In this document: in pieces, positions 1-64,000 of the stretch
Numbering within the stretch: the first letter of the stretch is position 1
How the letters are laid out: every line of letters starts with the position of its first letter
Origin: Desulfocarbo indianensis
Lineage (GTDB): Bacteria; Desulfobacterota; Desulfarculia; Desulfarculales; Desulfarculaceae
Assembly: GCA_001184205.1 (NCBI GenBank)
Contig: LBMP01000005.1
Span: forward strand, 1-64,000
DNA length: 64,000 bases
Direction of reading: 5' to 3'
Notes under the pieces: model-generated
Databases searched by the model: none
Told to the model about the DNA's origin: nothing
Seen by the model: only the letters and a program-made list of their open reading frames with translations
Translations under genes and position numbers: made by a program

Positions 1-884
1 TGCCGCTTATTCACCTCCATCGCCGCTTCCACGATGCGGAAGGTGTAGCCCTTCTCCTTGGCCAGCCGCGCGATGGCCGAGGTGTCCTTGGGGAAGCAGG
101 AACCGCCGTAGCCAGGGCCCGCGTGCAAAAACTTGGAGCCGATGCGCATGTCCAGGCCCATGCCACGGGCCACCACGCTCACGTCCGCGCCCACCAGCTC
201 GCAGATGTTGGCCATCTCGTTGATGAAGCTGATCTTGACGGCCAGAAACGCGTTGGAGGCGTACTTGATCATCTCCGCCGTCTCCACGTTGGTCACCACG
301 AAGGGCGTCTCCAAGAGATACAGCGGCGAATAAAGGTCCTTCATGATGGCCTTGGCCTGGTCGCTGTCCGCCCCCACCACCACCCGGTTGGGCCGCATGA
401 AATCCTCAATGGCCGAGCCCTCGCGCAGAAACTCCGGGTTGGAGGCCACGTCGAAATTGATGGGCCGTTTTTGGTGCTCGCGGATAAGGGCCGCCACCTT
501 CTGGCCGGTGCCCACCGGCACCGTGCTCTTGGTCACCACCACCTTGTAGTCGTCCATGGTCTCGCCGATGGAGCGCGCCACCTCCCACACGTAGTGCAAA
601 TCCGCCGCCCCGTCATCGCCCTGGGGCGTGCCCACCGCGATGAACACCGCCAAGGCCTTGGCCACCCCTTCTTTAAGGTCGGTGGTGAAGTTTAAGCGCC
701 CCTCCCGGCTGTTCTTCTTGACCAGCTCCTCAAGGCCCGGCTCGTAGATGGGAACCCGGCCGTCTTTGAGCATGCCTATCTTGGCCGCGTCGTTGTCCAC
801 GCAGGTCACGTTCAATCCCAGCTCCGCGAAACAGGTCCCCGTCACCAACCCCACGTAGCCAACTCCTACCACGCATATGTTCAT
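1..884 (-). CDS. ugd: UDP-glucose 6-dehydrogenase, 3' end cut by window edge
   Basis: Cytosolic NAD-dependent enzyme oxidising UDP-glucose to UDP-glucuronate, a precursor of core, capsule and L-Ara4N sugars. The visible 294 residues start with a Rossmann motif (GVGYVG, residues 7-12). They reach the catalytic-cysteine block GGSCFPKD near residue 262, so both the NAD domain and the active-site region are present. Roughly the last third (UDP-binding domain) lies beyond position 1. The ATG at 884 directly precedes the Rossmann strand, as is usual. It is the last gene seen in the long minus-strand LPS block and is separated from the O-antigen ligase by a 75-bp gap with no recognisable element. 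GDP-mannose dehydrogenase is the main alternative; the order of motifs favours UDP-glucose. Confidence 0.88.
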   Translation of the reverse strand, partial: MNICVVGVGYVGLVTGTCFAELGLNVTCVDNDAAKIGMLKDGRVPIYEPGLEELVKKNSREGRLNFTTDLKEGVAKALAVFIAVGTPQGDDGAADLHYVWEVARSIGETMDDYKVVVTKSTVPVGTGQKVAALIREHQKRPINFDVASNPEFLREGSAIEDFMRPNRVVVGADSDQAKAIMKDLYSPLYLLETPFVVTNVETAEMIKYASNAFLAVKISFINEMANICELVGADVSVVARGMGLDMRIGSKFLHAGPGYGGSCFPKDTSAIARLAKEKGYTFRIVEAAMEVNKR

Positions 885-959
885 CGCTCGTCGCAGCTCC
901 CCATAGGTTCAGATTATCGAATCCCCTCGTCCCTCACTTCAGTGACGCCCCCGCGCGTT

Positions 960-2252
960 TCAAGGCTCTTGGCTCTCCGGGCTCGCGTCATCGCCCGGCC
1001 TCCCGGCCCGGTCTCTCCACCATCGGGCGCCCAAGGCCAGGCCGGCCAGCAGCCAGAGCATGAATCCGCTGTCGTCCACGAAAAAATCGTCCGTCAGGTT
1101 CCGCACGGAAAAGCCGATCACCATCAAGGCGGCGGCCGCGCCGAAAAGGCCCACCGTATCCCGCCTGGCCGGAGGGGCATGGGGCCAAAGCGCCGCTATG
1201 ATGGCTATGAAGGCCCAGAGCACGGCCGCCAGCCCCTGCACCCCCAACTGCAAGGCCAATTCGATGAACATGTTGTGGGAATGCCAGAGCAGGGGCTGAT
1301 GGGTGGCGCGGAACTCGGGAAACGCCTTGGAAAAGCTGTGGCGGCCCAGGCCGATGCCGGTGAAGGGCTCCTGGGCGATGCGCCCCAGGGAATGCCGCCA
1401 CAGGGCGATAAGATCGCCGGCGGTGCCGCCCACCTTGGCGGGATTGTTCCAGAGTTGGCTCCAGCGTTCGCCGTGGCGCGCGCCGGGCACCGACAGCAGA
1501 GCCGCCACCAGGGCCAGGCAGACCAGGCAGCCCAAAAGGGCCGCGCGCAGCCGCCGCCGCGACATGATCACCAGGCAGAGGCCGAACTCCAAAAGCATGC
1601 CCAGCCAGGTGGCGCGGCCAAAGGTGATGTAGCCGGAAAAGGCGGTAACCGCGATCAGGACCGGCCAGACCGGCCTCAGCCGGGGGGAGGGGAAGGCCAT
1701 GGGCGCCAAAAGAACAAAGGGCCAGACCGTGACCAGATAGGTGCCGAAGCCGCCGTAGCCGTTGTGCAGGGAGCCGGCCCTCAGGTAATGGTGCAGCAGG
1801 TTGCCGCCTTCTGCGAAAAAATAGAAGACCGCGAAAACGCCCATGATGGCCACGCCGGCCAGCAAGGCGGCCCAGGCCTGCTTGAGGTGTTCCTCGCTCC
1901 TGATGAAATGCACGCCGGTGTAGAAAACGATGAGCCCCTTGAGCACCTCGGCCCGCAGCTCCTTCAGGGAATAGGCCGGGTCCACCGCGCTCAGGAGACT
2001 CAAGGCGGCGGTGACCGCGTAGAGAATCCAGGGCCACAGCAACGCGGTGGGCCGCCATTGGCGCTGGCCGGTGAGCCAGAGATGGATGAACAGGAAAAAA
2101 GCCGCGCCCATCATGGCCATTTCCCGCGCCGCGGTGATGGCCTCCATGGGCATGATTATGATGAGCAGCAAAAGGCAAAGCCGCGAGGCCCTGAACCACA
2201 GGCCGCCGCCCAGGCCCACGCCGGCGTCATGACTGATACTTGCCGCCATCAT
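960..2252 (-). CDS. O-antigen ligase family membrane protein (Wzy_C)
   Basis: Polytopic inner-membrane protein of 430 residues, predicted to join or polymerise undecaprenyl-linked glycans on the periplasmic side (WaaL or Wzy type). About ten hydrophobic segments are visible. The large periplasmic loop carries the family signature, including a WHSHNMFIE motif followed by LGVQG. The ATG at 2252 overlaps the epimerase stop (TGATG), which fixes the start. A longer in-frame reading upstream only runs antisense-like through the epimerase and looks non-native. Ligase and polymerase cannot be separated by sequence alone. Its place at the end of an LPS core locus favours a ligase. Confidence 0.85.
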   Translation of the reverse strand: MMAASISHDAGVGLGGGLWFRASRLCLLLLIIIMPMEAITAAREMAMMGAAFFLFIHLWLTGQRQWRPTALLWPWILYAVTAALSLLSAVDPAYSLKELRAEVLKGLIVFYTGVHFIRSEEHLKQAWAALLAGVAIMGVFAVFYFFAEGGNLLHHYLRAGSLHNGYGGFGTYLVTVWPFVLLAPMAFPSPRLRPVWPVLIAVTAFSGYITFGRATWLGMLLEFGLCLVIMSRRRLRAALLGCLVCLALVAALLSVPGARHGERWSQLWNNPAKVGGTAGDLIALWRHSLGRIAQEPFTGIGLGRHSFSKAFPEFRATHQPLLWHSHNMFIELALQLGVQGLAAVLWAFIAIIAALWPHAPPARRDTVGLFGAAAALMVIGFSVRNLTDDFFVDDSGFMLWLLAGLALGARWWRDRAGRPGDDASPESQEP

Positions 2253-3211
2253 CAGGGCAGATACTCCCCCCGGCGGGCCAGGTCCACCAGCACGGCCAGA
2301 CCCTGCTCGAAACCGACGCCCACCCGGTAGCCCAACACCTCGCGAGTCTTGCTCAAATCGGCCAGGCTGAAACGGACGTCGCCCGTGCGGGGAGGGGCGA
2401 ATTCCGGGTCCGCTTTTTTGCCGGTCAATTGCTCCAGCACCTCCACCAGGCGCAGCAGGCTCTGCGAGGAACCCGAGGCCACGTTGAATGATTCCCCGGC
2501 CGCGCCGGAGGCGGTGCAGGCCGCCAGGTTGGCCGCCACCACGTTTTCGATATAGGTGAAGTCGCGGCTCTGCTTGCCGTCGCCGAATATGGTGGGGCGC
2601 GCGCCCTCCAAAAGGGCGAACATGAAACGGGGGATCACCGCCGCGTAGGCCGAGCGCGGGTCCTGCCGCGGGCCGAACACGTTGAAATACCTGAGGCACA
2701 CGGTTTCCAGCCCGTAGACCTTGTAAAACACGCGGCAGTAGTATTCCATGGCCACCTTGTTGGCCGCATAAGGGCTCATGGGCCGGGGGTCCATGTCCTC
2801 GCGCTTGGGCGCGTCCGCCGGCTGGCGGTCGCCGTAGATCGAGGAGCTGGAAGCCGTCACCACCCTTTTCACCCCGGCTTCCTTGGCCGAAATGAGGATG
2901 TTCAGGCCGCCGTTCACGTTGACGTCATGGGAGAGCATGGGGTCTTCCACCGAGCGCTGCACGCTGGGCCGCGCCGCCTGGTGCAAGACGAAATCCACCC
3001 CCCGCATGGCCTCGCGGCACACGGCCATGTCCCGCATGTCCGCTTCCATGAAGACCAGCCGGCCGGGCCCACCCTCTGCGGGGCGCAGGTTTTCGCGTTT
3101 GCCGGTGGAAAGGTTGTCCAGCACCACGACGTCCTCGCCGCGCTTTATCAGTGTTTCGGCCAGATGGGAGCCGATGAAGCCGGCGCCCCCGGTGATCAGA
3201 TATTTTGTCAT
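2252..3211 (-). CDS. NAD-dependent sugar-nucleotide epimerase/dehydratase (extended SDR)
   Basis: Predicted cytosolic UDP-sugar epimerase or dehydratase, 319 residues. It has the NAD motif GGAGFIG at residues 8-14, a serine-rich strand (ASSSSIYG) near 120-127 and the catalytic YAANK (Tyr148, Lys152). Its best family fit is the UDP-glucose/UDP-glucuronate 4-epimerase group. It follows the heptose kinase by 2 bp and overlaps the O-antigen ligase start, so it probably supplies a sugar nucleotide for the outer core or O-polymer. The exact substrate cannot be read from the sequence. Confidence 0.88.
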   Translation of the reverse strand: MTKYLITGGAGFIGSHLAETLIKRGEDVVVLDNLSTGKRENLRPAEGGPGRLVFMEADMRDMAVCREAMRGVDFVLHQAARPSVQRSVEDPMLSHDVNVNGGLNILISAKEAGVKRVVTASSSSIYGDRQPADAPKREDMDPRPMSPYAANKVAMEYYCRVFYKVYGLETVCLRYFNVFGPRQDPRSAYAAVIPRFMFALLEGARPTIFGDGKQSRDFTYIENVVAANLAACTASGAAGESFNVASGSSQSLLRLVEVLEQLTGKKADPEFAPPRTGDVRFSLADLSKTREVLGYRVGVGFEQGLAVLVDLARRGEYLP

Positions 3212-3213
3212 GT

Positions 3214-4227
3214 CTACTTTCCGCCGGTCAGCAATTGGGACCCTTGTTCCATGGCCTGGATGAGACGGCCGGCGGTGACGGCGGAGGTGCCCACCTCGCC
3301 CACCACCACGCCGGCCGCGAAATTGGCCAGCAGCGCGGCCTCCTCCGGCTCCAGCCCGGCCACCAGCCCCAGGGTCAGGGTGCTGATCACCGTATCGCCG
3401 GCTCCGGTAACGTCGAAAACCCTCTTGGCCATGGTGGGGATATGGCTTTCGCCCCGCTCGCTGAACAAGGTCATACCCCGCTCGCCTTGGGTCACCAGAA
3501 CGCACTGAAATCCATAAGCCTCGCGCAGCTTGTTGCCCGCCAGGCGCACGTAATCCGGTTGATCTATATGTATGCCGGCCGCGGCCGCCGCCTCCAGATG
3601 GTTGGGAGTGACGATGGTGGCCCCGGCGTACAGGGGCATATTGGGAACCTTGGGGTCCACCGTCCAGAGCTTGCCCTGGGCGGCGGTGAGATGCTTCAGG
3701 CGGCTAGTCACCTGGCCGTTGATGACCCCCTTGGCGTAGTCGCTTATGATCACCGCGTCCACCAGCGGCATCTGGCCCTCCAGAAAGGCCAGGATGGCCT
3801 CGCTGTCCTTGCTGCCGGCCGGCTGGCGGTTTTCGCGGTCCACCCGCACCACCTGCTGGCTTTGGGCCACCACCCTGGTCTTCACCGTGGTGGGCCGCTG
3901 GGCGCTGCTGATCAGCCCGGCGTCGGGCACCTCCAGATCGTCCAAAAGCTCCCGCACCTGCCTGCCCGGCTGGTCCTCGCCCACCAGCCCGCAGATTTGG
4001 GCATGGCCACCCAAGGCGATGAGGTTATGCAGAACATTGGCCGCGCCGCCCAGCATGTGGGTTTCGCTTTCCACCTCCACCACCGGAACCGGGGCCTCGG
4101 GCGAAATGCGGCGCACGGAGCCCCAGATGAAGCGGTCGAGCATCACGTCGCCCAAGACCAACACGCTGGCCCGGCTGAACCTGCCCACCGCTTCACGCAG
4201 GCGCTCCAGATCAATGGGGAATTCCAT
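3214..4227 (-). CDS. rfaE1: D-glycero-beta-D-manno-heptose-7-phosphate kinase
   Basis: PfkB-family kinase of 337 residues that phosphorylates heptose 7-phosphate at C1 in the ADP-heptose pathway feeding WaaC and WaaF. Features seen are GDVMLDRFIWG (26-36), the substrate-side GGAANV block (60-65), DPK near 191, and the C-terminal anion-hole/catalytic GAGD (275-278). It matches only the first domain of enterobacterial HldE. The nucleotidyltransferase half is absent, so a separate adenylyltransferase gene must lie elsewhere, which is common outside enterics. GmhB, the next pathway step, is encoded at 13.0-13.6 kb in the same block. Confidence 0.92.
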   Translation of the reverse strand: MEFPIDLERLREAVGRFSRASVLVLGDVMLDRFIWGSVRRISPEAPVPVVEVESETHMLGGAANVLHNLIALGGHAQICGLVGEDQPGRQVRELLDDLEVPDAGLISSAQRPTTVKTRVVAQSQQVVRVDRENRQPAGSKDSEAILAFLEGQMPLVDAVIISDYAKGVINGQVTSRLKHLTAAQGKLWTVDPKVPNMPLYAGATIVTPNHLEAAAAAGIHIDQPDYVRLAGNKLREAYGFQCVLVTQGERGMTLFSERGESHIPTMAKRVFDVTGAGDTVISTLTLGLVAGLEPEEAALLANFAAGVVVGEVGTSAVTAGRLIQAMEQGSQLLTGGK

Positions 4228-4245
4228 AAAACCCTCTTCCGGGGA

Positions 4246-5337
4246 CTAGCCCTTGGCCATATCCCCCAACAAGTCCTCCAGCGCGGCCAGCACCTCCTCG
4301 GCCCGCACTTCCTCGGCCAGGCCCTCGCCCCCCACCAGGCGGCTGGCCACGCCCCAGGGCGTCCACACCGCCCGGGAGGCCCTGGCCCAGATTACCACCA
4401 GGGGCGCGCCCATGGCGGCTCCCAAATGCATGGGCCCGCCTTCCGGGGTTATGAACACCCTGGCCCGGCTGATCACGGCGCAGAACTCCTTCAGGCTGCG
4501 CGAGCAAAAAACCGGCGGCCGGGGCTCCACTCCCTCCAAAAGGCCGGCCACCCATTCCCCGTCTCCCGGAGCGTGGGTCACCACCAGGCCCTGGCCGCGC
4601 CGCGCCAGGGCGCCGGCAAGCTCCCGGTAGCGCTCATCCGGCCAGTTGCGGCCCGCCCGGTAGGACCAGCGGGTGATGTTGAGCATCAAAGGCCCCGGCT
4701 CGCCGGCCAGACCATGCGCGCTCAAAAACGACGCGGCCTGGGCCTGGGCCTGGGCCGGCACTTTCAGATATAGCCTTTTGTCCCCGCTGTCAACCCGGAT
4801 GCGTTTCAACAGATGAAAGCAGCGCTCCACCTCGTGCATGTCGCGCGGTGGCCAGGTCGCGGGCATATTATAATAGAAACCCCAACGTTTGCGCTTGCCC
4901 ATGGCGGCGGGCCCCACCCGCCAGCGGCCCCGGCTGGCATAGGCCAGCCAGGCCTGGGAAGTGGAAAACTGGGCGCGGGGGGCCAAAACCAGATCAAAGC
5001 GCTCTTGGCGAATCTCCTTGAGCGCGCGGCCCAGGCGCTTCAGGGACTCGATCTTGCCGTAATGGCCGTGCTTGGCCTTGGGATAGGCCCATAATTTATC
5101 CAAGGCCCGGTGGCCGCTCAGGGCCTCCTCGCTTAAGGTGCACACCAAACCGGCGATGAAGGCGCGGGGAAAGGCCTGGCGCAGGGCGTCCAGCAGAGGG
5201 GTGGTGCAGACCACGTCGCCGATGTTGTCATTGCGCACCACCAGAATTTTTCTCACCTGGTCGGGATCATACTCCCCCGGATCGTCCCTTAGCCGCCCCA
5301 GGAGCGCCAGATTGTAAACGGCTGACAACAGTGACAC
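4246..5337 (-). CDS. Glycosyltransferase family 9 (heptosyltransferase-like)
   Basis: Predicted inner-face LPS core glycosyltransferase, GT-B fold, 363 residues. The N-terminal domain begins with KILVVRNDNIGDVV, the GT9 acceptor-side signature. The C-terminal domain carries the donor-binding block EGGPMHLGAAMGAP. The GTG at 5337 sits 2 bp after the upstream GT4 stop and starts the protein just before the first strand; a longer reading upstream is shadow sequence. It is one of five GT9 proteins in this block. WaaC and WaaF are assigned to others, so this one probably adds a further heptose or hexose. Confidence 0.85.
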   Translation of the reverse strand: MSLLSAVYNLALLGRLRDDPGEYDPDQVRKILVVRNDNIGDVVCTTPLLDALRQAFPRAFIAGLVCTLSEEALSGHRALDKLWAYPKAKHGHYGKIESLKRLGRALKEIRQERFDLVLAPRAQFSTSQAWLAYASRGRWRVGPAAMGKRKRWGFYYNMPATWPPRDMHEVERCFHLLKRIRVDSGDKRLYLKVPAQAQAQAASFLSAHGLAGEPGPLMLNITRWSYRAGRNWPDERYRELAGALARRGQGLVVTHAPGDGEWVAGLLEGVEPRPPVFCSRSLKEFCAVISRARVFITPEGGPMHLGAAMGAPLVVIWARASRAVWTPWGVASRLVGGEGLAEEVRAEEVLAALEDLLGDMAKG

Positions 5338-5338
5338 T

Positions 5339-6463
5339 TCAGACGCCTTTCCCGTCGGGGCCGGCCATGCCGGCTTCCAGGCGGTCCACGCAGGCCGGCC
5401 AGGTGAACCTGGCCTCCACCCTGCGGCGGCCGGCCCGGCCCATGGCCTTCCTGCCGCTTTCATCGTCCAAGAGGCCGGCCAGGGCTTTAGCCAGGTAATC
5501 CGGGTCCTTGGGCGGGGTCAAGAGGCCGGCTTCCTCTCCCACCACCTCGGGCAGCCCGCCCAGCCGGCTGGCCGCCACGGGCAGGCCGCAGGCCATGGCC
5601 TCGGCGGCGCTGAGGCCCAGGGCCTCCTCCCCCTGGCTGGGGAAAACCGCCACCTTGCCCAGGGAATAAAACGCGGCCAGGCGCTCCTGGGGCACAAAGC
5701 CGGCCAGGATCAAGCGCTCTGCCAGGCCCAGTTCGCGGGCCTGGGCGGCCAGCTTTTCCGCGTAATCGCCCTCGCCCGCCACGGCCAGCTTGAGGCGCGG
5801 CCGGCCGGGGGCCAGCCGGGCCAGGGCGGCCAGGGCGTCCTGCATGCCCTTGAGCGGCACCAGGCGCACGGCGCTGACCAGAACCTCGTCCCCCGGTTGC
5901 AGCCCCAGGGAGCGGCCCAGCTCCCAATCCGGCTCCTGGGGATGAAAACGCCGCAGGTCCACGCCCAAGTGATTCACCTGGGGCTTCAGGCCCGTGGCTT
6001 TTTCTATTTGGCCGGCGGTGAAGGCGCTCACCGCGGCGAAATAATCCAGCCGCCGGGCCAGGAAGGCGTAGCCCGGAAAGAACTCGCTGCCGCCGGCCAG
6101 GAAGCCCAGCCGCATGCGCCCGCCCCTGGCCGCCCACAAGGCGGGGGCCAGGTCATAAGGCTTGAATATCAATAGGCGATCTCCGTTTTGCCGCAAAAAA
6201 GGCACGGCCCGCTGGGCCAGGCTGAGGCGCTCCATCAGCTTGCGGGCCCGCGAACCCAGATCGGGAAACGCCTGGCGGGGCCTGAAGTGAAAGGCCGCCA
6301 CCCGCACGCCCTTGGCCTCCGCCGGTAAAGGCCGGGCGCTGGCCCCCCCCACCAGGGTCACCTCGTGCCCCCTGGCCAGAAGCTCCTGGGCGATGTTCCA
6401 GGAGGAACTCTCCACCCCGCCGCTTTGGGTGGTGCTGGTCAGATTGTATAACAGCCACCTCAA
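5339..6463 (-). CDS. Glycosyltransferase family 4
   Basis: GT-B retaining glycosyltransferase of 374 residues, probably an LPS core or O-unit transferase acting at the cytoplasmic membrane face. It shows the N-terminal GGVE loop of GT4 enzymes and the C-terminal donor-site region with SQGEEALGLSAAEAMA, whose E-x7-E type pair binds the nucleotide sugar. The chosen start is TTG at 6463, because it overlaps the upstream stop as TTGA, the coupling pattern seen elsewhere in the block, and puts the first strand (RWLLYNL) at the N-terminus. Sugar specificity is unknown. Confidence 0.83.
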   Translation of the reverse strand: MRWLLYNLTSTTQSGGVESSSWNIAQELLARGHEVTLVGGASARPLPAEAKGVRVAAFHFRPRQAFPDLGSRARKLMERLSLAQRAVPFLRQNGDRLLIFKPYDLAPALWAARGGRMRLGFLAGGSEFFPGYAFLARRLDYFAAVSAFTAGQIEKATGLKPQVNHLGVDLRRFHPQEPDWELGRSLGLQPGDEVLVSAVRLVPLKGMQDALAALARLAPGRPRLKLAVAGEGDYAEKLAAQARELGLAERLILAGFVPQERLAAFYSLGKVAVFPSQGEEALGLSAAEAMACGLPVAASRLGGLPEVVGEEAGLLTPPKDPDYLAKALAGLLDDESGRKAMGRAGRRRVEARFTWPACVDRLEAGMAGPDGKGV

Positions 6464-7629
6464 GCCGCCGCCTCCTCCGCCGCCTGTTTTATCACCATTG
6501 CCCGGGCCCGCCAGGTGTAGCCCCTGGCCAGCTCGCGGCCCGCCCTGGCCAGGGAACGGGCCTCTTGCGGGCGCTCCACAAGCCGGGTCAGGGCCTGGGC
6601 CAGGGAAGCGGCGTCGTCCGGCGCGAACAACAGCGCGTTTTCGCCGTGGGTCAGCACGCTTTGCGCCGCGGGCAAGCGGGGAGCCGCCACGGCGCAGCCC
6701 GCGGCCAGGTATTCGAAGAGCTTCAAGGGGCTGGTGAACTCGGCCGAGATGCGCTGGCGGCCGCTGCCCGGCCACACCGCCACCCCGGCCCTGGCCAAAA
6801 GCTCCTTTACCGCGTCCTGGCCGGCCCTGGGCCGCATGACCAAACGTCCGCCCAAATCCAGGCCCTTGGCCAACCGGCTGAGCCTGAGCCAATCCGGGCC
6901 GCCCTCCTGACCGCCCAGCACCTCCACCCGCACCGCGGGGGCCTTGGCCGCCGCTTCCAGAAGGAGATCGACCCCTTTCCAGGCCCCCAGGCCGCCGGCA
7001 TAGGCCGCCAGGCCGGGCTCGCGCCGGCGGTCATCCAGGGCGAAAAACGAATCATCCACCCCGGAGGGGGCCACCGCCACCGGCCCCCTGACTCCCCTGC
7101 CCTCCAGCGCGCTGGCCAGGGGCCGGCTGATGGCCAGCACCCGGCTGGCCTGGCGCAGCACCCGGTCTTCCATGGCCTCCAGGTTCGCCACTTTGGCGGG
7201 CGCGAGCCCCTCCTCGGCCGCGGTCTGGGCGAAAAGTTCGTGGGCCTCATAGAGCAGGGGCAGGCCCAGCGCCTCGGCGCGGGGCAGAAGATAAGCCGCC
7301 AGCTTGAGGTGGCGCACCAGCGCCGCCCGCACTCCCTGGCCGGCCAACGTTCGCAGCTCGCGCCAGGCTGCCCTCTCATAGACCCTGCCCCAGGAAAAGG
7401 GCACCCGCAGCCCTGGGCCGGGCTGCCACATGGCCACGGGATGAACGCGCAGCCCGTTCACCGCCCGTATCCCCAACTCGGCCAGGCGGTCATCCAGCCC
7501 TTTGAAGCGCCCGCAAATGAAATGCAGCTCCACGCCGCTGGCGGCCAGGGCCCGGCAGGTGGCGGCCACCTGCAAAATCCTGGCGGGGGATTTGCCCAGG
7601 TGCTCGGGATACAGATAGGCCAGCTTCAT
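6460..7629 (-). CDS. Glycosyltransferase, GT4-like
   Basis: Predicted GT-B glycosyltransferase, 389 residues. The start MKLAYLYPEHLG is a typical first strand. The C-terminal half has a donor-site block reading FTSPLKLFEYLAAGCAVAAP, in which K-x-x-E-x-x-A-x-G is the GT4 nucleotide-sugar contact region. The ATG overlaps the upstream GT9 stop as ATGA. It is placed among the core glycosyltransferases and likely extends the outer core. Acceptor and donor cannot be deduced. Confidence 0.82.
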   Translation of the reverse strand: MKLAYLYPEHLGKSPARILQVAATCRALAASGVELHFICGRFKGLDDRLAELGIRAVNGLRVHPVAMWQPGPGLRVPFSWGRVYERAAWRELRTLAGQGVRAALVRHLKLAAYLLPRAEALGLPLLYEAHELFAQTAAEEGLAPAKVANLEAMEDRVLRQASRVLAISRPLASALEGRGVRGPVAVAPSGVDDSFFALDDRRREPGLAAYAGGLGAWKGVDLLLEAAAKAPAVRVEVLGGQEGGPDWLRLSRLAKGLDLGGRLVMRPRAGQDAVKELLARAGVAVWPGSGRQRISAEFTSPLKLFEYLAAGCAVAAPRLPAAQSVLTHGENALLFAPDDAASLAQALTRLVERPQEARSLARAGRELARGYTWRARAMVIKQAAEEAAA

Positions 7630-8630
7630 CTGCCCGGCCTCGCTCGCCCCTTGGCCAGCATTTCCCGCGCCTTGGCCAGAACGCTTTCCACGCTGATGGC
7701 CGCCATGCACTCGGCCTGCCGGCAGGCCTTGGTGGTGCAGGGCTGGCAGGTGGGCTCCGCCTTGATCACCGCCGCCCGGTCGCCCCTGGGGCCTATGGTG
7801 GCGGGATCCGTGGGGCCGAACAGGGCCAGCACCGGCGCGTCCACCGCCTGGGCCATGTGCATGGGCCCGGTGTCGTTGGTTATCAGCAGGTCCAGCCGGG
7901 AGAGCAGCGCGCAGGCCTGGCGCAGGGGCAGGCCCAAGGCGTTCACCGTGGGCACGCCGGCGGCCATGCGGACCTCATGGGCCAGCCTCTCTTCCGGGGC
8001 CGAGCCCACCACCAGGCAGATGACGCCCATCTCGGCCAGGCCCTTGGCCAATCCGCCGAAGCTCCGGGCCGGCCACATCTTGTAGGGGTAGGCCGCGCCG
8101 GGGCAAAGGGCCACCCTGGGGTTTTCCGGGCCCAAACCGCGCTTCAGGAGCCACTCCTCGGCCCGCTCCCCTTCAGCGGCGGTGAGATACACCCGCATCC
8201 TTTTATCCTGGACCTCGGCCCCGCCGGCCCACTGGGCCAGGAGCAGCCGCTTGTCCAGGACGTGCAAGGCCGGCTCCAGGGCCAGGCAGCCCAGGCCCAG
8301 CTCGGGTTTTTCCCAGCCCTGGATATTGCCCGCCTTGCCGAAGCGCAGATGGGGCAGTAGCTTCAGGATGTCGTCATTGGCGTGCAGCACCGCCACGGCT
8401 TCATAAAACCTGGACCGCAGCCGCAAGGACAGCCAGGCGCGGACCAGCGCATTGTTGCGGTAGGGCAACACGCGGGACACCTGGGGATTGTGCAGGAACA
8501 GCTCCCGCCGGCGCTGGTGGGTCAGCACGTCCAGTTCATAGGCCGCGCCCAGGGAGGCCACGGCTGGCGTGCACAACAGGGTGTCGCCCAGGGCGGTGGT
8601 GCATATGGCCAGGGCAGCTCTCCGTTTCAA
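7626..8630 (-). CDS. Glycosyltransferase family 9 (heptosyltransferase-like)
   Basis: GT9 protein of 334 residues for LPS core assembly. Features: CTTALGDTLLCTPAV at the N-terminus, a donor-site NDTGPMHMAQAV block, and a cysteine-rich C-terminal stretch (CQPCTTKACRQAEC) typical of many delta-proteobacterial heptosyltransferases. The start is TTG at 8630, overlapping the upstream GT4 stop as TTGA; no ATG lies near the N-terminal strand. Together with the neighbouring GT4 and GT9 genes it forms a tightly coupled six-gene transferase run between about 4.2 and 10.8 kb. Confidence 0.86.
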   Translation of the reverse strand: MKRRAALAICTTALGDTLLCTPAVASLGAAYELDVLTHQRRRELFLHNPQVSRVLPYRNNALVRAWLSLRLRSRFYEAVAVLHANDDILKLLPHLRFGKAGNIQGWEKPELGLGCLALEPALHVLDKRLLLAQWAGGAEVQDKRMRVYLTAAEGERAEEWLLKRGLGPENPRVALCPGAAYPYKMWPARSFGGLAKGLAEMGVICLVVGSAPEERLAHEVRMAAGVPTVNALGLPLRQACALLSRLDLLITNDTGPMHMAQAVDAPVLALFGPTDPATIGPRGDRAAVIKAEPTCQPCTTKACRQAECMAAISVESVLAKAREMLAKGRARPGR

Positions 8631-9748
8631 GGCTCGCCTCCTTGCCAGCGCCAGCCGGTTTCTTCCAGGACCTGGGCCATGCGGCCCACCCAGGCGTCCA
8701 GGCCGGGTACCGGGTCAACGAAATCCTGCTTAAGGGAAAGGGCGTCGCGGCAGGCGGCGGCCAGGGCGGCATGGTCGGCGGGGTCGCTCAGCAGAGCGCC
8801 GCTTTCGCCGGGCCGCACCAGTTCGCAAGCGCCGTTTTGGGTGGTGGTCACCACCGGGCGGCCGGCGGCCAGGGCCTCCAGGCAGGCGTTGGCGCAGGGG
8901 TCGTAGATGGTGGGCAGAACCAGGGCGTCGCAGGCCGCCAGCAGGCGCGGCCCGTCCCGGCGCTGGCCCAAAAAGCGCACCCTGGCCGCCAGGCCCAAGC
9001 GCCGGGCCAGGCGCCGGTAGGGCGCGGTCCGGTCCTTGCCCGCCACCAGAAGCGCGGCCTCGGGCAAGTCGGCCAGGGCCTTGATGGCGAAAGCCAGGCC
9101 CTTGCGCTCGAAACCCGAGCCCAAAAATAGCAGGCAAGGCCTGTCCGGCTCCAGGCCCAGGGCCAGCCGGGCCTCTTGCCTGGCGCCCTCTTGGCGCGCG
9201 CAAGCCAGGTTGGTCTTGTCCACCCCGTTATAGATGACCTCCACCCGCTCCGGCCCCAAGCCGTATAAGCGCTGCAACTCGCCGGCCACCAGCCGGGAAT
9301 TGGCGATGACCTTGCGCAAGTCCGGCGAGGAGAAAGCCTCCCTCTCCAGCTTGAGAAAAGCGCGGTGTTGGGGGTTGAAGCCGAAGGAAAGCCGCTTCAG
9401 CGCGTTTTCATAGGGCGCGCGGTGCTCCAGCCAGGCGGCGTGGCAGCCGTCGCCGGCCCGGATGACGGGCGCGCCCGGCACCCGCTCCAGGGCCATGAAA
9501 ACCTGGGGCCGCCAGGCGCGCATCACGGCCAGTCCCGCGGCGGCGAATTCGCGCACCCGCTTATATCCCCTCTTGTGCCTGGTGGGGGCCTCACGCACCA
9601 CCAGGCCCGGCGGCGCCCCGCCCTGCCACTGGGCCGTCACCACGCAGACCTCATGCCCCCGTTGCAGGAGGCCCTGGGCCAGAAGCCCCAGGGTGCGCTC
9701 CGCGCCGCCGGCCTGATCGTATTTAAGCCGCATGAGACCCAGGCGCAT
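8627..9748 (-). CDS. Glycosyltransferase family 4, WaaG-like
   Basis: GT4 transferase of 373 residues resembling WaaG, which adds the first hexose to the inner-core heptose. It begins MRLGLMRLKYDQAGGAER, with the acceptor-side GGAER motif, carries RAGDGCHAAWL near the middle of the N-terminal domain (a WaaG-type feature), and has the C-terminal donor block around NACLEALAAGRPVV. The ATG at 9748 overlaps the preceding GT9 stop (TGATG). The WaaG assignment rests on motif resemblance and context, not on a full alignment. Confidence 0.84.
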   Translation of the reverse strand: MRLGLMRLKYDQAGGAERTLGLLAQGLLQRGHEVCVVTAQWQGGAPPGLVVREAPTRHKRGYKRVREFAAAGLAVMRAWRPQVFMALERVPGAPVIRAGDGCHAAWLEHRAPYENALKRLSFGFNPQHRAFLKLEREAFSSPDLRKVIANSRLVAGELQRLYGLGPERVEVIYNGVDKTNLACARQEGARQEARLALGLEPDRPCLLFLGSGFERKGLAFAIKALADLPEAALLVAGKDRTAPYRRLARRLGLAARVRFLGQRRDGPRLLAACDALVLPTIYDPCANACLEALAAGRPVVTTTQNGACELVRPGESGALLSDPADHAALAAACRDALSLKQDFVDPVPGLDAWVGRMAQVLEETGWRWQGGEP

Positions 9749-10815
9749 CAGGCTTCCCCCAACAGGCTCTCCAGGGCTTCCACCGCCCGTTCCGGCGCCA
9801 GCTCCACCAGGCAGCGGCTCACCTTGGAGCCGTCGCAGCCGTCCTGCCCGCAGGGCCGCCGGTCGCATTCCCCGGTTATCACCTCGGCGCGCACCTGCCA
9901 GGGCCCCCACATCTTATCGCCCGAGGGACCGAACAGGGCCAATACCGGCGTGCCCAGGGCGGCCGCCATGTGCATGGGCGCGCTGTCCACCCCCAGAAAA
10001 ACCCGCGCGTGAGCGATCAGCGCGGCCAGTTGCGAAAGGTCCAATTGGCCGGCCAGGTTTATCACCCTGGCGGGCCGCAAATCCTGCTCCAGGACCCGCG
10101 CCGCCAGCTCGCGCTCCTTGGCGGCCGGCGCGGCGGTCATCACCACGGGCAGCCCGGCCTGGCCCAAGCGCCGGGCCAGGGCCGCGTAGCCCTGGGGGGT
10201 CCAGCACTTGAACATCCAGCGCGAGGCGGGATGCAGCACGGCGAATCCCCCCGAAGCCAGTTGATGCTCCGCCATGAGCGAGTCGGCCTTGGCCTGGGCC
10301 CCGGCTCCGGGGAAAAGCTTCAGGGCGGTGTCGCCGGGTTTCAGCCCCAGGGCGCGCGGCTGGCGCAGGAAGGTTTCCACCACGTGGTTTTGGGTTCCCC
10401 TGGCATCGGCCAATAGGTGAAAAGCGCGCGCGCGGATGTGCTTCTTTTTGGGCGCGAACCCCACCCGCAAGCCAGCGCCGGAGGCCAGGCTGAGAAAAGC
10501 CCCGCGGTCGCCGCCGGATAGCTCCAGGCTCAAATCGAAACGCGCCCGCCGCAAGCGCCGCAGCAGGCCGAGCTGATAGGCCATCTCCGCCGGCAGGCCG
10601 GCGTGGTCCCGCTTGAGAGCGATGACCTCGTCCACGTAGGGGCTGTTGGCGACCATGGCCTCGGTGCCTTTATTGACCAGGGCGGTGATGGCCAGGCCGG
10701 GCCAGGCTTCCTTGAGAGCGGTGAACACGGGGGTGGTGACCAGGACATCGCCGATGTGGCCCAGCTTAATCACCAGCGCCCGGCGTGGGTTCAGGGAATC
10801 GGGGGTTTGGCGCAC
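9748..10815 (-). CDS. Glycosyltransferase family 9 (heptosyltransferase-like)
   Basis: GT9 protein, 355 residues, for core oligosaccharide synthesis. The N-terminal strand ALVIKLGHIGDVLVTTP is the family signature, and the donor site shows GVDSAPMHMAAALGTP. The most economical start is GTG at 10815, 7 bases after the stop of the Trm112-like gene; readings starting further upstream overlap that gene with non-native sequence. It has a short C-terminal cysteine cluster (CDRRPCGQDGC) like its paralogue at 7.6-8.6 kb. Probably a heptosyltransferase III-type enzyme, but the substrate is inferred from family only. Confidence 0.84.
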   Translation of the reverse strand: MRQTPDSLNPRRALVIKLGHIGDVLVTTPVFTALKEAWPGLAITALVNKGTEAMVANSPYVDEVIALKRDHAGLPAEMAYQLGLLRRLRRARFDLSLELSGGDRGAFLSLASGAGLRVGFAPKKKHIRARAFHLLADARGTQNHVVETFLRQPRALGLKPGDTALKLFPGAGAQAKADSLMAEHQLASGGFAVLHPASRWMFKCWTPQGYAALARRLGQAGLPVVMTAAPAAKERELAARVLEQDLRPARVINLAGQLDLSQLAALIAHARVFLGVDSAPMHMAAALGTPVLALFGPSGDKMWGPWQVRAEVITGECDRRPCGQDGCDGSKVSRCLVELAPERAVEALESLLGEA

Positions 10816-10822
10816 GGCCCGC

Positions 10823-10996
10823 CTATTCTTCCAGAGGCCGCGCCTCGTCCACCAGCATGACCGGGATGCCGTCCTTGACTTCATAGCGCAAGCGGCACCT
10901 GCGGCAGACGAGCCAGGCTTGGTCAGGGGTGGCTTCCACCGGCTCCTTGCACTGGGGGCAGGCTAATATGGCCAGAAGCTCGGGATTCAATGGCAT
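10823..10996 (-). CDS. Trm112/YcaR-like small zinc protein
   Basis: Small protein of 57 residues with two zinc-knuckle pairs, CPQC near residue 13 and CRRC near residue 33, in the Trm112/UPF0434 fold. Relatives are often encoded beside lpxK and kdsB in proteobacteria; here the gene lies between a GT9 and an epimerase in the same LPS block. The ATG at 10996 follows the epimerase stop by 2 bp. The molecular role in bacteria is not settled; eukaryotic and archaeal Trm112 activates methyltransferases. Confidence 0.8.
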   Translation of the reverse strand: MPLNPELLAILACPQCKEPVEATPDQAWLVCRRCRLRYEVKDGIPVMLVDEARPLEE

Positions 10997-10998
10997 GC

Positions 10999-11958
10999 TC
11001 AAGCCTCCTTCAAACTGGGCAGCATCCGCTCGAGCCACTCGGCCTCGGCGGCCAAGCCCTTCTTGAGGTCGTAAAGAGGGTTGAAGCCCAATACCGCGCG
11101 GGCCCGGCTGGTGTCGGCGTGGGTGTCGCGCACGTCGCCCTTGGCCACGGCCAGGCGCGTGACCCGCGCCTTTTGGCCTGTTATATCTTCCAGCCAGCCG
11201 ATGACCTGATTCACCGTCACCCTGGCCCCGCCGCCGATGTTGAAGACCTGGCCGGCCGCGTTTTCCGCGGTGGCCGCGGCGATGGTGGCGTCCACGATGT
11301 CCGAGACATAGGTGAAGTCGCGGGATTGCCCGCCGTCGCCGAAAAGCCTGATCTCGCCGCCGGTCAACAGGGCCTTTATGAAGCGGTGAAAGGCCATGTC
11401 CGGCCTCTGGCGGGGGCCGTAGACCGTGAAATAGCGCAGGCTCACGGTATCCACGCCGAAATTCCTGTAATAAAGCCCGCAAAGGTGCTCGGCCGCCAGC
11501 TTGGTGACCCCATAGGGCGATACCGGCCAGCAGGCGCTCTCCTCGCGCATGGGCAAATCCTGGGTGTCGCCGTACACGCTGGAAGAGCTGGCGTAAACCA
11601 GGCGCTTGGTTTCCTTTGCCTTGGCCGCCTCCAGGAGCGCCTGGGTGGATAGTATGTTGTTGTGGGTATATACGGTGAAATTGGCGCCCCAGGAGGCGCG
11701 CACCCCGGCCTGGGCCGCCAGGTGGATTATCACCTCCACCCCTTCCAAGAGGCGATCCAGGTCGGTTTTCACCACGTCGTCTTCCACGAACTGGAAATTG
11801 CCGCTGGCCCTGGAAGGCTCCAGGTTGTTTTCCTTGAGGTTGCGCGGGTAGTAATCCGTAAAAGAGTCAATGCCGCGAACCTGCTGGCCTTGCTCCAAAA
11901 GACGCTCGCACACCTGGGAGCCGATGAATCCAGCCGCGCCGGTGACCAAAAAAAGCAT
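10999..11958 (-). CDS. NAD-dependent epimerase, UDP-glucuronate epimerase-like
   Basis: Extended SDR enzyme, 319 residues. GAAGFIG at residues 7-13 binds NAD, and Tyr149 and Lys153 (SPYGVTK) are the catalytic pair. The segment GIDSFTDYYPRNLK is characteristic of UDP-glucuronate/UDP-galacturonate 4-epimerases. It would make a sugar nucleotide for the core or surface polymer, possibly from the UDP-glucuronate produced by Ugd in the same block. It is distinct in sequence from the other epimerase at 2.2-3.2 kb. Family assignment is firm, substrate is inferred. Confidence 0.87.
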   Translation of the reverse strand: MLFLVTGAAGFIGSQVCERLLEQGQQVRGIDSFTDYYPRNLKENNLEPSRASGNFQFVEDDVVKTDLDRLLEGVEVIIHLAAQAGVRASWGANFTVYTHNNILSTQALLEAAKAKETKRLVYASSSSVYGDTQDLPMREESACWPVSPYGVTKLAAEHLCGLYYRNFGVDTVSLRYFTVYGPRQRPDMAFHRFIKALLTGGEIRLFGDGGQSRDFTYVSDIVDATIAAATAENAAGQVFNIGGGARVTVNQVIGWLEDITGQKARVTRLAVAKGDVRDTHADTSRARAVLGFNPLYDLKKGLAAEAEWLERMLPSLKEA

Positions 11959-11987
11959 GCCGTCTCCCTGCCTCCGCTTCAGCCGCG

Positions 11988-13010
11988 CTAGGTCCGGGCC
12001 AAGGCCTCTTGCGCCTCGGCCAATACCTGCTCAGGACTTAACTCCGTAAGACAGCGGGGTTTTTCACATTCGCGCCGAAAGCAAGGCGCGCAGGCCAGTT
12101 TCAGGCTCAGCACCCGGTGGCCCGCGCCGTATGGCCCGGTGCGCCAGGGCGCGGTGGGGCCGAAAAGGGCCACCACCGGGCATCCCATGGCCGCCGCCAG
12201 GTGCATCACCCCGGTATCGGTGCTGACCAAAAGGTCGGCCTTGCTCAAGAGGGCCGCCATTTGCTTGAGGCTGAAGCGCCCGGCCAGATCGATCAAATCC
12301 ACTCCGGCCCCGGCGGCGATGGCCCTGGTGACGCCGCGGTCGTCCGCGGAGCCCGAAAGCGCCACCCGCAGCCCCAATGCTTTAAGATCCCTGGCCAATT
12401 TGGCCCAGTGCGCCACGGGCCACAGCTTGGATTCCCACTTGGCCACGGGGTGCAAAATAACAAACGGCCCGCCCCCCCTGTCTTGGCCCAGCAACGCCTC
12501 TATCCCGTCAAGGGCCTCCGGCCCAGGCTCCAGGCCAAACTGGGGATGGGCCGGCCGCATGATGCCCAGGGGCTCCAGAAGGTCCAGGTAGCGCTCCAGG
12601 GCGTGCCGGTCAGGATCGTAAGGGGCCAGCCGCTCGGTAAGGGGCCAAGCCGCCAGGGGCTCCTTGCCTCCCTTGAAACCGATCTTGCGCTCGGCCTTGC
12701 AAAGCGCCACTAACATAGCACTTTTCATGAGGCCCTGCAAGTCGAGCACCGCGTCGTAAGTGACCGAGCGCAGCTCGCGGCCGAAGCCCGTAAGTGCCGT
12801 GAATATATTGCCATCTCCCTGGGTGATCTCATGCCGGGGAGAGACCAAAACCCGGCTCAGCGCGGGGTGGCCCGCCAAGAGGGGGGCGCTGGGCTTCTCC
12901 ACCAGCCAATCCACCTGGGCCTCCGGGTTTTGCCGGCGGATGGCCATGGCCACGGGCAGGGCCTGCACCACGTCGCCCAGGGCCGAGAGCTTGACCAGGA
13001 GCACCTTCAC
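11988..13010 (-). CDS. waaC: Lipopolysaccharide heptosyltransferase I
   Basis: GT9 enzyme of 340 residues that transfers the first heptose from ADP-heptose to Kdo2-lipid A at the cytoplasmic face. The start VKVLLVKLSALGDVVQALP is typical of WaaC, and STDTGVMHLAAAMGCP forms the donor site. I choose GTG at 13010, because it overlaps the gmhB stop as GTGA and begins right at the first strand. An ATG 30 bp upstream, inside gmhB, is possible but less like the family. Assigned WaaC rather than WaaF by its N-terminal wording and its pairing with gmhB. Confidence 0.86.
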   Translation of the reverse strand: MKVLLVKLSALGDVVQALPVAMAIRRQNPEAQVDWLVEKPSAPLLAGHPALSRVLVSPRHEITQGDGNIFTALTGFGRELRSVTYDAVLDLQGLMKSAMLVALCKAERKIGFKGGKEPLAAWPLTERLAPYDPDRHALERYLDLLEPLGIMRPAHPQFGLEPGPEALDGIEALLGQDRGGGPFVILHPVAKWESKLWPVAHWAKLARDLKALGLRVALSGSADDRGVTRAIAAGAGVDLIDLAGRFSLKQMAALLSKADLLVSTDTGVMHLAAAMGCPVVALFGPTAPWRTGPYGAGHRVLSLKLACAPCFRRECEKPRCLTELSPEQVLAEAQEALART

Positions 13011-13585
13011 CGGCCGCTCCCCAGCCGCCCCAGAATCCACTCCACGGCCTGGGCCAGATCATCCGCGTAATGATGGGCCGGCTCGAGCCATTCCTCATGA
13101 TCCGGGCCGCTCAGCACCCGCACGGCGGTGAGCCCGGCGGCCAGGGCGCAGCCCACGTCGCCGGGGCGGTCGCCGATCATGAAGGAGCCGCGCAGGTCGA
13201 GCCCCATTTCCTGGGCCGCCCGCGTCACCAGGCCGGTGCCCGGCTTGCGGCAATCGCATTCAATGGCCAGGCTCTGCACCACCCCCTGGGGATGATGCGG
13301 GCAATGGAAATAGGCGTCTATGCGGGCGCCGGCCGCCGCCAGAAGCCGGTCCAGCTCGGCGTGCACCGCCGCCAGGTCGTCCTCGCTGAAAAAATCCCGG
13401 GCCAAGCCGGATTGGTTGGTTATCACCACCACGGCCAAGCGGGCCTGGTTCAAGCGGGCTATGGCCCTGGCCGCGCCGGGAATCAGGCACAGGTCATCCG
13501 GCCGGGACAAATAATTGGTGTCCAGGTTGATGGTGCCGTCGCGGTCCAGAAAAACCGCTCTTTTTAACCCATTGCCCATTCGCAT
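13007..13585 (-). CDS. gmhB: D-glycero-beta-D-manno-heptose 1,7-bisphosphate 7-phosphatase
   Basis: HAD-family phosphatase of 192 residues removing the C7 phosphate in ADP-heptose synthesis. It has the DRDGT nucleophile motif at 14-18, the ITNQSG second motif near 55-60, and the GmhB-specific zinc site Cys95, His97, Cys110 and Cys112. These separate it from histidinol phosphatases only partly, but the setting between waaF and waaC settles the role. It overlaps waaC by 4 bp. Confidence 0.92.
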   Translation of the reverse strand: MRMGNGLKRAVFLDRDGTINLDTNYLSRPDDLCLIPGAARAIARLNQARLAVVVITNQSGLARDFFSEDDLAAVHAELDRLLAAAGARIDAYFHCPHHPQGVVQSLAIECDCRKPGTGLVTRAAQEMGLDLRGSFMIGDRPGDVGCALAAGLTAVRVLSGPDHEEWLEPAHHYADDLAQAVEWILGRLGSGR

Positions 13586-13641
13586 CCCAAATGTTTAGCC
13601 GCCGGCTCAATTGTAGTGCATCCGGCTTGGCCGGTCGATAC

Positions 13642-14709
13642 TCAGCCCTCTTGGGCGAGCAGTTCGCGGGCGGCGGCCGTCACCTGGTCGGGCTGGATGA
13701 CCTGGAAACACAGCAGGTCGCCCCGCGGGCATTGGGGCTTCAGGCAGGGGCTGCACTCCACCGCCTGGCGCACCAAGGCCACCCGCGGCCCCAAGGGCGC
13801 GGTGGTGACGGGGTTGGTGGAGCCGAACACCGCCACGGTGGGCGCACCCAGGGCGGCGGCCGCGTGCATGAGGCCCGAATCGTTGGTCAGAAACAGCGAA
13901 AGCCGGCTCAAGAGGGCCAGGGCCTCTCCCAGGCCGGTGCGGCCGGCCAAATCCAGATGCCTCACCCGCCCCAGGCCCGCTGCCACCTGGGCGGTGGCCT
14001 GGGCCTCGCCGGCGCTGCCGAAAAGCAGCACCGCGTCAAAGCCGTCCCCGGCCAGTTGCCGGGCCGCGGCCGCGAACCGTTCGGCCGGCCAGCATTTGGC
14101 CGGGCCGAAGGCCGCGCCGGGCGCCAGGCCCAAAAGCCGGGCTCCGGCCAGGCCCTGGCCGGCCAGGAATTCCTCCGCCCAGTTCAGTTGCCGGTCGGAG
14201 AGCCGCAGGCGCGGCCGCACCCCAGAGGCCGCCGGCTCCTGGGGCAACAGGCCGGCCCGGTGCAGGATGTGCAGGTAGTAAGACGTCTCATGCACCCGCC
14301 GCACCGCCGGGTCCCGGGGGATGCCGTGGGTGAGCAGCGGTCCCCGGCCGTCGCTGGCATAGCCCAGGCGAACCGGCGCGCGGGCCAGCCAGGCGATGAA
14401 AGCGGCCTCAAAGGCGTTCTGCCAGAGCACCGCCCAGTCAAAGCGCCTGGCGCGCAGCTCCCCGGCCAGGCGCCAACGCCCGGAAAGGCCCCGGTGCCGG
14501 CCCTTGGCCTCCAGGGGGATCACCTCCAGGCGGCAGGGCGCGGCCTGGTACACCGGCGCCACCCAGGGCTTGGCCAGAACCGTGAGCCGGGCCTGGGGGC
14601 AAATCCCGGCCAGGGCCTCGGTGGCGGGCAGGGTCATCACCGCGTCGCCCACCCAGTTGGTGGCGCGCACCAGGATGCCGCCAGGCGCGGCCGGGTCCAG
14701 GGGGCGCAT
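13642..14709 (-). CDS. waaF: Lipopolysaccharide heptosyltransferase II
   Basis: GT9 enzyme of 355 residues adding the second inner-core heptose. ILVRATNWVGDAVMTLPA at the N-terminus is the WaaF form of the signature (NWVGD). The C-terminal domain has LTNDSGLMHAAAALGAP for ADP-heptose binding and a cysteine-containing tail. The ATG at 14709 overlaps the stop of the acyltransferase gene (TGATG). Order acyltransferase-waaF-gmhB-waaC fits a dedicated inner-core operon section. Confidence 0.92.
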   Translation of the reverse strand: MRPLDPAAPGGILVRATNWVGDAVMTLPATEALAGICPQARLTVLAKPWVAPVYQAAPCRLEVIPLEAKGRHRGLSGRWRLAGELRARRFDWAVLWQNAFEAAFIAWLARAPVRLGYASDGRGPLLTHGIPRDPAVRRVHETSYYLHILHRAGLLPQEPAASGVRPRLRLSDRQLNWAEEFLAGQGLAGARLLGLAPGAAFGPAKCWPAERFAAAARQLAGDGFDAVLLFGSAGEAQATAQVAAGLGRVRHLDLAGRTGLGEALALLSRLSLFLTNDSGLMHAAAALGAPTVAVFGSTNPVTTAPLGPRVALVRQAVECSPCLKPQCPRGDLLCFQVIQPDQVTAAARELLAQEG

Positions 14710-15614
14710 CAGGCGCGCTCCCGGGGCCAGGCGTGATAGGGCTTGGTTTTCCAGCGCTGGTGCAGCCAGAACCATTGGGCGGGCTTGGCGCGGATAACGT
14801 CCTCCAGGGCCTTGGTGTAGGCCTGGGTGTTTTCCCATAGGTCCTGGGTCTTGTCGCCGGTGTTGATTAGAGGCAGGTCCTCGCCCAGGTGCAGCTCGAA
14901 CCAGCCGTCATCGCCGCGCCAGACCCAGGCGGGGATCACCGGTGCCTTGGTGCGCATGGCCAAAAGAGCCAGCCCCTTGTTGGTGCAGGCCGGCCGGCCG
15001 AAAAACTCCACCCACTCGCCGTCGTACCAATCCACGTTTTGATCCAGGAGAATGCCGATCATCCGCCCCTTGCGCAGATAATACAACACCCGCCGGGCCG
15101 AGGCGGCCTTGGGAACCACCTCGGTGCCGGGGCGCGAGCGCCAGCCGTTCACCAGCCGATCGGCGGGCTCCCAGTCTATGGGCCTGGCCACCACGCAACT
15201 GAGCCCCACCAGCCAGCTCAAGCTTATGTTGAGCCACTCCCAGTTGCCGATGTGGCCGGTGAGAATGAAGAGGCCCTGCCCCCGGCCGTGCAGCCGGCGT
15301 AGGCGCTCCAGTCTTTCCGGCTGCATGACCCTGGTGCGGGCCAATATCTCGCTTTTGGGCAGGGTGGAGAGCCTGGGCAGTTCCATGGCCACCTTGCCCA
15401 GATGGGCGTAGCAATCGCGGGCCACGCCGTTGATCCATTCCGCGCTTTTCTCCGGAAACGATTCGGTCAGGTTCGCCCTCACTATGGCGCGGTGCCGGCG
15501 GTCCAGGGCGTGGGCCAAGCCGCCCAGACCGCCGCCCAGGGCCCGCATGACGCCCAGGGGCGGCAGGGCGGCCACCCGCATCATTCCCCGCAGGAAGGCG
15601 TAAGCCCAGCTCAT
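14709..15614 (-). CDS. Lipid A biosynthesis acyltransferase (LpxL/HtrB family)
   Basis: Inner-membrane acyltransferase, 301 residues, adding a secondary acyl chain to Kdo-lipid A or a precursor. An N-terminal amphipathic or membrane helix precedes the catalytic HIGNWE motif (H-x4-E) near residue 118. The DQNVDW and FFGRPACTNKG blocks around 195-215 are the conserved acceptor-side motifs of the family. Only one such gene is seen, directly after lpxK and coupled by an ATGA overlap. Whether it acts as LpxL or LpxM cannot be told from the sequence. Confidence 0.9.
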   Translation of the reverse strand: MSWAYAFLRGMMRVAALPPLGVMRALGGGLGGLAHALDRRHRAIVRANLTESFPEKSAEWINGVARDCYAHLGKVAMELPRLSTLPKSEILARTRVMQPERLERLRRLHGRGQGLFILTGHIGNWEWLNISLSWLVGLSCVVARPIDWEPADRLVNGWRSRPGTEVVPKAASARRVLYYLRKGRMIGILLDQNVDWYDGEWVEFFGRPACTNKGLALLAMRTKAPVIPAWVWRGDDGWFELHLGEDLPLINTGDKTQDLWENTQAYTKALEDVIRAKPAQWFWLHQRWKTKPYHAWPRERA

Positions 15615-16735
15615 GCGCCGGCCTCCCAATGCCGCAAACCCCAGGCGACCAGGGCCTCCAGCGCCCGGGGGCCCTCGGCGAACTCCAAGCCCAGCCGGGT
15701 TATCCAGATTTCCATCTCCGGCGGCAGCGCCTGGGGCAGGCGCACCTCGTCCTTTTCGCTGCAAACCAGGGCGGCGGCCCCCAGTTCGGCCGCCCGTTGC
15801 CAAAGCCCCTCCAGGTCATCCGGCGTGAAGGGATAATGGTCGGGGAACGCCCGCAGGTCCAGCACCCGCAGGCCTATCCCCTCCAGGCCCTCCCGGAAGC
15901 TTTGCGGACTGGCCAGGCCGCAAAAAGCCAAAACCGGCCTGTCGCGCAACTCGCCCGGCCCCACCTCCTGGCCTCCCCGCCGGCTCAGGCCCTCCAGCCG
16001 GTGGCGGCAGGCCAGCACCGGGCCGGGCCCCCAAAAGGAGCGCAGCCAGGCCCGGCTTCGGGCCGCGGCCTCCGGGTCGGCAGCCCTGGTGAGCACCACG
16101 GCCTGGGCCCGGCGCAGGCCGGCGGCGGGCTCGCGCAGGCGGCCCCTGGGCAGCAGGCCGCCGGCCAGGGGGTCGGAGGCGTCCAGGCAAACGATATCCA
16201 AGTCGCGGTGCAGGCGGCGGTGCTGAAACAGATCGTCTCCCACCAAGACGCGGGGCCCCAGCTCATCCAAGATGGCGGTTCCCACTTCATGGCGATCCGG
16301 CCCCACCGCCACGGGCACGCCCAGGCTTCTGGCCAAAAGCAGCGGCTCGTCACCGGCTATCTCGGGCCCGGCCAGGACTTCCCCGCCGCGGGAGACCCAG
16401 GTCACGCCCTTGACGGCGGTGGCACCCACCCCGCCATAGCCCCGGCTGATCACCGCCACGGGCAAGCCCAGGGCCGTGAGCGCCCTTACCAGGGCCATGA
16501 CCAGGGGGGTCTTGCCGGTGCCGCCGGCGGCCAGATTGCCCACCCCGATGACGGGCGCGGGCAGGCGGCGCGGTTCGCAGGCGCCCAAGTCATAGGCCAG
16601 GTTCTTGGCCCCCGCGCCCAAGCCGTAGAGCCAGGACAAGCCCCGCGCCGCGCCGCGCAGGGCCTCCAGCCACCAGGGGCCGGCAGCGGCGTCCGTCACC
16701 CGCCTATGCAGCGCCTCCCAATCCACGGCGCTCAC
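15611..16735 (-). CDS. lpxK: Tetraacyldisaccharide 4'-kinase
   Basis: Membrane-associated P-loop kinase of 374 residues that phosphorylates the 4' position of the lipid A disaccharide. The modified Walker A GGTGKT sits at residues 71-76 after the family block PVIGVGNLAAG, and SRGYGG follows as a second conserved motif. An N-terminal hydrophobic helix is present. The GTG at 16735 overlaps the waaA stop (GTGA) and gives the usual N-terminal length. Gene order waaA-lpxK is common in delta-proteobacteria. Confidence 0.93.
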   Translation of the reverse strand: MSAVDWEALHRRVTDAAAGPWWLEALRGAARGLSWLYGLGAGAKNLAYDLGACEPRRLPAPVIGVGNLAAGGTGKTPLVMALVRALTALGLPVAVISRGYGGVGATAVKGVTWVSRGGEVLAGPEIAGDEPLLLARSLGVPVAVGPDRHEVGTAILDELGPRVLVGDDLFQHRRLHRDLDIVCLDASDPLAGGLLPRGRLREPAAGLRRAQAVVLTRAADPEAAARSRAWLRSFWGPGPVLACRHRLEGLSRRGGQEVGPGELRDRPVLAFCGLASPQSFREGLEGIGLRVLDLRAFPDHYPFTPDDLEGLWQRAAELGAAALVCSEKDEVRLPQALPPEMEIWITRLGLEFAEGPRALEALVAWGLRHWEAGA

Positions 16736-18012
16736 GCCTCCCCCATAAGCGCGGCCGCTTCCTCGACCGCCCGCTGCACGGCCCCGCCGTGGGCGCGGCA
16801 AAACTCCAGCCCCGCGCGGCCCATGGTTTGGGCGCGTTCCGGGTCGTTCAACAGCCCGCCCCAGGCCCCGGCCAGTTCGCGTCCGTCGGCGATCCTCACG
16901 CCGCCGCCGGCCGCTTCCAGCTCCCGCGCCATTTCCAGGAAATTATGGGTGATGGGGCCGAACACCGTTGGCACGCCCTGGGCCGCCGGCTCCAAAAGGT
17001 TGTGCCCGCCCACCGGCGCCAACGACCCGCCCACGAAGGCGGCCCGCGCCAGGGCGTAGGCCTCCGCCAGCCGGCCCAACACGTCCAGCACCAATACCTG
17101 GTTACCGGCCAGCGTCGCGCCCTGGCTGACGCGGACCGCCCGCAGGCCTCTGGCCTGGGCCAGTTGGGCCACGGCCTGGCCCCGCCCGATCTCCCGGGGC
17201 GCGATGATAAGAGCCAGCTCCGGATCATGGACGGCCAGAGCCGCGTAAGCCTCCAGGCAGGCTTCTTCCTCGCCGGGGTGGGTTGAGCCGGCGATGAGCG
17301 CCGGCCGGCCGGCCAGACCCCACTGGGCGGCCAAGGCCAGGCGTCGCTCAGGGCTCAACAAGGCCGGCGCGCTGTCAAATTTCAGATTGCCGCCGATGGC
17401 CAGCCGCTCCAGGGGCGCGCCCACCGAGGCCAGCCTTTGATAATCCACCTGGGTCTGCACCAACACCCGGTCAAAGCCCTGCCACAGGGCCTTGGCCAAA
17501 GGGCCCAGGCGGCGGTAGCCGCGATAGGTGCGCGGGCTCACCCGTCCGTTCACCAACAGGCGCGGCACCTTTCTGGCGCCCAGCTCCCATTGCCAATTGG
17601 GCCAGATATCGCCCTCCACCAGGCAGAAAAGCCGGGGCTGGAGGCTGTCCAAAAGCCGCCGCACCGCCCAGGGCAAATCCAGGGGCCGCACGAACAGGCT
17701 TACCTCCCGCTTTTCGGCCAGGGCTTCCCCGGCCACGGCCAAGCCTTGGGCGGTGGACACGGACAGGGCCAAGGGGACTTGCGGAAAGCGCCGGCCCAGG
17801 GCGCTGAGGAGCGGCAGCGCGCTTTTCACCTCACCCACGCTCAGGGCGTGCAGCCATATGCCGCCGGGCCGGGGACGCGGCAGCCAGTCGCGGCCCAGCC
17901 CCAGCCGGGCCAGGGCTATCTTGCGGTATCGCCCCTGGGCCAGGCGGGCGGCCAAGAGGGGGCTGGCGAAAACGATGCCCAGCCCCAGGGCCAGGCTGTA
18001 GGCGGCCCGCAT
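16732..18012 (-). CDS. waaA: 3-deoxy-D-manno-octulosonic acid transferase
   Basis: Kdo transferase (GT30), 426 residues, anchored by one N-terminal membrane helix (residues about 3-25). It has the HALSVGEVKSALPL block holding the catalytic glutamate, EGDIWPNW in the acceptor domain, and VGGSLAPVGGHNLLEPAAQG in the C-terminal CMP-Kdo site. The ATG at 18012 overlaps the arnD stop (TGATG). The number of Kdo residues it adds is unknown from sequence. Confidence 0.94.
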   Translation of the reverse strand: MRAAYSLALGLGIVFASPLLAARLAQGRYRKIALARLGLGRDWLPRPRPGGIWLHALSVGEVKSALPLLSALGRRFPQVPLALSVSTAQGLAVAGEALAEKREVSLFVRPLDLPWAVRRLLDSLQPRLFCLVEGDIWPNWQWELGARKVPRLLVNGRVSPRTYRGYRRLGPLAKALWQGFDRVLVQTQVDYQRLASVGAPLERLAIGGNLKFDSAPALLSPERRLALAAQWGLAGRPALIAGSTHPGEEEACLEAYAALAVHDPELALIIAPREIGRGQAVAQLAQARGLRAVRVSQGATLAGNQVLVLDVLGRLAEAYALARAAFVGGSLAPVGGHNLLEPAAQGVPTVFGPITHNFLEMARELEAAGGGVRIADGRELAGAWGGLLNDPERAQTMGRAGLEFCRAHGGAVQRAVEEAAALMGEA

Positions 18013-18938
18013 CAAGGGCCCGGCTCCCGGGCCGAGGCCTGCCAGGCCACCTCGTAGGCGCGCCCCTGGATGGGTCCCCAGACCACTTCCTCGGCGGGAG
18101 CGCCGGGCGCTTCCTGGCGGGCGGCGTCGATCAAGCGGGGGAAGGTAACGCCGCGATCCAGCAGTATTCGGCAGAACTCGCCGAACACCGCGGCCTGGCC
18201 GCGGCCTTCCACCTCGGCGTGCAGGGTGAAGACATTGAGGCCGGGCCTGACCAGCGCGGCCAGATAGGCGGCGGCGCATTGCAAGTCCACGCCTTGCAGG
18301 CTCAGCGCCTCGTCCAGGCTGGGCATGGTGGTGGGCAGTTCCAGCAGGTTCAGCGCCCGCCCTCCCACCAGGGGCCGGAAGGGGCTGGCTCCCCTGGTGC
18401 AGGAGACGTGGCTGAGGCCCAGGCTCTCCAGGGCCAGCAGGGCGTCGCCGGTGATCTGCCAGCCGGGCGAGGCGAAGCTGGCCGGGGTGAAGCCGGTGAT
18501 CTCGTAAAACAGATTGAAGGCCTGGCCCAGTTCCATGGCCACCCGCTCCGGGTCCAGGCCACGCAGATAGTCGTGCCAGAAAACATGATCCCAGGCGTGC
18601 AGGCCCACCTCGTGCCCCTGGTTCAGGCAGCGGTTCAGCATGCCCGGCGCGCTGCGTGCGATCATGGGCCCCGGCAGGAGCAGGCCGTACATCATGGTCA
18701 CCGGGCCATAGGCCCCGGCCGCCCCCGACTTGAGCTGTTTTTTCAGGAACCCCGGCCGGAAGAGCCTCTTCAAGGCGCGCCCGGAATGATCCGGGCCCAT
18801 GGAAATAAAAAAGGAGGCCTGGAGCCCCAGCTCGGCCAAGAAGTCCAGCAGGCGGGGCACGCCGTCTCGCAGCCCCACTTTGGTGTCCACGTCCACCTTG
18901 AGCACCAACCTGGCGCCGTCTGGCCTGGCTTCCGGCAT
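18012..18938 (-). CDS. arnD: ArnD-type polysaccharide deacetylase (deformylase)
   Basis: NodB-fold metal-dependent deformylase, 308 residues, predicted to remove the formyl group from undecaprenyl-phosphate-L-Ara4FN. The N-terminal KVDVDTK (catalytic Asp16 or Asp18) and GLRDGVPRLL match ArnD closely. The metal-binding HxxxH is His114 and His118 in HEVGLHAWDH, and SPGWQ near residue 162 is another family block. It follows arnC by 9 bp and couples into waaA. No arnA or arnB is visible in the window, so the source of the amino sugar is unresolved. Confidence 0.88.
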   Translation of the reverse strand: MPEARPDGARLVLKVDVDTKVGLRDGVPRLLDFLAELGLQASFFISMGPDHSGRALKRLFRPGFLKKQLKSGAAGAYGPVTMMYGLLLPGPMIARSAPGMLNRCLNQGHEVGLHAWDHVFWHDYLRGLDPERVAMELGQAFNLFYEITGFTPASFASPGWQITGDALLALESLGLSHVSCTRGASPFRPLVGGRALNLLELPTTMPSLDEALSLQGVDLQCAAAYLAALVRPGLNVFTLHAEVEGRGQAAVFGEFCRILLDRGVTFPRLIDAARQEAPGAPAEEVVWGPIQGRAYEVAWQASAREPGP

Positions 18939-18947
18939 GGCGGGTTT

Positions 18948-19883
18948 CTACCCCCTGGTCTCGCGCACGATGTAGCGGGGGCGCTGGCGCACCTCGCGGT
19001 AGATGCGCCCCACGTATTCGCCGATCAGGCCCACGCCCAAGATCTGCAGGCCCACGAACACGAAAAGGATGGCGAACAGGGTGAATAGGCCTTCCACCTC
19101 CGGCCCCACCACCAGACGGCGGATAAAGAGAAACAAGCCGAAGGCCAGGCCGATGAAAGCCACCAGGCTGCCCAGGAGGCTGACCATCTGGATGGGCAGC
19201 ACGGAAAAGCCGGTCATGAGATCGAAATTGAGGCGCAAGAGCCGCATGAGGCCGTATTTCGAGGTCCCGCCCTGGCGGTGGGCGTGACCCACGGGAATCT
19301 CCACCACGTCGCGGGCAAAGGTGTTGGCCAGGGCCGGAATAAAGCTGGAGGTCTCCTGGCAGGCGTTCATGGCGTCCACCACGTCGCGGCGGTAGGCCCG
19401 CAGCATGCAGCCGTAGTCTTTCAAATCCACGCCCACCACCCGGCTGGTGATGCGGTTCACCACGTAGGAAGGCAGCTTCCTGAGCCAGGAATCCCGGCGG
19501 GATTGCCGCCAGCCGCCCACCACGTCGTAACCTTCCTCCAGCTTGGCCACCAGGTTGGGCAGCTCTTCCGGCGGGTTCTGGAGGTCGGCGTCCAGGGTGG
19601 CCACCACCTCGCCGCGCACGCGCTCGAACCCGGCGAACACGGCCATGTGCTGGCCGTAGTTGCGGTTGAAGCGCACCAGGCGCACCCGGTCCGGGTCTTG
19701 CTGATGCAGGCGCTCCAGTATGTCCCAGGAACGGTCCCGCGAACCGTCGTCGGTGTATATGACTTCCCAGGCATATCCGGCCTTGTCCAGGGTGGTGGCC
19801 AGGCGGGCGTGCAGCTCCACCAGGTTTTCTTCCTCGTTAAAAACCGGAATAACCACGGACAGGTATGGTTTTTGGGCTTCCAT
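18948..19883 (-). CDS. arnC: Undecaprenyl-phosphate 4-deoxy-4-formamido-L-arabinose transferase type GT2
   Basis: Membrane GT2 transferase of 311 residues. The GT-A domain has SVVIPVFNEEENL, the DDGSRD motif and DADLQNPPEE (DxD). It is followed by the ArnC-typical DYGCMLRAYRRDVVDAM and two C-terminal membrane helices. It would move a formylated amino sugar onto undecaprenyl phosphate for later transfer to lipid A. The ATG at 19883 has a good GGAGG ribosome site 5 bases upstream and removes 22 unlikely residues. The following arnD supports the function; other polyprenyl-phosphate hexosyltransferases remain possible. Confidence 0.87.
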   Translation of the reverse strand: MEAQKPYLSVVIPVFNEEENLVELHARLATTLDKAGYAWEVIYTDDGSRDRSWDILERLHQQDPDRVRLVRFNRNYGQHMAVFAGFERVRGEVVATLDADLQNPPEELPNLVAKLEEGYDVVGGWRQSRRDSWLRKLPSYVVNRITSRVVGVDLKDYGCMLRAYRRDVVDAMNACQETSSFIPALANTFARDVVEIPVGHAHRQGGTSKYGLMRLLRLNFDLMTGFSVLPIQMVSLLGSLVAFIGLAFGLFLFIRRLVVGPEVEGLFTLFAILFVFVGLQILGVGLIGEYVGRIYREVRQRPRYIVRETRG

Positions 19884-19931
19884 CGACACCTCCGGAACCA
19901 ATAAACCGCGCTGAAAAACAGCGGCGGCTAA

Positions 19932-19960
19932 AATATTGCAGGAAAGCACCTGAAAATCAA
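19932..19960 (-). promoter_or_regulatory. Possible internal promoter upstream of arnC
   Basis: The 108-bp gap before arnC is unusual in a block where most genes overlap. On the minus strand it holds TTGATT and, 17 bases later, AATATT, each matching sigma-70 hexamers at four of six positions. A GC-rich inverted repeat (CCGGCC/GGCCGG) lies just upstream, after the preceding ArnT-like gene. This could allow separate expression of arnC-arnD-waaA and the downstream genes. Weak evidence. Confidence 0.3.
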
Positions 19961-19991
19961 GTTTGGCCGGCCTTTTGCCCCCTTGGCCGGT

Positions 19992-21896
19992 CTATCGCGG
20001 GCGATTGGAAAAAAGGGTCTTGTCGCCCAGCTTGACCCATTCGAAAAGCAGCACGCCGGGAACGCCTTTCATTTTCTCGCGCAGGCGCTCAAAGGCCGCG
20101 GTTTCGGCCAGGGCGATGACCCTGGCCCGCGGCTGCTGCAACAGCCGCGCGAAGGCTTCGTCGTCGGGCAGGAACCAGCGGGCGGCCTCGCTGGAGGGGG
20201 CCAGATTCTTGCCGTGGTCCAGCTCGCCCCAATTGCGCACCACTATCACCCGCCCGCCGCTGTAAAAAGGCAAGCCCTGAAAATAATCGCCATAGGAAAC
20301 CAGATAATCGGCGGGCCGCAATTGCTGCCGGATGGGCTTCACCAGGCCCTCCACCGAGCGGTAGTCGTTGAGGCGGGGAGCGGCCAGGGCCGCGGCCGTC
20401 ACCACCAGGAAAAACACTAAAAGCGGAGAAGCCAGAACGCTCCACAGCCTGGCGCGCAGCACGAAGATGCCTATGCCCACCGCCGCCGCCGCCATGGGCC
20501 CCCACAGGGTCAACTGGCCGGCCTGCTCGTAGGTGATTTCCGGCCACAGCGCCGGCAGAAGGGCCAAGCCAGCGCCCACGGCCAGCATGGCCAGGGCCAG
20601 GGCGGTGAGGCTGGCCCGCAGGCCCGGCGGAGCCCAACTGCGCCAGCCGTCCCGGCTCACCCCGGCCAGGGCCTGGCCCAGAAGCAGGGCCAGGGCCGGC
20701 AAGGCGGGCAGGATGTAATGCATCATCTTGGAGCTGCTGATGCTCAGGAACAGGAAAAACGAGGCGAACCAAAGCGCGGCGAAAAGCCAGGCGCGCTGCT
20801 CCTCCTGCCGCCACAACCCGCCCGGCCAGGTGCGGATCAGCGCCCAGGGCATGAGGGCGATCCAGGGAAACATGGCGGCGGGCAGCAAGGCCGCGTAATA
20901 CCAGGGCGGCTCATAGCGTTGATGCCGGGCGGTGAGCAGGCGGCCCAGGTGCTCGTCGATGAAAAAATAAGTGAAGAAGCCCGGATTGCGCCAACTGACC
21001 AGGACCACCCAGGGCGCGCACAGGGCCGCGAACATGACCAAGGCCCGCCAGTTGGCCAACCAGACCAATAAGCGCCACTCGCGGGCCGCCAGCGCGAAGA
21101 CGACCGTGGCCATGATGGGCAGGCCGGGGCCCAAGAGCCCCTTGCTGAGGAATCCCGCCGCGCAGCCCAGCCAGAAGGCGTAGGGGCCGTGCCTGTAGCC
21201 CAGGCGAGTCTGCCAGGCGCCATACATGGCCAGCGCCACCCCCAGGCACAGGGCCATGTCGGTCATCAAGATGCGCGACAGGCCGAAAAACATGAGCGAG
21301 GTGACCAGGGTCAAACCCGCCCACAGGCCGGCCTTGGCTCCGGCCTGGGAGCGGCCCAGGAGAAACACCAGGAGCGCCACCAGGGTTCCGCAGGCCGCCG
21401 GGGCCAAGCGCGCGCTGGCTCCCGATATGCCGAAAAGTTTGTAGCTCACTGCCACCAGCCAATAGGCCAGGGGCGGCTTTTCGAAATACTTTACGTGGTT
21501 CAGGGTGGGGGTCACCCAGTCGCCGCTGAGCACCATCTCGCGGGGAATTTCCGCGTAACGCGCCTCGTCGGTCTCCCACAGGCTGCGAAAACCCGGCGCG
21601 CTGAAAAAGAGCACGGCGCACACGGCGAGCAGCACCAGCAGGCAAACGGCATCCTGATAGCCCCAGGCCTGGGCCGGCGGAGTGGGCTTAGGAAAACGTA
21701 TCTCCCTGGGCGCGCGCGGCTCCCGCCTGGCGCGGGGGGGGCTGGTTTTTTTCTGGCGCGTGGAAGCGGGGCGGGGCTTGGTTTCGCGGGAAAACCAACT
21801 CCGCCGCTTGGCGCTCGGCGTTTTTTTCGCCTGGGCCTTGGCCGGCTTGGGCTTGGGCAAAGGTTTGATGCGGTTCTTTTTGCGGAAGAGGCTCAT
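19992..21896 (-). CDS. GT39/GT83 (ArnT-like) membrane glycosyltransferase with basic N-terminal tail
   Basis: Polytopic glycosyltransferase of 634 residues, predicted to transfer a lipid-linked sugar to lipid A or core on the periplasmic side. The first periplasmic loop has LWETDEARYAEIPREM, then GDWVTPTLN and YFEKPPLAYW, the ArnT hallmark blocks, and about a dozen membrane helices follow. The first 75 residues form a lysine-, arginine- and proline-rich cytosolic tail not usual in ArnT. The start overlaps the stop of the next GT39 gene (ATGA). Its neighbours arnC and arnD support an aminoarabinose-type transfer. Confidence 0.85.
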   Translation of the reverse strand: MSLFRKKNRIKPLPKPKPAKAQAKKTPSAKRRSWFSRETKPRPASTRQKKTSPPRARREPRAPREIRFPKPTPPAQAWGYQDAVCLLVLLAVCAVLFFSAPGFRSLWETDEARYAEIPREMVLSGDWVTPTLNHVKYFEKPPLAYWLVAVSYKLFGISGASARLAPAACGTLVALLVFLLGRSQAGAKAGLWAGLTLVTSLMFFGLSRILMTDMALCLGVALAMYGAWQTRLGYRHGPYAFWLGCAAGFLSKGLLGPGLPIMATVVFALAAREWRLLVWLANWRALVMFAALCAPWVVLVSWRNPGFFTYFFIDEHLGRLLTARHQRYEPPWYYAALLPAAMFPWIALMPWALIRTWPGGLWRQEEQRAWLFAALWFASFFLFLSISSSKMMHYILPALPALALLLGQALAGVSRDGWRSWAPPGLRASLTALALAMLAVGAGLALLPALWPEITYEQAGQLTLWGPMAAAAVGIGIFVLRARLWSVLASPLLVFFLVVTAAALAAPRLNDYRSVEGLVKPIRQQLRPADYLVSYGDYFQGLPFYSGGRVIVVRNWGELDHGKNLAPSSEAARWFLPDDEAFARLLQQPRARVIALAETAAFERLREKMKGVPGVLLFEWVKLGDKTLFSNRPR

Positions 21897-23677
21897 GGCC
21901 GCTTCTCCCCTGCCGGACCCGGCTCAACCGTGGCTTCCGGCGTCGCGGCTTTCTGGTCCGCGCCGCTCTCGCCGACCAGCCACAAATCCTTGGCCGCCTG
22001 GTTCCCCCCCACCAGATAGCCGCCGTATTGGGCCAACCGGTTGAAGCCGGCCACCTGGCCCGGTTCATCGAGCCGCGTCCTGGTGAGCACCATGACCGGC
22101 GCGGGTTGCGACAGCAGCTCGGCCATTTTCTCCTTTTCAGGCACCCGCAGCCGGGGCAGGTCGCGGTCCAGGTAATAGAAAAGCGACGGCTTCCATAGTC
22201 CATAAGTGACCACGGCGGTGGCCGGCGTGGCTCGCTTCCTCACCTCCAAGGCCATCTGCTTGGCGGGTTCGTTGATGATATCGGCGGCGGCCGGAAACAG
22301 GCCCATGACCAAAAGCGCGGACAGCGCCGCCCCCCCCAGGGCCAACTCCAGGCCCAGCCAGGCCTCTTTGGCCTTGCGGCGCAACAGCCAAGCGCCGGCC
22401 AAGACGCCGGCCGCCAACAGCGCCCCGGCCACGGGCCAGATCAGGAAAAGGGGAGCCTGGGCGGGCAGGGCGTATTCGCTGGAATCGGGCCGGATGGAAG
22501 CCAGGATTTGCGGCCAAGCGAATTCCACGGCCAGGGGCGCCGCGGCCAGGGCCAGCGCCCAGATTCCGCCGGTCAGGAACAGCGTAACCCAAAACACCGG
22601 CGCGGCGACCCGGCCCATGGCCTCGCCCGCCGTGCGCCGCCACAAGAAATAGCCGCCCAAAATGGCCAGAAAAGGAAAGGCAGGCAGGATGTAATTGAGC
22701 TGCTTGGTGGCGGCCAGGGTGAAAACCAGAAACACCACCAGGCCGGCCAAGGCGGCGAACAAACGCAAGCGGGCCATGGGATCGGCGGCCCTGGCCTCCC
22801 TGGGATTGGCGGCCAGCGCCCGGCCCAACTCGGGCAGGGCCGCCGCGGCCAGGGGGAAGCCGCCCACCATGATAACCGGCAGGTAATAGAAAAGGCCGCC
22901 GCCGTGGCCGAGGAGCACCTCGGAGAAACGCCGCAGGTTTTGCGAAACGAAAAAGGCGTCCCAGAAAACAGAACCCAGCCGGTGAAAGGCCAGGCCATAC
23001 CAGGGAAGGTTGACCGCCAGAAAAATCAAAAGGCCCCAGTGGATCTGGGCCCGGCGCAATATCTCCAAGAACCGGCGCTGCCATAAGGCGTAAAGCAGAG
23101 CCGTGGGCAACACCACCGCCGGCCCCACCGGGCCCTTGCACAGGAAAGCCAAGCCCAAGGCGGCCCAGGCGGCCAGATACCAGGGCCGGCTATGCTCGGG
23201 CGGTTTTTCCGTGGCGATGAAGAACAGCCCCAGGCTGGCTGTGGTGAACAGACTCAGCATGGCGTCGGTAAGGCAGGCCCGCCCCACCAGGGCCATCAGC
23301 GGCGTGAAGCCGCACAGGGCCGCCGCCAACACCGCCGGAGCCAGGCTGCCCGCCGCCCGCCAGACCAGCCAGCCCGTGAGCAGCATGAGCAGGATGGCGC
23401 TAATGGCCGAGGGCAGACGCGCGCCCAGCTCGCCTTGACCGGTGAGGGCCTGGCCGGCGGCCACCGCCCAGAAAACCAGGATGGGCTTTTCCAGGTAGGG
23501 CTTGCCGTTCAAGGTGGGCACCGTGAAATCGCCAGTTCGCCGCATGGCCGCCACCGAGGCGGCGTATTCGCCCTCGTCCCGGTCGGTGAGCGCCATGTCG
23601 CCCAGCCAGACCACAAACAGGGCCAAGCCGGCCAATAGAACCGCCAGGGCCGCTGCCTGCCAGATTCGTGCGCTCAT
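21893..23677 (-). CDS. GT39/GT83 (ArnT-like) membrane glycosyltransferase
   Basis: Second polytopic glycosyltransferase of 594 residues, without the basic tail of its neighbour. The first loop has TDRDEGEYAASVAAM, followed by GDFTVPTLNG and YLEKPILVFW, the catalytic-loop pattern of the PMT/ArnT superfamily. Many membrane helices follow and a soluble C-terminal part near 490-594. It overlaps the PAP2 gene by 4 bp. The two ArnT-like proteins are clearly divergent, suggesting different sugars or acceptors rather than a recent duplication. Confidence 0.85.
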   Translation of the reverse strand: MSARIWQAAALAVLLAGLALFVVWLGDMALTDRDEGEYAASVAAMRRTGDFTVPTLNGKPYLEKPILVFWAVAAGQALTGQGELGARLPSAISAILLMLLTGWLVWRAAGSLAPAVLAAALCGFTPLMALVGRACLTDAMLSLFTTASLGLFFIATEKPPEHSRPWYLAAWAALGLAFLCKGPVGPAVVLPTALLYALWQRRFLEILRRAQIHWGLLIFLAVNLPWYGLAFHRLGSVFWDAFFVSQNLRRFSEVLLGHGGGLFYYLPVIMVGGFPLAAAALPELGRALAANPREARAADPMARLRLFAALAGLVVFLVFTLAATKQLNYILPAFPFLAILGGYFLWRRTAGEAMGRVAAPVFWVTLFLTGGIWALALAAAPLAVEFAWPQILASIRPDSSEYALPAQAPLFLIWPVAGALLAAGVLAGAWLLRRKAKEAWLGLELALGGAALSALLVMGLFPAAADIINEPAKQMALEVRKRATPATAVVTYGLWKPSLFYYLDRDLPRLRVPEKEKMAELLSQPAPVMVLTRTRLDEPGQVAGFNRLAQYGGYLVGGNQAAKDLWLVGESGADQKAATPEATVEPGPAGEKRP

Positions 23678-24291
23678 GCTTCCATCTCCGCGATGCGCCG
23701 CCGGGCCATGGCCGCCAGGGACCAGCCCACGGCCACGCCCAAGAGCACGCCGGCCAGCACGTCGCTGGGATAATGGGATCCGCCGGCCACGCGCCCCACT
23801 CCCACCAGGGCCGCCAACAGATAGAACAGCCAGGCCTGGCGGGGGAAGCGGCTGGCCAACACCGCGGCCAGGGCGAAGCTGGTGGCGGTGTGGCCCGAGG
23901 GGAAGGAATGCAGATCGCTGTCAAAGGAGGGCCCCAGGTATTCCCAGGGCGAGAGCGTGGTGCGCGGCCGGGCCCGGCCCACCAGGTGCTTCAGGACCTG
24001 CACCAAGACCCCGCTGCCCACCACCGCGGCCAGGGCGGCGGAGCCGCTGTAGAACTCGGCCTTGGCCTTGTAATACTTGGCCGCCAGAAGCCACAGCACG
24101 GTGGCCGATATCTGCGCCGCCCCGTGGCCCGCCCAATAAGCTCCCTGGGCGTAAAGACGGCCCAGGCCCTCCTTGCCCCAGGCGCTCAGCCAATCCAGCA
24201 GGCCGCGATCCAGGCCGGGCATGGCGAGCAACACCAGCAACGCCAGGCTGACCAAAGCCAGGCCCGAAAAGCGCGGCGTCAGGAACCCCAC
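23674..24291 (-). CDS. PAP2 family membrane lipid phosphatase
   Basis: Membrane phosphatase of 205 residues with the full three-part PAP2 signature: KHLVGRARP (K-x6-RP), PSGH, and GRVAGGSHYPSD (R-x5-H-x3-D). Five or six helices are visible. The active site would face the periplasm. It may dephosphorylate undecaprenyl diphosphate, or lipid A as LpxE or LpxT relatives do; the position between msbA and two ArnT-like genes favours a lipid A or lipid-carrier role. The GTG at 24291 starts 1 bp after the msbA stop and fixes the N-terminus. Confidence 0.86.
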   Translation of the reverse strand: MGFLTPRFSGLALVSLALLVLLAMPGLDRGLLDWLSAWGKEGLGRLYAQGAYWAGHGAAQISATVLWLLAAKYYKAKAEFYSGSAALAAVVGSGVLVQVLKHLVGRARPRTTLSPWEYLGPSFDSDLHSFPSGHTATSFALAAVLASRFPRQAWLFYLLAALVGVGRVAGGSHYPSDVLAGVLLGVAVGWSLAAMARRRIAEMEA

Positions 24292-24292
24292 C

Positions 24293-26065
24293 TCAATCCA
24301 CCTCCAAGCCCTGGTCCACCCGGAACTGCATCTTGTACAGCCGGTGATAAGCGCCGCCCTGGGCCAGCAGCTCTTCATGGCGGCCCTGTTCCACGATGCG
24401 CCCTTCGGCCATCACCAAGATGCGGTCGGCCTTCTGCACGGTGGAAAGGCGGTGGGCGATGACGAAGGTGGTGCGGCCCCGCATCAGGTTTTCCAGGGCC
24501 TTTTGCACGTACAGCTCGCTCTCGGTGTCCAGGCTGGAGGTGGCCTCGTCCAGGATCAAAACCGGCCGGTCCGCTAAAAGCGCGCGGGCGATGGAAAGGC
24601 GCTGGCGCTGGCCGCCGGAAAGCAGCACGCCGCCCTCCCCGATCACCGTGTCAAAACCGGCGGGCATGTGCTCGATGAATTCCAGGGCATAGGCCGCCTG
24701 GGCCGCGTCGCGTATTTCCTGCTCCGTGGCCTCGGGCCTGCCATAGGAAATATTGGCGCGCACCGTGTCGTTGAACAGGATGGTCTGCTGGGTGACGATG
24801 CTGATCCGGGAGCGCAGGCTGCGCAGGGTCACCTGGCGGATGTCGACCCCGTCGAAGAGGATGGCGCCGCGGGTGACCTCGTAGAACCTGGGCAGCAGGT
24901 TGACCAGGGTGGTCTTGCCGCCGCCCGAGGTGCCCACCAGGGCCAGGGCCTGGCCCACCGGCACCGTGAGGTTTATGTCCTTCAGCACCATCTCGCTTTC
25001 AGCGCCGTAACTGAAGCTCACCTCGCGGAACTCGATGTCGCGGGCGGGCGGCTTCAATTCCTCCGCGCCGGGCTTGTCAGTGACCTCCACCGGCTCGTCC
25101 AAGAGCTGGTACACCCTGGTGGCGGCGGCCAGGCCGTTTTGTATCTCCATGTTGAGGCTGGAGATCTTCTTGACCGGCTCGTAGAGCATCATGAGCGCGG
25201 CCAGGAAGCTCATAAGGTCGCCCGGCGTGATGGCCTTGGCCTGGATCTGATAGCCGCCGTAGATCATGATGCCGGCCATGGCCATCCCGCCCAGGAACTC
25301 CATGAGGGGATGGGACAGGGCGCGGGTGGACACGTCCTTCACCCGCAGGGCGAACAGCCGCCAGGCGTGCTTGGCGAAGCGCTCGGCCTCGTACTCCTCG
25401 CGGCAAAAGCCCTTTACGATGCGCGCGCCGGAAATGGTTTCATGCAGGAGCACGCTGACGTCGGCCATGGTTTCCTGGGAGCTGGTGCTGATTTTCCGCA
25501 GCCTGCGCCCCAGCTTCACGATGGGGATCACCACCAGGGGGAACACCCCCAGGGCGAAGATGGAAAGAAACCAATCGCGGTAGATGACCACCCCGATGAG
25601 CGCGAATACCGTGAACACGTCGCGCAGCACCCCGGTCACCACGCTGGAGACCGAGCCCTGGATCATGTTCACGTCGTTGGTTATGCGGCTCATCAACTCG
25701 CCGGTGGGCTTGCGGTCGTAATAGCCCATGGAAAGCCGTTGCAGGTGGGCATAGAGAGCTATGCGGTATTCGGTGATTATGCGCTGGCCCACCCACTGCA
25801 TGATCACGTTTTGGCCGTAACCCGCAGCGCCCTTGAATATATAGATGATGATGATGGCCAGGGGGACCATGTACATCATCACCGGGTCGGGCTTGACCAG
25901 GATATCGTTGACCACGTTCTTGACCACGAAGGCCAAGGCCCCGTTGGTTCCGGCCACGATGAGCATCAAGGCCATGGCGAAAGCCAACCTGGCCCAATAG
26001 GGCTTCACCCGCTCCAGGAGCAGCTTGTATAGCCCGGCGTCGCTGCGGGTAGGTTGATCTTGCAA
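24293..26065 (-). CDS. msbA: Lipid A export ABC transporter/flippase
   Basis: Homodimeric type IV ABC exporter of 590 residues that flips core-lipid A across the inner membrane. The N-terminal membrane domain has six helices. The ATPase domain has Walker A GTSGGGKTT near residue 378, Q-loop, signature LSGGQRQR near 485 and Walker B LILDEATSSLD near 505. The start is TTG at 26065, directly after the lpxB stop, with a GGAAGG ribosome site 10 bases upstream; no ATG fits. Placement between lpxB and lipid A modification genes supports MsbA over other exporters. Confidence 0.93.
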   Translation of the reverse strand: MQDQPTRSDAGLYKLLLERVKPYWARLAFAMALMLIVAGTNGALAFVVKNVVNDILVKPDPVMMYMVPLAIIIIYIFKGAAGYGQNVIMQWVGQRIITEYRIALYAHLQRLSMGYYDRKPTGELMSRITNDVNMIQGSVSSVVTGVLRDVFTVFALIGVVIYRDWFLSIFALGVFPLVVIPIVKLGRRLRKISTSSQETMADVSVLLHETISGARIVKGFCREEYEAERFAKHAWRLFALRVKDVSTRALSHPLMEFLGGMAMAGIMIYGGYQIQAKAITPGDLMSFLAALMMLYEPVKKISSLNMEIQNGLAAATRVYQLLDEPVEVTDKPGAEELKPPARDIEFREVSFSYGAESEMVLKDINLTVPVGQALALVGTSGGGKTTLVNLLPRFYEVTRGAILFDGVDIRQVTLRSLRSRISIVTQQTILFNDTVRANISYGRPEATEQEIRDAAQAAYALEFIEHMPAGFDTVIGEGGVLLSGGQRQRLSIARALLADRPVLILDEATSSLDTESELYVQKALENLMRGRTTFVIAHRLSTVQKADRILVMAEGRIVEQGRHEELLAQGGAYHRLYKMQFRVDQGLEVD

Positions 26066-27208
26066 CTAGGCACCTTCCATGATCTGCACGGCCAGCTCCG
26101 CCACCCGGCGGCTGGCTCCCGGCCCGCCCATGGCCTCCCGCACCTGGCGGAGGCCCTCCAGCATTTCCCGGCGGCGCGGGCCGTCGTCCAGCAGGGCCAG
26201 GGCCTCCTCGGCCAGGGCCGCGGGGGTGGCCGCGCCCTGTATCAGCTCCGGCAAGAGCTTGCGGCCGGCCACCAGGTTGGGCATAGCGATATGCTCCACC
26301 TTGATGAGCATGCGGGCCAGGGCGTAGTTCAGCCTTCCCGTTTTGTATACCACCACCATGGGAGCGCCCGCCAGCGCGGCCTGCAAGGTGGCGGTGCCCG
26401 AGGCCACCAGGAGCAGGCGCGCCTGGGCCATCACCTGGCCGGCGCGGCCCGGCAGCACGGTGAGGCCGGCCGGCGCCTGATCCAGATAAGGCGTAATCGC
26501 GCCGGTGCCCAGGCCCGGCGCCAGGGGCAGCACGAAGTGCAGGTTGGACCGGCGCTCGCGCATGATGCGGCCCGCCTGCAACAATAGCGGCAGCAGCCGG
26601 GTCAGCTCGGACATGCGGCTGCCGGGCAGGAGACCCACCAACTCCGCGCCGGAGGGAACCGGCAAGGGCGGTTTTTCGGCCGCCTCGGTCGCTTCCTGGT
26701 CCAGAAGGGGATGCCCCACGAAATCCACGGGCAGTTCCGGCGCTATCTTATGGAGGAACTCCGGCTCGAAGGGAAAGGTGACGGCCAGGCGGTCCACGTA
26801 GCGGGCCATGTGCTTGGCCCGCCCCTGCCGCCAGGCCCAGACCTGGGGGCAGATGTAGTAGAGCACCTTGATGCCCAGACGCTTGGCCATCCTCATCAGG
26901 CGGAAATTGAAATCGGGAAAATCCACCAGGATCAGGAGGTCGGGCCGCTTCTCCTTCAAGTGCCGTTTCATGGCCTTGAGCGCCTTCAAGATGGTGCCCA
27001 GCTTGGGCAGCACCTCGGAGATGCCCACCAAGGCCAGCTCCTCGGCCCGGAAGATCAGCTCCACCCCGGCCCGCTCCATGGCGGGGCCGCCGATGCCGGA
27101 AAGCCGGACCTCGGGCAACAGGCGGCGCAGTTCCTCGGCCAGGCGCGCGGCGTGCATGTCGCCCGAGGCCTCGCCGGCCACCAGCACCACCTGGCGGGGC
27201 TGGTCCAC
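26066..27208 (-). CDS. lpxB: Lipid-A-disaccharide synthase
   Basis: Peripheral membrane GT19 enzyme of 380 residues condensing UDP-2,3-diacylglucosamine with lipid X. It starts with the strand VVLVAGEASGD, and carries GIGGPAM, LVDFPDFNFRL, YICPQVWAWR and LPGSRMSE, all LpxB family blocks, plus SGTATLQAAL in the donor site. The start is GTG at 27208, 2 bp after the upstream stop; the longer reading upstream is not LpxB-like. It works downstream of LpxI, encoded two genes upstream. Confidence 0.94.
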   Translation of the reverse strand: MDQPRQVVLVAGEASGDMHAARLAEELRRLLPEVRLSGIGGPAMERAGVELIFRAEELALVGISEVLPKLGTILKALKAMKRHLKEKRPDLLILVDFPDFNFRLMRMAKRLGIKVLYYICPQVWAWRQGRAKHMARYVDRLAVTFPFEPEFLHKIAPELPVDFVGHPLLDQEATEAAEKPPLPVPSGAELVGLLPGSRMSELTRLLPLLLQAGRIMRERRSNLHFVLPLAPGLGTGAITPYLDQAPAGLTVLPGRAGQVMAQARLLLVASGTATLQAALAGAPMVVVYKTGRLNYALARMLIKVEHIAMPNLVAGRKLLPELIQGAATPAALAEEALALLDDGPRRREMLEGLRQVREAMGGPGASRRVAELAVQIMEGA

Positions 27209-27210
27209 GG

Positions 27211-28221
27211 CTAGTCCGCCTCGGGCCGGCCAGCGTCCACCCAATGGCGAGGCGCCTGCAACAACTCCTCTCGGCCCTTGAGGCTTTCCTGCACCCGGCG
27301 ATGCACTTCCAGGGCGCAAGCCAAGGCCCTGCGGCCGTCCTCGCCGCTCACCCGCGGGCAGGCGCGGGTGGCCACGCACTCCAGGAAGGCGGCCAGCTCC
27401 TTTTCCAGCGGATCGCTTTTGCCGAAACGCGGGCGCTGGGTGCTGACCTTGGGCTTCTTGCCGGGCAGGAACTCCACGCCGTTGACCACCAGGAGCTTGC
27501 GCTTCTTGAAATCAAGCGCCAGGTAGGCGTCGGGCTGGAACACCCGCATCTTGCGCTCGTCCTTCAGGGCCAGGCGGCTGGCGGTGACGTTGGCCACGCA
27601 GCCGCCGGGAAATTCCAGGCGGGCGTTGACGATGTCGGCGTGCTCGCCCAACACCGGCACCCCCACCGCCCGGATTTCCACCGGATCGTTTTTCATCATG
27701 GCCAGGATGATATCCAGGTCGTGAATCATGAGGTCCAGGGCCACGTCCACGTCGGTGGCCCTGGCCTTGAAAGGGGCTATGCGGTTGCATTCGATGAACA
27801 TGGGAGCGTTGATCCGGGCCAGCATGTCTTCCACCGCCGGGTTGAAACGCTCCAGATGCCCCACTTGCAGAATGCGGCCGCCCTCCTTGGCCAGGCCGAC
27901 CATGTCGTCGGCTTCCGCCAAACTGGCGGCCAGGGGCTTTTCGCAGAAAACGTCCTTGCCCGCCCTAAGGAAATCCATGGCCACCCGGTGGTGGCTCACC
28001 GTGGGGGTGACCACGCTCACCGCGTCGACCTGGTCGATCACCTCGGCGTGATCCCCGAAGGCCTGCACCCCCAGATCGCGGGCCAGGCTCTGGGCCCGCT
28101 CCAGGTCGCTGTCCACCACGCCCACCAAATGGGCGCCGGACAGACGGGCCAGCTTCTCGGCGTGGAAGCGGCCCAGATAGCCCACTCCCACCACTGCCAC
28201 GCGCACCTTGTCGGCGCTCAC
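27211..28221 (-). CDS. Gfo/Idh/MocA family oxidoreductase
   Basis: NAD(P)-dependent oxidoreductase of 336 residues. The Rossmann domain starts VRVAVVGVGYLGRFHA, with CEKPLA near residue 92 supplying the family EKP lysine, and a C-terminal substrate domain with HDLDIILAM. The GTG at 28221 overlaps the lpxI stop (GTGA). The gene is embedded between lpxI and lpxB, so a lipid A or UDP-GlcNAc-related substrate is likely. GnnA, which with the aminotransferase GnnB makes UDP-GlcNAc3N for N-linked acyl chains, belongs to this family, but no gnnB is seen here. Substrate unproven. Confidence 0.85.
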   Translation of the reverse strand: MSADKVRVAVVGVGYLGRFHAEKLARLSGAHLVGVVDSDLERAQSLARDLGVQAFGDHAEVIDQVDAVSVVTPTVSHHRVAMDFLRAGKDVFCEKPLAASLAEADDMVGLAKEGGRILQVGHLERFNPAVEDMLARINAPMFIECNRIAPFKARATDVDVALDLMIHDLDIILAMMKNDPVEIRAVGVPVLGEHADIVNARLEFPGGCVANVTASRLALKDERKMRVFQPDAYLALDFKKRKLLVVNGVEFLPGKKPKVSTQRPRFGKSDPLEKELAAFLECVATRACPRVSGEDGRRALACALEVHRRVQESLKGREELLQAPRHWVDAGRPEAD

Positions 28222-29042
28222 GATATCGCCTCTCCTTTGCGGCCCAGGATGCAGATGCCGGCCTGGTCGGCCGCGGCCACCATGGCCTCCCTGTCGAACA
28301 CCAGGGTGCGGCCCGCCTCTATGCACAGGCAAGCGGCGCCGGCTGAATTCATTGCCGCCACGGTGTCGGCCCCCACCGACGGCAGGTCGAAACGCAGGTC
28401 CTGGATGGTCTTGCAGCGCTTGACCACCACCACGCCGGGGCCGGCCAGCTCGCCGCCCCGGCGAATGCAGGCGTCGGTGCCCTCCAGCGCCTCCACGGCG
28501 ATGACCACCTTGCCTTTGAGCACCAGGCATTGCCCGATATCCAGGCGGCCCAATTCGGCGCTCAGGCGCCAGCCCAGCTCCAGGTCGTCCCGCTCGTCCC
28601 GGCTGGGGCCGCGCCTGGTGTACTGCCCCTCCCGGGCCAGCAGCTCGGGCACCAGTTCGTGGCTAGCGATTATCTCTATGCCCTGCTCGGCCAGATATCC
28701 CGCGAAGGTCCGCAAGAGACCGTCGTCGGCCAGGTGCCGCAGGTGGCTCACCAGGCCCAGGGCCTTCAAGTCCGGCTTCACGTCCTTGAACATGCGGGTC
28801 TTCTTCACGCCGCCGGCCATGACGGCCCTTTGCACGCCGGCCTGGTGAAAAGCTTTCAAAAGCTTGCCCAGCTTGCCCAGCTTGACCCAGGTGATCTCAT
28901 CCACCTCGCCGGCCAGTTGGGGAAAGGTCTCGCCCTCTATGGCCACGGCCACCACCTTATAGCCCTTGGCCCGGGCGGCTTTGGCGAAGAGCAGGGGGAA
29001 TTGACTGGTGCCGGCTATCAAGCCGATGATTCGCTCGGCCAT
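28218..29042 (-). CDS. lpxI: UDP-2,3-diacylglucosamine pyrophosphatase, LpxI type
   Basis: Peripheral membrane hydrolase of 274 residues making lipid X from UDP-2,3-diacylglucosamine; the non-homologous alternative to LpxH. It begins IGLIAGTSQFPLLFAKAA, with KLGKLLKAFHQAGV, MAGGVKK and the C-terminal ALEGTDACIRRGG and FDLPSVGADTV blocks diagnostic of LpxI. It lies 2 bp after lpxA and is followed by the Gfo/Idh gene. The short KLG repeat near residue 58 is encoded by a tandem repeat. Confidence 0.94.
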   Translation of the reverse strand: MAERIIGLIAGTSQFPLLFAKAARAKGYKVVAVAIEGETFPQLAGEVDEITWVKLGKLGKLLKAFHQAGVQRAVMAGGVKKTRMFKDVKPDLKALGLVSHLRHLADDGLLRTFAGYLAEQGIEIIASHELVPELLAREGQYTRRGPSRDERDDLELGWRLSAELGRLDIGQCLVLKGKVVIAVEALEGTDACIRRGGELAGPGVVVVKRCKTIQDLRFDLPSVGADTVAAMNSAGAACLCIEAGRTLVFDREAMVAAADQAGICILGRKGEAIS

Positions 29043-29044
29043 CG

Positions 29045-29818
29045 CTAACGGGGCACCCCTCGCTGGGATTTTTCGATGAACTCCAGAAAATGACGGACCT
29101 CGGGAAGGTCGGGAGCCTCTTCCCTGGCCTGGGCTATGGCTTTTTTCAGGGGCGTGGTGTTGCGGAAAATGATCCGGTAGGCCTTTTTCAGCGCCTCGAT
29201 GGTTTCGCCGCTGAAGCCGGCCCGCTTGAGGCCTATGGTGTTCAGGCCGTGGGTCTTGGCCCGGGCTCCTTCGCACAGGGTATAGGGCGGCAGGTCCTGG
29301 GCCACGCCGCTGAGGCCGCCCACGAAGCAATAGCTGCCGATATGGGTGAACTGGTGCACCGCCACCATGCCGCCCAGGCTGGCGAAATCCTCGATGGTCA
29401 CATGGCCGGCCAGGTTGACCGAATTGGCCATGACCACCCGCCTGCCCAGCTGGCAATCATGGGCCACGTGGCTGTAGGCCATCAGCAGGCAGTCGTCACC
29501 CACCCTGGTGACGCCGCCGCCTTCGGCGGTGCCCCGGTTCAGGGTGGCGAACTCCCGTATCTTCACCCTGGCGCCCACCTCCAGATGGGTTTTCTCGCCC
29601 TGGTATTTGAGGTCCTGGGGATCGCTGCCCAGGGAAACCATGGGCCAGACCCTGGTGTCCTCGCCGATCTTGGTGTTGCGCTCGATGCAAGCATGGTGGC
29701 CTATCACGCAGCCCGAGGCTATTTCCACCTCCGGTCCGATCACGGCGCAGGCCCCCACCTCCACGTTCTCGGCCAGGCTGGCTTTGGGGTCCACCACAGC
29801 GGTGGGATGAATGCTCAT
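29045..29818 (-). CDS. lpxA: UDP-N-acetylglucosamine O-acyltransferase
   Basis: Left-handed beta-helix trimer enzyme of 257 residues that starts lipid A synthesis by adding a hydroxyacyl chain to UDP-GlcNAc. Hexapeptide repeats run from the N-terminus (VVDPKASLAENVEVGACAV). The catalytic histidine lies in SHVAHDC near residue 122, and the C-terminal helical domain begins after GLSGVAQDLPPY. Length equals the family norm. It follows fabZ with a 62-bp gap containing only a weak inverted repeat. Confidence 0.94.
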   Translation of the reverse strand: MSIHPTAVVDPKASLAENVEVGACAVIGPEVEIASGCVIGHHACIERNTKIGEDTRVWPMVSLGSDPQDLKYQGEKTHLEVGARVKIREFATLNRGTAEGGGVTRVGDDCLLMAYSHVAHDCQLGRRVVMANSVNLAGHVTIEDFASLGGMVAVHQFTHIGSYCFVGGLSGVAQDLPPYTLCEGARAKTHGLNTIGLKRAGFSGETIEALKKAYRIIFRNTTPLKKAIAQAREEAPDLPEVRHFLEFIEKSQRGVPR

Positions 29819-29880
29819 GCCAAACTCTTTCTAGGACCGGCCACTCGGGACGGCGACGCGGCCGGCTTTAACCTCTTGCC

Positions 29881-30321
29881 TCAATCGCCGATGGCGGCGG
29901 TAAGCTCGGCCTGGGCCGCCAATTGGCCCTCCACCGTGGCCTTGCCCTGCATCCGCCAGGCGCGGCTGGATTTGTGCAGCATGGTGATTTCCATGATCAA
30001 CTGATCGCCGGGCACCACGGGCCGCCGGAACTTGACCTTGTCCATTCCCATGAAATAAATCAATTTGCCCACGGCCTGCGGCACGGCGTTGTAGGCCAGG
30101 ATGCCGCCGGTCTGGGCCATGGCCTCGATCACCAGCACGCCGGGCATCACCGGCTTGCCAGGGAAATGCCCCTGAAAGAAGGCTTCATTCATGGAAACGT
30201 TTTTCAGACCCACCACCCGCTCGCCGCGATCGATTTCCAGTATCCGATCCACCAAAAGAAAAGGGTATCGGTGGGGAATCAGTTTCACGATCTCCAGGAT
30301 ATCCAGCGCAGGTTCGGACAT
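29881..30321 (-). CDS. fabZ: 3-hydroxyacyl-ACP dehydratase
   Basis: Hot-dog fold dehydratase of 146 residues in fatty acid elongation. [14 protein letters not shown] at the N-terminus holds the active-site histidine, and [21 protein letters not shown] carries the catalytic glutamate. Sitting between lpxD and lpxA, as in many Gram-negatives, it competes with these for hydroxyacyl-ACP, so the shared operon couples membrane fatty acid and lipid A synthesis. Confidence 0.95.
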
Positions 30322-30334
30322 GAAGCCTCCTTGC

Positions 30335-31372
30335 CTACTTGTCTTTAACCTCCAGGGAGTCCCGCCCCAAGCGTTTTTCCAACGATCTGAGGCGCTCCAG
30401 CAGCTCGGGCAAGCGTTTGACCAAGCCGCTGGTACGCAACCATAGCTTGTGGGGCATGGCCGGCACTCCGCCGATTATGTCGCCCGCGGGCACTGATTTG
30501 ATTATTCCTGTGCCCCCGGCGGCTTGCACGTTGTCGCCGATCTCGATGTGGCCGGCCACGCCGACTTGACCGCCCAGTATAACGTGTCTGCCGACTTTGG
30601 TCGAACCGCTGATGCCCACCTGGGCCACCAGGAGGGTGTTCTCGCCGATCACGCAATTGTGGGCCACGTGCACCATGTTGTCGGTTTTCACCCCGCTCTT
30701 GATCCAGGTGCGGCCGGTGGCGGCCCGGTCTACGGTGCACAGGGCGCCGATCTCCACATCGTCGTCTATCTGCACGATGCCGATCTGGGGTATCTTGAAA
30801 TACCCTTCCCCCTCGGGCACGAAGCCGTAGCCGTCGGCGCCTATGACCGAGCCCCCGTGAATAATGCAGCGCTTGCCTATCTTGCAGCCGTGATAGAGCG
30901 TGACGTTGGCATGCAGCACGCTGTCGTCGCCCACCTCGGCGCCCTCGCCCACGTGGGCTCCCGGATGGAGCACCACCCGGTCGCCCAGCCTGGCCCGCGG
31001 CCCCACGTAGGCCAGGGCGTGCACGGTCACCCCCTCGCCAAGCCCGGCGCTTTCGTCCACATGGGCCCTGGGGTGCACGCCGCCGGGCTGATAGGGCTTT
31101 TGGGTGGCGGCGGTGAGCGCCTTGGCGTAGGCCAGGTAGGGGTCGTCCACCCGGATGACGGCCAAGCCCTCCGGCGTCTTCTGGTCGCGGCTCACCAGCA
31201 CCACGCCGGCCCTGCACGAGGGCAGGGCCTTGGCGTAGCGCGGATTAGCCAGAAAGGCCACGTCCTGGGGGCCGGCTTCCTCTATGCCTTTTAGACCCGA
31301 CACCTCTTTTTCAGGGGGACCCTCCAGGCTGCCGCCCACCATGGCGGACAATTGGGCCAAGGTAATCTTCAT
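30335..31372 (-). CDS. lpxD: UDP-3-O-(hydroxyacyl)glucosamine N-acyltransferase
   Basis: Left-handed beta-helix acyltransferase of 345 residues adding the second hydroxyacyl chain, to the glucosamine nitrogen. The N-terminal uridine-binding domain (about 1-100) has PYLAYAKAL, and hexapeptide repeats follow. The catalytic histidine lies in [14 protein letters not shown] near residue 245, and a short C-terminal helix (RLRSLEKRL) ends the protein. Start and length are normal for the family. It follows the Skp-like gene by 9 bp. Confidence 0.95.
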
Positions 31373-31381
31373 TATTAACGC

Positions 31382-31915
31382 CTAGGGATTGGCTTTATCA
31401 TAAGCGGCGATCACCTGCTGGGTGATGTCGGCGCTGTTGGGAGCGTAGAGCACCGCGCGGGTCTCGGTGATGAGGGCATAGCCGCCCTTCTTGCCGAAGT
31501 CTTCAACTATCACCTTCATCTTTTGCAGGATCGGCTTGAAGGCCTCGCGCTGGGCCACGTTCATGTCCTGGCTGGCGTCGCGGTTGCGCTCCTGGAACTG
31601 CCTTACCAGACGCTCCAGGTCGCGCTGCTTGGCCAGCTTGGCCTCGGGCTTGAGGAGCATGGCCGAGTTCTCCATCTCCTTTTGCAGCTTTTCTATCTCA
31701 GCGCGGGTGCCTTTCAGCTCCTGCTCGTATTTATCAAACTTGCGCTTCAGCTCCGCCTGGGCGCGCTTGCCCGCCTTGGTGCTGTTTATGGCCTCCTCTA
31801 TATCCACCACCCCGATCTTTCCCTGAGCCTGGGCCAGGGCCGGCAACAGAAACGCCGCGGTCAGGAGGCAGGCCAGAAAAATCACGCTGATAGTTTTTTT
31901 CTCGCTTAAAGACAT
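31382..31915 (-). CDS. OmpH/Skp-family periplasmic chaperone
   Basis: Periplasmic chaperone for outer-membrane proteins, 177 residues. A signal peptide of about 29 residues (VIFLACLLTAAFLLPALAQA) precedes a conserved GVVDIEEAINSTKAG start. Long charged coiled-coil arms follow (residues 50-125), and a C-terminal strand returns to the body (GGYALITETRAVLYA). The order bamA-skp-lpxD-fabZ-lpxA is the classical arrangement. A GGGAG ribosome site lies upstream of the ATG. Confidence 0.92.
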   Translation of the reverse strand: MSLSEKKTISVIFLACLLTAAFLLPALAQAQGKIGVVDIEEAINSTKAGKRAQAELKRKFDKYEQELKGTRAEIEKLQKEMENSAMLLKPEAKLAKQRDLERLVRQFQERNRDASQDMNVAQREAFKPILQKMKVIVEDFGKKGGYALITETRAVLYAPNSADITQQVIAAYDKANP

Positions 31916-31952
31916 ACAAATATCTCCCTCATTGAAGCCCGGTTGATCATTT

Positions 31953-34595
31953 CTAGAACAAGCTTCCTATAGTGAATTCCCAGTTGGACGTTTCTTCGCC
32001 CGGCTCGGCATCCAGCACCCAGCCATACTCCAGACGCAGGGGCCCCATGGGCGACAGCCAGCGAATTCCCACGCCGGCGCTTTTGCGCAGGCTGCCCAGA
32101 TCATAGCCATCGTCCTTGAGCCAGGAGTTACCAGTGTCATAGAACAGGACGCCTATCAAACCAGCCTTCTCCACGATGGGGAAGCGGTATTCCAGGTTGC
32201 CCTGGGCCATCAGCTCGCCGCCGATGACGTCGCCCGTCTCGGGATCCTTGGGTCCCACGCCGTTGTATTCGAAACCGCGCAGGGTGTTGATGCCGCCCAG
32301 GAAGAAACGCTCGTAAATGGGCAGCTCGCCGCCGGAGTGACCCGTGATCCAGCCCGCCCGGCCATGCACCACCACCACGTGTTTCCACCATATCTGGAAA
32401 TACCAGCCGCTGTCGGCGATGGCCTTGACGAAGGCGTTGGTTCCGCCGATGGGATCGCCCGCGTATTCCACGCTCACGCTGTTGTCGGAGCCGTGGGTGG
32501 GGTTGAAGTTGTCGTTGCGGCTGTCGCGCCGCAGAATGGCCCGCACCGCGCTGGTGGTGTGGTCGCCCTTCTGATCCCTGATGATGCGGGCGGCGTTGTC
32601 GGCCACGTCGGACACCGTGGCCTGCTCAAAGGTGTAGTAGGTGTACAAGCGGGTGTAGTCGAAAGGCGTGGGCCAACCCAGGCGCAGGCGCACGCCGGCG
32701 GCTTCCTTGTCGTAGTTGAGGTACTCCCGGAACCAGTCGTAGATGTCGACGCCGGCGCTGACGGGCCGGTCGAAAAGCCAGGGCTCGGTGAAGGAAAGCG
32801 TGTAGCGGGTGGATTTGCCTCCCAATTGGCCCTGCAATTCCAGACGCTGCCCCCGCCCGAAGAGGTTGGCTTCGGCGATGGAGCCCATGACCATCAGGTT
32901 ATCCACCGTGGAGTAGCCGGCGCCGATGCTGAAGGAGCCCGTGCGCTTTTCCTTGACGTCGATTTTAAGATTCATGAGATCGGGCTGCGCGCCCTTTTCG
33001 GTGGCCAGGTGCACGTCCTCGAAGAAATTGAGCCGGTGCAGCCTGATGTTGCCGCTACGCAGGGCCCGGCTGGAGAAGAGATCGCCCTCGGCCACGCCCA
33101 GCTCCCGCCGGATGACGTTGTCGCGGGTGTGGGTGTTGCCGGTGATGATGATGCGCTCGAAATAGACCTTCTGTCCCTTGGTGATGTTGTAGTTGATGGC
33201 GACCTGGCTCTTTTCCTTGTCTTCCCTCACCTGGGGCCGCACTTCCACGTAGGCGTAGCCGCGGTCGGCGTAGGTGTCGTGCAGCATGCGCAGATCGCCG
33301 CGCAGGTTCTCGCGGTTGAACCAGTCGCCGGCCTTCAAGGTCATGCTCTCCATGAGCTTTTTCTGGGGCACCACCATTTCGCCGGAAGCGCTTATGGAGC
33401 TGACCTTGAAGCGGGCGCCTTCTTCGATGTCGAAGGTGACCACCAGGCCCTCGGCCTCGCGCTTGATTTCAGCCTCGCCCACCCGGGCGGTCATATAGCC
33501 GTTGTTGTAATAAAAATCGGTGAGCTTCTCGCGGTCCTGCTCCAGCTTGCTGCGGTCCAGCACGTTGGCGTCGGTGATCCAGGTGAACCAGCCCTCTTCC
33601 TGGGTGGTCATCTGGTCCCTCAGCTCGGACTCGCTGAAGGACTTGTTGCCGCGGAATTTAATGGCCTTGATGAAGACCTTGTTGCCCTCCACGATGTCGA
33701 ACTTGAGCCCTTTGTCGCCGGCGGGCAGATCGATCACCGATCCGGTCACCTTGACGTCGAAGTAGCCCTTGTCGTGGTAGAGGCGGACTATCTTGGCCTC
33801 GGCCTCCTTGATGGCCGCGGGCTTGTAAACGCTGAAGGGCTTGACGCCGATCTGGTCGCGGATGTCCTTGGCGTCGATGGCGCTGGCGCCGTTGATCTGC
33901 ACCTCGCGTATCATCGGCTTTTCCTTGACCTGCACGGTGACGATCTTGCCGCCGGGACCGTCGTCGGTCTTGATGCGCACGTCGTCGAAATAACCCATCT
34001 TCCACACGGCGCGCAGGTCTTCGTCCATCTTGATGGGGCTGTAGGGGCTGCCCTGCTTGGTCTGCATGGCGGCCTTGACCGCCTCGGCCTCGATGCGCTG
34101 GTTGCCCTCGATCTTTATCTCGGCCACTTTTTCCAGGCCGGACATCTTGGCCACCACCTCGCGGGCCAGCTTTTCGGCCATGGCCTTCATTTCTTCCATG
34201 CCGCCGCCTTCCACGAAGACCGACTGCGGCCGGGCCATGCCCAGGGAATCCAGCACCTTGGCATCCAAGGAAACGTTGGCGCCGATCTTGGTCAGGGAGC
34301 CGTAAACCGCGTAGTCCGCTCCCAGGCGGCCCGCCAACACCCTGGCCAGGGTGAGGTCCAAGGGTTTCTTGGCCTCTTTCAGGGCGCGATTGACCTCTTC
34401 CTTGGCCATGGGCGAAGCGCCCTCGGCGGCCAGGCGCTGAATCAAAAGCGCCTGCAACTCCTCGCCCATTTGGTCCATGGGCTGCCGGCTGAAAACGTCA
34501 AAAGGAAAAACCACCACCTTCACCGGCTCGGCCATGGCCACGCCAGGCAAGGCGGCCAGAAGAGCCACGATGATCGCCAAAGCAATTTTCTTCAT
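31953..34595 (-). CDS. bamA: Outer membrane protein assembly factor BamA
   Basis: Outer-membrane beta-barrel insertase of 880 residues. The signal peptide (residues 1-22) is followed by an extra N-terminal region of about 150 residues before the POTRA repeats; this part has a TolB-like look (VVVFPFDV) and is absent from enteric BamA. Five POTRA domains are expected between about 160 and 545. The C-terminal 16-strand barrel (Omp85 family) carries the LRGFEYNGVG (RGF) motif in the loop-6 region and ends in an aromatic residue (Phe). It heads the skp-lpx section and has its own candidate promoter. Confidence 0.94.
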   Translation of the reverse strand: MKKIALAIIVALLAALPGVAMAEPVKVVVFPFDVFSRQPMDQMGEELQALLIQRLAAEGASPMAKEEVNRALKEAKKPLDLTLARVLAGRLGADYAVYGSLTKIGANVSLDAKVLDSLGMARPQSVFVEGGGMEEMKAMAEKLAREVVAKMSGLEKVAEIKIEGNQRIEAEAVKAAMQTKQGSPYSPIKMDEDLRAVWKMGYFDDVRIKTDDGPGGKIVTVQVKEKPMIREVQINGASAIDAKDIRDQIGVKPFSVYKPAAIKEAEAKIVRLYHDKGYFDVKVTGSVIDLPAGDKGLKFDIVEGNKVFIKAIKFRGNKSFSESELRDQMTTQEEGWFTWITDANVLDRSKLEQDREKLTDFYYNNGYMTARVGEAEIKREAEGLVVTFDIEEGARFKVSSISASGEMVVPQKKLMESMTLKAGDWFNRENLRGDLRMLHDTYADRGYAYVEVRPQVREDKEKSQVAINYNITKGQKVYFERIIITGNTHTRDNVIRRELGVAEGDLFSSRALRSGNIRLHRLNFFEDVHLATEKGAQPDLMNLKIDVKEKRTGSFSIGAGYSTVDNLMVMGSIAEANLFGRGQRLELQGQLGGKSTRYTLSFTEPWLFDRPVSAGVDIYDWFREYLNYDKEAAGVRLRLGWPTPFDYTRLYTYYTFEQATVSDVADNAARIIRDQKGDHTTSAVRAILRRDSRNDNFNPTHGSDNSVSVEYAGDPIGGTNAFVKAIADSGWYFQIWWKHVVVVHGRAGWITGHSGGELPIYERFFLGGINTLRGFEYNGVGPKDPETGDVIGGELMAQGNLEYRFPIVEKAGLIGVLFYDTGNSWLKDDGYDLGSLRKSAGVGIRWLSPMGPLRLEYGWVLDAEPGEETSNWEFTIGSLF

Positions 34596-34613
34596 GCCGC
34601 CCCCTGCTTCCCT

Positions 34614-34619
34614 ATTATA
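34614..34619 (-). promoter_or_regulatory. Candidate -10 element upstream of bamA
   Basis: A perfect TATAAT lies on the minus strand 19 bases before the bamA ATG in the 94-bp gap after lolD. No well-spaced -35 is present: ATGACA occurs, but only 14 bases upstream. If used, it would separate bamA and the lpx genes from the lysS-lol transcript and give a very short leader. Confidence 0.35.
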
Positions 34620-34689
34620 TATGGTTCCCGCCTTGTCATTAGAGGCGTCCGTTACACGCGCCGCGAGCCGTTACCGCGCCAGCCCGGGC

Positions 34690-35379
34690 TCAATCCGCCG
34701 GCCAGGCCTTGCCCTCGGCCAGGCGGATGCGGCGGTTCATGGTCCTGGCCAGCCGCTCGTTGTGGGTGGCCACCAGGGTGGTGAGGCCACGCTCCCGGTT
34801 GAGCCGGGCGAAAAGCTCATGCACCCGTTCGCCGGTGCGCTCGTCCAGGTTGCCGGTGGGCTCGTCGGCCAACAGCAGGCTGGGCCCCAGCACCAGGGCC
34901 CGGGCCACGGCCACCCGTTGCCGCTCGCCGCCCGACAGTTCGCCCACCCGATGGGCGGCGCGGTTGCTCAGCCCCACCTCGGCCAAGAGATCCTCGGCCA
35001 TCGACTTGGCCTTGGCCGATTCCATGCGGGCGATCAGGGCCGGCATCATCACGTTCTCCAGGGCGCTGAACTCGGGCAAAAGGTGATGGAACTGAAAAAC
35101 AAAACCTATGTGCCGGTTGCGGAACGCGGCCAAGGCCTGCTCGTCCAAGGCGAACACGTCGCGGCCCTCCACCAGCACCTTGCCGCTGGTGGGCCGGTCC
35201 AGGGCGCCCACTATGTGCAGCAGGGTGGATTTGCCCACCCCGGAAGCTCCCACCACCGCCACCGACTCGCCAGCGGCCACGGTGAGGTCAAGCCCCTTCA
35301 AGACCTCCACTTTATCACGGGGGCTCGCGTAAGTCTTCTGGAGCTGACTAATATGAATAAATGATTGGGGTTTTGTCAA
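34690..35379 (-). CDS. lolD: Lipoprotein-releasing system ATP-binding protein
   Basis: ABC ATPase of 229 residues powering release of outer-membrane lipoproteins from the inner membrane to LolA. Walker [10 protein letters not shown] is near residue 45, LolD-type signature [15 protein letters not shown] near 150, and Walker [12 protein letters not shown] near 170. The start is TTG at 35379 with GGAGG 9 bases upstream; no ATG or GTG lies nearby. It follows the lolC-type permease by 40 bp. Confidence 0.93.
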
Positions 35380-35419
35380 GCCGCCAAGCCTCCCCCCGCA
35401 TCGGGGCCCATGGCCAGAG

Positions 35420-36649
35420 CTATTGGTATCTTAAGGCTTCCACCGGGTCCAGCCTACCAGCGGCGTGGGCCGGATACAAGGTGGCTATCAGGCTTATGGC
35501 CACCGCCGAGACGCCCACCAGGGCCACCATGAGGGGCTCCACCTGGACCGGCAGGGTATCTAAAGCGTAGACATCCACCGGCAAATCAATGAATTTGTAA
35601 CGCGCCAGGAGCGCGCAAAGGCCCAGACCCGAGGCCAGGCCCAGCGCCGTGCCCATGATCCCGATGATGAGCCCCTCCAGAACGAAAATGCGCCGGATGC
35701 TGCGCGCCGTGGCGCCCATGGTCTTCAAGATGGCTATATCCTTGGTTTTTTCCATTACCAGCATGATGAGGGAGCTGACAATGCCAAAGGCGGCCACCAG
35801 GACGATGAGGATAAGGATCACGAACATGGTGATCTTTTCCAGCTTTAGAGCCGAGAACAGGCTGTGGTTCATGGTCATCCAATCGCGGGCGTAATACAGG
35901 GGCCCCAGGGTCTCGGCCGCCCGGCGCCCGATGGCGTCGGCCGCGTAGATGTCATCCACCTTGAACTCGACCCCGCTCACCGCCCGGCCCAGGTCCAGAA
36001 AGCTTTGGGCGGCGGTCAGGGAAACATAGCACAGCGAGGAATCATACTGATACATGCCCGACCTGAACACGCCGGCCACCCGGAAGGGCTCGCTCTTGGG
36101 CGCCCGGCCCACCGGCGTATCCTCGCCCAGGGGATTGATGAGGTTCACCACGTCGCCCTGGTGCACGGCCAAGCGGCGCGCCAGGGCCTCGCCCAAGAGC
36201 ACGCCGGGCACGCCCCGGCCGTCCCTTTCGGCCAGGGCCGCCAAGGAGCCGTGGGTTATGACCCGTTGCAGGTCCAGGGATTCCAGGGCGCCGGAGAGGT
36301 CGATGCCGCGCAGGATGGCGCCCGAGGCGCCGGAGCCGGATACCACCATGACCTGGCCATAGGCGAAAGGCGCGGCCTGGCTGACCTCCGGCATCCGGCG
36401 CAGCTTGGCCAGCACCGCCTGGGGCTGGTCCATGACCTCGCCGGCCTTGTAGACCATGACGTGGGCGTTCATGCCCAGGATCTTGCGCTTCAGTTCGCTT
36501 TCCGCCCCGCTCATCACGGAAAGCACCACCACCAGGGTGCAGACCCCCAGGCCCACCCCCACCATGGAAAGCAACGAAATAATGGAAATGAAGGTCTGCT
36601 TGCGCCGGGCGCGCAGATAGCGCAGGGCAACCAGCACCTCGAAGGACAT
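35420..36649 (-). CDS. Lipoprotein-releasing system permease (LolC/LolE/LolF type)
   Basis: Inner-membrane permease of 409 residues, FtsX/MacB superfamily. It has one N-terminal helix after the conserved [20 protein letters not shown], a periplasmic domain of about 220 residues, and three C-terminal helices with [18 protein letters not shown] as the coupling segment to LolD. Only one permease gene is present, so a homodimer (LolF type) with LolD is likely. The ATG overlaps the lysS stop (TGATG). Confidence 0.92.
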
Positions 36650-38190
36650 CAGCCTTGTTCCGGCCTGAGCAGCGGGAATAAAATCACCTCGCGGATGCTG
36701 GGCTGGTCGGTCAAAAGCATCACCAGCCGGTCGATGCCGATGCCTTCGCCGGCGGTGGGCGGCATGCCGAACTCCAGGGCGCGCACGTAGTCCAGGTCCA
36801 TGAACTGGGCCTCGTCGTCGCCGGCGGCGCGTTCGGCCTGCTGTCCCTGGAAGCGCTCCAGTTGGTCGTCGGGGTCGTTCAGCTCGCTGAAGCCGTTGCC
36901 GGTCTCCCGGCCGGCGATGAAGAACTCGAAGCGGTCCACCACGTCGGGGTCATGATCGCAGGTGCGGCTAAGCGGGCTTATTTCCTTGGGGAATCCGGTT
37001 ATGAAGGTGGGCTGCCACAGTTCGGGCTCCACCAGCACCTCGAATATCTTGTTCAGGGCCTTGCCGAGACCGTCTCCCGCCTTGTGCACCCCGCCCAGTT
37101 CCCGGGAGAGCCCCAGGGCGGCCTGCACGTCGAAGAGCACGTCGGGCGGCACCCCGCCGATCTCCAAAAGGCTGGTGCGGAAATCCAGGTTGCGCCAGGG
37201 CGGGCTCAGGTCTATCTCGCGGCCCTGATATTCAATCTTGAGCGAGCCCTTCACCTCCTTGGCGCAATCGCCGACCAGCTCCTCGGTAAAGACCATGAGG
37301 TCCTCGTAGGTGGCGTAGGCCTGGTAGAACTCCAGCATGGTGAACTCGGGATTGTGGCGTACGCTGATGCCCTCGTTGCGGAAATTGCGGTTGAGCTCGT
37401 AGACCCGCTCCATGCCGCCCACGATGAGCCGCTTCAGGTACAGCTCGGGCGCCACCCGCAAATACAGCTTCATGCCCAGGGCGTTGTGATAGGTCTCGAA
37501 GGGCCGGGCCGTGGCCCCGCCGGGGATCACCTGCATCATGGGGGTTTCCACCTCCAGGAACCCCCGCTCCTCCAGCCTGCGGCGAATGGTCTTCACGATG
37601 GCCGCCCGGGCCAGAAAAATGTCCCGGGTGCTCTGGTTCATGATGAGGTCCAGGTAGCGCTGGCGGTAACGGGCCTCCACGTCGGTGAGGCCGTGGAACT
37701 TTTCGGGCAGCGGCCGGAAGCTTTTGGTGATCAGGATGATGTTCTCGGCCCTTAAGGTCAGTTCCTGGGTGCGGGTACGGAAAAGGGGGCCGCTGACTCC
37801 GATGATGTCGCCCACTTCCAGTTTTTTGAATACCTGGTATTTGTCCTGGCCCACCCCGTCGCGCTGCACGTGGATCTGCAGGCTGCCGCTGCGGTCCTGC
37901 AGCTTGACGAAGGCGGCCTTGCCGAACGAGCGCAGGGCCATGATGCGCCCGGCGATGGAGCATTTGTCCTCGGCGCGGGATTCCAGCTGATTGGAATCCA
38001 TGCGGCCGTAGCGCGCGACGATGTCGCCGATTTTATCGCGGGGACGAAATTTGTTGGGAAAGAGGGAAACCCCCATTCCCTTGATTTCCGCCGCCTTCTT
38101 GCGGCGTTGCCTAATCAGGGAATTGTCTTCCAGGATGCGCGGCGTCCCCGCCTGAGGTTCTTTGGTATTTTGCTCAGCCTTATCGGCCAC
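36649..38190 (-). CDS. lysS: Lysine--tRNA ligase
   Basis: Class II aminoacyl-tRNA synthetase of 513 residues. An N-terminal OB-fold anticodon-binding domain (about 55-165) is followed by the catalytic core with motif 1 around FLEVETPMMQ, motif 2 in FRNEGISVRHNPEFT, and motif 3 GIGIDRLVML near the end. The start is GTG at 38190 with AAGGAG 9 bases upstream. It leads the lysS-lolCD operon; lysS beside lolC is a common pairing in delta-proteobacteria. Confidence 0.95.
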   Translation of the reverse strand: MADKAEQNTKEPQAGTPRILEDNSLIRQRRKKAAEIKGMGVSLFPNKFRPRDKIGDIVARYGRMDSNQLESRAEDKCSIAGRIMALRSFGKAAFVKLQDRSGSLQIHVQRDGVGQDKYQVFKKLEVGDIIGVSGPLFRTRTQELTLRAENIILITKSFRPLPEKFHGLTDVEARYRQRYLDLIMNQSTRDIFLARAAIVKTIRRRLEERGFLEVETPMMQVIPGGATARPFETYHNALGMKLYLRVAPELYLKRLIVGGMERVYELNRNFRNEGISVRHNPEFTMLEFYQAYATYEDLMVFTEELVGDCAKEVKGSLKIEYQGREIDLSPPWRNLDFRTSLLEIGGVPPDVLFDVQAALGLSRELGGVHKAGDGLGKALNKIFEVLVEPELWQPTFITGFPKEISPLSRTCDHDPDVVDRFEFFIAGRETGNGFSELNDPDDQLERFQGQQAERAAGDDEAQFMDLDYVRALEFGMPPTAGEGIGIDRLVMLLTDQPSIREVILFPLLRPEQG

Positions 38191-38273
38191 TTGATGCAGC
38201 TCCTTCCCCCCAGACCCTCACCAAGGCGGCCCCGGCGGGGCGGTGGGGCGTTTCCCCTTTTGTCAGGGTACTT

Positions 38274-38302
38274 TATCTACGTGAGCCCCAGCGGTTTGTC
38301 AA
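38274..38302 (-). promoter_or_regulatory. Candidate sigma-70 promoter of the lysS-lol operon
   Basis: On the minus strand a perfect TTGACA (38302-38297) is followed after 17 bases by TAGATA (38279-38274). This gives a leader of roughly 80 bases before lysS, with GC-rich inverted repeats that might fold. The -10 is poor (three matches), so activation or another sigma factor may be involved. Confidence 0.5.
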
Positions 38303-38337
38303 GGGCGGCCCCGGCTCATAAAAATGACGTATTCCCC

Positions 38338-38366
38338 TTGACAGGCCATTTATGCTTGCCCATAAT
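38338..38366 (+). promoter_or_regulatory. Sigma-70 promoter of the PxxKW protein gene
   Basis: TTGACA at 38338-38343 and CATAAT at 38361-38366, with exactly 17 bases between, form a near-consensus promoter on the plus strand. Transcription would start near 38373, giving a leader of about 107 bases that contains the strong hairpin at 38385-38411. It lies back to back with the lysS promoter. Confidence 0.65.
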
Positions 38367-38384
38367 TGCCAGCCAGTGTGCACT

Positions 38385-38411
38385 GGGGCCCGGCGCCTTA
38401 GGCCGGGCCCC
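38385..38411 (+). terminator. Strong leader hairpin, possible attenuator
   Basis: A perfect 10-bp stem (GGGGCCCGGC paired with GCCGGGCCCC) with a 7-base loop lies between the promoter and the PxxKW gene. A run of seven T begins 11 bases after the stem, at 38423-38429, too far for a standard intrinsic terminator. It could attenuate transcription, stabilise the mRNA 5' end or mark a processing site. Confidence 0.45.
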
Positions 38412-38479
38412 TTGTATTGACATTTTTTTGGGACTCATCCGGCCTCAACCGGAAAAAAAGACAAAGGAAGAAACGAGCC

Positions 38480-38761
38480 ATGCAGTGCACCACCACCCGC
38501 GAAGGACATGAGTGCAGCTTCATGACCGCCGAAGGCTGCTCCTACAACGGCGGCACCTGCCACCCCGCCATCGAGGCCTGCCAGGGCTGCGACCGCACGG
38601 TCACCCAAGGCGAGCTCATGTATTGCAAGAGCTATCCCGACCCGGCGGCCAAATGGCGCTATGGGGTCTGCAACTTCGCCACCCACGTGAAGGGCGAAAT
38701 GAAGGAAGCCCCCAAGCTGAACCCCTTGAAGGCTTCCAAGCGCGCGCGCCGCGGCGGCTAG
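38480..38761 (+). CDS. PxxKW family cysteine-rich protein
   Basis: Small cytosolic protein of 93 residues with ten cysteines, several in pairs (C-x2-C in CQGCDR), and the name-giving PAAKW segment (residues 54-58) in SYPDPAAKWRYGVCNFATHVK. Family members are typical of sulfate reducers and relatives; metal or Fe-S binding is likely but the function is unknown. The ATG at 38480 has a GGAAG ribosome site; a longer in-frame reading from 38417 would start inside the leader. The C-terminus is basic (KASKRARRGG). Strong promoter upstream and terminator downstream indicate a single-gene, well-expressed unit. Confidence 0.85.
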   Translation: MQCTTTREGHECSFMTAEGCSYNGGTCHPAIEACQGCDRTVTQGELMYCKSYPDPAAKWRYGVCNFATHVKGEMKEAPKLNPLKASKRARRGG

Positions 38762-38787
38762 CTTTTTACGCTTCATACAATGCAGCG

Positions 38788-38818
38788 GACCCTCCCGGCC
38801 ACCCAGGCCGGGAGGGTC
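38788..38818. terminator. Bidirectional terminator hairpin
   Basis: A perfect 13-bp inverted repeat (GACCCTCCCGGCC and its complement) with a 5-base loop lies between the convergent PxxKW and flavodoxin genes. It is followed by TGTCTT on the plus strand. It probably ends transcription from both sides. Confidence 0.75.
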
Positions 38819-38825
38819 TGTCTTA

Positions 38826-39269
38826 CTACCTCACGCCGGCTATCTTGTCGGCCAGGCTCTTGCCGTAATCCTGGGCCATGGGCACTCCGCCCTGCAAGGC
38901 CGCGGACTTGAGGCGCAGGCAGTCGCCGGCTATGTCCATCTCGAAGATATTCTTGAGCGTCTGCAAGATGCGGTCGGGCGCTTCGCCGGACCAGCCGAAG
39001 GCCCCGAAGGAGCCGCCGCACTTGCCCTTGAGATCGGCCTTTTCCGCGATGAACAGAAGCTGCTTCATGGCGGGCATCATCTCGCCGTGATAGGTGGCCG
39101 AGCCAAAGGCATAGGCGTCGTAGCCGTTCAGCTCCTCGGCGTTTTTAATCTTGTGGGCCTCCTTGAGATCGACCTCCATGCCTTTCATGCGCAGGCCTTC
39201 GGCGATCAGTTCGGCGATCTTTTGGGTCTGCCCCGTGCGGCTGGCGAAAACGATCAGTGCTTTTGCCAT
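38826..39269 (-). CDS. Flavodoxin family protein
   Basis: FMN-binding flavodoxin-fold protein of 147 residues, a cytosolic electron carrier or the flavodoxin half of an FprA-like enzyme. The N-terminal phosphate-binding loop FASRTGQTQKIAE matches T/S-x-T-G-x-T. SATYHGEMMP and FGAFGWSGEA match the two FMN-flanking loops of the FprA/FdpA group. The ATG at 39269 has GGAGG 12 bases upstream; a TTG 9 bases earlier sits too close to that site. It is the last gene of the redox set. Confidence 0.87.
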   Translation of the reverse strand: MAKALIVFASRTGQTQKIAELIAEGLRMKGMEVDLKEAHKIKNAEELNGYDAYAFGSATYHGEMMPAMKQLLFIAEKADLKGKCGGSFGAFGWSGEAPDRILQTLKNIFEMDIAGDCLRLKSAALQGGVPMAQDYGKSLADKIAGVR

Positions 39270-39414
39270 ATTTTTCAACTGCCTCCGTTCTTATTTGCCC
39301 AGGCGGCGTGATCCGGCCGCCGTTCACTGTCAGATTGTTGCCAAAGGCCCTCCCGGCCTTAACTTAAGCCGCGCAACTTGGCGGGCCGTTCCCGGCCGGC
39401 CTGGCCTGGCGCTT

Positions 39415-39993
39415 TTAACTCTCCGCTATGGCCCGGCCCAGGTCGCGGGCTTCCTGAATGAACTCCGGCTTGTTCCTCGCCCCGTCCTTGCCTTCCACGC
39501 CGCGCACCAACATGGCCCCTTCGTAGCTCATGTCCAGGGCGTCGTAGAAATACTTGGCGGTGAGTTCCATGCCGGTGAATAGATTGGCTCCCTTGGTGGC
39601 GCCCACCCCGATGAGCCAACCCCTGCCCGCATCATAGGACCGGCGCTCCTCCTTGGTCTTGGTCAGGAGGCGCTTGGCCCAGCGGGCCTGGGCCCGGTCC
39701 ACCAGGGCCTTGGCCTGGGCGGGCATGTTGTAGAAGAAAATGGGCGCGGCCAGCACGATGGCGTCGGCCGCATCCAACAGGGGATACACCTCCTGCATGT
39801 CGTCTTTGACCACGCACTCGCCGGTTTCGTCGCACCCCCCGCATTCCAGACAGCCGCTCAGCTTTTTCAGCTTGCGGCAATATATGCGCTCGGTCTCGGC
39901 CCCGGCCTGCCCGGCGGCTGCCAGGACCTCGTCAAGCAGCAGGTCGCTGTTGCCGCCCTTGCGGGGGCTGCCGTATATTCCCAGTACTTTCAT
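39415..39993 (-). CDS. Iron-sulfur flavoprotein (Isf/NADPH-dependent FMN reductase type)
   Basis: Flavodoxin-like protein of 192 residues with a compact cysteine motif GCLECGGCDETGEC (C-x2-C-x2-C-x5-C, residues about 48-60), which in Isf proteins ligates a [4Fe-4S] cluster. The N-terminus GIYGSPRKGGNSD is the FMN phosphate loop, and APIFFYNMPAQAKAL the second FMN contact. Expected to pass electrons between ferredoxin or rubredoxin and an unknown acceptor, possibly oxygen or peroxide detoxification as for archaeal Isf. Neighbouring rubredoxin and flavodoxin genes support an electron-transfer role. Confidence 0.87.
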   Translation of the reverse strand: MKVLGIYGSPRKGGNSDLLLDEVLAAAGQAGAETERIYCRKLKKLSGCLECGGCDETGECVVKDDMQEVYPLLDAADAIVLAAPIFFYNMPAQAKALVDRAQARWAKRLLTKTKEERRSYDAGRGWLIGVGATKGANLFTGMELTAKYFYDALDMSYEGAMLVRGVEGKDGARNKPEFIQEARDLGRAIAES

Positions 39994-40021
39994 GCTCTCC
40001 TCGCGGGCCGCTGAAAAGGCG

Positions 40022-40369
40022 CTAAAAGGTGATCACGGTGAAGCCGTCATCGAGATAGGGCGCCACGCCGGGATGGCCCTGCATGTCCTCGCCCAGGGGC
40101 AAGGCCAGGTCCTTGACCTCTTGCAGCACACCCATTTTCTGGGAGCAGGCCCGGCATACGGCCCGGATGAGCCCGGCTTCCCGCGCCTTGTTCCACAGCC
40201 CGTGCATGGGGTTGTCGGCCTGGGCCAACTGGGGGACCAGTTTGGTGGCCGCGCCTTCGATAACCACCGCCACCTCATGCCCCTTGGCCCGCAGGTCCAG
40301 GGCGTTCAGTAGCACGTGCACAAAACACATGAGTTCGCCGTTAAACGCGAACAACGCTGTTTTTTTCAT
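40022..40369 (-). CDS. DsrE family protein
   Basis: Small protein of 115 residues with the DsrE/TusD fold pattern: a KKTALFAFNGELMC first strand, VAVVIEGAATKLV, and a late cysteine region AVCRACSQKMG (Cys72, Cys75), the usual place of the sulfur-carrying cysteine. It may bind persulfide or a small ligand. It stands between the small rubredoxin-like gene and the iron-sulfur flavoprotein in the same direction. A sulfurtransferase role is inferred from the family only. Confidence 0.83.
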   Translation of the reverse strand: MKKTALFAFNGELMCFVHVLLNALDLRAKGHEVAVVIEGAATKLVPQLAQADNPMHGLWNKAREAGLIRAVCRACSQKMGVLQEVKDLALPLGEDMQGHPGVAPYLDDGFTVITF

Positions 40370-40387
40370 TTTACAAGCCCAGCCTTA

Positions 40388-40558
40388 TCAACCGATGCGG
40401 GGGTCCTGGCCGGGCCCGGCGCAATCAGGCGTATAACAGGTCGCGTCCAGAAATTCGCACTTTTCCTTGCAGGATGGACACTTTTCCGGGGGTTGCGCCG
40501 CCGGAAAGGTATAGCCGCAATTGCTGCATTTCCAGGTCATTTGGGGCGTTTGGCTCAT
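40388..40558 (-). CDS. Small rubredoxin-like zinc-ribbon protein
   Basis: A 56-residue protein with [10 protein letters not shown], then [12 protein letters not shown], giving two C-x2-C knuckles of the rubredoxin/zinc-ribbon type, and a further cysteine pair (CYTPDC) towards the C-terminus. The ATG at 40558 and TGA at 40390-40388 frame it. It lies 18 bp before the DsrE gene and 50 bp after rubredoxin. Short proteins of this kind, often labelled rubredoxin-like, resemble the C-terminal domain of rubrerythrin but lack the aromatic residues of a full rubredoxin. Confidence 0.8.
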
Positions 40559-40608
40559 GATAATTCATCCTCCCTTTTTTGCATGGCCTGGGGCCGTTTA
40601 ATTTTCGC

Positions 40609-40812
40609 TCAGCATTCCTTGGTGGAGCCGGGGCCGGCCAGGGGGCGGAACATCTTCTTGGTGGCCCCGCAAATCGGGCACTTATATTCGTCGGACAGAT
40701 CCTCCCAGCAGGTGCCTTTGGCCACCTTGCCTTTGCGGCAGCCCTTGTCGGGATTATAAATATAGCCGCAGTTGGAGGTCTGGCACTGGTACATCTCCTC
40801 GGGTTTGGCCAT
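40609..40812 (-). CDS. Rubredoxin with widened first knuckle (CX4C)
   Basis: Rubredoxin of 67 residues. The iron ligands are Cys10 and Cys15 (C-x4-C instead of the usual C-x2-C) and Cys45 and Cys48 (CPIC). A longer central loop carries two extra cysteines (25, 35). C-x4-C rubredoxins have been described in Desulfovibrio, so this is a known minor class rather than a sequencing fault. It is the first gene of the redox set and would serve as one-electron carrier for the flavoproteins that follow. Confidence 0.88.
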   Translation of the reverse strand: MAKPEEMYQCQTSNCGYIYNPDKGCRKGKVAKGTCWEDLSDEYKCPICGATKKMFRPLAGPGSTKEC

Positions 40813-40838
40813 GGTCTCTTCTCCGTTATTTGCCCTCG

Positions 40839-40897
40839 TTTTCAGTTGAAAATGGTTCCTAATAAACTAGGATAGAGCTTGTCCGGCTTTTGGGCAA
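40839..40897 (-). promoter_or_regulatory. Rubredoxin promoter region with two palindromes
   Basis: On the minus strand TTGCCC (40897-40892) and TATCCT (40874-40869) are 17 bases apart. The -10 overlaps a perfect inverted repeat TCCTA-6-TAGGA (40857-40872). Downstream, in the leader, is a perfect 14-base palindrome TTTTCAGTTGAAAA-type (40839-40852). Both are candidate operators for a redox- or metal-responsive repressor. Confidence 0.45.
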
Positions 40898-40951
40898 ACA
40901 AAAAGTGCTCATATCAATAGCATGGGGAAAGCCCCGGCAAGACGCAACCGG

Positions 40952-40983
40952 TAAAAAAGCCCGCGCCAGGCTTTGGCGCGGGC
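40952..40983 (-). terminator. Intrinsic terminator of the lipoate operon
   Basis: Read on the minus strand, GCCCGCGCC, a 7-base loop and GGCGCGGGC form a 9-bp perfect stem followed at once by six T. It lies 23 bp after the stop of the last radical SAM gene, so it ends the ligase/flavoprotein/radical SAM transcript before the rubredoxin promoter. Confidence 0.88.
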
Positions 40984-41005
40984 CCATCTCGGCGTTTCAC
41001 GCGGT

Positions 41006-42067
41006 CTAATAGCTAAAAAGCTGCTCCCTGACCAGGGCGATATCGTCCTGGTCCAGGGCAAAGGGATAGTTGCGCAGATCGGGCCCCGGCTTTTCATTGC
41101 CAAAGGGCCGGTTGCAGGCCACCTCGCCCGAAGCGCCGGGGCAGCCCGAGGTCATGAAGGGCTTGCCCGAGGCGATGGCCGCCTCCATAACCGCCGGGTC
41201 CGCGCCGAATTCCCGCACCCGGCCCTGGCCGTCGAAGCTCATGTCCGCGGCCCCGGCCTGGTCATGGTCGATGAGCCAGCGGGCGAGCTGCACCCTGCGG
41301 TAGCCGCTGGGGTCGGGCTGGGGGCGTTCGCCCAAGGCGGAGAACTTCTCCGGGAAAAAACAGAACAAATGGGTGCTGCCGCCGGCCCGGCGCGCCCGGT
41401 CCATGGCCCCTATGAGCTGCTCCTCGCTTTCGCCCAGGCCGTGGATCAGGTGCACCCCCACCCGGTCCCGGCCGAACGCCTCCACGGCTTCGTGGAAAAT
41501 CCGCCAATAATGCTCCCAGCGGTGGGGCCCGCCGGCCGGCTTGCCGCGCAATTGGGCGAAGAGCTCCGGGGTGGCCGCGTCTATGGCCACGCCGATGCGG
41601 TCCGCGCCGGCCTCCCGCATATCCAGGAGGTCCTCCCGCTTCAGGAGGGTGGGGGCGATCAAGAGGCTCACCGGCAGGTCGGTGCGCTCCCGCACCTGGC
41701 GGCAGATGGCCAGGGTGTCGGCCCGGGCGCGGGGGTGGGTGATCTGGGAGATGCAAACCCGCTCCACCCAGGACGGCGCCTGGGCGCAGCGCTCCAGGAT
41801 TTCCTCCAGGGGATGCGAAGCCCAGGCCACCCGGATGAATTTCTCGAAGCGGGGATTGTTGCGGTGGGGGTTTTCCCTGGCCAGGCCGCAAAAGGAGCAG
41901 TTGGCCTTGCAGCCGGAAGCATATGAAAGCAGCAGATTGATGCAGCCCAGGCGGGCGTTGCGATAGAAGCGCCCCTGGGCCAGGCCCAGGGTCATGGCGG
42001 CGGCCAGGGAGAGGCGGACATGATCGGGGCTGAAGCTTGGCTCCAATCGCTGCGCTGCTTGGTTCAT
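41006..42067 (-). CDS. Radical SAM protein, LipS1/LipS2-like (lipoate sulfur insertion)
   Basis: Radical SAM enzyme of 353 residues. The SAM [4Fe-4S] site is Cys53, Cys57 and Cys60 in SGCKANCSFCG (C-x3-C-x2-C). The domain order and the C-terminal cysteine pair (Cys309, Cys318) suggest a second cluster, as sulfur-inserting enzymes of the BioB type need. In the alternative lipoate route two such proteins together insert sulfur at C6 and C8 of the protein-bound octanoyl chain. The neighbouring ligase, flavoprotein and second radical SAM gene support this. Which of LipS1 and LipS2 it is cannot be decided here. An ATG with a weak GGGG ribosome site starts it. Confidence 0.72.
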   Translation of the reverse strand: MNQAAQRLEPSFSPDHVRLSLAAAMTLGLAQGRFYRNARLGCINLLLSYASGCKANCSFCGLARENPHRNNPRFEKFIRVAWASHPLEEILERCAQAPSWVERVCISQITHPRARADTLAICRQVRERTDLPVSLLIAPTLLKREDLLDMREAGADRIGVAIDAATPELFAQLRGKPAGGPHRWEHYWRIFHEAVEAFGRDRVGVHLIHGLGESEEQLIGAMDRARRAGGSTHLFCFFPEKFSALGERPQPDPSGYRRVQLARWLIDHDQAGAADMSFDGQGRVREFGADPAVMEAAIASGKPFMTSGCPGASGEVACNRPFGNEKPGPDLRNYPFALDQDDIALVREQLFSY

Positions 42068-42110
42068 GGCATTTATCCCCTTTCCCGCGGCCCGCTCCCG
42101 CCCCGGGGCG

Positions 42111-43049
42111 TCAGGCCAGGGAGCAACAAGTGTCGGCCTGGGTTATTTCTACTTCGAGTTCGCGGGCCTTGTCCAGGGCCGCGTCGGAGGCGATGGCCAA
42201 GACGTTGACCCCCGCCTCCACGGCCAGGGCGTCCAAGCGGGCCCGGTAACGGCCCCGCGGCCGGGCGCAGCCCAGGTGATGGGCCGGGGCGGGCAAGACC
42301 TCCCTGGCCAAGGCCAGGAAACGCGCCGCCTCTTCCACGGCCGGCGGCTCCGCGCCGGCGAATGGCGTGCTCTTGAGCGGCATGAGCACCACGAACACCA
42401 CCCGCCGGGCGTTAAGGCCGGCCACAATCCGCAAGGCCTTTTCCTCGCCCAAAAAGCGCCCGCCGTGCAAGCCCAGAATGATGTGGGGAACCACCTCCAG
42501 CCCGGCCTCGGCCAGGGAGCGCAAGGTCTCTTCCTGGACCTGGAGACCCTGGGCCAGATGCAGCACTTCGCGGGCGGTGCGCTCATGGCCCACCACGTCG
42601 ATGAGCGCCTGGCGCACGCCGGCCGCCTTTAAAGCCCGCGCCGTCTTCACGTCCAGCCTGGCCACGTGGGCGGTCACGGTGAGGCCGGTCTCGGCTATCA
42701 CCCGCTCGATGGCCGGCAGGAACCCGGCCCAGGGCAAACGGCCCTCCCCGTCGCTGCCGCCGGAAAGCAGAAAACCGTGCTGGCCGCCCGCCGCCAGTTT
42801 GCGCCCCAATTCGAGCAAATCCTCCGGCGTGGTGGCCGGCAGCATGGTTTCCAGCAGGCGGCCCCGGCAGTGATCGCAGCCCAGCAGGCAGGACCGGCCG
42901 GTGAGGCTCACCGCCGGATAGCGGCCCTTGCGGCCGTACACGGTGAACATGCCCGGATTGGCGATGGTCAGCTTCCTGCCGTGGCGCGCCCAGGACTCCC
43001 GGCGGGCCCTGGCCAAAATATCTTTCAGTTCCGCGGCGGAGTCGCTCAC
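42111..43049 (-). CDS. Radical SAM protein, LipS1/LipS2-like (lipoate sulfur insertion)
   Basis: Radical SAM enzyme of 312 residues. Cys54, Cys58 and Cys61 in CLLGCDHC ligate the SAM cluster, and LLSGGSDGEG near 95-104 is the GGE-like SAM contact. The C-terminus ends in a Cys-Cys pair five residues from the end, and another cysteine precedes ARPRGRYR, so a further cluster or sulfur donor site is possible. Start GTG at 43049 overlaps the end of an 18-codon reading frame (GTGA). It is the second of two dissimilar radical SAM partners in this operon. Confidence 0.72.
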   Translation of the reverse strand: MSDSAAELKDILARARRESWARHGRKLTIANPGMFTVYGRKGRYPAVSLTGRSCLLGCDHCRGRLLETMLPATTPEDLLELGRKLAAGGQHGFLLSGGSDGEGRLPWAGFLPAIERVIAETGLTVTAHVARLDVKTARALKAAGVRQALIDVVGHERTAREVLHLAQGLQVQEETLRSLAEAGLEVVPHIILGLHGGRFLGEEKALRIVAGLNARRVVFVVLMPLKSTPFAGAEPPAVEEAARFLALAREVLPAPAHHLGCARPRGRYRARLDALAVEAGVNVLAIASDAALDKARELEVEITQADTCCSLA

Positions 43050-43102
43050 GCGGCTTCACCCTGGCCAATGCGCGCCGGCCGCTGCTTAGGCTTCATGATC
43101 AT
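43046..43102 (-). CDS. Possible 18-residue leader peptide coupled to the radical SAM gene
   Basis: In the 62-bp gap after the flavoprotein gene, an ATG at 43102 with a very good AAGGAG site opens a frame of 18 codons. Its TGA overlaps the GTG start of the radical SAM gene as GTGA. The peptide is basic (MIMKPKQRPARIG...). It could serve only to load ribosomes for re-initiation at the GTG, which has no good site of its own. No homologue is known to me. Confidence 0.35.
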   Translation of the reverse strand: MIMKPKQRPARIGQGEAA

Positions 43103-43111
43103 CGCCTCTCC

Positions 43112-44152
43112 TTAAGCCGCCTTTTTCCAGCCGGGCCAGACCCCGGCCATCAGCTCCGCGAAGTCTTCGGCTCCCCAGCCCGCCAACATGCGGCGGCGGG
43201 CGGCCAGCCCCCGGCTTAAGTAACCCTTGAAGGCCAGGGAGAGCTGGTGGGCGTACTCCTGGGCCGCCTCCGCGCCGCCACCGGCCAGGGCCAGGGCGGC
43301 CTCCCCGGCCAGGCGGCCCGAGGTCAGGGCCTGGGGAATGCCCGCGCCGGTTATGGGGTGGGTGAGCCCGGCGGCGTCGCCGGCCAGCAGCAGGTTGCCC
43401 GCCGGGGCCGGCGGCCGGGGGCCGCCCACCGGGATGGCCCCCCCCCCCAGGGCCAGCACCCCCGGCTTGATGAGGCCCCGGCTTATGAGATCGCGCCGCA
43501 ATGCTTCCAGAAGGCTCAGGGGCTTGGCCCGGCCCAGGCAGCCCACGCCCAGATTGGCCGCCCGCCCCTTGGGAAACAGCCAGGCGTAGCCGCCCTCAAA
43601 GGCGGGGTCCAGAAACACCAGGGTGCGGTCCAGGGCCTTGGCCAGGGGCACCTCCACCTGCACGCCGGCCAGCAGCTCCTGGCGGCCCAGCCCGAAGGCC
43701 CTGGCCGTGGCCGAGGCCGCGCCGTCGGCCGCCAGCACGCAGCCGGCCGCCACCTCGCGCCTGTCCCGGCCTTTCTGGATGACGAGCCGCCCGTCGCGGA
43801 CTCCCGCCAGGCTGGCCCCCGCCTCCAGCACCGCCCCGGCCTGGGCCGCGCCCAGGGCCAGGTCGTGGTCGAACACCTGCCGGTCCAATATCCAGCCCGG
43901 AGTCGGCGCGTACTGGCTGCGCCCGCCCAGCCGGGTCTCCATGCCCTCCACCGGCTGCACCTTGCAGCGGGCGGGCAAATCCATCTCCAGGCTTAAGGCC
44001 CTGGGAACGAACTCGGCGCAATGGGGCAGGGCCCCGGCCCGGCGCTTGCGTTCCACCACCAGCACCCTGGCCCCGCCCTGGGCCGCGGCCAGGGCCGCGC
44101 AGGAGCCGGCCGGACCGGCCCCGATTACGGCCACGTCCCAGGTCTCAGGCAT
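43112..44152 (-). CDS. FAD-dependent geranylgeranyl-reductase-type flavoprotein, LipT-like
   Basis: Flavoprotein of 346 residues. The N-terminal dinucleotide fold has GAGPAGSCAAL (residues 11-21), and the FAD ribityl-phosphate motif LLAGDAAGLTHPITGAGI lies near 270-287, both typical of the geranylgeranyl reductase group. In lipoate assembly clusters of sulfur oxidisers a protein of this family, LipT, accompanies lipS1 and lipS2 and is thought to supply electrons. The ATG overlaps the ligase gene by 8 bp. Context makes lipid saturation, the other common role of this family, less likely. Confidence 0.75.
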   Translation of the reverse strand: MPETWDVAVIGAGPAGSCAALAAAQGGARVLVVERKRRAGALPHCAEFVPRALSLEMDLPARCKVQPVEGMETRLGGRSQYAPTPGWILDRQVFDHDLALGAAQAGAVLEAGASLAGVRDGRLVIQKGRDRREVAAGCVLAADGAASATARAFGLGRQELLAGVQVEVPLAKALDRTLVFLDPAFEGGYAWLFPKGRAANLGVGCLGRAKPLSLLEALRRDLISRGLIKPGVLALGGGAIPVGGPRPPAPAGNLLLAGDAAGLTHPITGAGIPQALTSGRLAGEAALALAGGGAEAAQEYAHQLSLAFKGYLSRGLAARRRMLAGWGAEDFAELMAGVWPGWKKAA

Positions 44153-45728
44153 GGGCCCGCTCCGGGCTCATGATGCGCGCCACCTTTTCGATGAGGCCCT
44201 GGTTCATTTCGGTCTGGTTGTCAAAGCGGCCGCGATAGGCGTCCATGCCCTTGCCCAGGTCGTAGCAGGTGGTGGAATCCAGGTTGACCAGCACCCCGCG
44301 GGCGCCGCTGCCCTCCATTTCCCGCTGGTGCTTGCAATAGAAGGCCTCGCAGCAGGAGCCCAGGAAAACGCCGCCTTGCCGGGAGATGATTCGCAAATTT
44401 TCCATCAGGTGCTCGAAGCTTTGAATGGAAACCGGCCGCAAGCCCAGCTCATGGGCCAGGCCGTAAAGCGGCTGGAATTGGCACTCGCCGCACTGGGCGC
44501 AGTCCGCCACGAAGCGGTATTCGCAGTCCAGGGGCTTGGAGCAATAGGGCAAGAGCAGCCAGTCCGCCCGGATGCCGCCCATTTCCCGCGGCTCCAGGCC
44601 CACCAGGAAAAGCTCGGCCGCCTCCTCCTCGCTGAAGCTGCGGCCCAGCTCCCGCCGCGCGGCGGCGTGGGCCACGGCCCCGGCCACCTCCTGGGGGGAG
44701 ATGCCCAAAAGCTCGCCATCCGCGCCGCGCAAGAATTCCAAGACCACGGCGTGCAGGGCCTCGGGCTTGGCCTTTTGGCCCATGAGCGCCGCTTCCAGAT
44801 CGAACACCAGGCGCTGGGGCTGGGCGAAGAAATCCCCGCTGATGAGCGCCTTCTGCACCCGGAGCCCCCGCGCGTCCAGCCAGAGCACCACCCGCAGGTT
44901 GCCCTGGTCGGTTTGCAGGATGTGCCTTAGCCAGGCCGGGCGGACCCTGCCGCCTCCGCGCCGGGAGCCGCTTTTCAAATGGACCCACTCGTCGCTTTGG
45001 TAATAGGGCAGGCGCTGGGCGACCTCCTGGCGCTCATCCGGGCTCAGGCCGCCGGGCTTAAGCTGCAAGCCGAGGCTTTGGCTGAACTCGTCGGCGATGG
45101 CCCGCTTCAGGTCCGCCAGGTCCAAGGGACCGATCAGGTCTTCCACAAAGGCCAGCCGCTGCATGAGGGATTCGATCTCCCGCTTCTTCAGCTTTTCCAC
45201 CGGCACCCGCAAGGCACGCAGGAAGCGCTCGATCTCGTTTTTGACGAGCACCGTGCCCTGGAACAGGGCGCCGTTGTCCAGCACGAAACCGCCGGTGCCG
45301 GATATCTTGCGGCCGTCCACTTCTATATCGTTGCGGGGCCGGAAACTGGCCTCCAGGCCCAGGCGGCGATAGGCCCGCGCCGCGGCCTGGCAGATGCGGG
45401 CCAGGCCGGCCTCGAAGCCGCCGGCGAAAGGCCCCTGGCCCTGCGGCGCGATGAGCTCCCAGCCCAGGGCCGAGGATTGGAACAATAAGGCCCCGCCGCC
45501 GGTGAGGCGGCGATTGACCTCTATGCCGTTCCGGCGGCAGAAATCCAGGCGAAGCTCGCGCTCGGCCTCCTGGTGATAGCCCAGGAGGGCGGCGTCCGGC
45601 TTGAAGCGCAGAAAGCGCAGGGTGGGCGGACTCAAGCCCTGGCCCGCCCGGCGGGTCAGCACCTCGTCCAGGGCCATGTTTTCCGCCGCGCTCAAAAGGC
45701 CGGCATCCAATAGCCTGAAACTCGCCAA
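44145..45728 (-). CDS. Lipoate-protein ligase (LplA-LplB) fused to a DUF116 domain
   Basis: Protein of 527 residues with three parts. Residues 1-240 are the ligase catalytic domain, with RRLTGGGAL (73-81) and Lys141 in GRKISGTGG, the adenylate-contact lysine. Residues about 250-370 match the LplB accessory domain (RLVFDLEAALMG). Residues about 385-520 match DUF116, with cysteines at 396, 402, 410, 413, 416, 459, 460, 465 and 488, enough for an Fe-S cluster. It would attach octanoate or lipoate to E2 or GcvH proteins for the two radical SAM partners. The start is TTG at 45728 with AAGGGGGG upstream. The role of the DUF116 part is unknown. Confidence 0.85.
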   Translation of the reverse strand: MASFRLLDAGLLSAAENMALDEVLTRRAGQGLSPPTLRFLRFKPDAALLGYHQEAERELRLDFCRRNGIEVNRRLTGGGALLFQSSALGWELIAPQGQGPFAGGFEAGLARICQAAARAYRRLGLEASFRPRNDIEVDGRKISGTGGFVLDNGALFQGTVLVKNEIERFLRALRVPVEKLKKREIESLMQRLAFVEDLIGPLDLADLKRAIADEFSQSLGLQLKPGGLSPDERQEVAQRLPYYQSDEWVHLKSGSRRGGGRVRPAWLRHILQTDQGNLRVVLWLDARGLRVQKALISGDFFAQPQRLVFDLEAALMGQKAKPEALHAVVLEFLRGADGELLGISPQEVAGAVAHAAARRELGRSFSEEEAAELFLVGLEPREMGGIRADWLLLPYCSKPLDCEYRFVADCAQCGECQFQPLYGLAHELGLRPVSIQSFEHLMENLRIISRQGGVFLGSCCEAFYCKHQREMEGSGARGVLVNLDSTTCYDLGKGMDAYRGRFDNQTEMNQGLIEKVARIMSPERAHA

Positions 45729-45755
45729 TCAGGCCCCCCTTGTCAGCAACGTCCC

Positions 45756-45780
45756 GCGGCCGGCTGGCACGCCCGGCCGC
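45756..45780 (-). terminator. GC hairpin between rng and the lipoate operon
   Basis: A perfect 8-bp inverted repeat (GCGGCCGG and CCGGCCGC, 9-base loop) lies in the 83-bp gap between the rng stop and the ligase start, with other GC-rich repeats beside it. There is no T-run, so it is not a standard intrinsic terminator. It may limit read-through or protect RNA ends between the two operon parts. Confidence 0.35.
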
Positions 45781-45811
45781 CGCGCCGGGCCCGCCACGGG
45801 CGGGAACAGGA

Positions 45812-47305
45812 TCAAACCCTGGGATGCAGCTCGAAATGCTCGGCGTGCAAATCCTGGTCCGCGGTGACGTATATGGTGAGTTGCAAGAGCTCTTCTATCT
45901 CCTCCAGGGGATAGCGCTCCTCCTGCAAAAGCACCTCGGCCACCCGAGGATGCACCCGCACCTCCACCGCGCTCAGATGGCTGCCCCGGTACTCGCGCTC
46001 CAGGGCGCGGAAAAGCTCGTAGCAAACCGTGGTGGGGTTCTTGATGAGCCCGCGTCCCCGGCAATAATAACAGGGCTCCTTCAAGGTCTCGGCCAGGGAT
46101 TCGCGTATGCGCTTGCGGGTCATCTCCACCAGGCCCAGGGCGCTCATGCCCAGGACGTTGGTCTTGGAGCGGTCCACGGCCAGCGCCTCCTTCAGCGCCT
46201 CCACCACCCGCTGGCGGTTGCCTTCCCGCTCCATGTCGATGAAATCGATCACTATGAGGCCGCCCACGTCCCTGAGCCGTATCTGATAGGCGATCTCCTT
46301 GACCGCCTCCAGGTTGGTCTTGAGGATGGTCTCCTCCAGGTTGTAGCCCCCCACGTAACGGCCGGTGTTGACGTCTATGGAGGTCAGCGCCTCGGTCTTT
46401 TCGATGACCACGTAGCCGCCGCTCTTGAGCCATATCTTGCGCTCCAGGGCCCGGTTCAGCTCCGCCTCCACCCCGTAGGCGTCGAAGATGGGCTCCCGGT
46501 CGGTGTAGAGCTCCACGCTGTCCAGAAGCCGGGGCATGGACTCGCTCACGAAATCCACCACCTCCTGGTACTCGCCGGGGCAATCGATCACCAGCCGGTC
46601 CACGTCGCGGGTGAAAAGGTCGCGCACCGCGCGCAGGCTCACCGAAAGGTCCTGGTGGAGAATCTCCGGAGCGCCGGCCCGCTGGCGGCGCTGATTGACG
46701 GAATCCCACAGGGAGCAGAGAAACTCCATCTCCGCGGCCAGCTTGTCCCGGCCGAAGCCCTCGCTCACGGTGCGGGCGATGAACCCCTTGCCCGGCGGGC
46801 GCATCTCCTCCAAGAGGTTGCGCAGGCGGGTCCGTTCCTCTTCGTCCTCAATGCGGCGGCTGATGCCCACGTGATCGATGGTGGGCATGAAAACCAGATT
46901 GCGCCCCGGCAGGGTTATGTGGGTGGTCAGGCGGGCGCCCTTGTTGCCCAGGGGCTCCTTGGCCACCTGCACCATGATCTCCTGACCCTCGCGCAAAAGC
47001 TCCTCGATGCGTTGCGCCCCGGACCGGCCGATGGCCTCCTCGGGCGCTTCCTGGGGCAGCAGTTCGTTTAGCTCGGGTTCGTCGGCCACGTCGCCCACAT
47101 AGAGGAAAGCGGCCTTGGGCAGGCCGATATCCACGAAGGCCGCCTGCATGCCGGGCAGCACCCTGGCCACCCGGCCCAGGTAGATGTTGCCGGCCAGCGA
47201 GCCTTCCCGGTGGCGCTCCACGTAGACCTCCAGGCACTGGCGGTTGTCCACCAGCGCCACCCTGGTCTCATAGGAACGCGCGTTGATCAATAGAGTGGTA
47301 GCCAT
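45812..47305 (-). CDS. rng: Ribonuclease G/E family endoribonuclease
   Basis: Endoribonuclease of 497 residues for rRNA 5' maturation and mRNA decay. The S1 domain is near residues 35-120 (GNIYLGRVARVLPGMQAAFV). The catalytic core has the metal-binding aspartates in TSIDVNTG and VIDFIDM, and the zinc-link cysteines in CYYCRGRG. It lacks the long C-terminal scaffold of RNase E, so RNase G fits better. It follows the fused radical SAM gene by 4 bp. Confidence 0.93.
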   Translation of the reverse strand: MATTLLINARSYETRVALVDNRQCLEVYVERHREGSLAGNIYLGRVARVLPGMQAAFVDIGLPKAAFLYVGDVADEPELNELLPQEAPEEAIGRSGAQRIEELLREGQEIMVQVAKEPLGNKGARLTTHITLPGRNLVFMPTIDHVGISRRIEDEEERTRLRNLLEEMRPPGKGFIARTVSEGFGRDKLAAEMEFLCSLWDSVNQRRQRAGAPEILHQDLSVSLRAVRDLFTRDVDRLVIDCPGEYQEVVDFVSESMPRLLDSVELYTDREPIFDAYGVEAELNRALERKIWLKSGGYVVIEKTEALTSIDVNTGRYVGGYNLEETILKTNLEAVKEIAYQIRLRDVGGLIVIDFIDMEREGNRQRVVEALKEALAVDRSKTNVLGMSALGLVEMTRKRIRESLAETLKEPCYYCRGRGLIKNPTTVCYELFRALEREYRGSHLSAVEVRVHPRVAEVLLQEERYPLEEIEELLQLTIYVTADQDLHAEHFELHPRV

Positions 47306-47309
47306 AGAC

Positions 47310-49859
47310 CTATGCTTCCCCCGCCGCCGCGTTGCAGATTGCCGCGCCCGAGGCCGCCTTGATCTTGAGCGCCCTGGCGGCCAGGGCGTCTTCCTGGCTG
47401 AGCCCGAAGACCTGGGTGAGTATCTCCGCCGGCTTGGGGCGTCCGCCGGCCCGGCCCACGGTCACCCTGAGCACCTGCTCTTCCATGGCCAAATCCTTCA
47501 GCGCCGCCTTGAGGTCGATGGCCCGCTCGCCCTTGGGCGTCACCCGCACCAGGCTGGACTCGCTGGCCTCCTGGAAGGCCCGCAAGCGCCGGGGGTCCAG
47601 GGAGGCCCGGCTGCGCACCAGATAGGTGACCTCGTCGGGTTCGGCCAAGCCCTCGCCGGGTATTTCCAGGCGGCCGTCGGCGATCTTGAGGCCGGCGGGC
47701 AGGGCCGGGTTGACCGCCCGCTCGATGGCCTGGGACCGGGGGGCGATGGGATCGCCCTGCACGGTCACCGACAAGGTCTCCACCAGGCTTTCCACGCCCA
47801 GGGGCAGGGCCGAGGCCGTCTTGACCAGGGGGTGGGGATGAAAGCCCAGGGAAAAGGCCACGCGGACGCCGGCCCTCTGCAGGGCGCGCACGATTTGGGA
47901 AATCATCTCCAAATGGCCCAGGAAGCGGGCCGGCCCGGTTTTTTCCAGGCGGAAACGATAGGTGATCCTTTCGCCTTCAGCGGCATCCTGCGGCGGCGGC
48001 GCGGGCAAGGCCCCCGCCAGATCGGGCAGGGAGGGGGTCAGGCGCGGCTTGATCAGCTTGTGGTCGCAAACCCCGCAATCGCCGCAGCGCCCGTGGCGGC
48101 AGTCCGGGGTGTTCACGCCGTCCGCGGCGCGCCGGCGCTCGGCCAGGAGGAATTCCCGAGTCGCCCCCACGTCTATGTGATCCCAGGGCAGCGGCCCCTC
48201 CAGGGAACGGGGGCCCAGGTAATCCGCCAGGTCCAAGCCAGCCCCGCGCATGGCCTCCAGCCAGGCCTCCAGGTTAAGCTCCTCGCTCCAGCCGTCAAAG
48301 CGGCAGCCGGCGGCCACGGCCAGCTCCAGCACCCGCGAGAGCCGGCGGTCGCCGCGGGATAGTATGCCCTCCAGCACGCTCTGCTCGGGCGAGTTCCATT
48401 TGGCGCGGACCTTGGAATCCTTGAGGCCGGCCTTGGCCAGGCCCAGGCGGCGGCGGGCTTCTTCCAGCCCCACCTGGGCCTCCCATTGAAACGGCGTGTG
48501 CGGCTTGGGCACGAAAATCCCCAGGCTGGCGTGCACCACCGGCTTCTTGCCGCGCCCCCGGCCGGCGCTCCTGGCCTCGGCCGCCACCAGTTGGCAGAGC
48601 CTGCCGATCTCCGCCAGGTCCTCGTCGCTCTCCAGGGGAAGGCCGATCATGAAATAGAGCTTGATCAGGTTCCAGCCCAGCTCGTACACCCGGCGGGCGG
48701 TGGCCAGAATCTGCTCCTCGGTCAAATCTTTGTTTATGGCCTGGCGCAGCCGCTGAGACCCGGCCTCCGGAGCCAGAGTGAAGCCGCTCTTGCGCACCCT
48801 TTTCACCTGGCGCACCAGCCCGTCGGACAGGGAATCCACCCGCAGGGAGGGCAGGCTCAGGCTCCAGCGCCGGGGCTCCAGTTGGTCCATGAGCAGCCTG
48901 GCCAAGGGCTCGATGCAGGAGTAATCGCCGCTGGAGAGCGACAGGAGAGCCAGTTCCTCCAGGCCGCTTTTGGCCAGGCCCTCCAGCGCGGCCCGGTTCA
49001 CCATGGCCGGCGAGCGCTCGCGCACCGGCCGGTAGATGTAGCCGGCCTGGCAGAAACGGCAGCCCCTGGTGCAGCCCCTGGCGATCTCCACGCCCAGGCG
49101 GTCGTGCACCGGCTTGACCAGGGGCACCACCTGGTCCACCGGCGGCGGGCAGGTTTCCAGATCGGCCACCACCCGCCGCCGCACCCTGGGCCGGGCGGGG
49201 TCCAGGGCGCGCACTCCCTTGAGCCGCCCATCCTGGTAAACCGGCTCGAAAAGCGAGGGCGCGTACACTCCATCCAACTCGGAGGCTTCCCGGTAGAGCC
49301 TTTCCCTGGGCCAGGCCTCCTGCTTGGCCCGCAAGAAAAGATCGGTCAGGGGGAGAATCATCTCCTCGGCCTCCCCCACCACGGCCAGGTCCAGGAAATC
49401 GGCCAAGGGCTCCGGGTTTACCATGCAGGGCCCGCCGGCGATCACCAGGGGATGCTCAAGGCCGCGCTGGGCGCGGCGCAGGGGCAGCCCGGCCAGGCGC
49501 AGCATGTGCAGCAGGTTGGCGTAGGTGAGCTCGTATTGCAGGGAGAAACCGATGACGTCAAAGGAGCCCAACTGGCGGCCGCTCTCCAGGGACCAGGGCG
49601 CCAGGCCCTTCTGGTCCATCAGGTCCATCAGGTCGGTCCAGGGCATGAACACCCGCTCCGCCGCCACCTCGGGGCGCGAGTTCAGGAGTTCATAAAGAAT
49701 CTTGAGGCCCAGATGGCTCATGGCGATCTCGTAGATCTCCGGAAAGGCCAGGGCGAAGTAGAGCCTCACCTCCTCCGGACTCTTTACCCGGCTGCCGGCC
49801 TCGCCGCCCACGTAGCGGGCCGGGCGGCTGACGCCTGCGATGAGGCCTTCCAATTCCAT
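47310..49859 (-). CDS. TIGR03960 radical SAM protein fused to a DUF2344 domain
   Basis: Protein of 849 residues. An N-terminal B12-binding-like domain (about 30-200, with GFSLQYELTYAN) precedes the radical SAM core, whose cluster motif is CTRGCRFCQAG near residue 260. A cysteine-rich link follows (CRHGRCGDCGVCDHK, about 605-620). The C-terminal part (about 650-849, RFRLEKTGPARFLGHLEM) is DUF2344/TIGR03936. In many bacteria the two halves are separate genes beside rng; here they are one. The reaction is unknown; steady linkage with rng suggests RNA or ribosome modification. Confidence 0.9.
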   Translation of the reverse strand: MELEGLIAGVSRPARYVGGEAGSRVKSPEEVRLYFALAFPEIYEIAMSHLGLKILYELLNSRPEVAAERVFMPWTDLMDLMDQKGLAPWSLESGRQLGSFDVIGFSLQYELTYANLLHMLRLAGLPLRRAQRGLEHPLVIAGGPCMVNPEPLADFLDLAVVGEAEEMILPLTDLFLRAKQEAWPRERLYREASELDGVYAPSLFEPVYQDGRLKGVRALDPARPRVRRRVVADLETCPPPVDQVVPLVKPVHDRLGVEIARGCTRGCRFCQAGYIYRPVRERSPAMVNRAALEGLAKSGLEELALLSLSSGDYSCIEPLARLLMDQLEPRRWSLSLPSLRVDSLSDGLVRQVKRVRKSGFTLAPEAGSQRLRQAINKDLTEEQILATARRVYELGWNLIKLYFMIGLPLESDEDLAEIGRLCQLVAAEARSAGRGRGKKPVVHASLGIFVPKPHTPFQWEAQVGLEEARRRLGLAKAGLKDSKVRAKWNSPEQSVLEGILSRGDRRLSRVLELAVAAGCRFDGWSEELNLEAWLEAMRGAGLDLADYLGPRSLEGPLPWDHIDVGATREFLLAERRRAADGVNTPDCRHGRCGDCGVCDHKLIKPRLTPSLPDLAGALPAPPPQDAAEGERITYRFRLEKTGPARFLGHLEMISQIVRALQRAGVRVAFSLGFHPHPLVKTASALPLGVESLVETLSVTVQGDPIAPRSQAIERAVNPALPAGLKIADGRLEIPGEGLAEPDEVTYLVRSRASLDPRRLRAFQEASESSLVRVTPKGERAIDLKAALKDLAMEEQVLRVTVGRAGGRPKPAEILTQVFGLSQEDALAARALKIKAASGAAICNAAAGEA

Positions 49860-49862
49860 AGA

Positions 49863-51515
49863 CTAGGCCGCCCTTCCCGCTTCCAGCGCCTGGCGGGCGC
49901 CGCGCACCTGCCGGTCCAGCGCGGCCAGGGTCTCGGGGCCGAGTTCCTCGCCGCCGGATTCCAGTTGGGCCAGCAGTTCGGCCAATTCCCGGCGCACCTG
50001 GGATACGCTGGGCCTGGCCGGCGGAGCCGCCGCCGCCTCCGCCCGGGGAGCCTCCACCGCAGCCGGCGGCGCAACCGCGGGCCGCGGGGCCGGCCGGCGG
50101 GGCCGCGCCGGACGCTCCAGGTGCAGGGTCTCGCCTATGCGCGGCACATGGAAAGACACCAGGGGAAAGCGTTCCTCGGCCAATTCCTTGAAGGCCAAGG
50201 AAGACTGCTCCTCGCCGTGCACCAGGTTCACTTTCAGGCCGGGCTTGACCAGGGGCTCCAGCCAGGTCATGAGTTCGTGCTGATCGGCATGGGCCGAGAA
50301 GCCGCCGATGGTGTGCACCGTGGCGCCCACCGATACGTCTTCCCTGAAAATTTTCACCTTGCGCGCGCCTTCCACCAGAAGCCGCCCCGTGGTTCCCTTG
50401 GCCTGGAAACCCACGATGACCACGTGGCAGTCCTTGCGCCACAGGTTGTGCTTCAGGTGGTGCTTGATGCGCCCGGCGCTGGCCATGCCGTTGCCCGCGA
50501 TTATCACCGCCGGCCCCTTGTGGAGATTGATGGCCCGGCTTTCTTCGGTGGAAAGGGTGAACTGGAGATTGGGCAGATCCAGGGGGGTGTGCCCCTTGTC
50601 CAGGAGTTCGGTGGTGGCTTCGTCGAAAAATTCCGGATGATCCCGGAAGATATTGGTGGCCCGGATGGCCAGGGGGGAATCCAGGAACACCGGCATGTCA
50701 GCGGGCATCTCGCCCCGCCGGTGGGCGGCGGACAGGGTGTAGATGATTTCCTGGGTGCGCTCCACGGCGAAAGCCGGAATCAAAACCTTGCCGCCCTGCT
50801 CATAGGCCGCGTGCACCACCTCGATCAGCTCCTTCTGGCTTTGTTCCAGGGTCTTGTGGGTGCGGTTGCCGTAGGTGGTCTCCATGAACAGGGTGTCCGG
50901 CGGATCAAAGGAATGAGGGTCCGGCACGATGAGCTGATTGGGCCGGCCGATATCCCCGGAAAAGCCCACCCGGTGGGTCTTGCCGCCGGCCTCCAGGGTC
51001 AGCAACAGGCTGGCCGCGCCCAGGATATGGCCCGCCGGCACGAAATTGGCCCCCACCCCGGCCATGAGCCGCAGGTCGACGTCCATCTCCACCGGCTGGA
51101 GCAAGGCGCTGGCCGCCTCCGCGTCCGGGCCTTCGTACAAAGGCTCTATGTCCTTGCCGCCCTTGCGCTTGTTCTTGCGGCTCTGCCACTGGGCTTCCAT
51201 TTCCTGGATATGGGCCGAATCGGCCCACAGGATGCGCAACAGCTCGGCCGTGGCCTTGCTGGCGTAAACCGGGCCGTTGTAGCCCAGGCGCACCAGCCGC
51301 GGCACCAGGCCGGAATGATCTATGTGGGCGTGGGTGATGTAGATGGCTTGCAGGTCCTGGGCCCGGTAGCGTCCGGTCTCCCAGTTGCGCTCCTCGATGC
51401 GGCGGCCGCCTTGAAACATGCCGCAATCCACCAGAAACACGGTGTCAGGATCGGGTTCCACGAGATAAGCCGACCCGGTCACCGTACGGGCCGCCCCCAG
51501 GCAGGTTATGCGCAT
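49863..51515 (-). CDS. Beta-CASP metallo-beta-lactamase nuclease with low-complexity tail
   Basis: CPSF73-like RNA nuclease of 550 residues. It has the MBL metal motif THAHIDHSG near residue 62, GHILGAAS near 155, the beta-CASP helicase-like domain, and C-terminal GFSAHADQ and HGEE motifs. From about residue 455 the sequence turns into a Pro/Ala/Arg-rich linker and ends in a helical segment, an addition not seen in typical members. The ATG at 51515 has an AAGGAG site; a second ATG 21 bp upstream is less likely. It leads the radical SAM/RNase G pair, suggesting a shared role in RNA metabolism. Confidence 0.9.
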   Translation of the reverse strand: MRITCLGAARTVTGSAYLVEPDPDTVFLVDCGMFQGGRRIEERNWETGRYRAQDLQAIYITHAHIDHSGLVPRLVRLGYNGPVYASKATAELLRILWADSAHIQEMEAQWQSRKNKRKGGKDIEPLYEGPDAEAASALLQPVEMDVDLRLMAGVGANFVPAGHILGAASLLLTLEAGGKTHRVGFSGDIGRPNQLIVPDPHSFDPPDTLFMETTYGNRTHKTLEQSQKELIEVVHAAYEQGGKVLIPAFAVERTQEIIYTLSAAHRRGEMPADMPVFLDSPLAIRATNIFRDHPEFFDEATTELLDKGHTPLDLPNLQFTLSTEESRAINLHKGPAVIIAGNGMASAGRIKHHLKHNLWRKDCHVVIVGFQAKGTTGRLLVEGARKVKIFREDVSVGATVHTIGGFSAHADQHELMTWLEPLVKPGLKVNLVHGEEQSSLAFKELAEERFPLVSFHVPRIGETLHLERPARPRRPAPRPAVAPPAAVEAPRAEAAAAPPARPSVSQVRRELAELLAQLESGGEELGPETLAALDRQVRGARQALEAGRAA

Positions 51516-51548
51516 GCCAAGCTCCTTAGCTGCCAACAGGTTGCATGA

Positions 51549-52715
51549 TTATTCAACGTATTCGTGCGCGCCGATATCAAATCCTCCGCCCTGAGGACGG
51601 CTGGTTCCGAAATAGTCTTCACTGAGGCCCTCCACTTCCGCCGCCCGGTCCACCACCTGGCTTAAGGGGCCGGCGAGGGCCAGGTCGCCCGCTCGCGCGT
51701 CGCGGAACCAGGCGGCCTGGGCGTCGGCAAGGTTGGCCCGCAAGTCCGCGCCGCCGCCGTCGCGGGAGGCGATGGCGCGGTTCACCAGGTTGTTGGCGAT
51801 CAGGCCGCCGGAGGTCGCCTCGAAACGGTACTCGATGGCGTTGGGATAGCCGTGCTCCTGGAACACCGTGTTGTTATACACCCTGGCTCCGGAAGCGCTT
51901 TCCAAAGCTATGCCCACGTCGGCGAAGCCCTCGCTGGCATCGTGATAGATCATGTTGTTGCGGATGACTCCCCCGCGATGGCCGCGCTCGCCCAAGCCGA
52001 AGCCGATGCCCCGGTCGCAGTTGATGATCAGGTTCCTCTCCACGATGGTGTCCGCCGAATCCGACCAAAAATGCACCGCGAACTCGGCCACGTCCTCCGA
52101 GGGGCTCCTGATGCCCCGAAAAATATTGCCGCGCACCACCCAGCCGCTGGACTGGTGGGCGTCGACGCCGCCGGTGTACCACTGGGGGGCGATGCCCGCG
52201 GTGAATTCAAACAGGCAGCCTTCCACCAGGCCGTTGTCCGACCTTAAGTCCGGCCTGGCCGGATCATAGGATACCTTCAGGAGCTGCTCTCCGGTGTCGA
52301 TCACCCGGCAATTGATCATCTTGAAATTGTCGGCGTCCAAATCGCCGTGCACCTGCACCGCGTGGTTGGCCACCTGGCCCAGGGTCAGGTCCCGCACGGT
52401 GAAATCCGAGGCCGCCGCCCAAAAAACGTGGGACACGCCGCCATCCATGCCCTGCCCCAGGATTCGCACCGCGTCGCGGTGGCCGGAAAGGCTCCGCACG
52501 GTGACCCCGGCCGCCTCCACCCACAAGCCGTTGTCCAGATGGTATACCCCGTCGGCCAATTCGATGAGCTTGTCACCGCCGCTGTTGGCCTGGGCCACGG
52601 CCTCGGCCAACTGGGCGGCGTTTTCCACCACCCTGGCCGGGCAAGCCGCCGCCGCCGCCAGCAACAGGCAAACCGCCCCAAATGAGGCCAAAACGAATCT
52701 GGGAGATGCTTTCAT
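51549..52715 (-). CDS. Secreted right-handed beta-helix protein, function unknown
   Basis: Exported protein of 388 residues. A signal peptide (about 1-28, ending CPA before RVV) leads into a parallel beta-helix of pectate lyase/chondroitinase B type, with repeated short rungs such as VERNLIINCDRGIGFG, VIRNNMIYHD and VYNNTVFQEHG. The C-terminal block ends in GAHEYVE, often seen at the end of secreted choice-of-anchor beta-helix proteins. It may bind or cleave a polysaccharide; no catalytic residues can be assigned. The ATG at 52715 gives a normal signal peptide. It could be the first gene of the run down to 41.0 kb. Confidence 0.78.
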   Translation of the reverse strand: MKASPRFVLASFGAVCLLLAAAAACPARVVENAAQLAEAVAQANSGGDKLIELADGVYHLDNGLWVEAAGVTVRSLSGHRDAVRILGQGMDGGVSHVFWAAASDFTVRDLTLGQVANHAVQVHGDLDADNFKMINCRVIDTGEQLLKVSYDPARPDLRSDNGLVEGCLFEFTAGIAPQWYTGGVDAHQSSGWVVRGNIFRGIRSPSEDVAEFAVHFWSDSADTIVERNLIINCDRGIGFGLGERGHRGGVIRNNMIYHDASEGFADVGIALESASGARVYNNTVFQEHGYPNAIEYRFEATSGGLIANNLVNRAIASRDGGGADLRANLADAQAAWFRDARAGDLALAGPLSQVVDRAAEVEGLSEDYFGTSRPQGGGFDIGAHEYVE

Positions 52716-52742
52716 GGCAACCCGCACCCCTTCTCCCCCAGC

Positions 52743-52772
52743 TTGACACAATCCGGGACTAAACAATACTAT
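52743..52772 (+). promoter_or_regulatory. Promoter of the LOG family gene
   Basis: A perfect TTGACA (52743-52748) and TACTAT (52767-52772), 18 bases apart, lie about 90 bases before the LOG-family start. A small inverted repeat (CGGTT/AACCG) follows in the leader. Confidence 0.55.
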
Positions 52773-52794
52773 AGGGCGGTTACGGCTAATTCAA
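52766..52794 (-). promoter_or_regulatory. Promoter of the beta-helix protein gene, sharing its -10 with the opposite promoter
   Basis: On the minus strand TTGAAT (52794-52789) is followed after 17 bases by TAGTAT (52771-52766). This -10 lies almost exactly on that of the plus-strand promoter, so the two polymerases could not bind together. Confidence 0.4.
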
Positions 52795-52860
52795 CCGTTA
52801 AGAGCCTTTAGCGGCGCTTGGCCATGCCCGCCAACCCCATCTTAGGAAATGCGAGAAGCG

Positions 52861-53523
52861 ATGTCGGACCTTGACAAGAAACAGTATGTGCTGGATGCCC
52901 TAAGCGCCCAAGAATCCTGGCGCATGTTCCGCATCCTCAGCGAATTCGTGGATTCCATCGACGCCATGGGCAACGTTCCCAAGGGCGTTTCCATCTTTGG
53001 TTCGGCCCGGGTGCAGCCCGGCACCGCCGAATACCACCAGGCGGAGCTGTTGGGACGCCTGTTGGTGGAAGCCGGCTTCTCCGTGATAACCGGCGGCGGC
53101 GGCGGGGTCATGGAAGCGGGCAACAAGGGCGCTTCCGAGGCGGGGGGCCACTCGGTGGGCCTCAATATCGAGCTGCCTTATGAGCAGCGGCCCAATCCCT
53201 ACGCCAACGTCAGGCTGAACTTCCACTACTTCTTCGTGCGCAAGGTTATTTTCGTCAAATACTCGGTGGCCTACGTGGTCATGCCCGGCGGTTTCGGCAC
53301 CTTGGACGAACTGGCCGAGGCCCTGACCCTGATCCAGACCCATCGCATCAGACCCTTCCCGGTGATCCTGGTGGGCAGCGATTATTGGAGCGGCCTGTTG
53401 CAATGGATCAAGGACGTGCAGTTGCAGCACGGCAAGATAAGCCCGGAAGACCTGGACTACATCATCATGATGGACGACCCCGCGGAAGTGGTGAAACGCA
53501 TCAAGCAGATGGTGATTCTGTAA
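52861..53523 (+). CDS. LOG/TIGR00730 family Rossmann-fold protein
   Basis: Protein of 220 residues of the LOG (lysine decarboxylase-like) family, whose characterised members cleave nucleoside 5'-monophosphates to base and ribose 5-phosphate. The phosphoribosyl-binding motif GGGGGVMEAGNKG and the signature PGGFGTLDE near residue 142 are intact, so activity is likely. An upstream ATG at 52849 would add four residues; neither has a well-spaced ribosome site, and MSDLDKK is the more usual beginning. Divergent from the beta-helix gene. Confidence 0.87.
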   Translation: MSDLDKKQYVLDALSAQESWRMFRILSEFVDSIDAMGNVPKGVSIFGSARVQPGTAEYHQAELLGRLLVEAGFSVITGGGGGVMEAGNKGASEAGGHSVGLNIELPYEQRPNPYANVRLNFHYFFVRKVIFVKYSVAYVVMPGGFGTLDELAEALTLIQTHRIRPFPVILVGSDYWSGLLQWIKDVQLQHGKISPEDLDYIIMMDDPAEVVKRIKQMVIL

Positions 53524-53541
53524 CCACCCGTTATAAAATCA

Positions 53542-53585
53542 ACAGCCAGGGCCGCGGCTGTCCGGACCGTCGCGGCCCTGGCTGT
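53542..53585. terminator. Bidirectional terminator hairpin
   Basis: A perfect 15-bp inverted repeat (ACAGCCAGGGCCGCG and its complement) with a 14-base loop lies between the convergent LOG and AraC-type genes, ending five bases before the AraC-type stop codon. Confidence 0.8.
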
Positions 53586-53589
53586 GTCT

Positions 53590-54477
53590 CTAGCTTTCCA
53601 GGGGTATGTAAATCTCCACCAGAAGATCTTCGGCCGGGGTCTGACCGGGGTCGTTCAAATAGACCTCCACCGAAGGCAGGTTGCGCATCTCGCGGTTCTG
53701 CTCGGGCAGCCACTGGCCGCACACCCAGGCATAGGTGTTAATCATCCGCTCATAGGGCCCCTGGTGCAGGGCCATGACATAGTCCCCGCCCGCTATCTCT
53801 TGAATGCCCACCTCGCCGGCCGGGCCCACCTCCGGCCCCACCGCCAGGCAGGCGTCGTAACGGATGTGGTCGGCCTCGGTAATTTCGGGGTCGTCATGGC
53901 ATAAACCCAGAAACACCGCCTGCGGCCCCAAAAGGCCGGCTTGACCGGCCCAGGCGCACAGCTTTTCCCAAGCCGCCGCGCATCCGGCGTAGGGCCCCAC
54001 GTGGCGCACGAAGGCCACCCGCCGGGGATCATGTCCGGCTATTTCTATTTTTTGCACGGCGCTCTTGTCCATCTCGGCTTGCATGTTGGCTCCTTTAATC
54101 AATTGCCGGCTGGTCTCGGGCTCCAAGCCAGCCAGCCGCATCAGGTTTCTGTATTGGGAAGGAGACACGCCGAATTGCTGCCGGAACGCGCGGGTGAAGG
54201 CCTCCAGGCTGTCGTAACCGGAGCTTAGAGCCAAATCCGTGACGCTGCGCCTGGAATGTCGCAAGCTTGTGGCCGCCTGATCCAGGCGCAGCCGCCGCAC
54301 GTATTCGGCCACCGGCTCGCCCACCATGCCCCGGAACACCCGGTGAAAATGAAAGGACGAGAAACAGGCCACCTTGGCCAACTCATCCAGGCTGATATCC
54401 TCATCCAGGTGGTTTTGAATATGCAAAAGCACCCTTAGCATGCGTTCCTGATAGCTTGCCTTGGTGTCGCTCCGCAT
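53590..54477 (-). CDS. AraC-family regulator with GyrI-like ligand domain
   Basis: Transcription factor of 295 residues. The N-terminal half has two helix-turn-helix motifs of the AraC type (ISLDELAKVACFSSFHFHRVF and VTDLALSSGYDSLEAFTRAF). The C-terminal half (about 140-295) is a GyrI/Rob-type effector-binding domain (VAFVRHVGPYAG). Members respond to drugs or small hydrophobic ligands. The ATG at 54477 has a GGGAAGG site and removes 15 unlikely residues. No target is obvious; the divergent neighbour is the cyclophilin operon, with about 210 bp between them and no clear promoter. Confidence 0.9.
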   Translation of the reverse strand: MRSDTKASYQERMLRVLLHIQNHLDEDISLDELAKVACFSSFHFHRVFRGMVGEPVAEYVRRLRLDQAATSLRHSRRSVTDLALSSGYDSLEAFTRAFRQQFGVSPSQYRNLMRLAGLEPETSRQLIKGANMQAEMDKSAVQKIEIAGHDPRRVAFVRHVGPYAGCAAAWEKLCAWAGQAGLLGPQAVFLGLCHDDPEITEADHIRYDACLAVGPEVGPAGEVGIQEIAGGDYVMALHQGPYERMINTYAWVCGQWLPEQNREMRNLPSVEVYLNDPGQTPAEDLLVEIYIPLES

Positions 54478-54690
54478 GGCCTTCCCTCTCCAAACACGGC
54501 ATCGCGCTACGCTGGAGCACATTTATAGGGCAAACGCCCTTCCCTGGCCTGACGCATCTTGCTATTTTAACCGGTAAGGCGCGCGGCGAAACTCATAGAA
54601 AAGCGCTGGCCTAAAAGGCGCGATGTGGTATGAAAGGGATTGCGGCGGGCGACGGCCTCCCGCGTCCCCTTAATTTATGGAGGAAAACCA

Positions 54691-55311
54691 GTGGGTAAAC
54701 CTAATTTCGGCGCCGGGCCGCTTAATTGGCGGACCGCCGGCATTATGGTTGCGTTAATTCTTGGATTCATATTCCTGGCCCTTAGTCCGGTCCAGGCGGA
54801 AAGGCGGAATCCCATGGTCAAGCTGACCACCAGCATGGGCGACATCACGGTAGAGCTTTACCAGGACAAGGCTCCTGAAAGCGTGGCCAACTTCCTGGCA
54901 TACGTCAACGCGGGGTTTTACGGCGGCACGGCCTTCCACCGGGTCATCCCCGGCTTCATGGTCCAGGGCGGCGGCCTTAACAAGGACCTGCACCCCAAGG
55001 CCACCAAGGACCCCATCCGCAACGAGGCGGACAACGGCCTGAAAAACGAAAAATACACCCTGGCCATGGCCCGCACCGCCGAGCCCCACAGCGCCACGGC
55101 CCAGTTCTTCATCAACGTGGCGGACAACGACTTTCTGAATTTCGCGGCCAAGACCCCCCAGGGCTGGGGCTACGCGGTCTTCGGCAAGGTGGTGGAGGGC
55201 CAGGACGTGGTGGACAAGATCGCGGCGGTGCCCACCGGCCGCAAGGGATACTACGAGGACGTGCCCAAGACCCCGGTGCTGATCGAAAAAGCCGAGGTTC
55301 TGGAGAAATAG
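54691..55311 (+). CDS. Periplasmic cyclophilin-type peptidyl-prolyl isomerase
   Basis: Cyclophilin of 206 residues. A signal peptide (hydrophobic stretch ending SPVQA, about residue 36) directs it to the periplasm. The core has [13 protein letters not shown] with the catalytic arginine, FFINVADN, and [13 protein letters not shown], all conserved. The start is GTG at 54691 after a strong GGAGGAAAACCA site; an earlier reading frame start at 54640 lacks such a site. It is the first gene of a four-gene plus-strand operon. Confidence 0.9.
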
Positions 55312-55314
55312 GCC

Positions 55315-56052
55315 TTGGCCAAAGCGGTAAGCAAAAAAGGCGGCGGCAAGGCGGCCAGTTCCCCGCGAGCCGGCCGGGCCGCCCCCCAGAAGGCCGCCGT
55401 CGCCATCAGCCCGCCGGACCCCAAAAGGGTGCGGGCCGTGACCAGGGAGCTGGACCGGCTCTATCCCGACGCCGCCTGCACCCTGGACCACCGCGACCCT
55501 TTGCAGCTTTTGGTGGCCACCATTCTTTCCGCCCAATGCACCGACGAGCGGGTCAACCTGGTGACGCCCGCCTTGTTCCAGCGCTTCCCCACCGCCCGGG
55601 ATTACGCCGGGGCCGCTGCCGCCGAGCTGGAGGACCTGATCCGCTCCACCGGCTTTTTCCGCAACAAGGCCAAATCCATTCAGGGCATGGCCCGCGCTCT
55701 GGTGGAAAAGCACGGCGGCCGGGTGCCGGGCAAGCTGGAGGAGCTGGTCAAGCTGCCCGGCGTGGGGCGCAAGACCGCCAACGTGGTCCTGGGCGACGCC
55801 TTCGGGGTGCCGGGCATCACGGTGGATACCCACGTGGGCCGGGTCTGCCGGCGCCTGGAATTCATCGCCACCGAGGACGCGGTTAAGGCCGAGTTCGCGC
55901 TCATGGAGGTAATCCCCCAAAGCCGCTGGACCAAGTTCAGCCACCAGGTGATCCTGCACGGCCGCCAGGTTTGCCAGGCCCGCAAGCCCGCCTGCCCCGA
56001 CTGCGGCCTTTCGCCCCATTGCCCCTTTGGCCGGGCCCAAAAGGAGAGCTGA
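55315..56052 (+). CDS. nth: Endonuclease III
   Basis: DNA glycosylase/AP lyase of 245 residues repairing oxidised pyrimidines. The helix-hairpin-helix LPGVGRKTANVVL holds the catalytic lysine, and VDTHVGRVCRRL the catalytic aspartate. The [4Fe-4S] cluster cysteines follow the exact C-x6-C-x2-C-x5-C spacing at the C-terminus. About 35 extra N-terminal residues, Lys/Ala-rich, precede the usual core. The start is TTG at 55315, 3 bp after the cyclophilin stop. Confidence 0.94.
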   Translation: MAKAVSKKGGGKAASSPRAGRAAPQKAAVAISPPDPKRVRAVTRELDRLYPDAACTLDHRDPLQLLVATILSAQCTDERVNLVTPALFQRFPTARDYAGAAAAELEDLIRSTGFFRNKAKSIQGMARALVEKHGGRVPGKLEELVKLPGVGRKTANVVLGDAFGVPGITVDTHVGRVCRRLEFIATEDAVKAEFALMEVIPQSRWTKFSHQVILHGRQVCQARKPACPDCGLSPHCPFGRAQKES

Positions 56053-56055
56053 GCC

Positions 56056-56334
56056 ATGCCCGCCGAGCGCGTGTTCGTGGTGGTGCTGGGAGCCGATCAG
56101 AAAGGCATCATCGCCCGCACCAGCACGCTACTCTATGAAAAAGGCGCCAACATCGAGGACGTGCAGCAGAAGATCATGGACGGCACCTTCGTGATGACCC
56201 TATTGGCCGACGTGAGCGATTGCAATTGCGACACCGCCGGGCTGAGGGATTCCCTGGAGGACTTGGGCGCGCAAATGGGCCTCACGGTGATGGTGCAGGC
56301 CGAGAGCGTCATCAAGGCCATGCAAAGGGTGTAG
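56056..56334 (+). CDS. ACT domain protein (UPF0237)
   Basis: ACT domain regulator of 92 residues; the sequence starts FVVVLGADQKGIIARTSTLL, the usual ligand-binding first strand and helix. It is always found with the PFL/DUF711 protein that follows 6 bp downstream, so it probably senses a ligand for that protein. Starts 3 bp after nth. Confidence 0.9.
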   Translation: MPAERVFVVVLGADQKGIIARTSTLLYEKGANIEDVQQKIMDGTFVMTLLADVSDCNCDTAGLRDSLEDLGAQMGLTVMVQAESVIKAMQRV

Positions 56335-56340
56335 CCGCCA

Positions 56341-57699
56341 ATGCCCATCGGATTGGAAGAGGTCTTTGAAACCGCGGAGATGATTCTCTTTGAGAATTAC
56401 GACATCCGCGCGGTCACCCTGGGGGTCAACCTCAAGGACTTGGTGCACCCCGACCCCCACCGCCTGGCCCAGGCCGCGAACCAGCGCCTGAGCAAGCTGG
56501 GCTCCCGCCTGGCCGCCGAGGCCCAGGCCGTGTCGGAGTCCCTGGGCGTGCCCATCGTGAACAAACGGCTTTCCATCACTCCGGCCGCCTGGCTCATCGA
56601 GCCCTGCCCGGATAAGGAAGCCCCCCTGATCCTGGCCCAGGCCCTGGACGAGGCCGCCCAGAAGGCGGGCATAGACTTCGTGGGCGGTTTCGGCGCCTGG
56701 GTGCAAAAGGGCGCCACCAAGGCCGACCGCCGCCTCATGGAATCGCTGCCCCAGGCCCTGGGCTCCACCCAAAGGCTCTGCGGGTTCCTGAACCTGGCCA
56801 CCACCCGCGCCGGCATGAACCTGGACGCCATCGCCCGCCTGGGCGAGCTGCTCCTGGAGATGTCCAGCGCCGCGCCCCGGGGCATCGCCTGCGCCAAATT
56901 CGTGGCATTCGCCAACGCCCCGGAGGACAACCCCTTCATGGCGGGCGCTTTCCACGGCCCCGGCGAGGCCGACGCCGCCCTCAACGTGGGCATCAGCGGG
57001 CCCGGCGTGGTGCGCGGCGTGGTGGAGCGCCATCCCGACTGCGACCTGACCATGCTCTCGGAGATCATCCGCCGCACGGTGTTCAAGATCACCCGGGCCG
57101 GCGAGCTGGTGGGGCGCGAGCTGGCCTCCCGCCTGGGGGTGGAGTTCGGGGTGGTGGACATCAGCCTGGCGCCCACCACCGCCATCGGCGATTCGGTGGG
57201 CCGCATCCTGCAGGCCATGGGCCTGGAGCAGGTGGGCGCGCCCGGCACCACCGCCGCCCTGGCCCTGCTCATCGACGCGGTGAAAAAAGGCGGCTCCATG
57301 GCCAGCGGCCGGGTGGGAGGCCTTTCCGGCACCTTCATTCCGGTCAGCGAGGACCTGGGCATGATCGAGGCGGTGGAATGCGGGGCCTTGGGTTTGGAAA
57401 AGCTGGAGGCCATGACCGCGGTGTGCTCGGTGGGCCTGGACATGTTCGCGGTGCCCGGCGACACCCCTTCCCACGCCCTGGCCGCCATCATCGCCGACGA
57501 ATTGGCCATCGGCATGGTCAACCACAAAACCACCGGGGTGCGGGTGGTGCCGGTGCCGGGGCTCACGGCCGGCGACAGCGTGGATTTCGGCGGGCTTCTG
57601 GGGCGCGCGCCGGTCATGAAGGTGAATCCCTTCAGCGGGGAGCGCTTCATCCGCCGGGGCGGCTGTCTGCCCGCCCCCCTTAGCGCTTTGCGCAATTAA
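56341..57699 (+). CDS. PFL family protein (DUF711/UPF0210)
   Basis: Cytosolic protein of 452 residues of a widely conserved family distantly related to pyruvate formate-lyase by fold. It shows RAVTLGVNLKDL near the start, GGFGAWVQKG, and the late HKTTGVRVVPVPG. No glycyl radical motif is seen, so the lyase chemistry of true PFL is not expected. Function unknown; the paired ACT protein suggests control by a small molecule. Confidence 0.9.
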   Translation: MPIGLEEVFETAEMILFENYDIRAVTLGVNLKDLVHPDPHRLAQAANQRLSKLGSRLAAEAQAVSESLGVPIVNKRLSITPAAWLIEPCPDKEAPLILAQALDEAAQKAGIDFVGGFGAWVQKGATKADRRLMESLPQALGSTQRLCGFLNLATTRAGMNLDAIARLGELLLEMSSAAPRGIACAKFVAFANAPEDNPFMAGAFHGPGEADAALNVGISGPGVVRGVVERHPDCDLTMLSEIIRRTVFKITRAGELVGRELASRLGVEFGVVDISLAPTTAIGDSVGRILQAMGLEQVGAPGTTAALALLIDAVKKGGSMASGRVGGLSGTFIPVSEDLGMIEAVECGALGLEKLEAMTAVCSVGLDMFAVPGDTPSHALAAIIADELAIGMVNHKTTGVRVVPVPGLTAGDSVDFGGLLGRAPVMKVNPFSGERFIRRGGCLPAPLSALRN

Positions 57700-57713
57700 G
57701 CCTTCCCTGAATT

Positions 57714-57774
57714 TGGTATACTCCTATCTAGCTGTCAGGACGCGCACAAAACCATGCCGCCCCATGGCTGACAG
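57714..57774 (+). promoter_or_regulatory. Extended -10 promoter and leader stem-loops before the HD-GYP gene
   Basis: TGG followed by TATACT (57714-57722) forms an extended -10 element without a good -35. The leader then folds: CTGTCAG (57732-57738) pairs with CTGACAG (57768-57774), and inside it CCATG (57752-57756) pairs with CATGG (57763-57767). The outer arm covers the first part of the AGGA ribosome site directly before the ATG at 57778, so folding may limit translation. Confidence 0.5.
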
Positions 57775-57777
57775 GAC

Positions 57778-58725
57778 ATGGCCAAGTCCGAGCACATAGT
57801 TTCCGCCGAGCGCCGCCGGGAAATGGCGCGGGTCAGGAAACCGCAGGTTTGGTGCTATTTTTCCATCCCCGTCTACTGGCATACCGCCGGCGGCGACTTC
57901 GTGCTGGTCAAGGCGCCCGGCCAATACCTGCGCGACCGTTTGGGCAGCGATCTGCCGCTCCCGGAAGAGCTATACGTTTTCAAGAAAGACAAGGCGGCGG
58001 CGGTGCCCGAGGTGCAGGCCGCGCTCAACGCCGAACTCGAGCGCATCATGGCCGGCCAGGACGTGGAAGGCGTCAAGCAGCTCATAACCGACATCGTGGA
58101 GGAAACCTTTTCCGAACCCAGGGCCGGCACCATGCTGCCCCTGAAGGACACGGTGAAAACCGTGGTGGCGGGCTACGCCGGCCGCAAGGAGGCCTTCCGC
58201 CGCATCGCCCTCATGGGGTCCAAGGATTATTCCACGGTCCTGCACTCGGTCAACGTGTCCGCCCTGGTGCTGGCCTACTGCGCCCATCGCGGCCTGCCCA
58301 AGGATAGAAGCGTGGATTTGGGCCTGGCCGGCATGCTGCACGACGTGGGCAAGCTTTTCGTGGATCAGGCCATCCTGGCCGCCCAGCGCAAGCTGACGCC
58401 CGAGGAATTCGCCAAGGTGCGCGAACACCCCCTCCTGGGGCACCATTTCCTACGCGGCGCTGATTTCCCGTCCGAGGTCATGGAGGCCTGCCTGCAGCAT
58501 CACGAGCGCATTGACGGCCAAGGCTATCCCAAGGGCCTCAGCAAGCCCTCCTTCGCCGGCCAGTTGGTGGGCATCGTGGATTGCTACGAGGCGCTCACCT
58601 CCGACGAAAGGCATTACCGCGAAGCCCTGGACCCCTTGCCCACCCTGGCGCTCCTGAAGCAGGAAATGCTGAGCGGTAAATTCGATCAGTCGCTTTTCAA
58701 GGAATTCGCCTACAGCTTGGTCTAG
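57778..58725 (+). CDS. HD-GYP domain protein (likely cyclic-di-GMP phosphodiesterase)
   Basis: Signal protein of 315 residues. The N-terminal 140 residues form an unassigned domain, perhaps DUF3391-like. The HD-GYP domain from about 150 has HSVNVSAL, LHDVGKL, HPLLGHHFL, HHERIDGQGYP and VDCYEALTS, so all metal-binding positions and the GYP loop are intact. It should degrade cyclic di-GMP. No receiver or membrane segment is present. It faces the ATPase-PqqD gene convergently. Confidence 0.9.
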   Translation: MAKSEHIVSAERRREMARVRKPQVWCYFSIPVYWHTAGGDFVLVKAPGQYLRDRLGSDLPLPEELYVFKKDKAAAVPEVQAALNAELERIMAGQDVEGVKQLITDIVEETFSEPRAGTMLPLKDTVKTVVAGYAGRKEAFRRIALMGSKDYSTVLHSVNVSALVLAYCAHRGLPKDRSVDLGLAGMLHDVGKLFVDQAILAAQRKLTPEEFAKVREHPLLGHHFLRGADFPSEVMEACLQHHERIDGQGYPKGLSKPSFAGQLVGIVDCYEALTSDERHYREALDPLPTLALLKQEMLSGKFDQSLFKEFAYSLV

Positions 58726-58752
58726 GCCGTATATTTCATGAAGGCCGGGGCG

Positions 58753-59601
58753 TCACTCCTTCTTGCTTTCCATCAGCTTTTGGTAGGATTGCATGGCCCG
58801 GGCCGCGCCGGGCTCTATCTGGGTGCGCACCTCCACCTCCGCGCTGGGCCGGGGCAGTTCCCGCGTCTCCACCAGCCCCCTGCCGATCAGCACCTGAAAA
58901 AGCTCCTCCACCGCGTGGCGGCCCTTTTCGGGCATGACCTTCAGGGCGGCGGCCATGATGGCGGCGAAACTGGTCCGGCCGTCCACCAGGGAGAGGACCT
59001 GGTGGGCCAGGGCGCGCACGATATAGGACTTGCCCGTGGCGGCGTCGTCCAGGCGGTGTTGCAGGCGGCCTTCGTGCTGGATGGGCGTCAGGCTCAGGCC
59101 CGGCCGCAGGGAAGGCACCAAGCGCGCCCAAGGCCGCGCCCCGGCGTGGGTCATCTGGTTGGTCAGCAAAAGGCACAAGCGCCGTTCGCTGCCCTTTTGG
59201 GTCAGGGTGATGCGCTGGGCATAGGCCTTGACCAGGTGCAGGCCCAGGCCGTCGTCTTCCCGGCCCTCCAGAATGGCGTCCAGGGAATAGTCCGGCTCCC
59301 TGGTGGGGTCATAGGCCAGATGACTGGTGCTGAAGCACAGCTCCATGCCGTCCGGCTCCACGGATAGCTCCAGGCGGCAAGGCTCGCGCAGGGCCGCGCG
59401 GTCGCACTGGGCGGCGATATGCAGGAATATCTCCTCGGCGATGAGCCGGGCCCGGCCCTGGGCGTGCTCGCCCAGGCCGGCCAGGGCCGCGGTTTGCTCC
59501 GCCGCCGCCAGCACCAGGGGCAAATAAACCCTGGTTCCGGGAACGCTGAGCCTCACCCGGTCGCCGGTCAGGCTGTTGGAGCACTTTTCATCCTGAGGCA
59601 T
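58753..59601 (-). CDS. Degenerate GHKL ATPase-like domain fused to a PqqD-like domain
   Basis: Protein of 282 residues. Residues about 15-150 resemble the RsbW/anti-sigma ATPase fold, with the G2-like block DGLGLHLVKAY (117-127). The usual N-box asparagine position is occupied by His61 and no D-x-G box is seen, so ATP binding may be lost or changed. Residues about 165-245 match PqqD (PSLRPGLSLT, then VDGRTSFAAIMAAAL and VLIGRGLVE), the fold used as a peptide-recognition element in RiPP synthesis. The ATG at 59601 has AAGGA 8 bases upstream. Function unknown. Confidence 0.75.
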   Translation of the reverse strand: MPQDEKCSNSLTGDRVRLSVPGTRVYLPLVLAAAEQTAALAGLGEHAQGRARLIAEEIFLHIAAQCDRAALREPCRLELSVEPDGMELCFSTSHLAYDPTREPDYSLDAILEGREDDGLGLHLVKAYAQRITLTQKGSERRLCLLLTNQMTHAGARPWARLVPSLRPGLSLTPIQHEGRLQHRLDDAATGKSYIVRALAHQVLSLVDGRTSFAAIMAAALKVMPEKGRHAVEELFQVLIGRGLVETRELPRPSAEVEVRTQIEPGAARAMQSYQKLMESKKE

Positions 59602-59676
59602 GGCCGTGTCCTTTATGCGGGGTATCCGCCGGGGCAAGCTTAGCAGCGGGGCGCCGCCGCGGGCAAGCCGCGCGAT

Positions 59677-60423
59677 TTAGCGCACCGGAAAATCGAAATA
59701 GGTGTCCGGGAAGGGCTCGCCGGCCAGAGTATAATGCCACCATTCCTGGTCGAAGTTTATAAAACCGTGCTCGGTCATGAGGGTCTGCAAAAGGGCCCGG
59801 TTGGCCCTGGCCTGGGCCGGCGCGGCCGGGCTTGCGGTATGGGCCAATTTATCGAAGCAATCGAATCCGGTGCCCATGTCCAGGCCGTTGTCCGGCCAGC
59901 GCTGGCCCACGGGCCTGGTGCAGGCGGCCAGCTTCTCGCCCAGCCGGAAAGCCGGCTGGGGCGCGGGCGGCAGGGGCGCGATGGTCAGATCCACGGTGCT
60001 GCCGCGGCTGTGGGAGGATTTATCAGCCACGTAGCCCAATTTGAAAAGGTCGCGCTTGTCCACGCTGGGATAGAATTCGGCCTTGGTCTTGGCGTCGGCC
60101 ACGTCCTTGGCCCAGCGCTGGAAATGGGCCACCGCCCTTTGCGGACGGTAGCAGTCATACACCTTTAGGCCCAGCCCCATGGGCTGGAGATCGGCCTGCA
60201 CCCCCGCCAGAGCGGCGGCCGCCGTCTTGGTCAGAATGCAGCGCGGCGCCTGGTATCCATCGATGCGCGCGCCCACGAAATTATGCTGGCCAAAATAACG
60301 CATCTCCACGATCAAGCCGGGGATGACCTTCTGCGCGTCCACGAAACCGGGGGGCAGTTCCGCCGCCAGGCCGGCGGAAGCGGCCGCCAGGATCAAAAGA
60401 GCCGTCAGGCAAAAGCGTTTCAT
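59677..60423 (-). CDS. ddpX: D-alanyl-D-alanine dipeptidase (VanX/DdpX family, M15D)
   Basis: Exported zinc dipeptidase of 248 residues. Signal peptide residues 1-20 (LTALLILAAASAGLAA). Zinc ligands lie in SSHSRGSTVDL (His and Asp, H-x6-D) and the late EWWHY, which also supplies the catalytic glutamate; YDCYRPQRA holds the transition-state arginine. It would hydrolyse D-Ala-D-Ala in the periplasm for cell-wall turnover. The ATG at 60423 has GGAG 8 bases upstream. Confidence 0.91.
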   Translation of the reverse strand: MKRFCLTALLILAAASAGLAAELPPGFVDAQKVIPGLIVEMRYFGQHNFVGARIDGYQAPRCILTKTAAAALAGVQADLQPMGLGLKVYDCYRPQRAVAHFQRWAKDVADAKTKAEFYPSVDKRDLFKLGYVADKSSHSRGSTVDLTIAPLPPAPQPAFRLGEKLAACTRPVGQRWPDNGLDMGTGFDCFDKLAHTASPAAPAQARANRALLQTLMTEHGFINFDQEWWHYTLAGEPFPDTYFDFPVR

Positions 60424-60501
60424 GGCAGTATCTCCGCTGTCTCGGCCGGGAGCCGAAAAACCCGACCCGGCCCAAAAAAGTTTTATTTGACAGGCCTTGC
60501 G

Positions 60502-60566
60502 AATTGATGCATTATTTTTACAACAATTAAATTGATGCATATAATTTGCACTAACTTATATAGTGC
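60502..60566 (+). promoter_or_regulatory. satD-type gene promoter with direct repeats and operator-like palindrome
   Basis: TTTACA (60517-60522) and a perfect TATAAT (60540-60545), 17 bases apart, form a strong promoter in an AT-rich patch. Two identical 11-mers, AATTGATGCAT, lie at 60502-60512 and 60530-60540, 28 bp apart, one upstream of the -35 and one filling the spacer. A perfect inverted repeat GCACTA-7-TAGTGC (60548-60566) covers the expected start of transcription. This points to tight control by a repressor. Confidence 0.65.
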
Positions 60567-60582
60567 GGGAAAAAGGACGTAA

Positions 60583-61218
60583 TTGGCCGCCAAGCATTAC
60601 ATACTCATGGGCGACGTGGTCCGCAGCCGGCAACAACCCGGCGCCGCCTTCATGCGCCAGTTCAAGAATCTGGTGGCGGGCTGCAATGAAACGCTTTCCC
60701 AGGACCTGCTCTCGCCCCTGACCATCACCCTGGGAGACGAGTTCCAGGGAATCGCGCGATCCCTGCCAGCCGCGCTGGACGCCATTCTGTGGCTGGAGGA
60801 AAAAATATTGGAATCGCGGTTAAAATTCAAGCTTAGATACGTGGTCCATCACGGCAGAATCGATACCCCCATCAACCGGGCGATAGCCTATGAAATGGTG
60901 GGCCCCGGCTTGACCGCGGCGCGCGAGTTGTTGACCGGTAAAAAACGCGGCCGCCCCAGGGCCCGAGTGGACCTGCCCGCCCGCGACAAGCTGGCCAGAC
61001 AACTGAACCGCCTGCTCGCGGTTCTCCTCTCGCTAAAGGACGATTGGAAGGTCAAGGATTACGGCCTGGTCTTGGACATGCTCGGCCAGGAAAACGATTC
61101 CGAGGTGGCGCGGCTGCACGCCAAGGACCGCAGCCAAATATGGCGCAGGCGCAAGACCCTCCACGTGGAAGACTATCGCACCCTGAAAGCGGCGATCCTG
61201 GAAATGGCGGCCGGCTGA
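60583..61218 (+). CDS. SatD family protein
   Basis: Protein of 211 residues. The N-terminal domain has GDVVRSR (10-16) and LGDEFQ (50-55), the two signature blocks of the SatD family, and the C-terminal part has a helix-turn-helix-like segment (SQIWRRRKTLHVEDYRTL). SatD was named in Streptococcus acid tolerance; its biochemical role is unknown. The start is TTG at 60583 with AAAGGACG upstream. It overlaps the following membrane-protein gene (TGATG-type), so the two probably act together. Confidence 0.82.
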   Translation: MAAKHYILMGDVVRSRQQPGAAFMRQFKNLVAGCNETLSQDLLSPLTITLGDEFQGIARSLPAALDAILWLEEKILESRLKFKLRYVVHHGRIDTPINRAIAYEMVGPGLTAARELLTGKKRGRPRARVDLPARDKLARQLNRLLAVLLSLKDDWKVKDYGLVLDMLGQENDSEVARLHAKDRSQIWRRRKTLHVEDYRTLKAAILEMAAG

Positions 61219-61559
61219 TGAACTACCTCTGGGCGGCGGCGATATTCACGGCAGGTGAGCTATTGGGGCTGGTGATTTTTCATTTCCTTAAAAAGGCCCT
61301 GGGACCGCCGGCCACCAGCAAGGCCGCCAAGGGAGCCGTGTTGAAAGGCGTGCTGGAGCGGCTGACCCTTTTCACCGGGCTGTTGCACGGCTTTCCCCAG
61401 ATCATAATCGCTTTCGGCGCGCTCAAACTGGGCACCCGCCTGCACGAGGAACAGGGCAGCGAAATCTCCAACTCCTATTTCCTGGCGGGCAACCTCATCT
61501 CCATTCTTTTGGCCATGGCTTACGCCATAGCGACCAAGTCCCTTTGGGAGGCCGGCTAG
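61218..61559 (+). CDS. Small three-helix membrane protein coupled to SatD
   Basis: Membrane protein of 113 residues with hydrophobic segments at about 3-25, 47-70 and 84-108, and a basic loop (KAAKGAVLKG) between the first two. The ATG overlaps the satD stop. I do not recognise a function; small membrane partners accompany SatD in other genomes. Its TAG shares CTAG with the convergent RND partner gene. Confidence 0.75.
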   Translation: MNYLWAAAIFTAGELLGLVIFHFLKKALGPPATSKAAKGAVLKGVLERLTLFTGLLHGFPQIIIAFGALKLGTRLHEEQGSEISNSYFLAGNLISILLAMAYAIATKSLWEAG

Positions 61560-61846
61560 AGCATCTGTTCCGCGTTGAGGACGTACAGGCTCAAGCCGGC
61601 GATGCGCCCGCTTTCGCGCAGACCTTTAAGCCTTTGGGCAAGCGAGGCGGCCTTTTCTTTTTCCGCCGCGATCAGAAGCGTGTTGTTGAAGCCCGGCCAC
61701 ACGCCGCTGTCCAGGCGGGGCTCCGCGCGCTCGCCCCGGCCCAGGACGCGGCGCCATTGGGTATAGCCCAAGCCGCCCTCGTCTTCCAGGGCCTCCATCA
61801 CCTCGTCCTCGAACACCGCGTCGTATACCAGGATCAGAAGCTTCAT
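61556..61846 (-). CDS. Small RND-associated protein (PG0541-like)
   Basis: Protein of 96 residues starting MKLLILVYDAVFEDEV, with a PII/ferredoxin-like alternation of strands and helices. Such proteins regularly follow RND permease genes and are labelled transporter-associated, PG0541-like. It overlaps the permease stop by ATGA, so it is made with the pump and may regulate it. No catalytic residues are apparent. Confidence 0.78.
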   Translation of the reverse strand: MKLLILVYDAVFEDEVMEALEDEGGLGYTQWRRVLGRGERAEPRLDSGVWPGFNNTLLIAAEKEKAASLAQRLKGLRESGRIAGLSLYVLNAEQML

Positions 61847-64000
61847 GCCCGGGCCTTCCTTTCCCGCCGCGCTTCCAAAAGATCGTACACCAGCGGAATG
61901 AGCACCAGGGTCACCAGGGCCGACATGCTGAGCCCGCTCAGCATGGTGATGCCCAGGGGGTTCCAGATCTCGGCGCCGGTGGCCTTGCTCAGGGCCATGG
62001 GCAGCATGCCGAAAAAAGTGGTGAGGGTGGTCATCAGCACCGGCCGCAGGCGGTCGCGGCCGGCCTGCACGATGGCCTCGCGCCTTGGCTTGCCCCGCGC
62101 CTGCAACAGCTTGGTGTAGTCCAGGAGCACGATGGCGTTGTTCACCACTATGCCCATGAGCATGATCAGGCCCATGAAGGAGACCAGGCCCAAGGTCAGG
62201 CCGGTGAAGCGGAAGGCGTAGATCACCCCCACGAAGGCGAAGGGCACCGAGAACATGATTATGAAGGGATCGCGCAAATTGCCGAACAGAGCCGCCATGA
62301 CCATGTAGGTCAGAACGATGCCCATGGCCAGAAGGATGGTGAGGTCCTCGAAGGCCTTTCTTTGCTCCTCCACGTCGCCGCCGAAAGCCAGAGTGACTCC
62401 CAAGGGCAGTTCCAGCCCCTGCATGGCCTCCTGCGCGGCATCCTTGCCCTCTCCCAGCGAGATGCCCGCCAGGTCGGCCTCCACCTTGACCACCTTTTGC
62501 AGGTTCTTGCGTTCGATCTCGATGGGCCCCCGGCGCTCCACCACCCTGGCCAGGTCCTTGAGCCTGAGCTTGCGGCCGTCGGGGGTGAACACGGGCACCT
62601 GGGGCAGCAGGTCCAGGCGGTCCTTGTCCACGTCCGTAAAACGCGTGAAGATGTCGTAGTTGTCGCCGCCGTCGCGGTATTCGCTGGCCTTGAACCCGTA
62701 GAGATAGTTGCGCACCTGCTGGGCCACCTGGCCGGCGGTGAGCCCCAGGAGCGAGGCCTTGTCGCGGTCCACCTCCACCCAAAGCTCGGGCCGGTGGTCC
62801 TTTTGGCTGACGGAGACGTCGGTCAGGCCCTGCTTTTTCTTCAAGCGCCGGGCGAGCTCCCGGGCCACGGCCAGGTTGTTGTCCAAATCCGGGCCCTGCA
62901 CCTCCAGGACCAGCGGCTTGGCTTGGCTGCCCGCCAAAACGGCCGAGGCTGGGTCAACCACCATCACCTTGAAGCGGGTGATGCCGGGAATATCCGCCAG
63001 ACGCTGGCGCAATACCTGGGCCACCTCCTTGGCCGAACGGTCGCGCTCTTCGCGGTCCACCAGTTTGAAGCCGATGGAGGCCGAGTTGGGCGCCTCGTCG
63101 AACCCCACGGCCACGCCGATGCCCATTTCCGTCTGCCCGGCCCAGCCGTACAGGGTCCTGAACTCCTCGGCCTTCACCACGCTCAGGATATCGGCGATGA
63201 CCCTTTCCACCACCTCGCCCGTCTTTTCAATGCTGGTGCCCTCTTCCAGGCGGAAATCCACGCTCACGTCGCCCGAGTCCACCTCCGGCATGAAGGAGGT
63301 GGAAAGAAAGGGAATCATGGTCATGGCGGACAAGAAAAAGGCCCCCACCAGAAACAGCACCACTTTCTTGTGGTCCAGGCTCCATTCCACCGCCCGCGAA
63401 TAGGCCTCGTCCAGGCGCGCGAAGCCGCGCTCCGACCAGTGATAAAGCCGCCGGCTCCATCCGTCGCGCTTCTCGTCCGCCCGGCTGTCCTGCTTGAGCC
63501 ACTGGGATGCCAGCATGGGCGTCATGCTGAGGGCGGTGAACAGGCTGGCCGCCAGGGTGACGGTGACCACGAAGGCCAGCTGCTTGAACATCACGCCCAC
63601 CAGGCCGCTCAAGAACATCATGGGTAAAAAGATGACCACCGTGGTGGCGGTGGAGGCGGTGATGGCCAGGCCCATCTCGCTGGCCCCGAACATGGCCGCG
63701 GTGCTGGGCCGCCCGCCGCGCTCCAGGTGGCGCACGATGTTCTCCAAAACCACGATGGCGTTGTCCACCACCATGCCCGAGGCGATGGCCAGGGACATCA
63801 GGGACACCATGTTCATGGAGTACCCGTTGAAATACATCATTATGAAGCTGATGATGAGCGAAAAGGGGATGGCCATGGCCACGATGATGGCGCTGCGCGG
63901 CTGGCGCAGAAAAACCAGGGTCACCAACACCACCAGGCAGATGCCTATGATGAGGCTCATGCGGAGGTTCTCGATGTTGGTGAGGATGTTGGCCGCGTTG
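61843..64000 (-). CDS. RND efflux permease, 5' part beyond window
   Basis: Inner-membrane proton-driven pump of the AcrB/HAE1 family; 718 residues are visible and the N-terminal third lies past position 64000. Seen are helices 2-12, the helix-4 proton-relay aspartate in GMVVDNAIVVLENI, the helix-5/6 segment (EMGLAITASTATTVVIFLPM), the second periplasmic domain, and the final GRDRLRPVLMTTLTTFFGMLP loop. An internal ATG at 63960 is not the start, since the frame stays open with pump-like sequence to the edge. Substrate unknown; the membrane fusion and outer channel genes would lie further along. Confidence 0.92.
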   Translation of the reverse strand, partial: NAANILTNIENLRMSLIIGICLVVLVTLVFLRQPRSAIIVAMAIPFSLIISFIMMYFNGYSMNMVSLMSLAIASGMVVDNAIVVLENIVRHLERGGRPSTAAMFGASEMGLAITASTATTVVIFLPMMFLSGLVGVMFKQLAFVVTVTLAASLFTALSMTPMLASQWLKQDSRADEKRDGWSRRLYHWSERGFARLDEAYSRAVEWSLDHKKVVLFLVGAFFLSAMTMIPFLSTSFMPEVDSGDVSVDFRLEEGTSIEKTGEVVERVIADILSVVKAEEFRTLYGWAGQTEMGIGVAVGFDEAPNSASIGFKLVDREERDRSAKEVAQVLRQRLADIPGITRFKVMVVDPASAVLAGSQAKPLVLEVQGPDLDNNLAVARELARRLKKKQGLTDVSVSQKDHRPELWVEVDRDKASLLGLTAGQVAQQVRNYLYGFKASEYRDGGDNYDIFTRFTDVDKDRLDLLPQVPVFTPDGRKLRLKDLARVVERRGPIEIERKNLQKVVKVEADLAGISLGEGKDAAQEAMQGLELPLGVTLAFGGDVEEQRKAFEDLTILLAMGIVLTYMVMAALFGNLRDPFIIMFSVPFAFVGVIYAFRFTGLTLGLVSFMGLIMLMGIVVNNAIVLLDYTKLLQARGKPRREAIVQAGRDRLRPVLMTTLTTFFGMLPMALSKATGAEIWNPLGITMLSGLSMSALVTLVLIPLVYDLLEARRERKARA

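Follow-up and report, generated by a model that had tools for sequence, protein, structure and literature searches.

The window analysed here, a 64,000-nucleotide stretch (positions 1 to 64,000) of Desulfocarbo indianensis contig LBMP01000005.1, carries four genes whose products resemble the components of the LipS1/LipS2 route, the rarer, two-enzyme way to make lipoate. The question raised by this locus is whether these genes replace the canonical LipB-LipA pathway or operate in addition to it, and which proteins they would then serve.

The four-gene operon and its products

The four contiguous minus-strand genes recognized by the sequence-only reading were confirmed as open reading frames spanning 45728 to 41006. 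The first of them (44145..45728, 527 aa, TTG start) encodes a ligase joining LplA, LplB and a C-terminal DUF116 domain (PF21948, E 2.4e-41). Its stop is overlapped by 8 nt by the start of LipT (43112..44152, 346 aa), a FAD protein of the geranylgeranyl-reductase type (TIGR02032, 185 bits). The radical SAM genes lipS1 (42111..43049, 312 aa) and lipS2 (41006..42067, 353 aa) complete the set, their products matching NF053742 and NF053743, respectively, over the full length. The family models agree with the ligase, flavoprotein and two radical SAM proteins read from the letters, and the expected C-x3-C-x2-C sites are present at residues 54/58/61 of LipS1 and 53/57/60 of LipS2. The strong intrinsic terminator was likewise recovered 3' of lipS2 (40950..40990, minus strand) as a 12-bp inner stem followed by a U-tract, with a folding energy of -25.3 kcal/mol (z -4.0) that was equalled in none of 200 shuffles; the hairpin was detected by folding and is not listed by a consensus terminator scanner. 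The same four-gene set was found again in many related genomes, and a sulfate-reducing-type genome, as first supposed, would fit the nearest named relatives, which are Desulfarculaceae. One cultured relative is Dethiosulfatarculus sandiegensis (locus L163). Assignment of the operon to the ligase-LipT-LipS1-LipS2 route is strongly supported by family models, ligand positions and gene order. The original proposal of an sLpl(AB)-LipS1-LipS2-LipT route stands in these respects and falls short in two: the ligase is a three-domain protein and not a plain sLpl(AB), and a canonical pair exists elsewhere in the genome.

LipS1 displays, in addition to CX3CX2C, the auxiliary set of three Cys and one His. 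Residues C54, C58, C61, H189, C261, C308 and C309 are retained in 100 or more of the 101 aligned sequences, and their distances from the first Cys are within 5 residues of the Thermococcus kodakarensis positions (PMC9585515). LipS2 combines CX3CX2C with three auxiliary Cys, and C53, C57, C60, C105, C309 and C318 are present in 116/116 aligned sequences. The last two are spaced as CX8C instead of CX2C in 112 of these 116, the alignment floors (440 bits for LipS2, 250 for LipS1 and 90 for LipT) leaving out, among others, the CX2C-type LipS2 of locus L074 (G163). Both proteins score below the NCBIfam equivalog cut-offs (LipS1, 207 against 230 bits; LipS2, 213 against 270 bits) and are therefore filed as variants and not as NCBIfam equivalogs. 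As these cut-offs are exceeded by LipS2 in 1 of 395 genomes and by LipS1 in 7 of 58, the models exclude nearly all of the phylum.

A LipS1 match exists somewhere in 54 of the 58 genomes with LipS2. It is absent from G231 (95% complete) and G368 (97%), both fragmented, as well as from G042 (67%) and G313 (89%). A monothiol (8-mercaptooctanoyl) product made by LipS2 alone in GcvH-ligase-LipS2 loci is not generally supported by this distribution, although it may apply to G231 and G368. No match to LipS2 was obtained in 72,556 plasmid records. The LipT gene encodes an FAD-binding oxidoreductase clustered with lipS1 and lipS2 and is conserved beside the fused ligase across relatives; NAD(P)H-dependent electron donation by LipT to LipS1/LipS2 has the status of a proposal in the available part of PMC10332631.

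Canonical lipoate genes and candidate clients

The earlier statement that canonical LipA and LipB are not nearby is true locally and does not extend to the rest of the genome, where lipA adjoins lipB. LipA scores 327 bits, above its cut-off, and within the aligned regions LipA is 48% and LipB 36% identical to its E. coli counterpart. A complete pair elsewhere was one half of what the sequence-only reading had named as evidence against itself; this pair and the third ligase domain, DUF116, are the two features that it missed. Since the pair is present, the operon is additional here, and its replacing the canonical pathway in D. indianensis is ruled out by the side-by-side lipA and lipB.

A distinct group of GcvH-like carriers offers candidate substrates. 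All 30 loci above a gap in the profile scores display, as the context of the lipoyl-lysine, a KWxG motif, which was found in none of the 20 sequences just below the gap when six frames were read; the ordinary ESxK context is present in 19 of those 20 and neither context in L291. Among 395 genomes, KWxG carriers and LipS2 occur together in 55, LipS2 only in 3, the carrier only in 7 and neither in 330 (raw counts, kinship ignored). The association is also visible within genus g72, where both are present in five of the genomes listed and neither in five. The redox genes located beside KWxG carriers are of the CCG, Hdr and GlcD types. CCG-type neighbours were counted at 18 of 19 KWxG loci (out of 20, L298 being left out because it is centred on a ligase) versus 1 of 20 ordinary GcvH loci, a control in which the genes of G093 and G096 were swapped for those of G225 and G322. 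The D. indianensis genome encodes two KWxG carriers, at C1:94402-94806 and C111:164905-165309, each beside CCG- and GlcD-type genes and one also beside HdrA-FlpD, HdrC and HdrB types; GcvH-, Hdr-, CCG- and GlcD-type matches are all absent from the 64-kb window. These associations provide good grounds for regarding the KWxG carriers as likely clients of the operon.

LipA (E 1e-60) and LipB (E 1e-10) are both missing from 8 of the 58 LipS2 genomes. The fused operon is present in four genomes of this kind (G102, G208, G215 and G252), three of which contain a single GcvH match, falling within the KWxG score range.

The DUF116 domain of the ligase and its proposed role

The domains of the fused ligase were delimited on an AlphaFold model (mean pLDDT 89.9) and by profile matches. 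The LplA catalytic domain covers approximately residues 1-250 (44979..45728, minus strand; PF21948 match at 14-215), with a boundary taken from secondary structure. An LplB-like domain follows at about residues 265-363 (44640..44936, minus strand), matched by NF053749 at 280-355 with 36 bits for a cut-off of 65. LplA, LplB and the catalytic Lys (K141) are thus found in one chain, as in sLpl(AB), and R73, R74, G77-G79, K141, G298 and D299 are kept in 141/141 aligned ligases, rows below 330 bits having been dropped. The chain continues beyond domains A and B with a DUF116-like domain at approximately residues 367-520 (44169..44630, minus strand; model pLDDT 88.5), which PF01976 matches at residues 390-490 with 24.7 bits, the Pfam gathering score being 25. 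Its eight Cys (396, 402, 410, 413, 416, 459, 460 and 488) are invariant in 51/51 domains of a first set, in 54/54 fusions and in 49/49 domains, these sets overlapping. A profile search for solved homologues returned 5dqr as sole match, at E 0.26, and Foldseek returned none at E 0.001 or better. The best VIA-align match of the domain model is a designed Rossmann 2x2 protein (Z 7.9, rmsd 2.9, 100 aligned), followed by type II dehydroquinases (Z about 7) and receiver domains (about 5). These middling matches show a common alpha/beta arrangement and nothing more specific.

DUF116 is fused to the ligase in all 80 loci kept (bacterial and archaeal, the best 80 of 214 relatives). Where at least 4 kb is available on both sides (37 loci), LipT is found in 36, LipS1 in 33, LipS2 in 32 and all three in 31. 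In 46 of 395 genomes the fused type of DUF116 is matched with 186 bits or more; below these, the highest score among the matches listed is 38 bits. Of the 58 genomes with LipS2, 44 possess both DUF116 and LipT, 13 possess neither and one possesses LipT only (raw counts, kinship ignored); LipS1 is matched in 9 of the 13. The correspondence has exceptions. The ligase of G001, a genome with LipT, LipS1 and LipS2, is without DUF116, which is therefore not strictly required. G009 and G094 harbor the fused DUF116 and have no LipS2 or LipT match, and the flanks of L215 are without LipT, LipS1 and LipS2. The absence of DUF116 from the 13 genomes weakens the idea that it assists only LipS1/LipS2.

From these sequence data we infer, as the reading that we favor and consider probable, an additional lipoylation line for carriers associated with Hdr and 2-hydroxyacid oxidases, in which DUF116 would relay electrons through Fe-S clusters from LipT to LipS1/LipS2. 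The ligase would attach octanoate (or lipoate) to the carrier lysine. By homology, sulfur would be inserted first at C8 by LipS2 and then at C6 by LipS1, with NAD(P)H-derived electrons supplied by LipT. DUF116, putatively holding one or more Fe-S clusters, would pass these electrons to the radical SAM enzymes, placing the relay where the octanoylated carrier docks. The KWxG carriers would be the clients of this line, and LipB-LipA would serve ordinary GcvH.

The same pathway and clients can be combined with other roles of DUF116. In E. coli, the sacrificed auxiliary cluster of LipA is rebuilt by NfuA. DUF116 could similarly repair clusters or supply sulfur, rebuilding the auxiliary [4Fe-4S] clusters of LipS1/LipS2, a role in keeping with its eight invariant Cys and its tethering to the enzyme on which the acceptor docks, and with the auxiliary clusters being taken as sulfur source in the available part of PMC9585515. 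A repair factor would however be expected to follow the enzymes that consume the clusters, so the tracking of LipT by DUF116, and its absence together with LipT from 13 LipS2 genomes, counts against repair, which we regard as unlikely. Alternatively, DUF116 could serve in recognition or docking and select KWxG carriers, with a structural metal bound by its Cys. Fusion to the substrate-selecting enzyme would suit such a role, and client specificity is described for related sulfur-oxidiser ligases in the available part of PMC6067878. Ligases devoid of DUF116 (type B) nevertheless also adjoin KWxG carriers, so the domain is seemingly not needed for recognition, and this role appears unlikely. A third possibility dispenses with dedicated clients: the operon would be a redundant general lipoylation route, gained by transfer and serving all lipoyl proteins. 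The additional presence of LipA and LipB in the genome fits this possibility, as does the LipB-LipA fusion encoded near LipS genes in some relatives. In some genomes the fused LipB-LipA protein is found near KWxG carriers, which makes a strict division of labour less likely. The tight co-occurrence with KWxG, observed even among the listed genomes of a single genus, and an operon kept together in 31 of the 37 well-flanked loci nevertheless make a general route improbable. Sulfuration of another acyl substrate by the radical SAM pair, in a set not meant for lipoate, is very improbable: the scores under the equivalog cut-offs and the CX8C spacing in LipS2 would allow it, but all mapped ligand positions are present at similar spacing and the ligase and GcvH-type carrier genes share clusters.

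If the Fe-S relay reading is retained, a broader and more speculative scheme, possible although we do not expect it to hold as a whole, would have the lipoyl group of KWxG carriers act as a protein-tethered stand-in for the heterodisulfide CoM-S-S-CoB in many anaerobic bacteria and archaea. It would be reduced by a GlcD/CCG-type 2-hydroxyacid oxidase, reoxidised by HdrABC-type complexes and built by the dedicated line running from LipT through the ligase-fused DUF116 Fe-S domain to LipS2/LipS1. A Cys-rich domain fused to the ligase and found almost only where LipT is found would be a direct candidate in the search for the electron donor of LipS1/LipS2. KWxG may serve as a one-line sequence marker to tell LipS-line carriers and ordinary GcvH apart, and some proteins of anaerobes annotated as 'glycine cleavage H protein' are possibly redox carriers of Hdr/GlcD complexes. 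The separate lipoate economy of sulfur oxidisers would then be widened to Desulfarculaceae and relatives, Chloroflexi, WOR-3 and several archaeal lineages.

Comparison with known systems

The sulfur-oxidiser sLpl(AB)-LipS1/LipS2(-LipT) set, as described in the available parts of Tanabe 2023 (PMC10332631) and Cao 2018 (PMC6067878), clusters the same four functions: an LplA + LplB ligase, an FAD protein and two radical SAM proteins. According to the same parts, its GcvH-like clients are unserved by the canonical route. The D. indianensis operon differs in the CX8C auxiliary motif of LipS2 and in the third ligase domain, DUF116, which goes unmentioned in PMC10332631, the sulfur-oxidiser ligases being compared by description. 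The clients, compared in the same manner, are apparently KWxG carriers beside CCG/Hdr/GlcD-type genes here and LbpA of sHdr in sulfur oxidisers; linkage of LbpA and shdr to lipoylation genes is absent within the 64-kb window.

In T. kodakarensis, matched by the published spacing in the available part of PMC9585515, the auxiliary ligands are likewise three Cys and a His in LipS1 and three Cys in LipS2, in addition to the radical SAM positions. The last Cys pair of LipS2 is however CX2C there and CX8C here, and the LipS1 and LipS2 genes are unlinked there, whereas here they share an operon with lipT and the gene of a single-chain ligase. The DUF116/COG1852/arCOG02078 family described by Makarova 2015 (PMC5898192) shares C-x2-C-x2-C and further Cys with the present domain, and its predicted flavodoxin-like fold can be compared with the alpha/beta fold modelled here. 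The fused domains differ from other DUF116 proteins by their attachment to the ligase and by additional invariant Cys-Cys and T-C-Y motifs, and form a separate group by score (at least 186 bits versus at most 38 for other matches listed). No description of fused DUF116-ligases or of KWxG carriers was found among the open-licence papers listed and in the passages of them that were covered, with DUF116 and lipoate as separate topics. In Culexarchaeia, GcvH is encoded beside Hdr genes and lipoyl-GcvH was suggested to coordinate a disulfide for HdrB (PMC9723716). That cluster is archaeal and hydrogenase-linked, whereas the carriers considered here have GlcD/CCG neighbours in both bacteria and archaea and are accompanied by a dedicated lipoylation operon.

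Operon layout and LipS ligand residues

The operon runs from 45728 to 41006 on the minus strand. A ligase gene (527 aa) comes first, followed by a flavoprotein gene (346 aa), which shares its first 8 nt with the end of the ligase gene, and, in last place, by two radical SAM genes (312 and 353 aa). At the 3' end is a hairpin terminator whose inner stem is 12 bp long (-25.3 kcal/mol, z -4.0), so that the four contiguous genes and strong terminator described in the sequence-only reading are borne out. By family matches, the genes upstream encode a protein of RNase E/G type and a radical SAM protein of family TIGR03960. Downstream, past the terminator and on the same strand (40022-40812), are found a DsrE-like gene (Pfam match) and rubredoxin-like genes (judged by eye). 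No carrier gene was found beside the operon within the window, a point against the reading proposed below.

Pfam and NCBIfam matches identify the products as a lipoate ligase, in which LplA and LplB regions are both recognized, a FAD protein of the geranylgeranyl-reductase type (LipT), LipS1 and LipS2. Both LipS matches are full length, at 207 bits versus a curated cut-off of 230 for LipS1 and 213 versus 270 for LipS2. As only one of the 395 genomes of the phylum sample exceeds the LipS2 cut-off, the latter suits other lineages. The ligand residues are a better guide to LipS identity than the scores. In T. kodakarensis, the available part of PMC9585515 gives C27/C31/C34, H159 (whose role is a suggestion of that paper), C230, C276 and C277 for LipS1, and C39/C43/C46, C85, C276 and C279 for LipS2. 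The window LipS1 displays C54/C58/C61, H189, C261, C308 and C309, conserved in at least 100 of the 101 LipS1 sequences kept, and the window LipS2 displays C53/C57/C60, C105, C309 and C318, conserved in all 116 LipS2 sequences kept, the likeness to the Thermococcus ligands in that part of the paper being one of spacing, compared without sequence alignment. The last LipS2 cysteine pair is CX8C in 112 of the 116 sequences (the remaining four are spaced 2, 9, 11 and 14), whereas the Thermococcus pair is CX2C (PMC9585515, same part). A CX2C pair was read in the LipS2 of locus L074, which scored under the limit of the 116-sequence set. Family matches and ligand spacing support the ligase, flavoprotein and two radical SAM proteins of a lipoate route recognized earlier, and the four-gene set can be assigned to the LipS route with high confidence. 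The operon is a genuine and broadly conserved variant of a pathway already known; its new elements are a fused cysteine-rich domain, the link of this domain to LipT, and a group of GcvH-like carriers with K-W-x-G at the lipoyl lysine (KWxG carriers) and Hdr/GlcD-type neighbours.

The DUF116 domain and its link to LipT

Residues 367-520 of the ligase form a DUF116-type domain (24.7 bits versus a Pfam cut-off of 25) whose eight cysteines are invariant in 54 of 54 fusions. The AlphaFold model displays an alpha/beta fold (pLDDT 88.5 alone, 89.9 within the fusion) with middling structure matches, a fold that fits the flavodoxin-like prediction and electron-transfer guess made for arCOG02078 in the accessible part of Makarova 2015 (PMC5898192).

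Scanned with this domain, the genome collection yielded 214 relatives; the best 80 loci were retained. Many of the source genomes are metagenome-assembled; they cover bacteria (Desulfarculaceae, the family of the window, Desulfomonile, Chloroflexi, WOR-3, Planctomycetota, Caldisericia, Cloacimonadota, Clostridia) and archaea (Terraquivivens, Bathyarchaeota, Baldrarchaeota, Thorarchaeota and others). DUF116 and ligase share one ORF in all of these best 80 loci, with LipT as a neighbour in 69, LipS1 in 54 and LipS2 in 56, many contigs being short. Among the 37 of these 80 loci with at least 4 kb on each side, the counts are 36, 33 and 32, with all three genes in 31 and none in one (L215). An OsmC-like gene (family assigned by eye) is present in nine of the 80 (L180, L181, L182, L190, L194, L204, L216, L222, L229); the OsmC superfamily includes lipoyl-dependent peroxidases. 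A LipS2-LipS1 fusion in one 663-aa ORF (L204:3435-5423, Planctomycetota) has the ligase-DUF116 gene and a KWxG carrier as its neighbours.

In the midpoint-rooted ligase tree, all 108 fused ligases (duplicates removed) fall in one clade (support 0.71), in which L131 and a tandem copy in L136 are the sole unfused ligases; on this tree a single fusion with losses afterwards is likely. Of the 395 phylum genomes, 46 have a fused-type DUF116 match of 186 bits or more, the next among the matches listed reaching 38 bits.

The 58 LipS2-positive genomes comprise 44 with both fused DUF116 and LipT, 13 with neither, one with LipT only (G001) and none with DUF116 only (p 4.4e-12 in a Fisher test without correction for relatedness). 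LipT was counted as present from at least 240 bits, so that G163, with a 219-bit match, is counted as lacking it. Outside the 58, two genomes carry fused DUF116 with no LipS2 or LipT match (G094, 80% complete; G009, 85%). Were DUF116 a helper of LipS1 and LipS2 as such, it should accompany them, but both can occur in its absence, LipS1 being matched in nine of the 13 genomes lacking DUF116 and LipT. This argues for DUF116 as a partner of LipT, possibly an electron relay, a role to which we give slightly less than even chances. G001 either functions without DUF116 or has lost it, and counts against the relay.

Canonical lipoylation and KWxG carriers

The sequence-only reading had noted no canonical LipA or LipB nearby, which does not extend to the whole genome: lipA (327 bits) adjoins lipB elsewhere. 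Over the parts that align, their products share 48% identity with E. coli LipA and 36% with E. coli LipB, respectively. LipA is present in 49 (E 1e-60) and LipB in 47 (E 1e-10) of the 58 LipS2 genomes, and eight have neither (G031, G102, G184, G208, G215, G252, G313, G331). Three of these eight with a fused operon (G102, G208, G252) each have, among the scored candidates, one GcvH match only, which falls in the score range of KWxG carriers, the motif being read directly in G102 and G208; G215, also with a fused operon, has four GcvH matches. LipB-LipA fusion ORFs of a second lipB-lipA set were observed at L243:5235-6947 (G165, 571 aa) and L244:10742-12499 (G372, 586 aa), as well as shared long frames in G001, G015, G077 and G285 and long LipB frames in G076, G190 and G335. 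KWxG carriers are located no more than about 20 kb from this second, fused LipB-LipA, so that the canonical and LipS lines may cooperate in those genomes, which tells against a sharp separation of the two.

The window genome contains four GcvH-type genes. The first groups with E. coli GcvH (support 0.98; lysine context ESAKSVS), the second and third display ESGKW[VL]G, and the fourth (L013:7658-8575, genome C268; 306 aa) has a cysteine-rich N-terminal part and no lipoyl lysine. K-W-x-G occurs in 38 of the 40 GcvH-type proteins of the first locus set, the exceptions being the ordinary and lysine-less copies of this genome. Across the 395 genomes, the scores of the KWxG-carrier profile drop from 156 to 147.5 bits with nothing in between. 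Six-frame translation shows the motif in all 30 loci taken from above this gap and in none of the 20 sequences taken from immediately beneath it. Carrier and LipS2 are both present in 55 genomes and both absent in 330 (p 1.4e-55, uncorrected for relatedness); three have LipS2 only (G078, G113, G163) and seven the carrier only (G009, G045, G068, G167, G279, G374, G393). Among the genomes listed, which do not include every unmatched one, genus g72 has five with both, five with neither and none discordant, and the two vary together within eight families, whereas f11 and f9 have exceptions. A carrier-ligase-LipS2 trio lacking DUF116, LipT and LipS1 nearby was seen in L114, L115, L124-L130 and L132; LipS1 is located elsewhere in most of these genomes, with no match found in G231, G368 and G313. 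KWxG carriers are probably the clients of the LipS route.

Carrier neighbours and proposed mechanism

The 19 KWxG loci compared (L299-L317) all read [EQ][ST]xKW[VIL]G. A CCG-type gene (HdrB, GlcF or GlcD-CCG fusion) is present in 18 of them (exception L315) and in one of 20 ordinary GcvH loci (L329), the former having been chosen for other reasons and non-randomly, with the G132 flank known beforehand, and some loci of both kinds ending at contig edges. The ordinary loci include an HdrA-type match in L333 and LipA nearby in four. L329 (G031) holds three GcvH-type matches with HdrA- and HdrB-type genes; both KWxG and the ordinary ESxK context are missing from the copy checked. In the window genome, one KWxG carrier (C1:94402-94806) has genes of the HdrA, HdrA-FlpD, HdrC (by eye) and HdrB types to one side of it and an 860-aa GlcD-CCG protein to the other; the second (C111:164905-165309) lies amid GlcD-type, CCG-type and ligase genes.

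On the basis of known families, the ligase would activate octanoate and then attach it, and LipS2 and LipS1 would add sulfur at C8 and C6, respectively, drawn from auxiliary clusters. LipT and DUF116 could form the reductant chain, the KWxG carriers would be lipoylated, and their lipoyl arm may connect a 2-hydroxyacid oxidase with Hdr-type enzymes as a thiol-disulfide shuttle. The carrier-Hdr arrangement resembles that of LbpA beside sHdr in sulfur oxidisers, as described in the available parts of PMC6067878 and PMC10332631, and is akin to that of Culexarchaeia, where it is suggested that lipoyl-GcvH may serve HdrB (PMC9723716, available part).

Follow-up and report, generated by a model that had tools for sequence, protein, structure and literature searches.

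An RsbW-type pseudo-ATPase joined to a PqqD-like RRE domain in Desulfocarbo indianensis, and its M50-fused relatives in NHLP-type RiPP clusters

Introduction

RsbW and SpoIIAB are anti-sigma serine kinases with a GHKL domain of the HATPase_c_2 family (PF13581). PqqD-like domains, or RREs, normally grip short peptides, and they are found as discrete proteins such as PqqD and the lasso B1 proteins (e.g., TbiB1) as well as in fusion with M50 peptidases. MpaP, which acts in daptide synthesis, has been described as an intramembrane peptidase that depends on an RRE (PMC10036551), and M50 proteases also work in the epipeptide and pearlin RiPP pathways (PMC10885120). RRE-peptidases and RsbW proteins are each already known, while their combination is new; the open-access papers searched held nothing relevant on an RRE paired with an anti-sigma-type pseudo-ATPase, most subscription journals being outside the scope of that search. 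Here we describe such a protein from a 64,000-nucleotide stretch of Desulfocarbo indianensis DNA (the window; contig LBMP01000005.1), together with the relatives that place it in a RiPP context.

The gene and its relatives

The open reading frame at 58753-59601 (-) encodes a protein of 282 amino acids and is a genuine gene, as seen from its translation, six full-length relatives and dN/dS. A purine-rich AAAGGA lies about 10 nt 5' of the ATG, and translation might instead begin at an upstream TTG (59637), although the ATG agrees better with where the relatives start. These relatives, which together with the window protein are referred to as the short form, are 49-59% identical to it and come from six further genomes in its taxonomic family, with a fragment in a seventh; publicly they are recorded as Desulfarculus-type MAGs and Dethiosulfatarculus sandiegensis. 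Across a sample of 395 genomes from the phylum, the pair of domains is seen in this family only. When contigs were searched with the window protein as a single query there was no match, and the alignment as query returned the seven known loci. Viral contigs, plasmids, PHROGs and PADLOC yielded no relative. In two close pairs of short forms dN/dS is about 0.14 and about 0.11, which shows that the gene is maintained by purifying selection, and about 90 positions are invariant across three genera.

An RsbW fold with a degenerate ATP site

The first-pass annotation had read the protein as a degenerate anti-sigma-type ATPase fused to a PqqD-like domain, and both halves of this pair are borne out by profile and structure comparisons. 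An AlphaFold2 model built from a ten-sequence alignment (mean pLDDT 75.7, pTM 0.62) has an RsbW/SpoIIAB fold followed by an RRE of the leader-bound type. The RsbW/SpoIIAB-type GHKL domain spans residues 14-147 (59161..59562, -), with the element order E-H-H-E-E-H-E-E. Pfam HATPase_c_2 scores 28.7 bits over residues 26-138 against a cut-off of 27.4, and it matches in all seven short-form members (best E 9.7e-9). In the PDB, Foldseek matches it to RsbW (6m37; E 3.5e-7, TM 0.83), and also to UsfX and SpoIIAB. The ATP-lid region, residues 106-115, is not confident in the model.

The ATP-site columns of the seven short forms were compared with those of 25 RsbW-type relatives from the same phylum, and the motif claims made earlier, that a G2-like box is kept and the N-box asparagine and D-x-G box are lost, therefore prove right for the window protein. 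Its N-box, EEIFLH (residues 56-61; 59419..59436, -), retains the glutamate and has Asn61 replaced by histidine; the asparagine is present in 25/25 RsbW-type relatives, whereas the seven short forms have H/H/H/N/R/Q/H, so that the residue lost here is still found in one relative. The G1 (D-x-G) box is lost in TSHLAYDP (residues 92-99; 59305..59328, -): its aspartate is present in 19 of the 25 relatives, with glutamate in four more, and its glycine in 22, while every short form has threonine and histidine at these two columns. The replacement residues, Thr92 and His94, are thus themselves conserved. The G2 box, DGLGLHLVK (residues 117-125; 59227..59253, -), is retained, including its glycines in 7/7 short forms. 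Invariant positions of the short form include E57, G118, G120, H122 and K125. The window protein accordingly lacks the complete ATP site of N-box Asn, D-x-G and G2, and both the loss of this site and the two-domain architecture are well supported. Four cysteines of the same domain, C66, C75, C89 and C143, are also invariant in 7/7 short forms and missing from the M50-fused relatives described below; they may form a metal or redox site.

The RRE domain

The second domain, residues 157-248 (58858..59133, -), is predicted to consist of strands followed by three helices. In Pfam, PqqD (PF05402) reaches only 12.8 of the required 23.4 bits over residues 186-244 and is sub-threshold throughout the short forms, and the sole NCBIfam match, a weak one, is with the ApyI RRE. 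Its assignment as an RRE is nevertheless supported in four independent ways. Foldseek matches it in structure to the leader-bound lasso RRE TbiB1 (5v1u/5v1v; TM 0.72, probability 1.00), and hhalign aligns the C-terminal half with the RRE at the N-terminus of M50 peptidases (E 6e-9, probability 95.9%). Profile searches succeed in both directions, as a profile made from M50-fused relatives alone picks up the window protein across its two domains, from position 11 to 244 (E 4.5e-7), and one made from short forms picks up an M50-fused protein over 11-243 (E 7.8e-8). Finally, one M50-fused relative from the window's own genus scores above the Pfam PqqD cut-off (25.5 vs 23.4 bits). Against three true PqqD sequences hhalign gives a probability of 32% for the short form and 0.3% for the long form. 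The domain matches the RRE-peptidase type, the kind found in the daptide protease MpaP.

M50-fused relatives in RiPP clusters

The M50-fused relatives constitute a second, collinear family, the long form, of about 560 amino acids, in which an RsbW-like pseudo-ATPase and an RRE are followed by an M50 intramembrane metalloprotease with an intact HExxH. The RRE and M50 part scores 181 bits with NCBIfam daptide_HExxH (NF041824), below the cut-off of 300. Long forms have also lost the G2 glycines, and in the alignment they lack the C-terminal two-helix tail that AlphaFold2 secondary structure places at residues 251-280 of the window protein (58762..58851, -). Elsewhere in the phylum RRE-M50 proteins are mostly about 700-745 amino acids long, and those that were checked showed no RsbW match; it is with the RRE of these proteins that the C-terminal domain of the short form aligns at E 6e-9. 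The full long form, modelled independently with AlphaFold2, gives a low-confidence model (pLDDT 47.6) with a fair RRE part, whose two top families are the same as those of the short form, RsbW and RRE. Trees of the two domains have long branches, with L089 and L123 unstable, and do not decide between one fusion and separate fusions as the source of the short and long forms.

In its resolved members the long form resides in RiPP clusters, which upholds, at the level of the family, the earlier link to RiPP peptide recognition that the TbiB1 and M50-RRE matches also support. In genome G007, whose cluster is the one scanned in full, the long form comes after five genes for NHLP-leader precursors and those for a YcaO/cyclodehydratase, a SagB dehydrogenase and a radical SAM protein, and the gene order in G011 is the same. 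In the D. baarsii-like genome G003 an ABC transporter, two radical SAM maturases and an NHLP precursor come before it; Deba_2490 was listed as a D. baarsii NHLP precursor in 2014 (PMC4289311). NHLP precursors adjoin the long form in G003, G007, G010 and G011, the gene of G010 being NHLP-like and below the model cut-off, and G009 has such precursors in contigs too short to establish adjacency. The loci L040:6862-15198 (-) and L039:1947-8778 (+) are NHLP-type clusters with several tandem precursors, YcaO, SagB, radical SAM and the RsbW-RRE-M50 protein. At the D. baarsii-like locus L038:929-8623 (+) the RsbW-RRE-M50 protein is accompanied by an ABC transporter, an NHLP precursor and two radical SAM maturases, of which one is GrrM/OscB-like; the chemistry is different there and the protease the same. 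In Dethiosulfatarculus (L094:2482-7312, -) NHLP precursors lie beside 672- and 698-aa proteins that by eye resemble cobalamin-type radical SAM enzymes. RRE-M50 leader peptidases therewith gain a new front domain, tied to NHLP clusters.

Genomic neighbourhood of the short form

Short-form genes sit amid housekeeping genes. A conserved gene of about 452 codons (56341-57699 in the window) lies downstream and convergent in most relatives, and the upstream neighbour is valS in three cases, DUF134 in three (one of them in the order valS-DUF134-gene) and an M15 peptidase in the window. DUF134 resembles sigma-70 region 4 and scores as Sigma70_r4. It is located directly upstream on the same strand in 3/6 relatives, from two genera (L034:3312-4471, L036:4733-5935 and L035:2663-3726; the order valS-DUF134-gene is that of L137), and its stop codon overlaps the start of the neighbouring ORF in one case. 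The window has no such arrangement, as DUF134 of this genome is on a different contig from the short-form gene; two carrier genomes, G007 (99% complete) and G011, gave no DUF134 match, and DUF134 is also found in unrelated settings without a short-form gene. The suggested search for conserved neighbours has thus turned up a sigma-like gene in half of the relatives, but the window contains no sigma or anti-anti-sigma gene in the operon of the gene, and there is no room beside it for a gene of precursor size.

In the window genome no NHLP precursor was detected with a model that does match in relatives, and no M50 protein related to the long form was found. Likewise, no precursor gene or maturase was found near the short form, in contrast to the long-form relatives, which do have them. 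The earlier proposal of a peptide-binding pseudo-kinase sensor is plausible, but no candidate peptide gene accompanies the gene. The genome has only one YcaO, with TPR-like repeats and located between valS and eno, for which a RiPP role is unlikely. The HD-GYP type protein at 57778-58725 (+; HD_5, 90.8 bits) adjoins the gene in this genome only; a link with this cyclic-di-GMP enzyme, which the first-pass annotation mentioned as a neighbour, is accordingly dismissed as chance adjacency. Near the gene, 60583-61218 (+) encodes a SatD-family protein (PF16264, 51.9 bits).

Possible functions

The closest relatives that share the domain pair are membrane proteases in peptide-antibiotic clusters, and the window protein is therefore probably an adaptor taken from that machinery. 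The reading that we favour, with modest confidence, is a soluble adaptor or sensor made of an RsbW-fold pseudo-ATPase and an RRE, sister to the RsbW-RRE-M50 leader peptidases that the same bacterial family has in its NHLP-type RiPP clusters. Most likely it binds peptides as an adaptor, independently of ATP, and derives from the leader-peptidase machinery of RiPP pathways. The RRE groove would bind a short peptide segment, while the RsbW domain would no longer phosphorylate and would serve instead for dimerisation and partner docking, its remodelled pocket (T92-x-H94 with the retained G2) possibly holding a partner or a ligand that is not hydrolysed. In the long form the domain pair may present leader peptides to the membrane protease; the short form would be a protease-free peptide-binding adaptor or sensor, acting outside any RiPP cluster. 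Several observations count against this explanation: the window genome has no detected NHLP precursor or related M50 and its single YcaO is beside valS and eno, RREs are similar in fold to winged-helix DNA-binding domains, PqqD is under the Pfam cut-off in the short forms, the trees could not show one fusion behind short and long forms, and with G2 and Glu57 retained the protein might still bind nucleotides. A dN/dS of about 0.1 argues for a function. An RRE that selection retains in a genome with no NHLP cluster detected bears on the question of whether RREs work beyond RiPP synthesis.

An unlikely but tangible alternative is an anti-sigma-type transcriptional switch, in which the RsbW-like domain would sequester the sigma-region-4-like DUF134 protein and the C-terminal domain would sense the signal that releases it. 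The RsbW fold and the DUF134 genes directly upstream in three relatives from two genera agree with such a switch, but DUF134 is unmatched in G007 and G011, is on another contig in the window genome and occurs elsewhere without the short form. Moreover, the kinase residues are lost, which makes a normal RsbW-RsbV cycle unlikely. A broader and distinctly doubtful proposal combines this idea with the RiPP ancestry: a leader-recognition module moved out of an antibiotic-type pathway and was rebuilt as an intracellular peptide-responsive switch, whose RRE would sense a short peptide or an unstructured protein tail and whose ATP-free RsbW domain would relay this to DUF134, with the four invariant cysteines perhaps providing a redox or metal input. 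Similarly doubtful is a non-catalytic sensor of nucleotides or small ligands, where Glu57, the G2 glycines and Lys125 would bind ATP or ADP, leave it unhydrolysed and thereby control whether the RRE binds a peptide; the invariance of E57, G118, G120, H122 and K125 fits this, but the protein has lost the Asp that contacts adenine and the Asn that binds Mg, and as the long form lacks the G2 glycines too, the pocket seems dispensable to the architecture.

It is improbable that the protein is a DNA-binding regulator whose C-terminal half is a normal winged helix rather than a peptide-binding RRE. RREs and winged helices have a common fold, regulators are the main false positives of RRE-Finder (PMC7470986), which counts for this possibility, and the housekeeping neighbourhood would suit a regulator; however, the profile match (E 6e-9) is with the M50-peptidase RRE and the structure match with leader-bound lasso RREs, with no HTH family among them. 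Finally, the missing M50 partner and RiPP cluster of the window genome could suggest a decaying remnant of an RsbW-RRE-M50 protein after loss of the protease, but this is very improbable given the low dN/dS (~0.11-0.14), the ~90 positions invariant in three genera and the invariants specific to the short form, such as the four cysteines.

Comparison with known systems

The adaptor proposed here resembles the anti-sigma kinases RsbW and SpoIIAB in fold, element order, G2 box and N-box Glu, but it differs from them by the absence of the N-box Asn (Asn61 to His) and of both D-x-G residues (Thr92, His94), by its additional RRE, and by having no adjoining RsbV or sigma-factor gene. The HATPase_c_2-GNAT fusions of the same phylum are likewise fusion proteins with an N-terminal RsbW domain; unlike the window protein, they have an intact N-box Asn, a mostly intact D-x-G and an acetyltransferase partner. 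HATPase_c_2 with an intact N-box Asn is found at L049-L054 and L060, most of them in proteins of about 500 amino acids, and the three that were scanned all have GNAT.

With discrete RREs such as PqqD and the lasso B1 proteins, including TbiB1, the window protein shares the predicted fold of strands and then three helices (TM 0.72), but its RRE is joined to a pseudo-ATPase of the GHKL type, no RiPP cluster was found with it, and its PqqD score is sub-threshold in Pfam. The RRE-fused M50 peptidases (daptide MpaP/DapP, NF041824) have the same RRE type; the window protein differs in lacking the M50 domain and in having an RsbW domain in front, whereas the long forms add an intact HExxH M50 and reach 181 bits against the NF041824 cut-off of 300.
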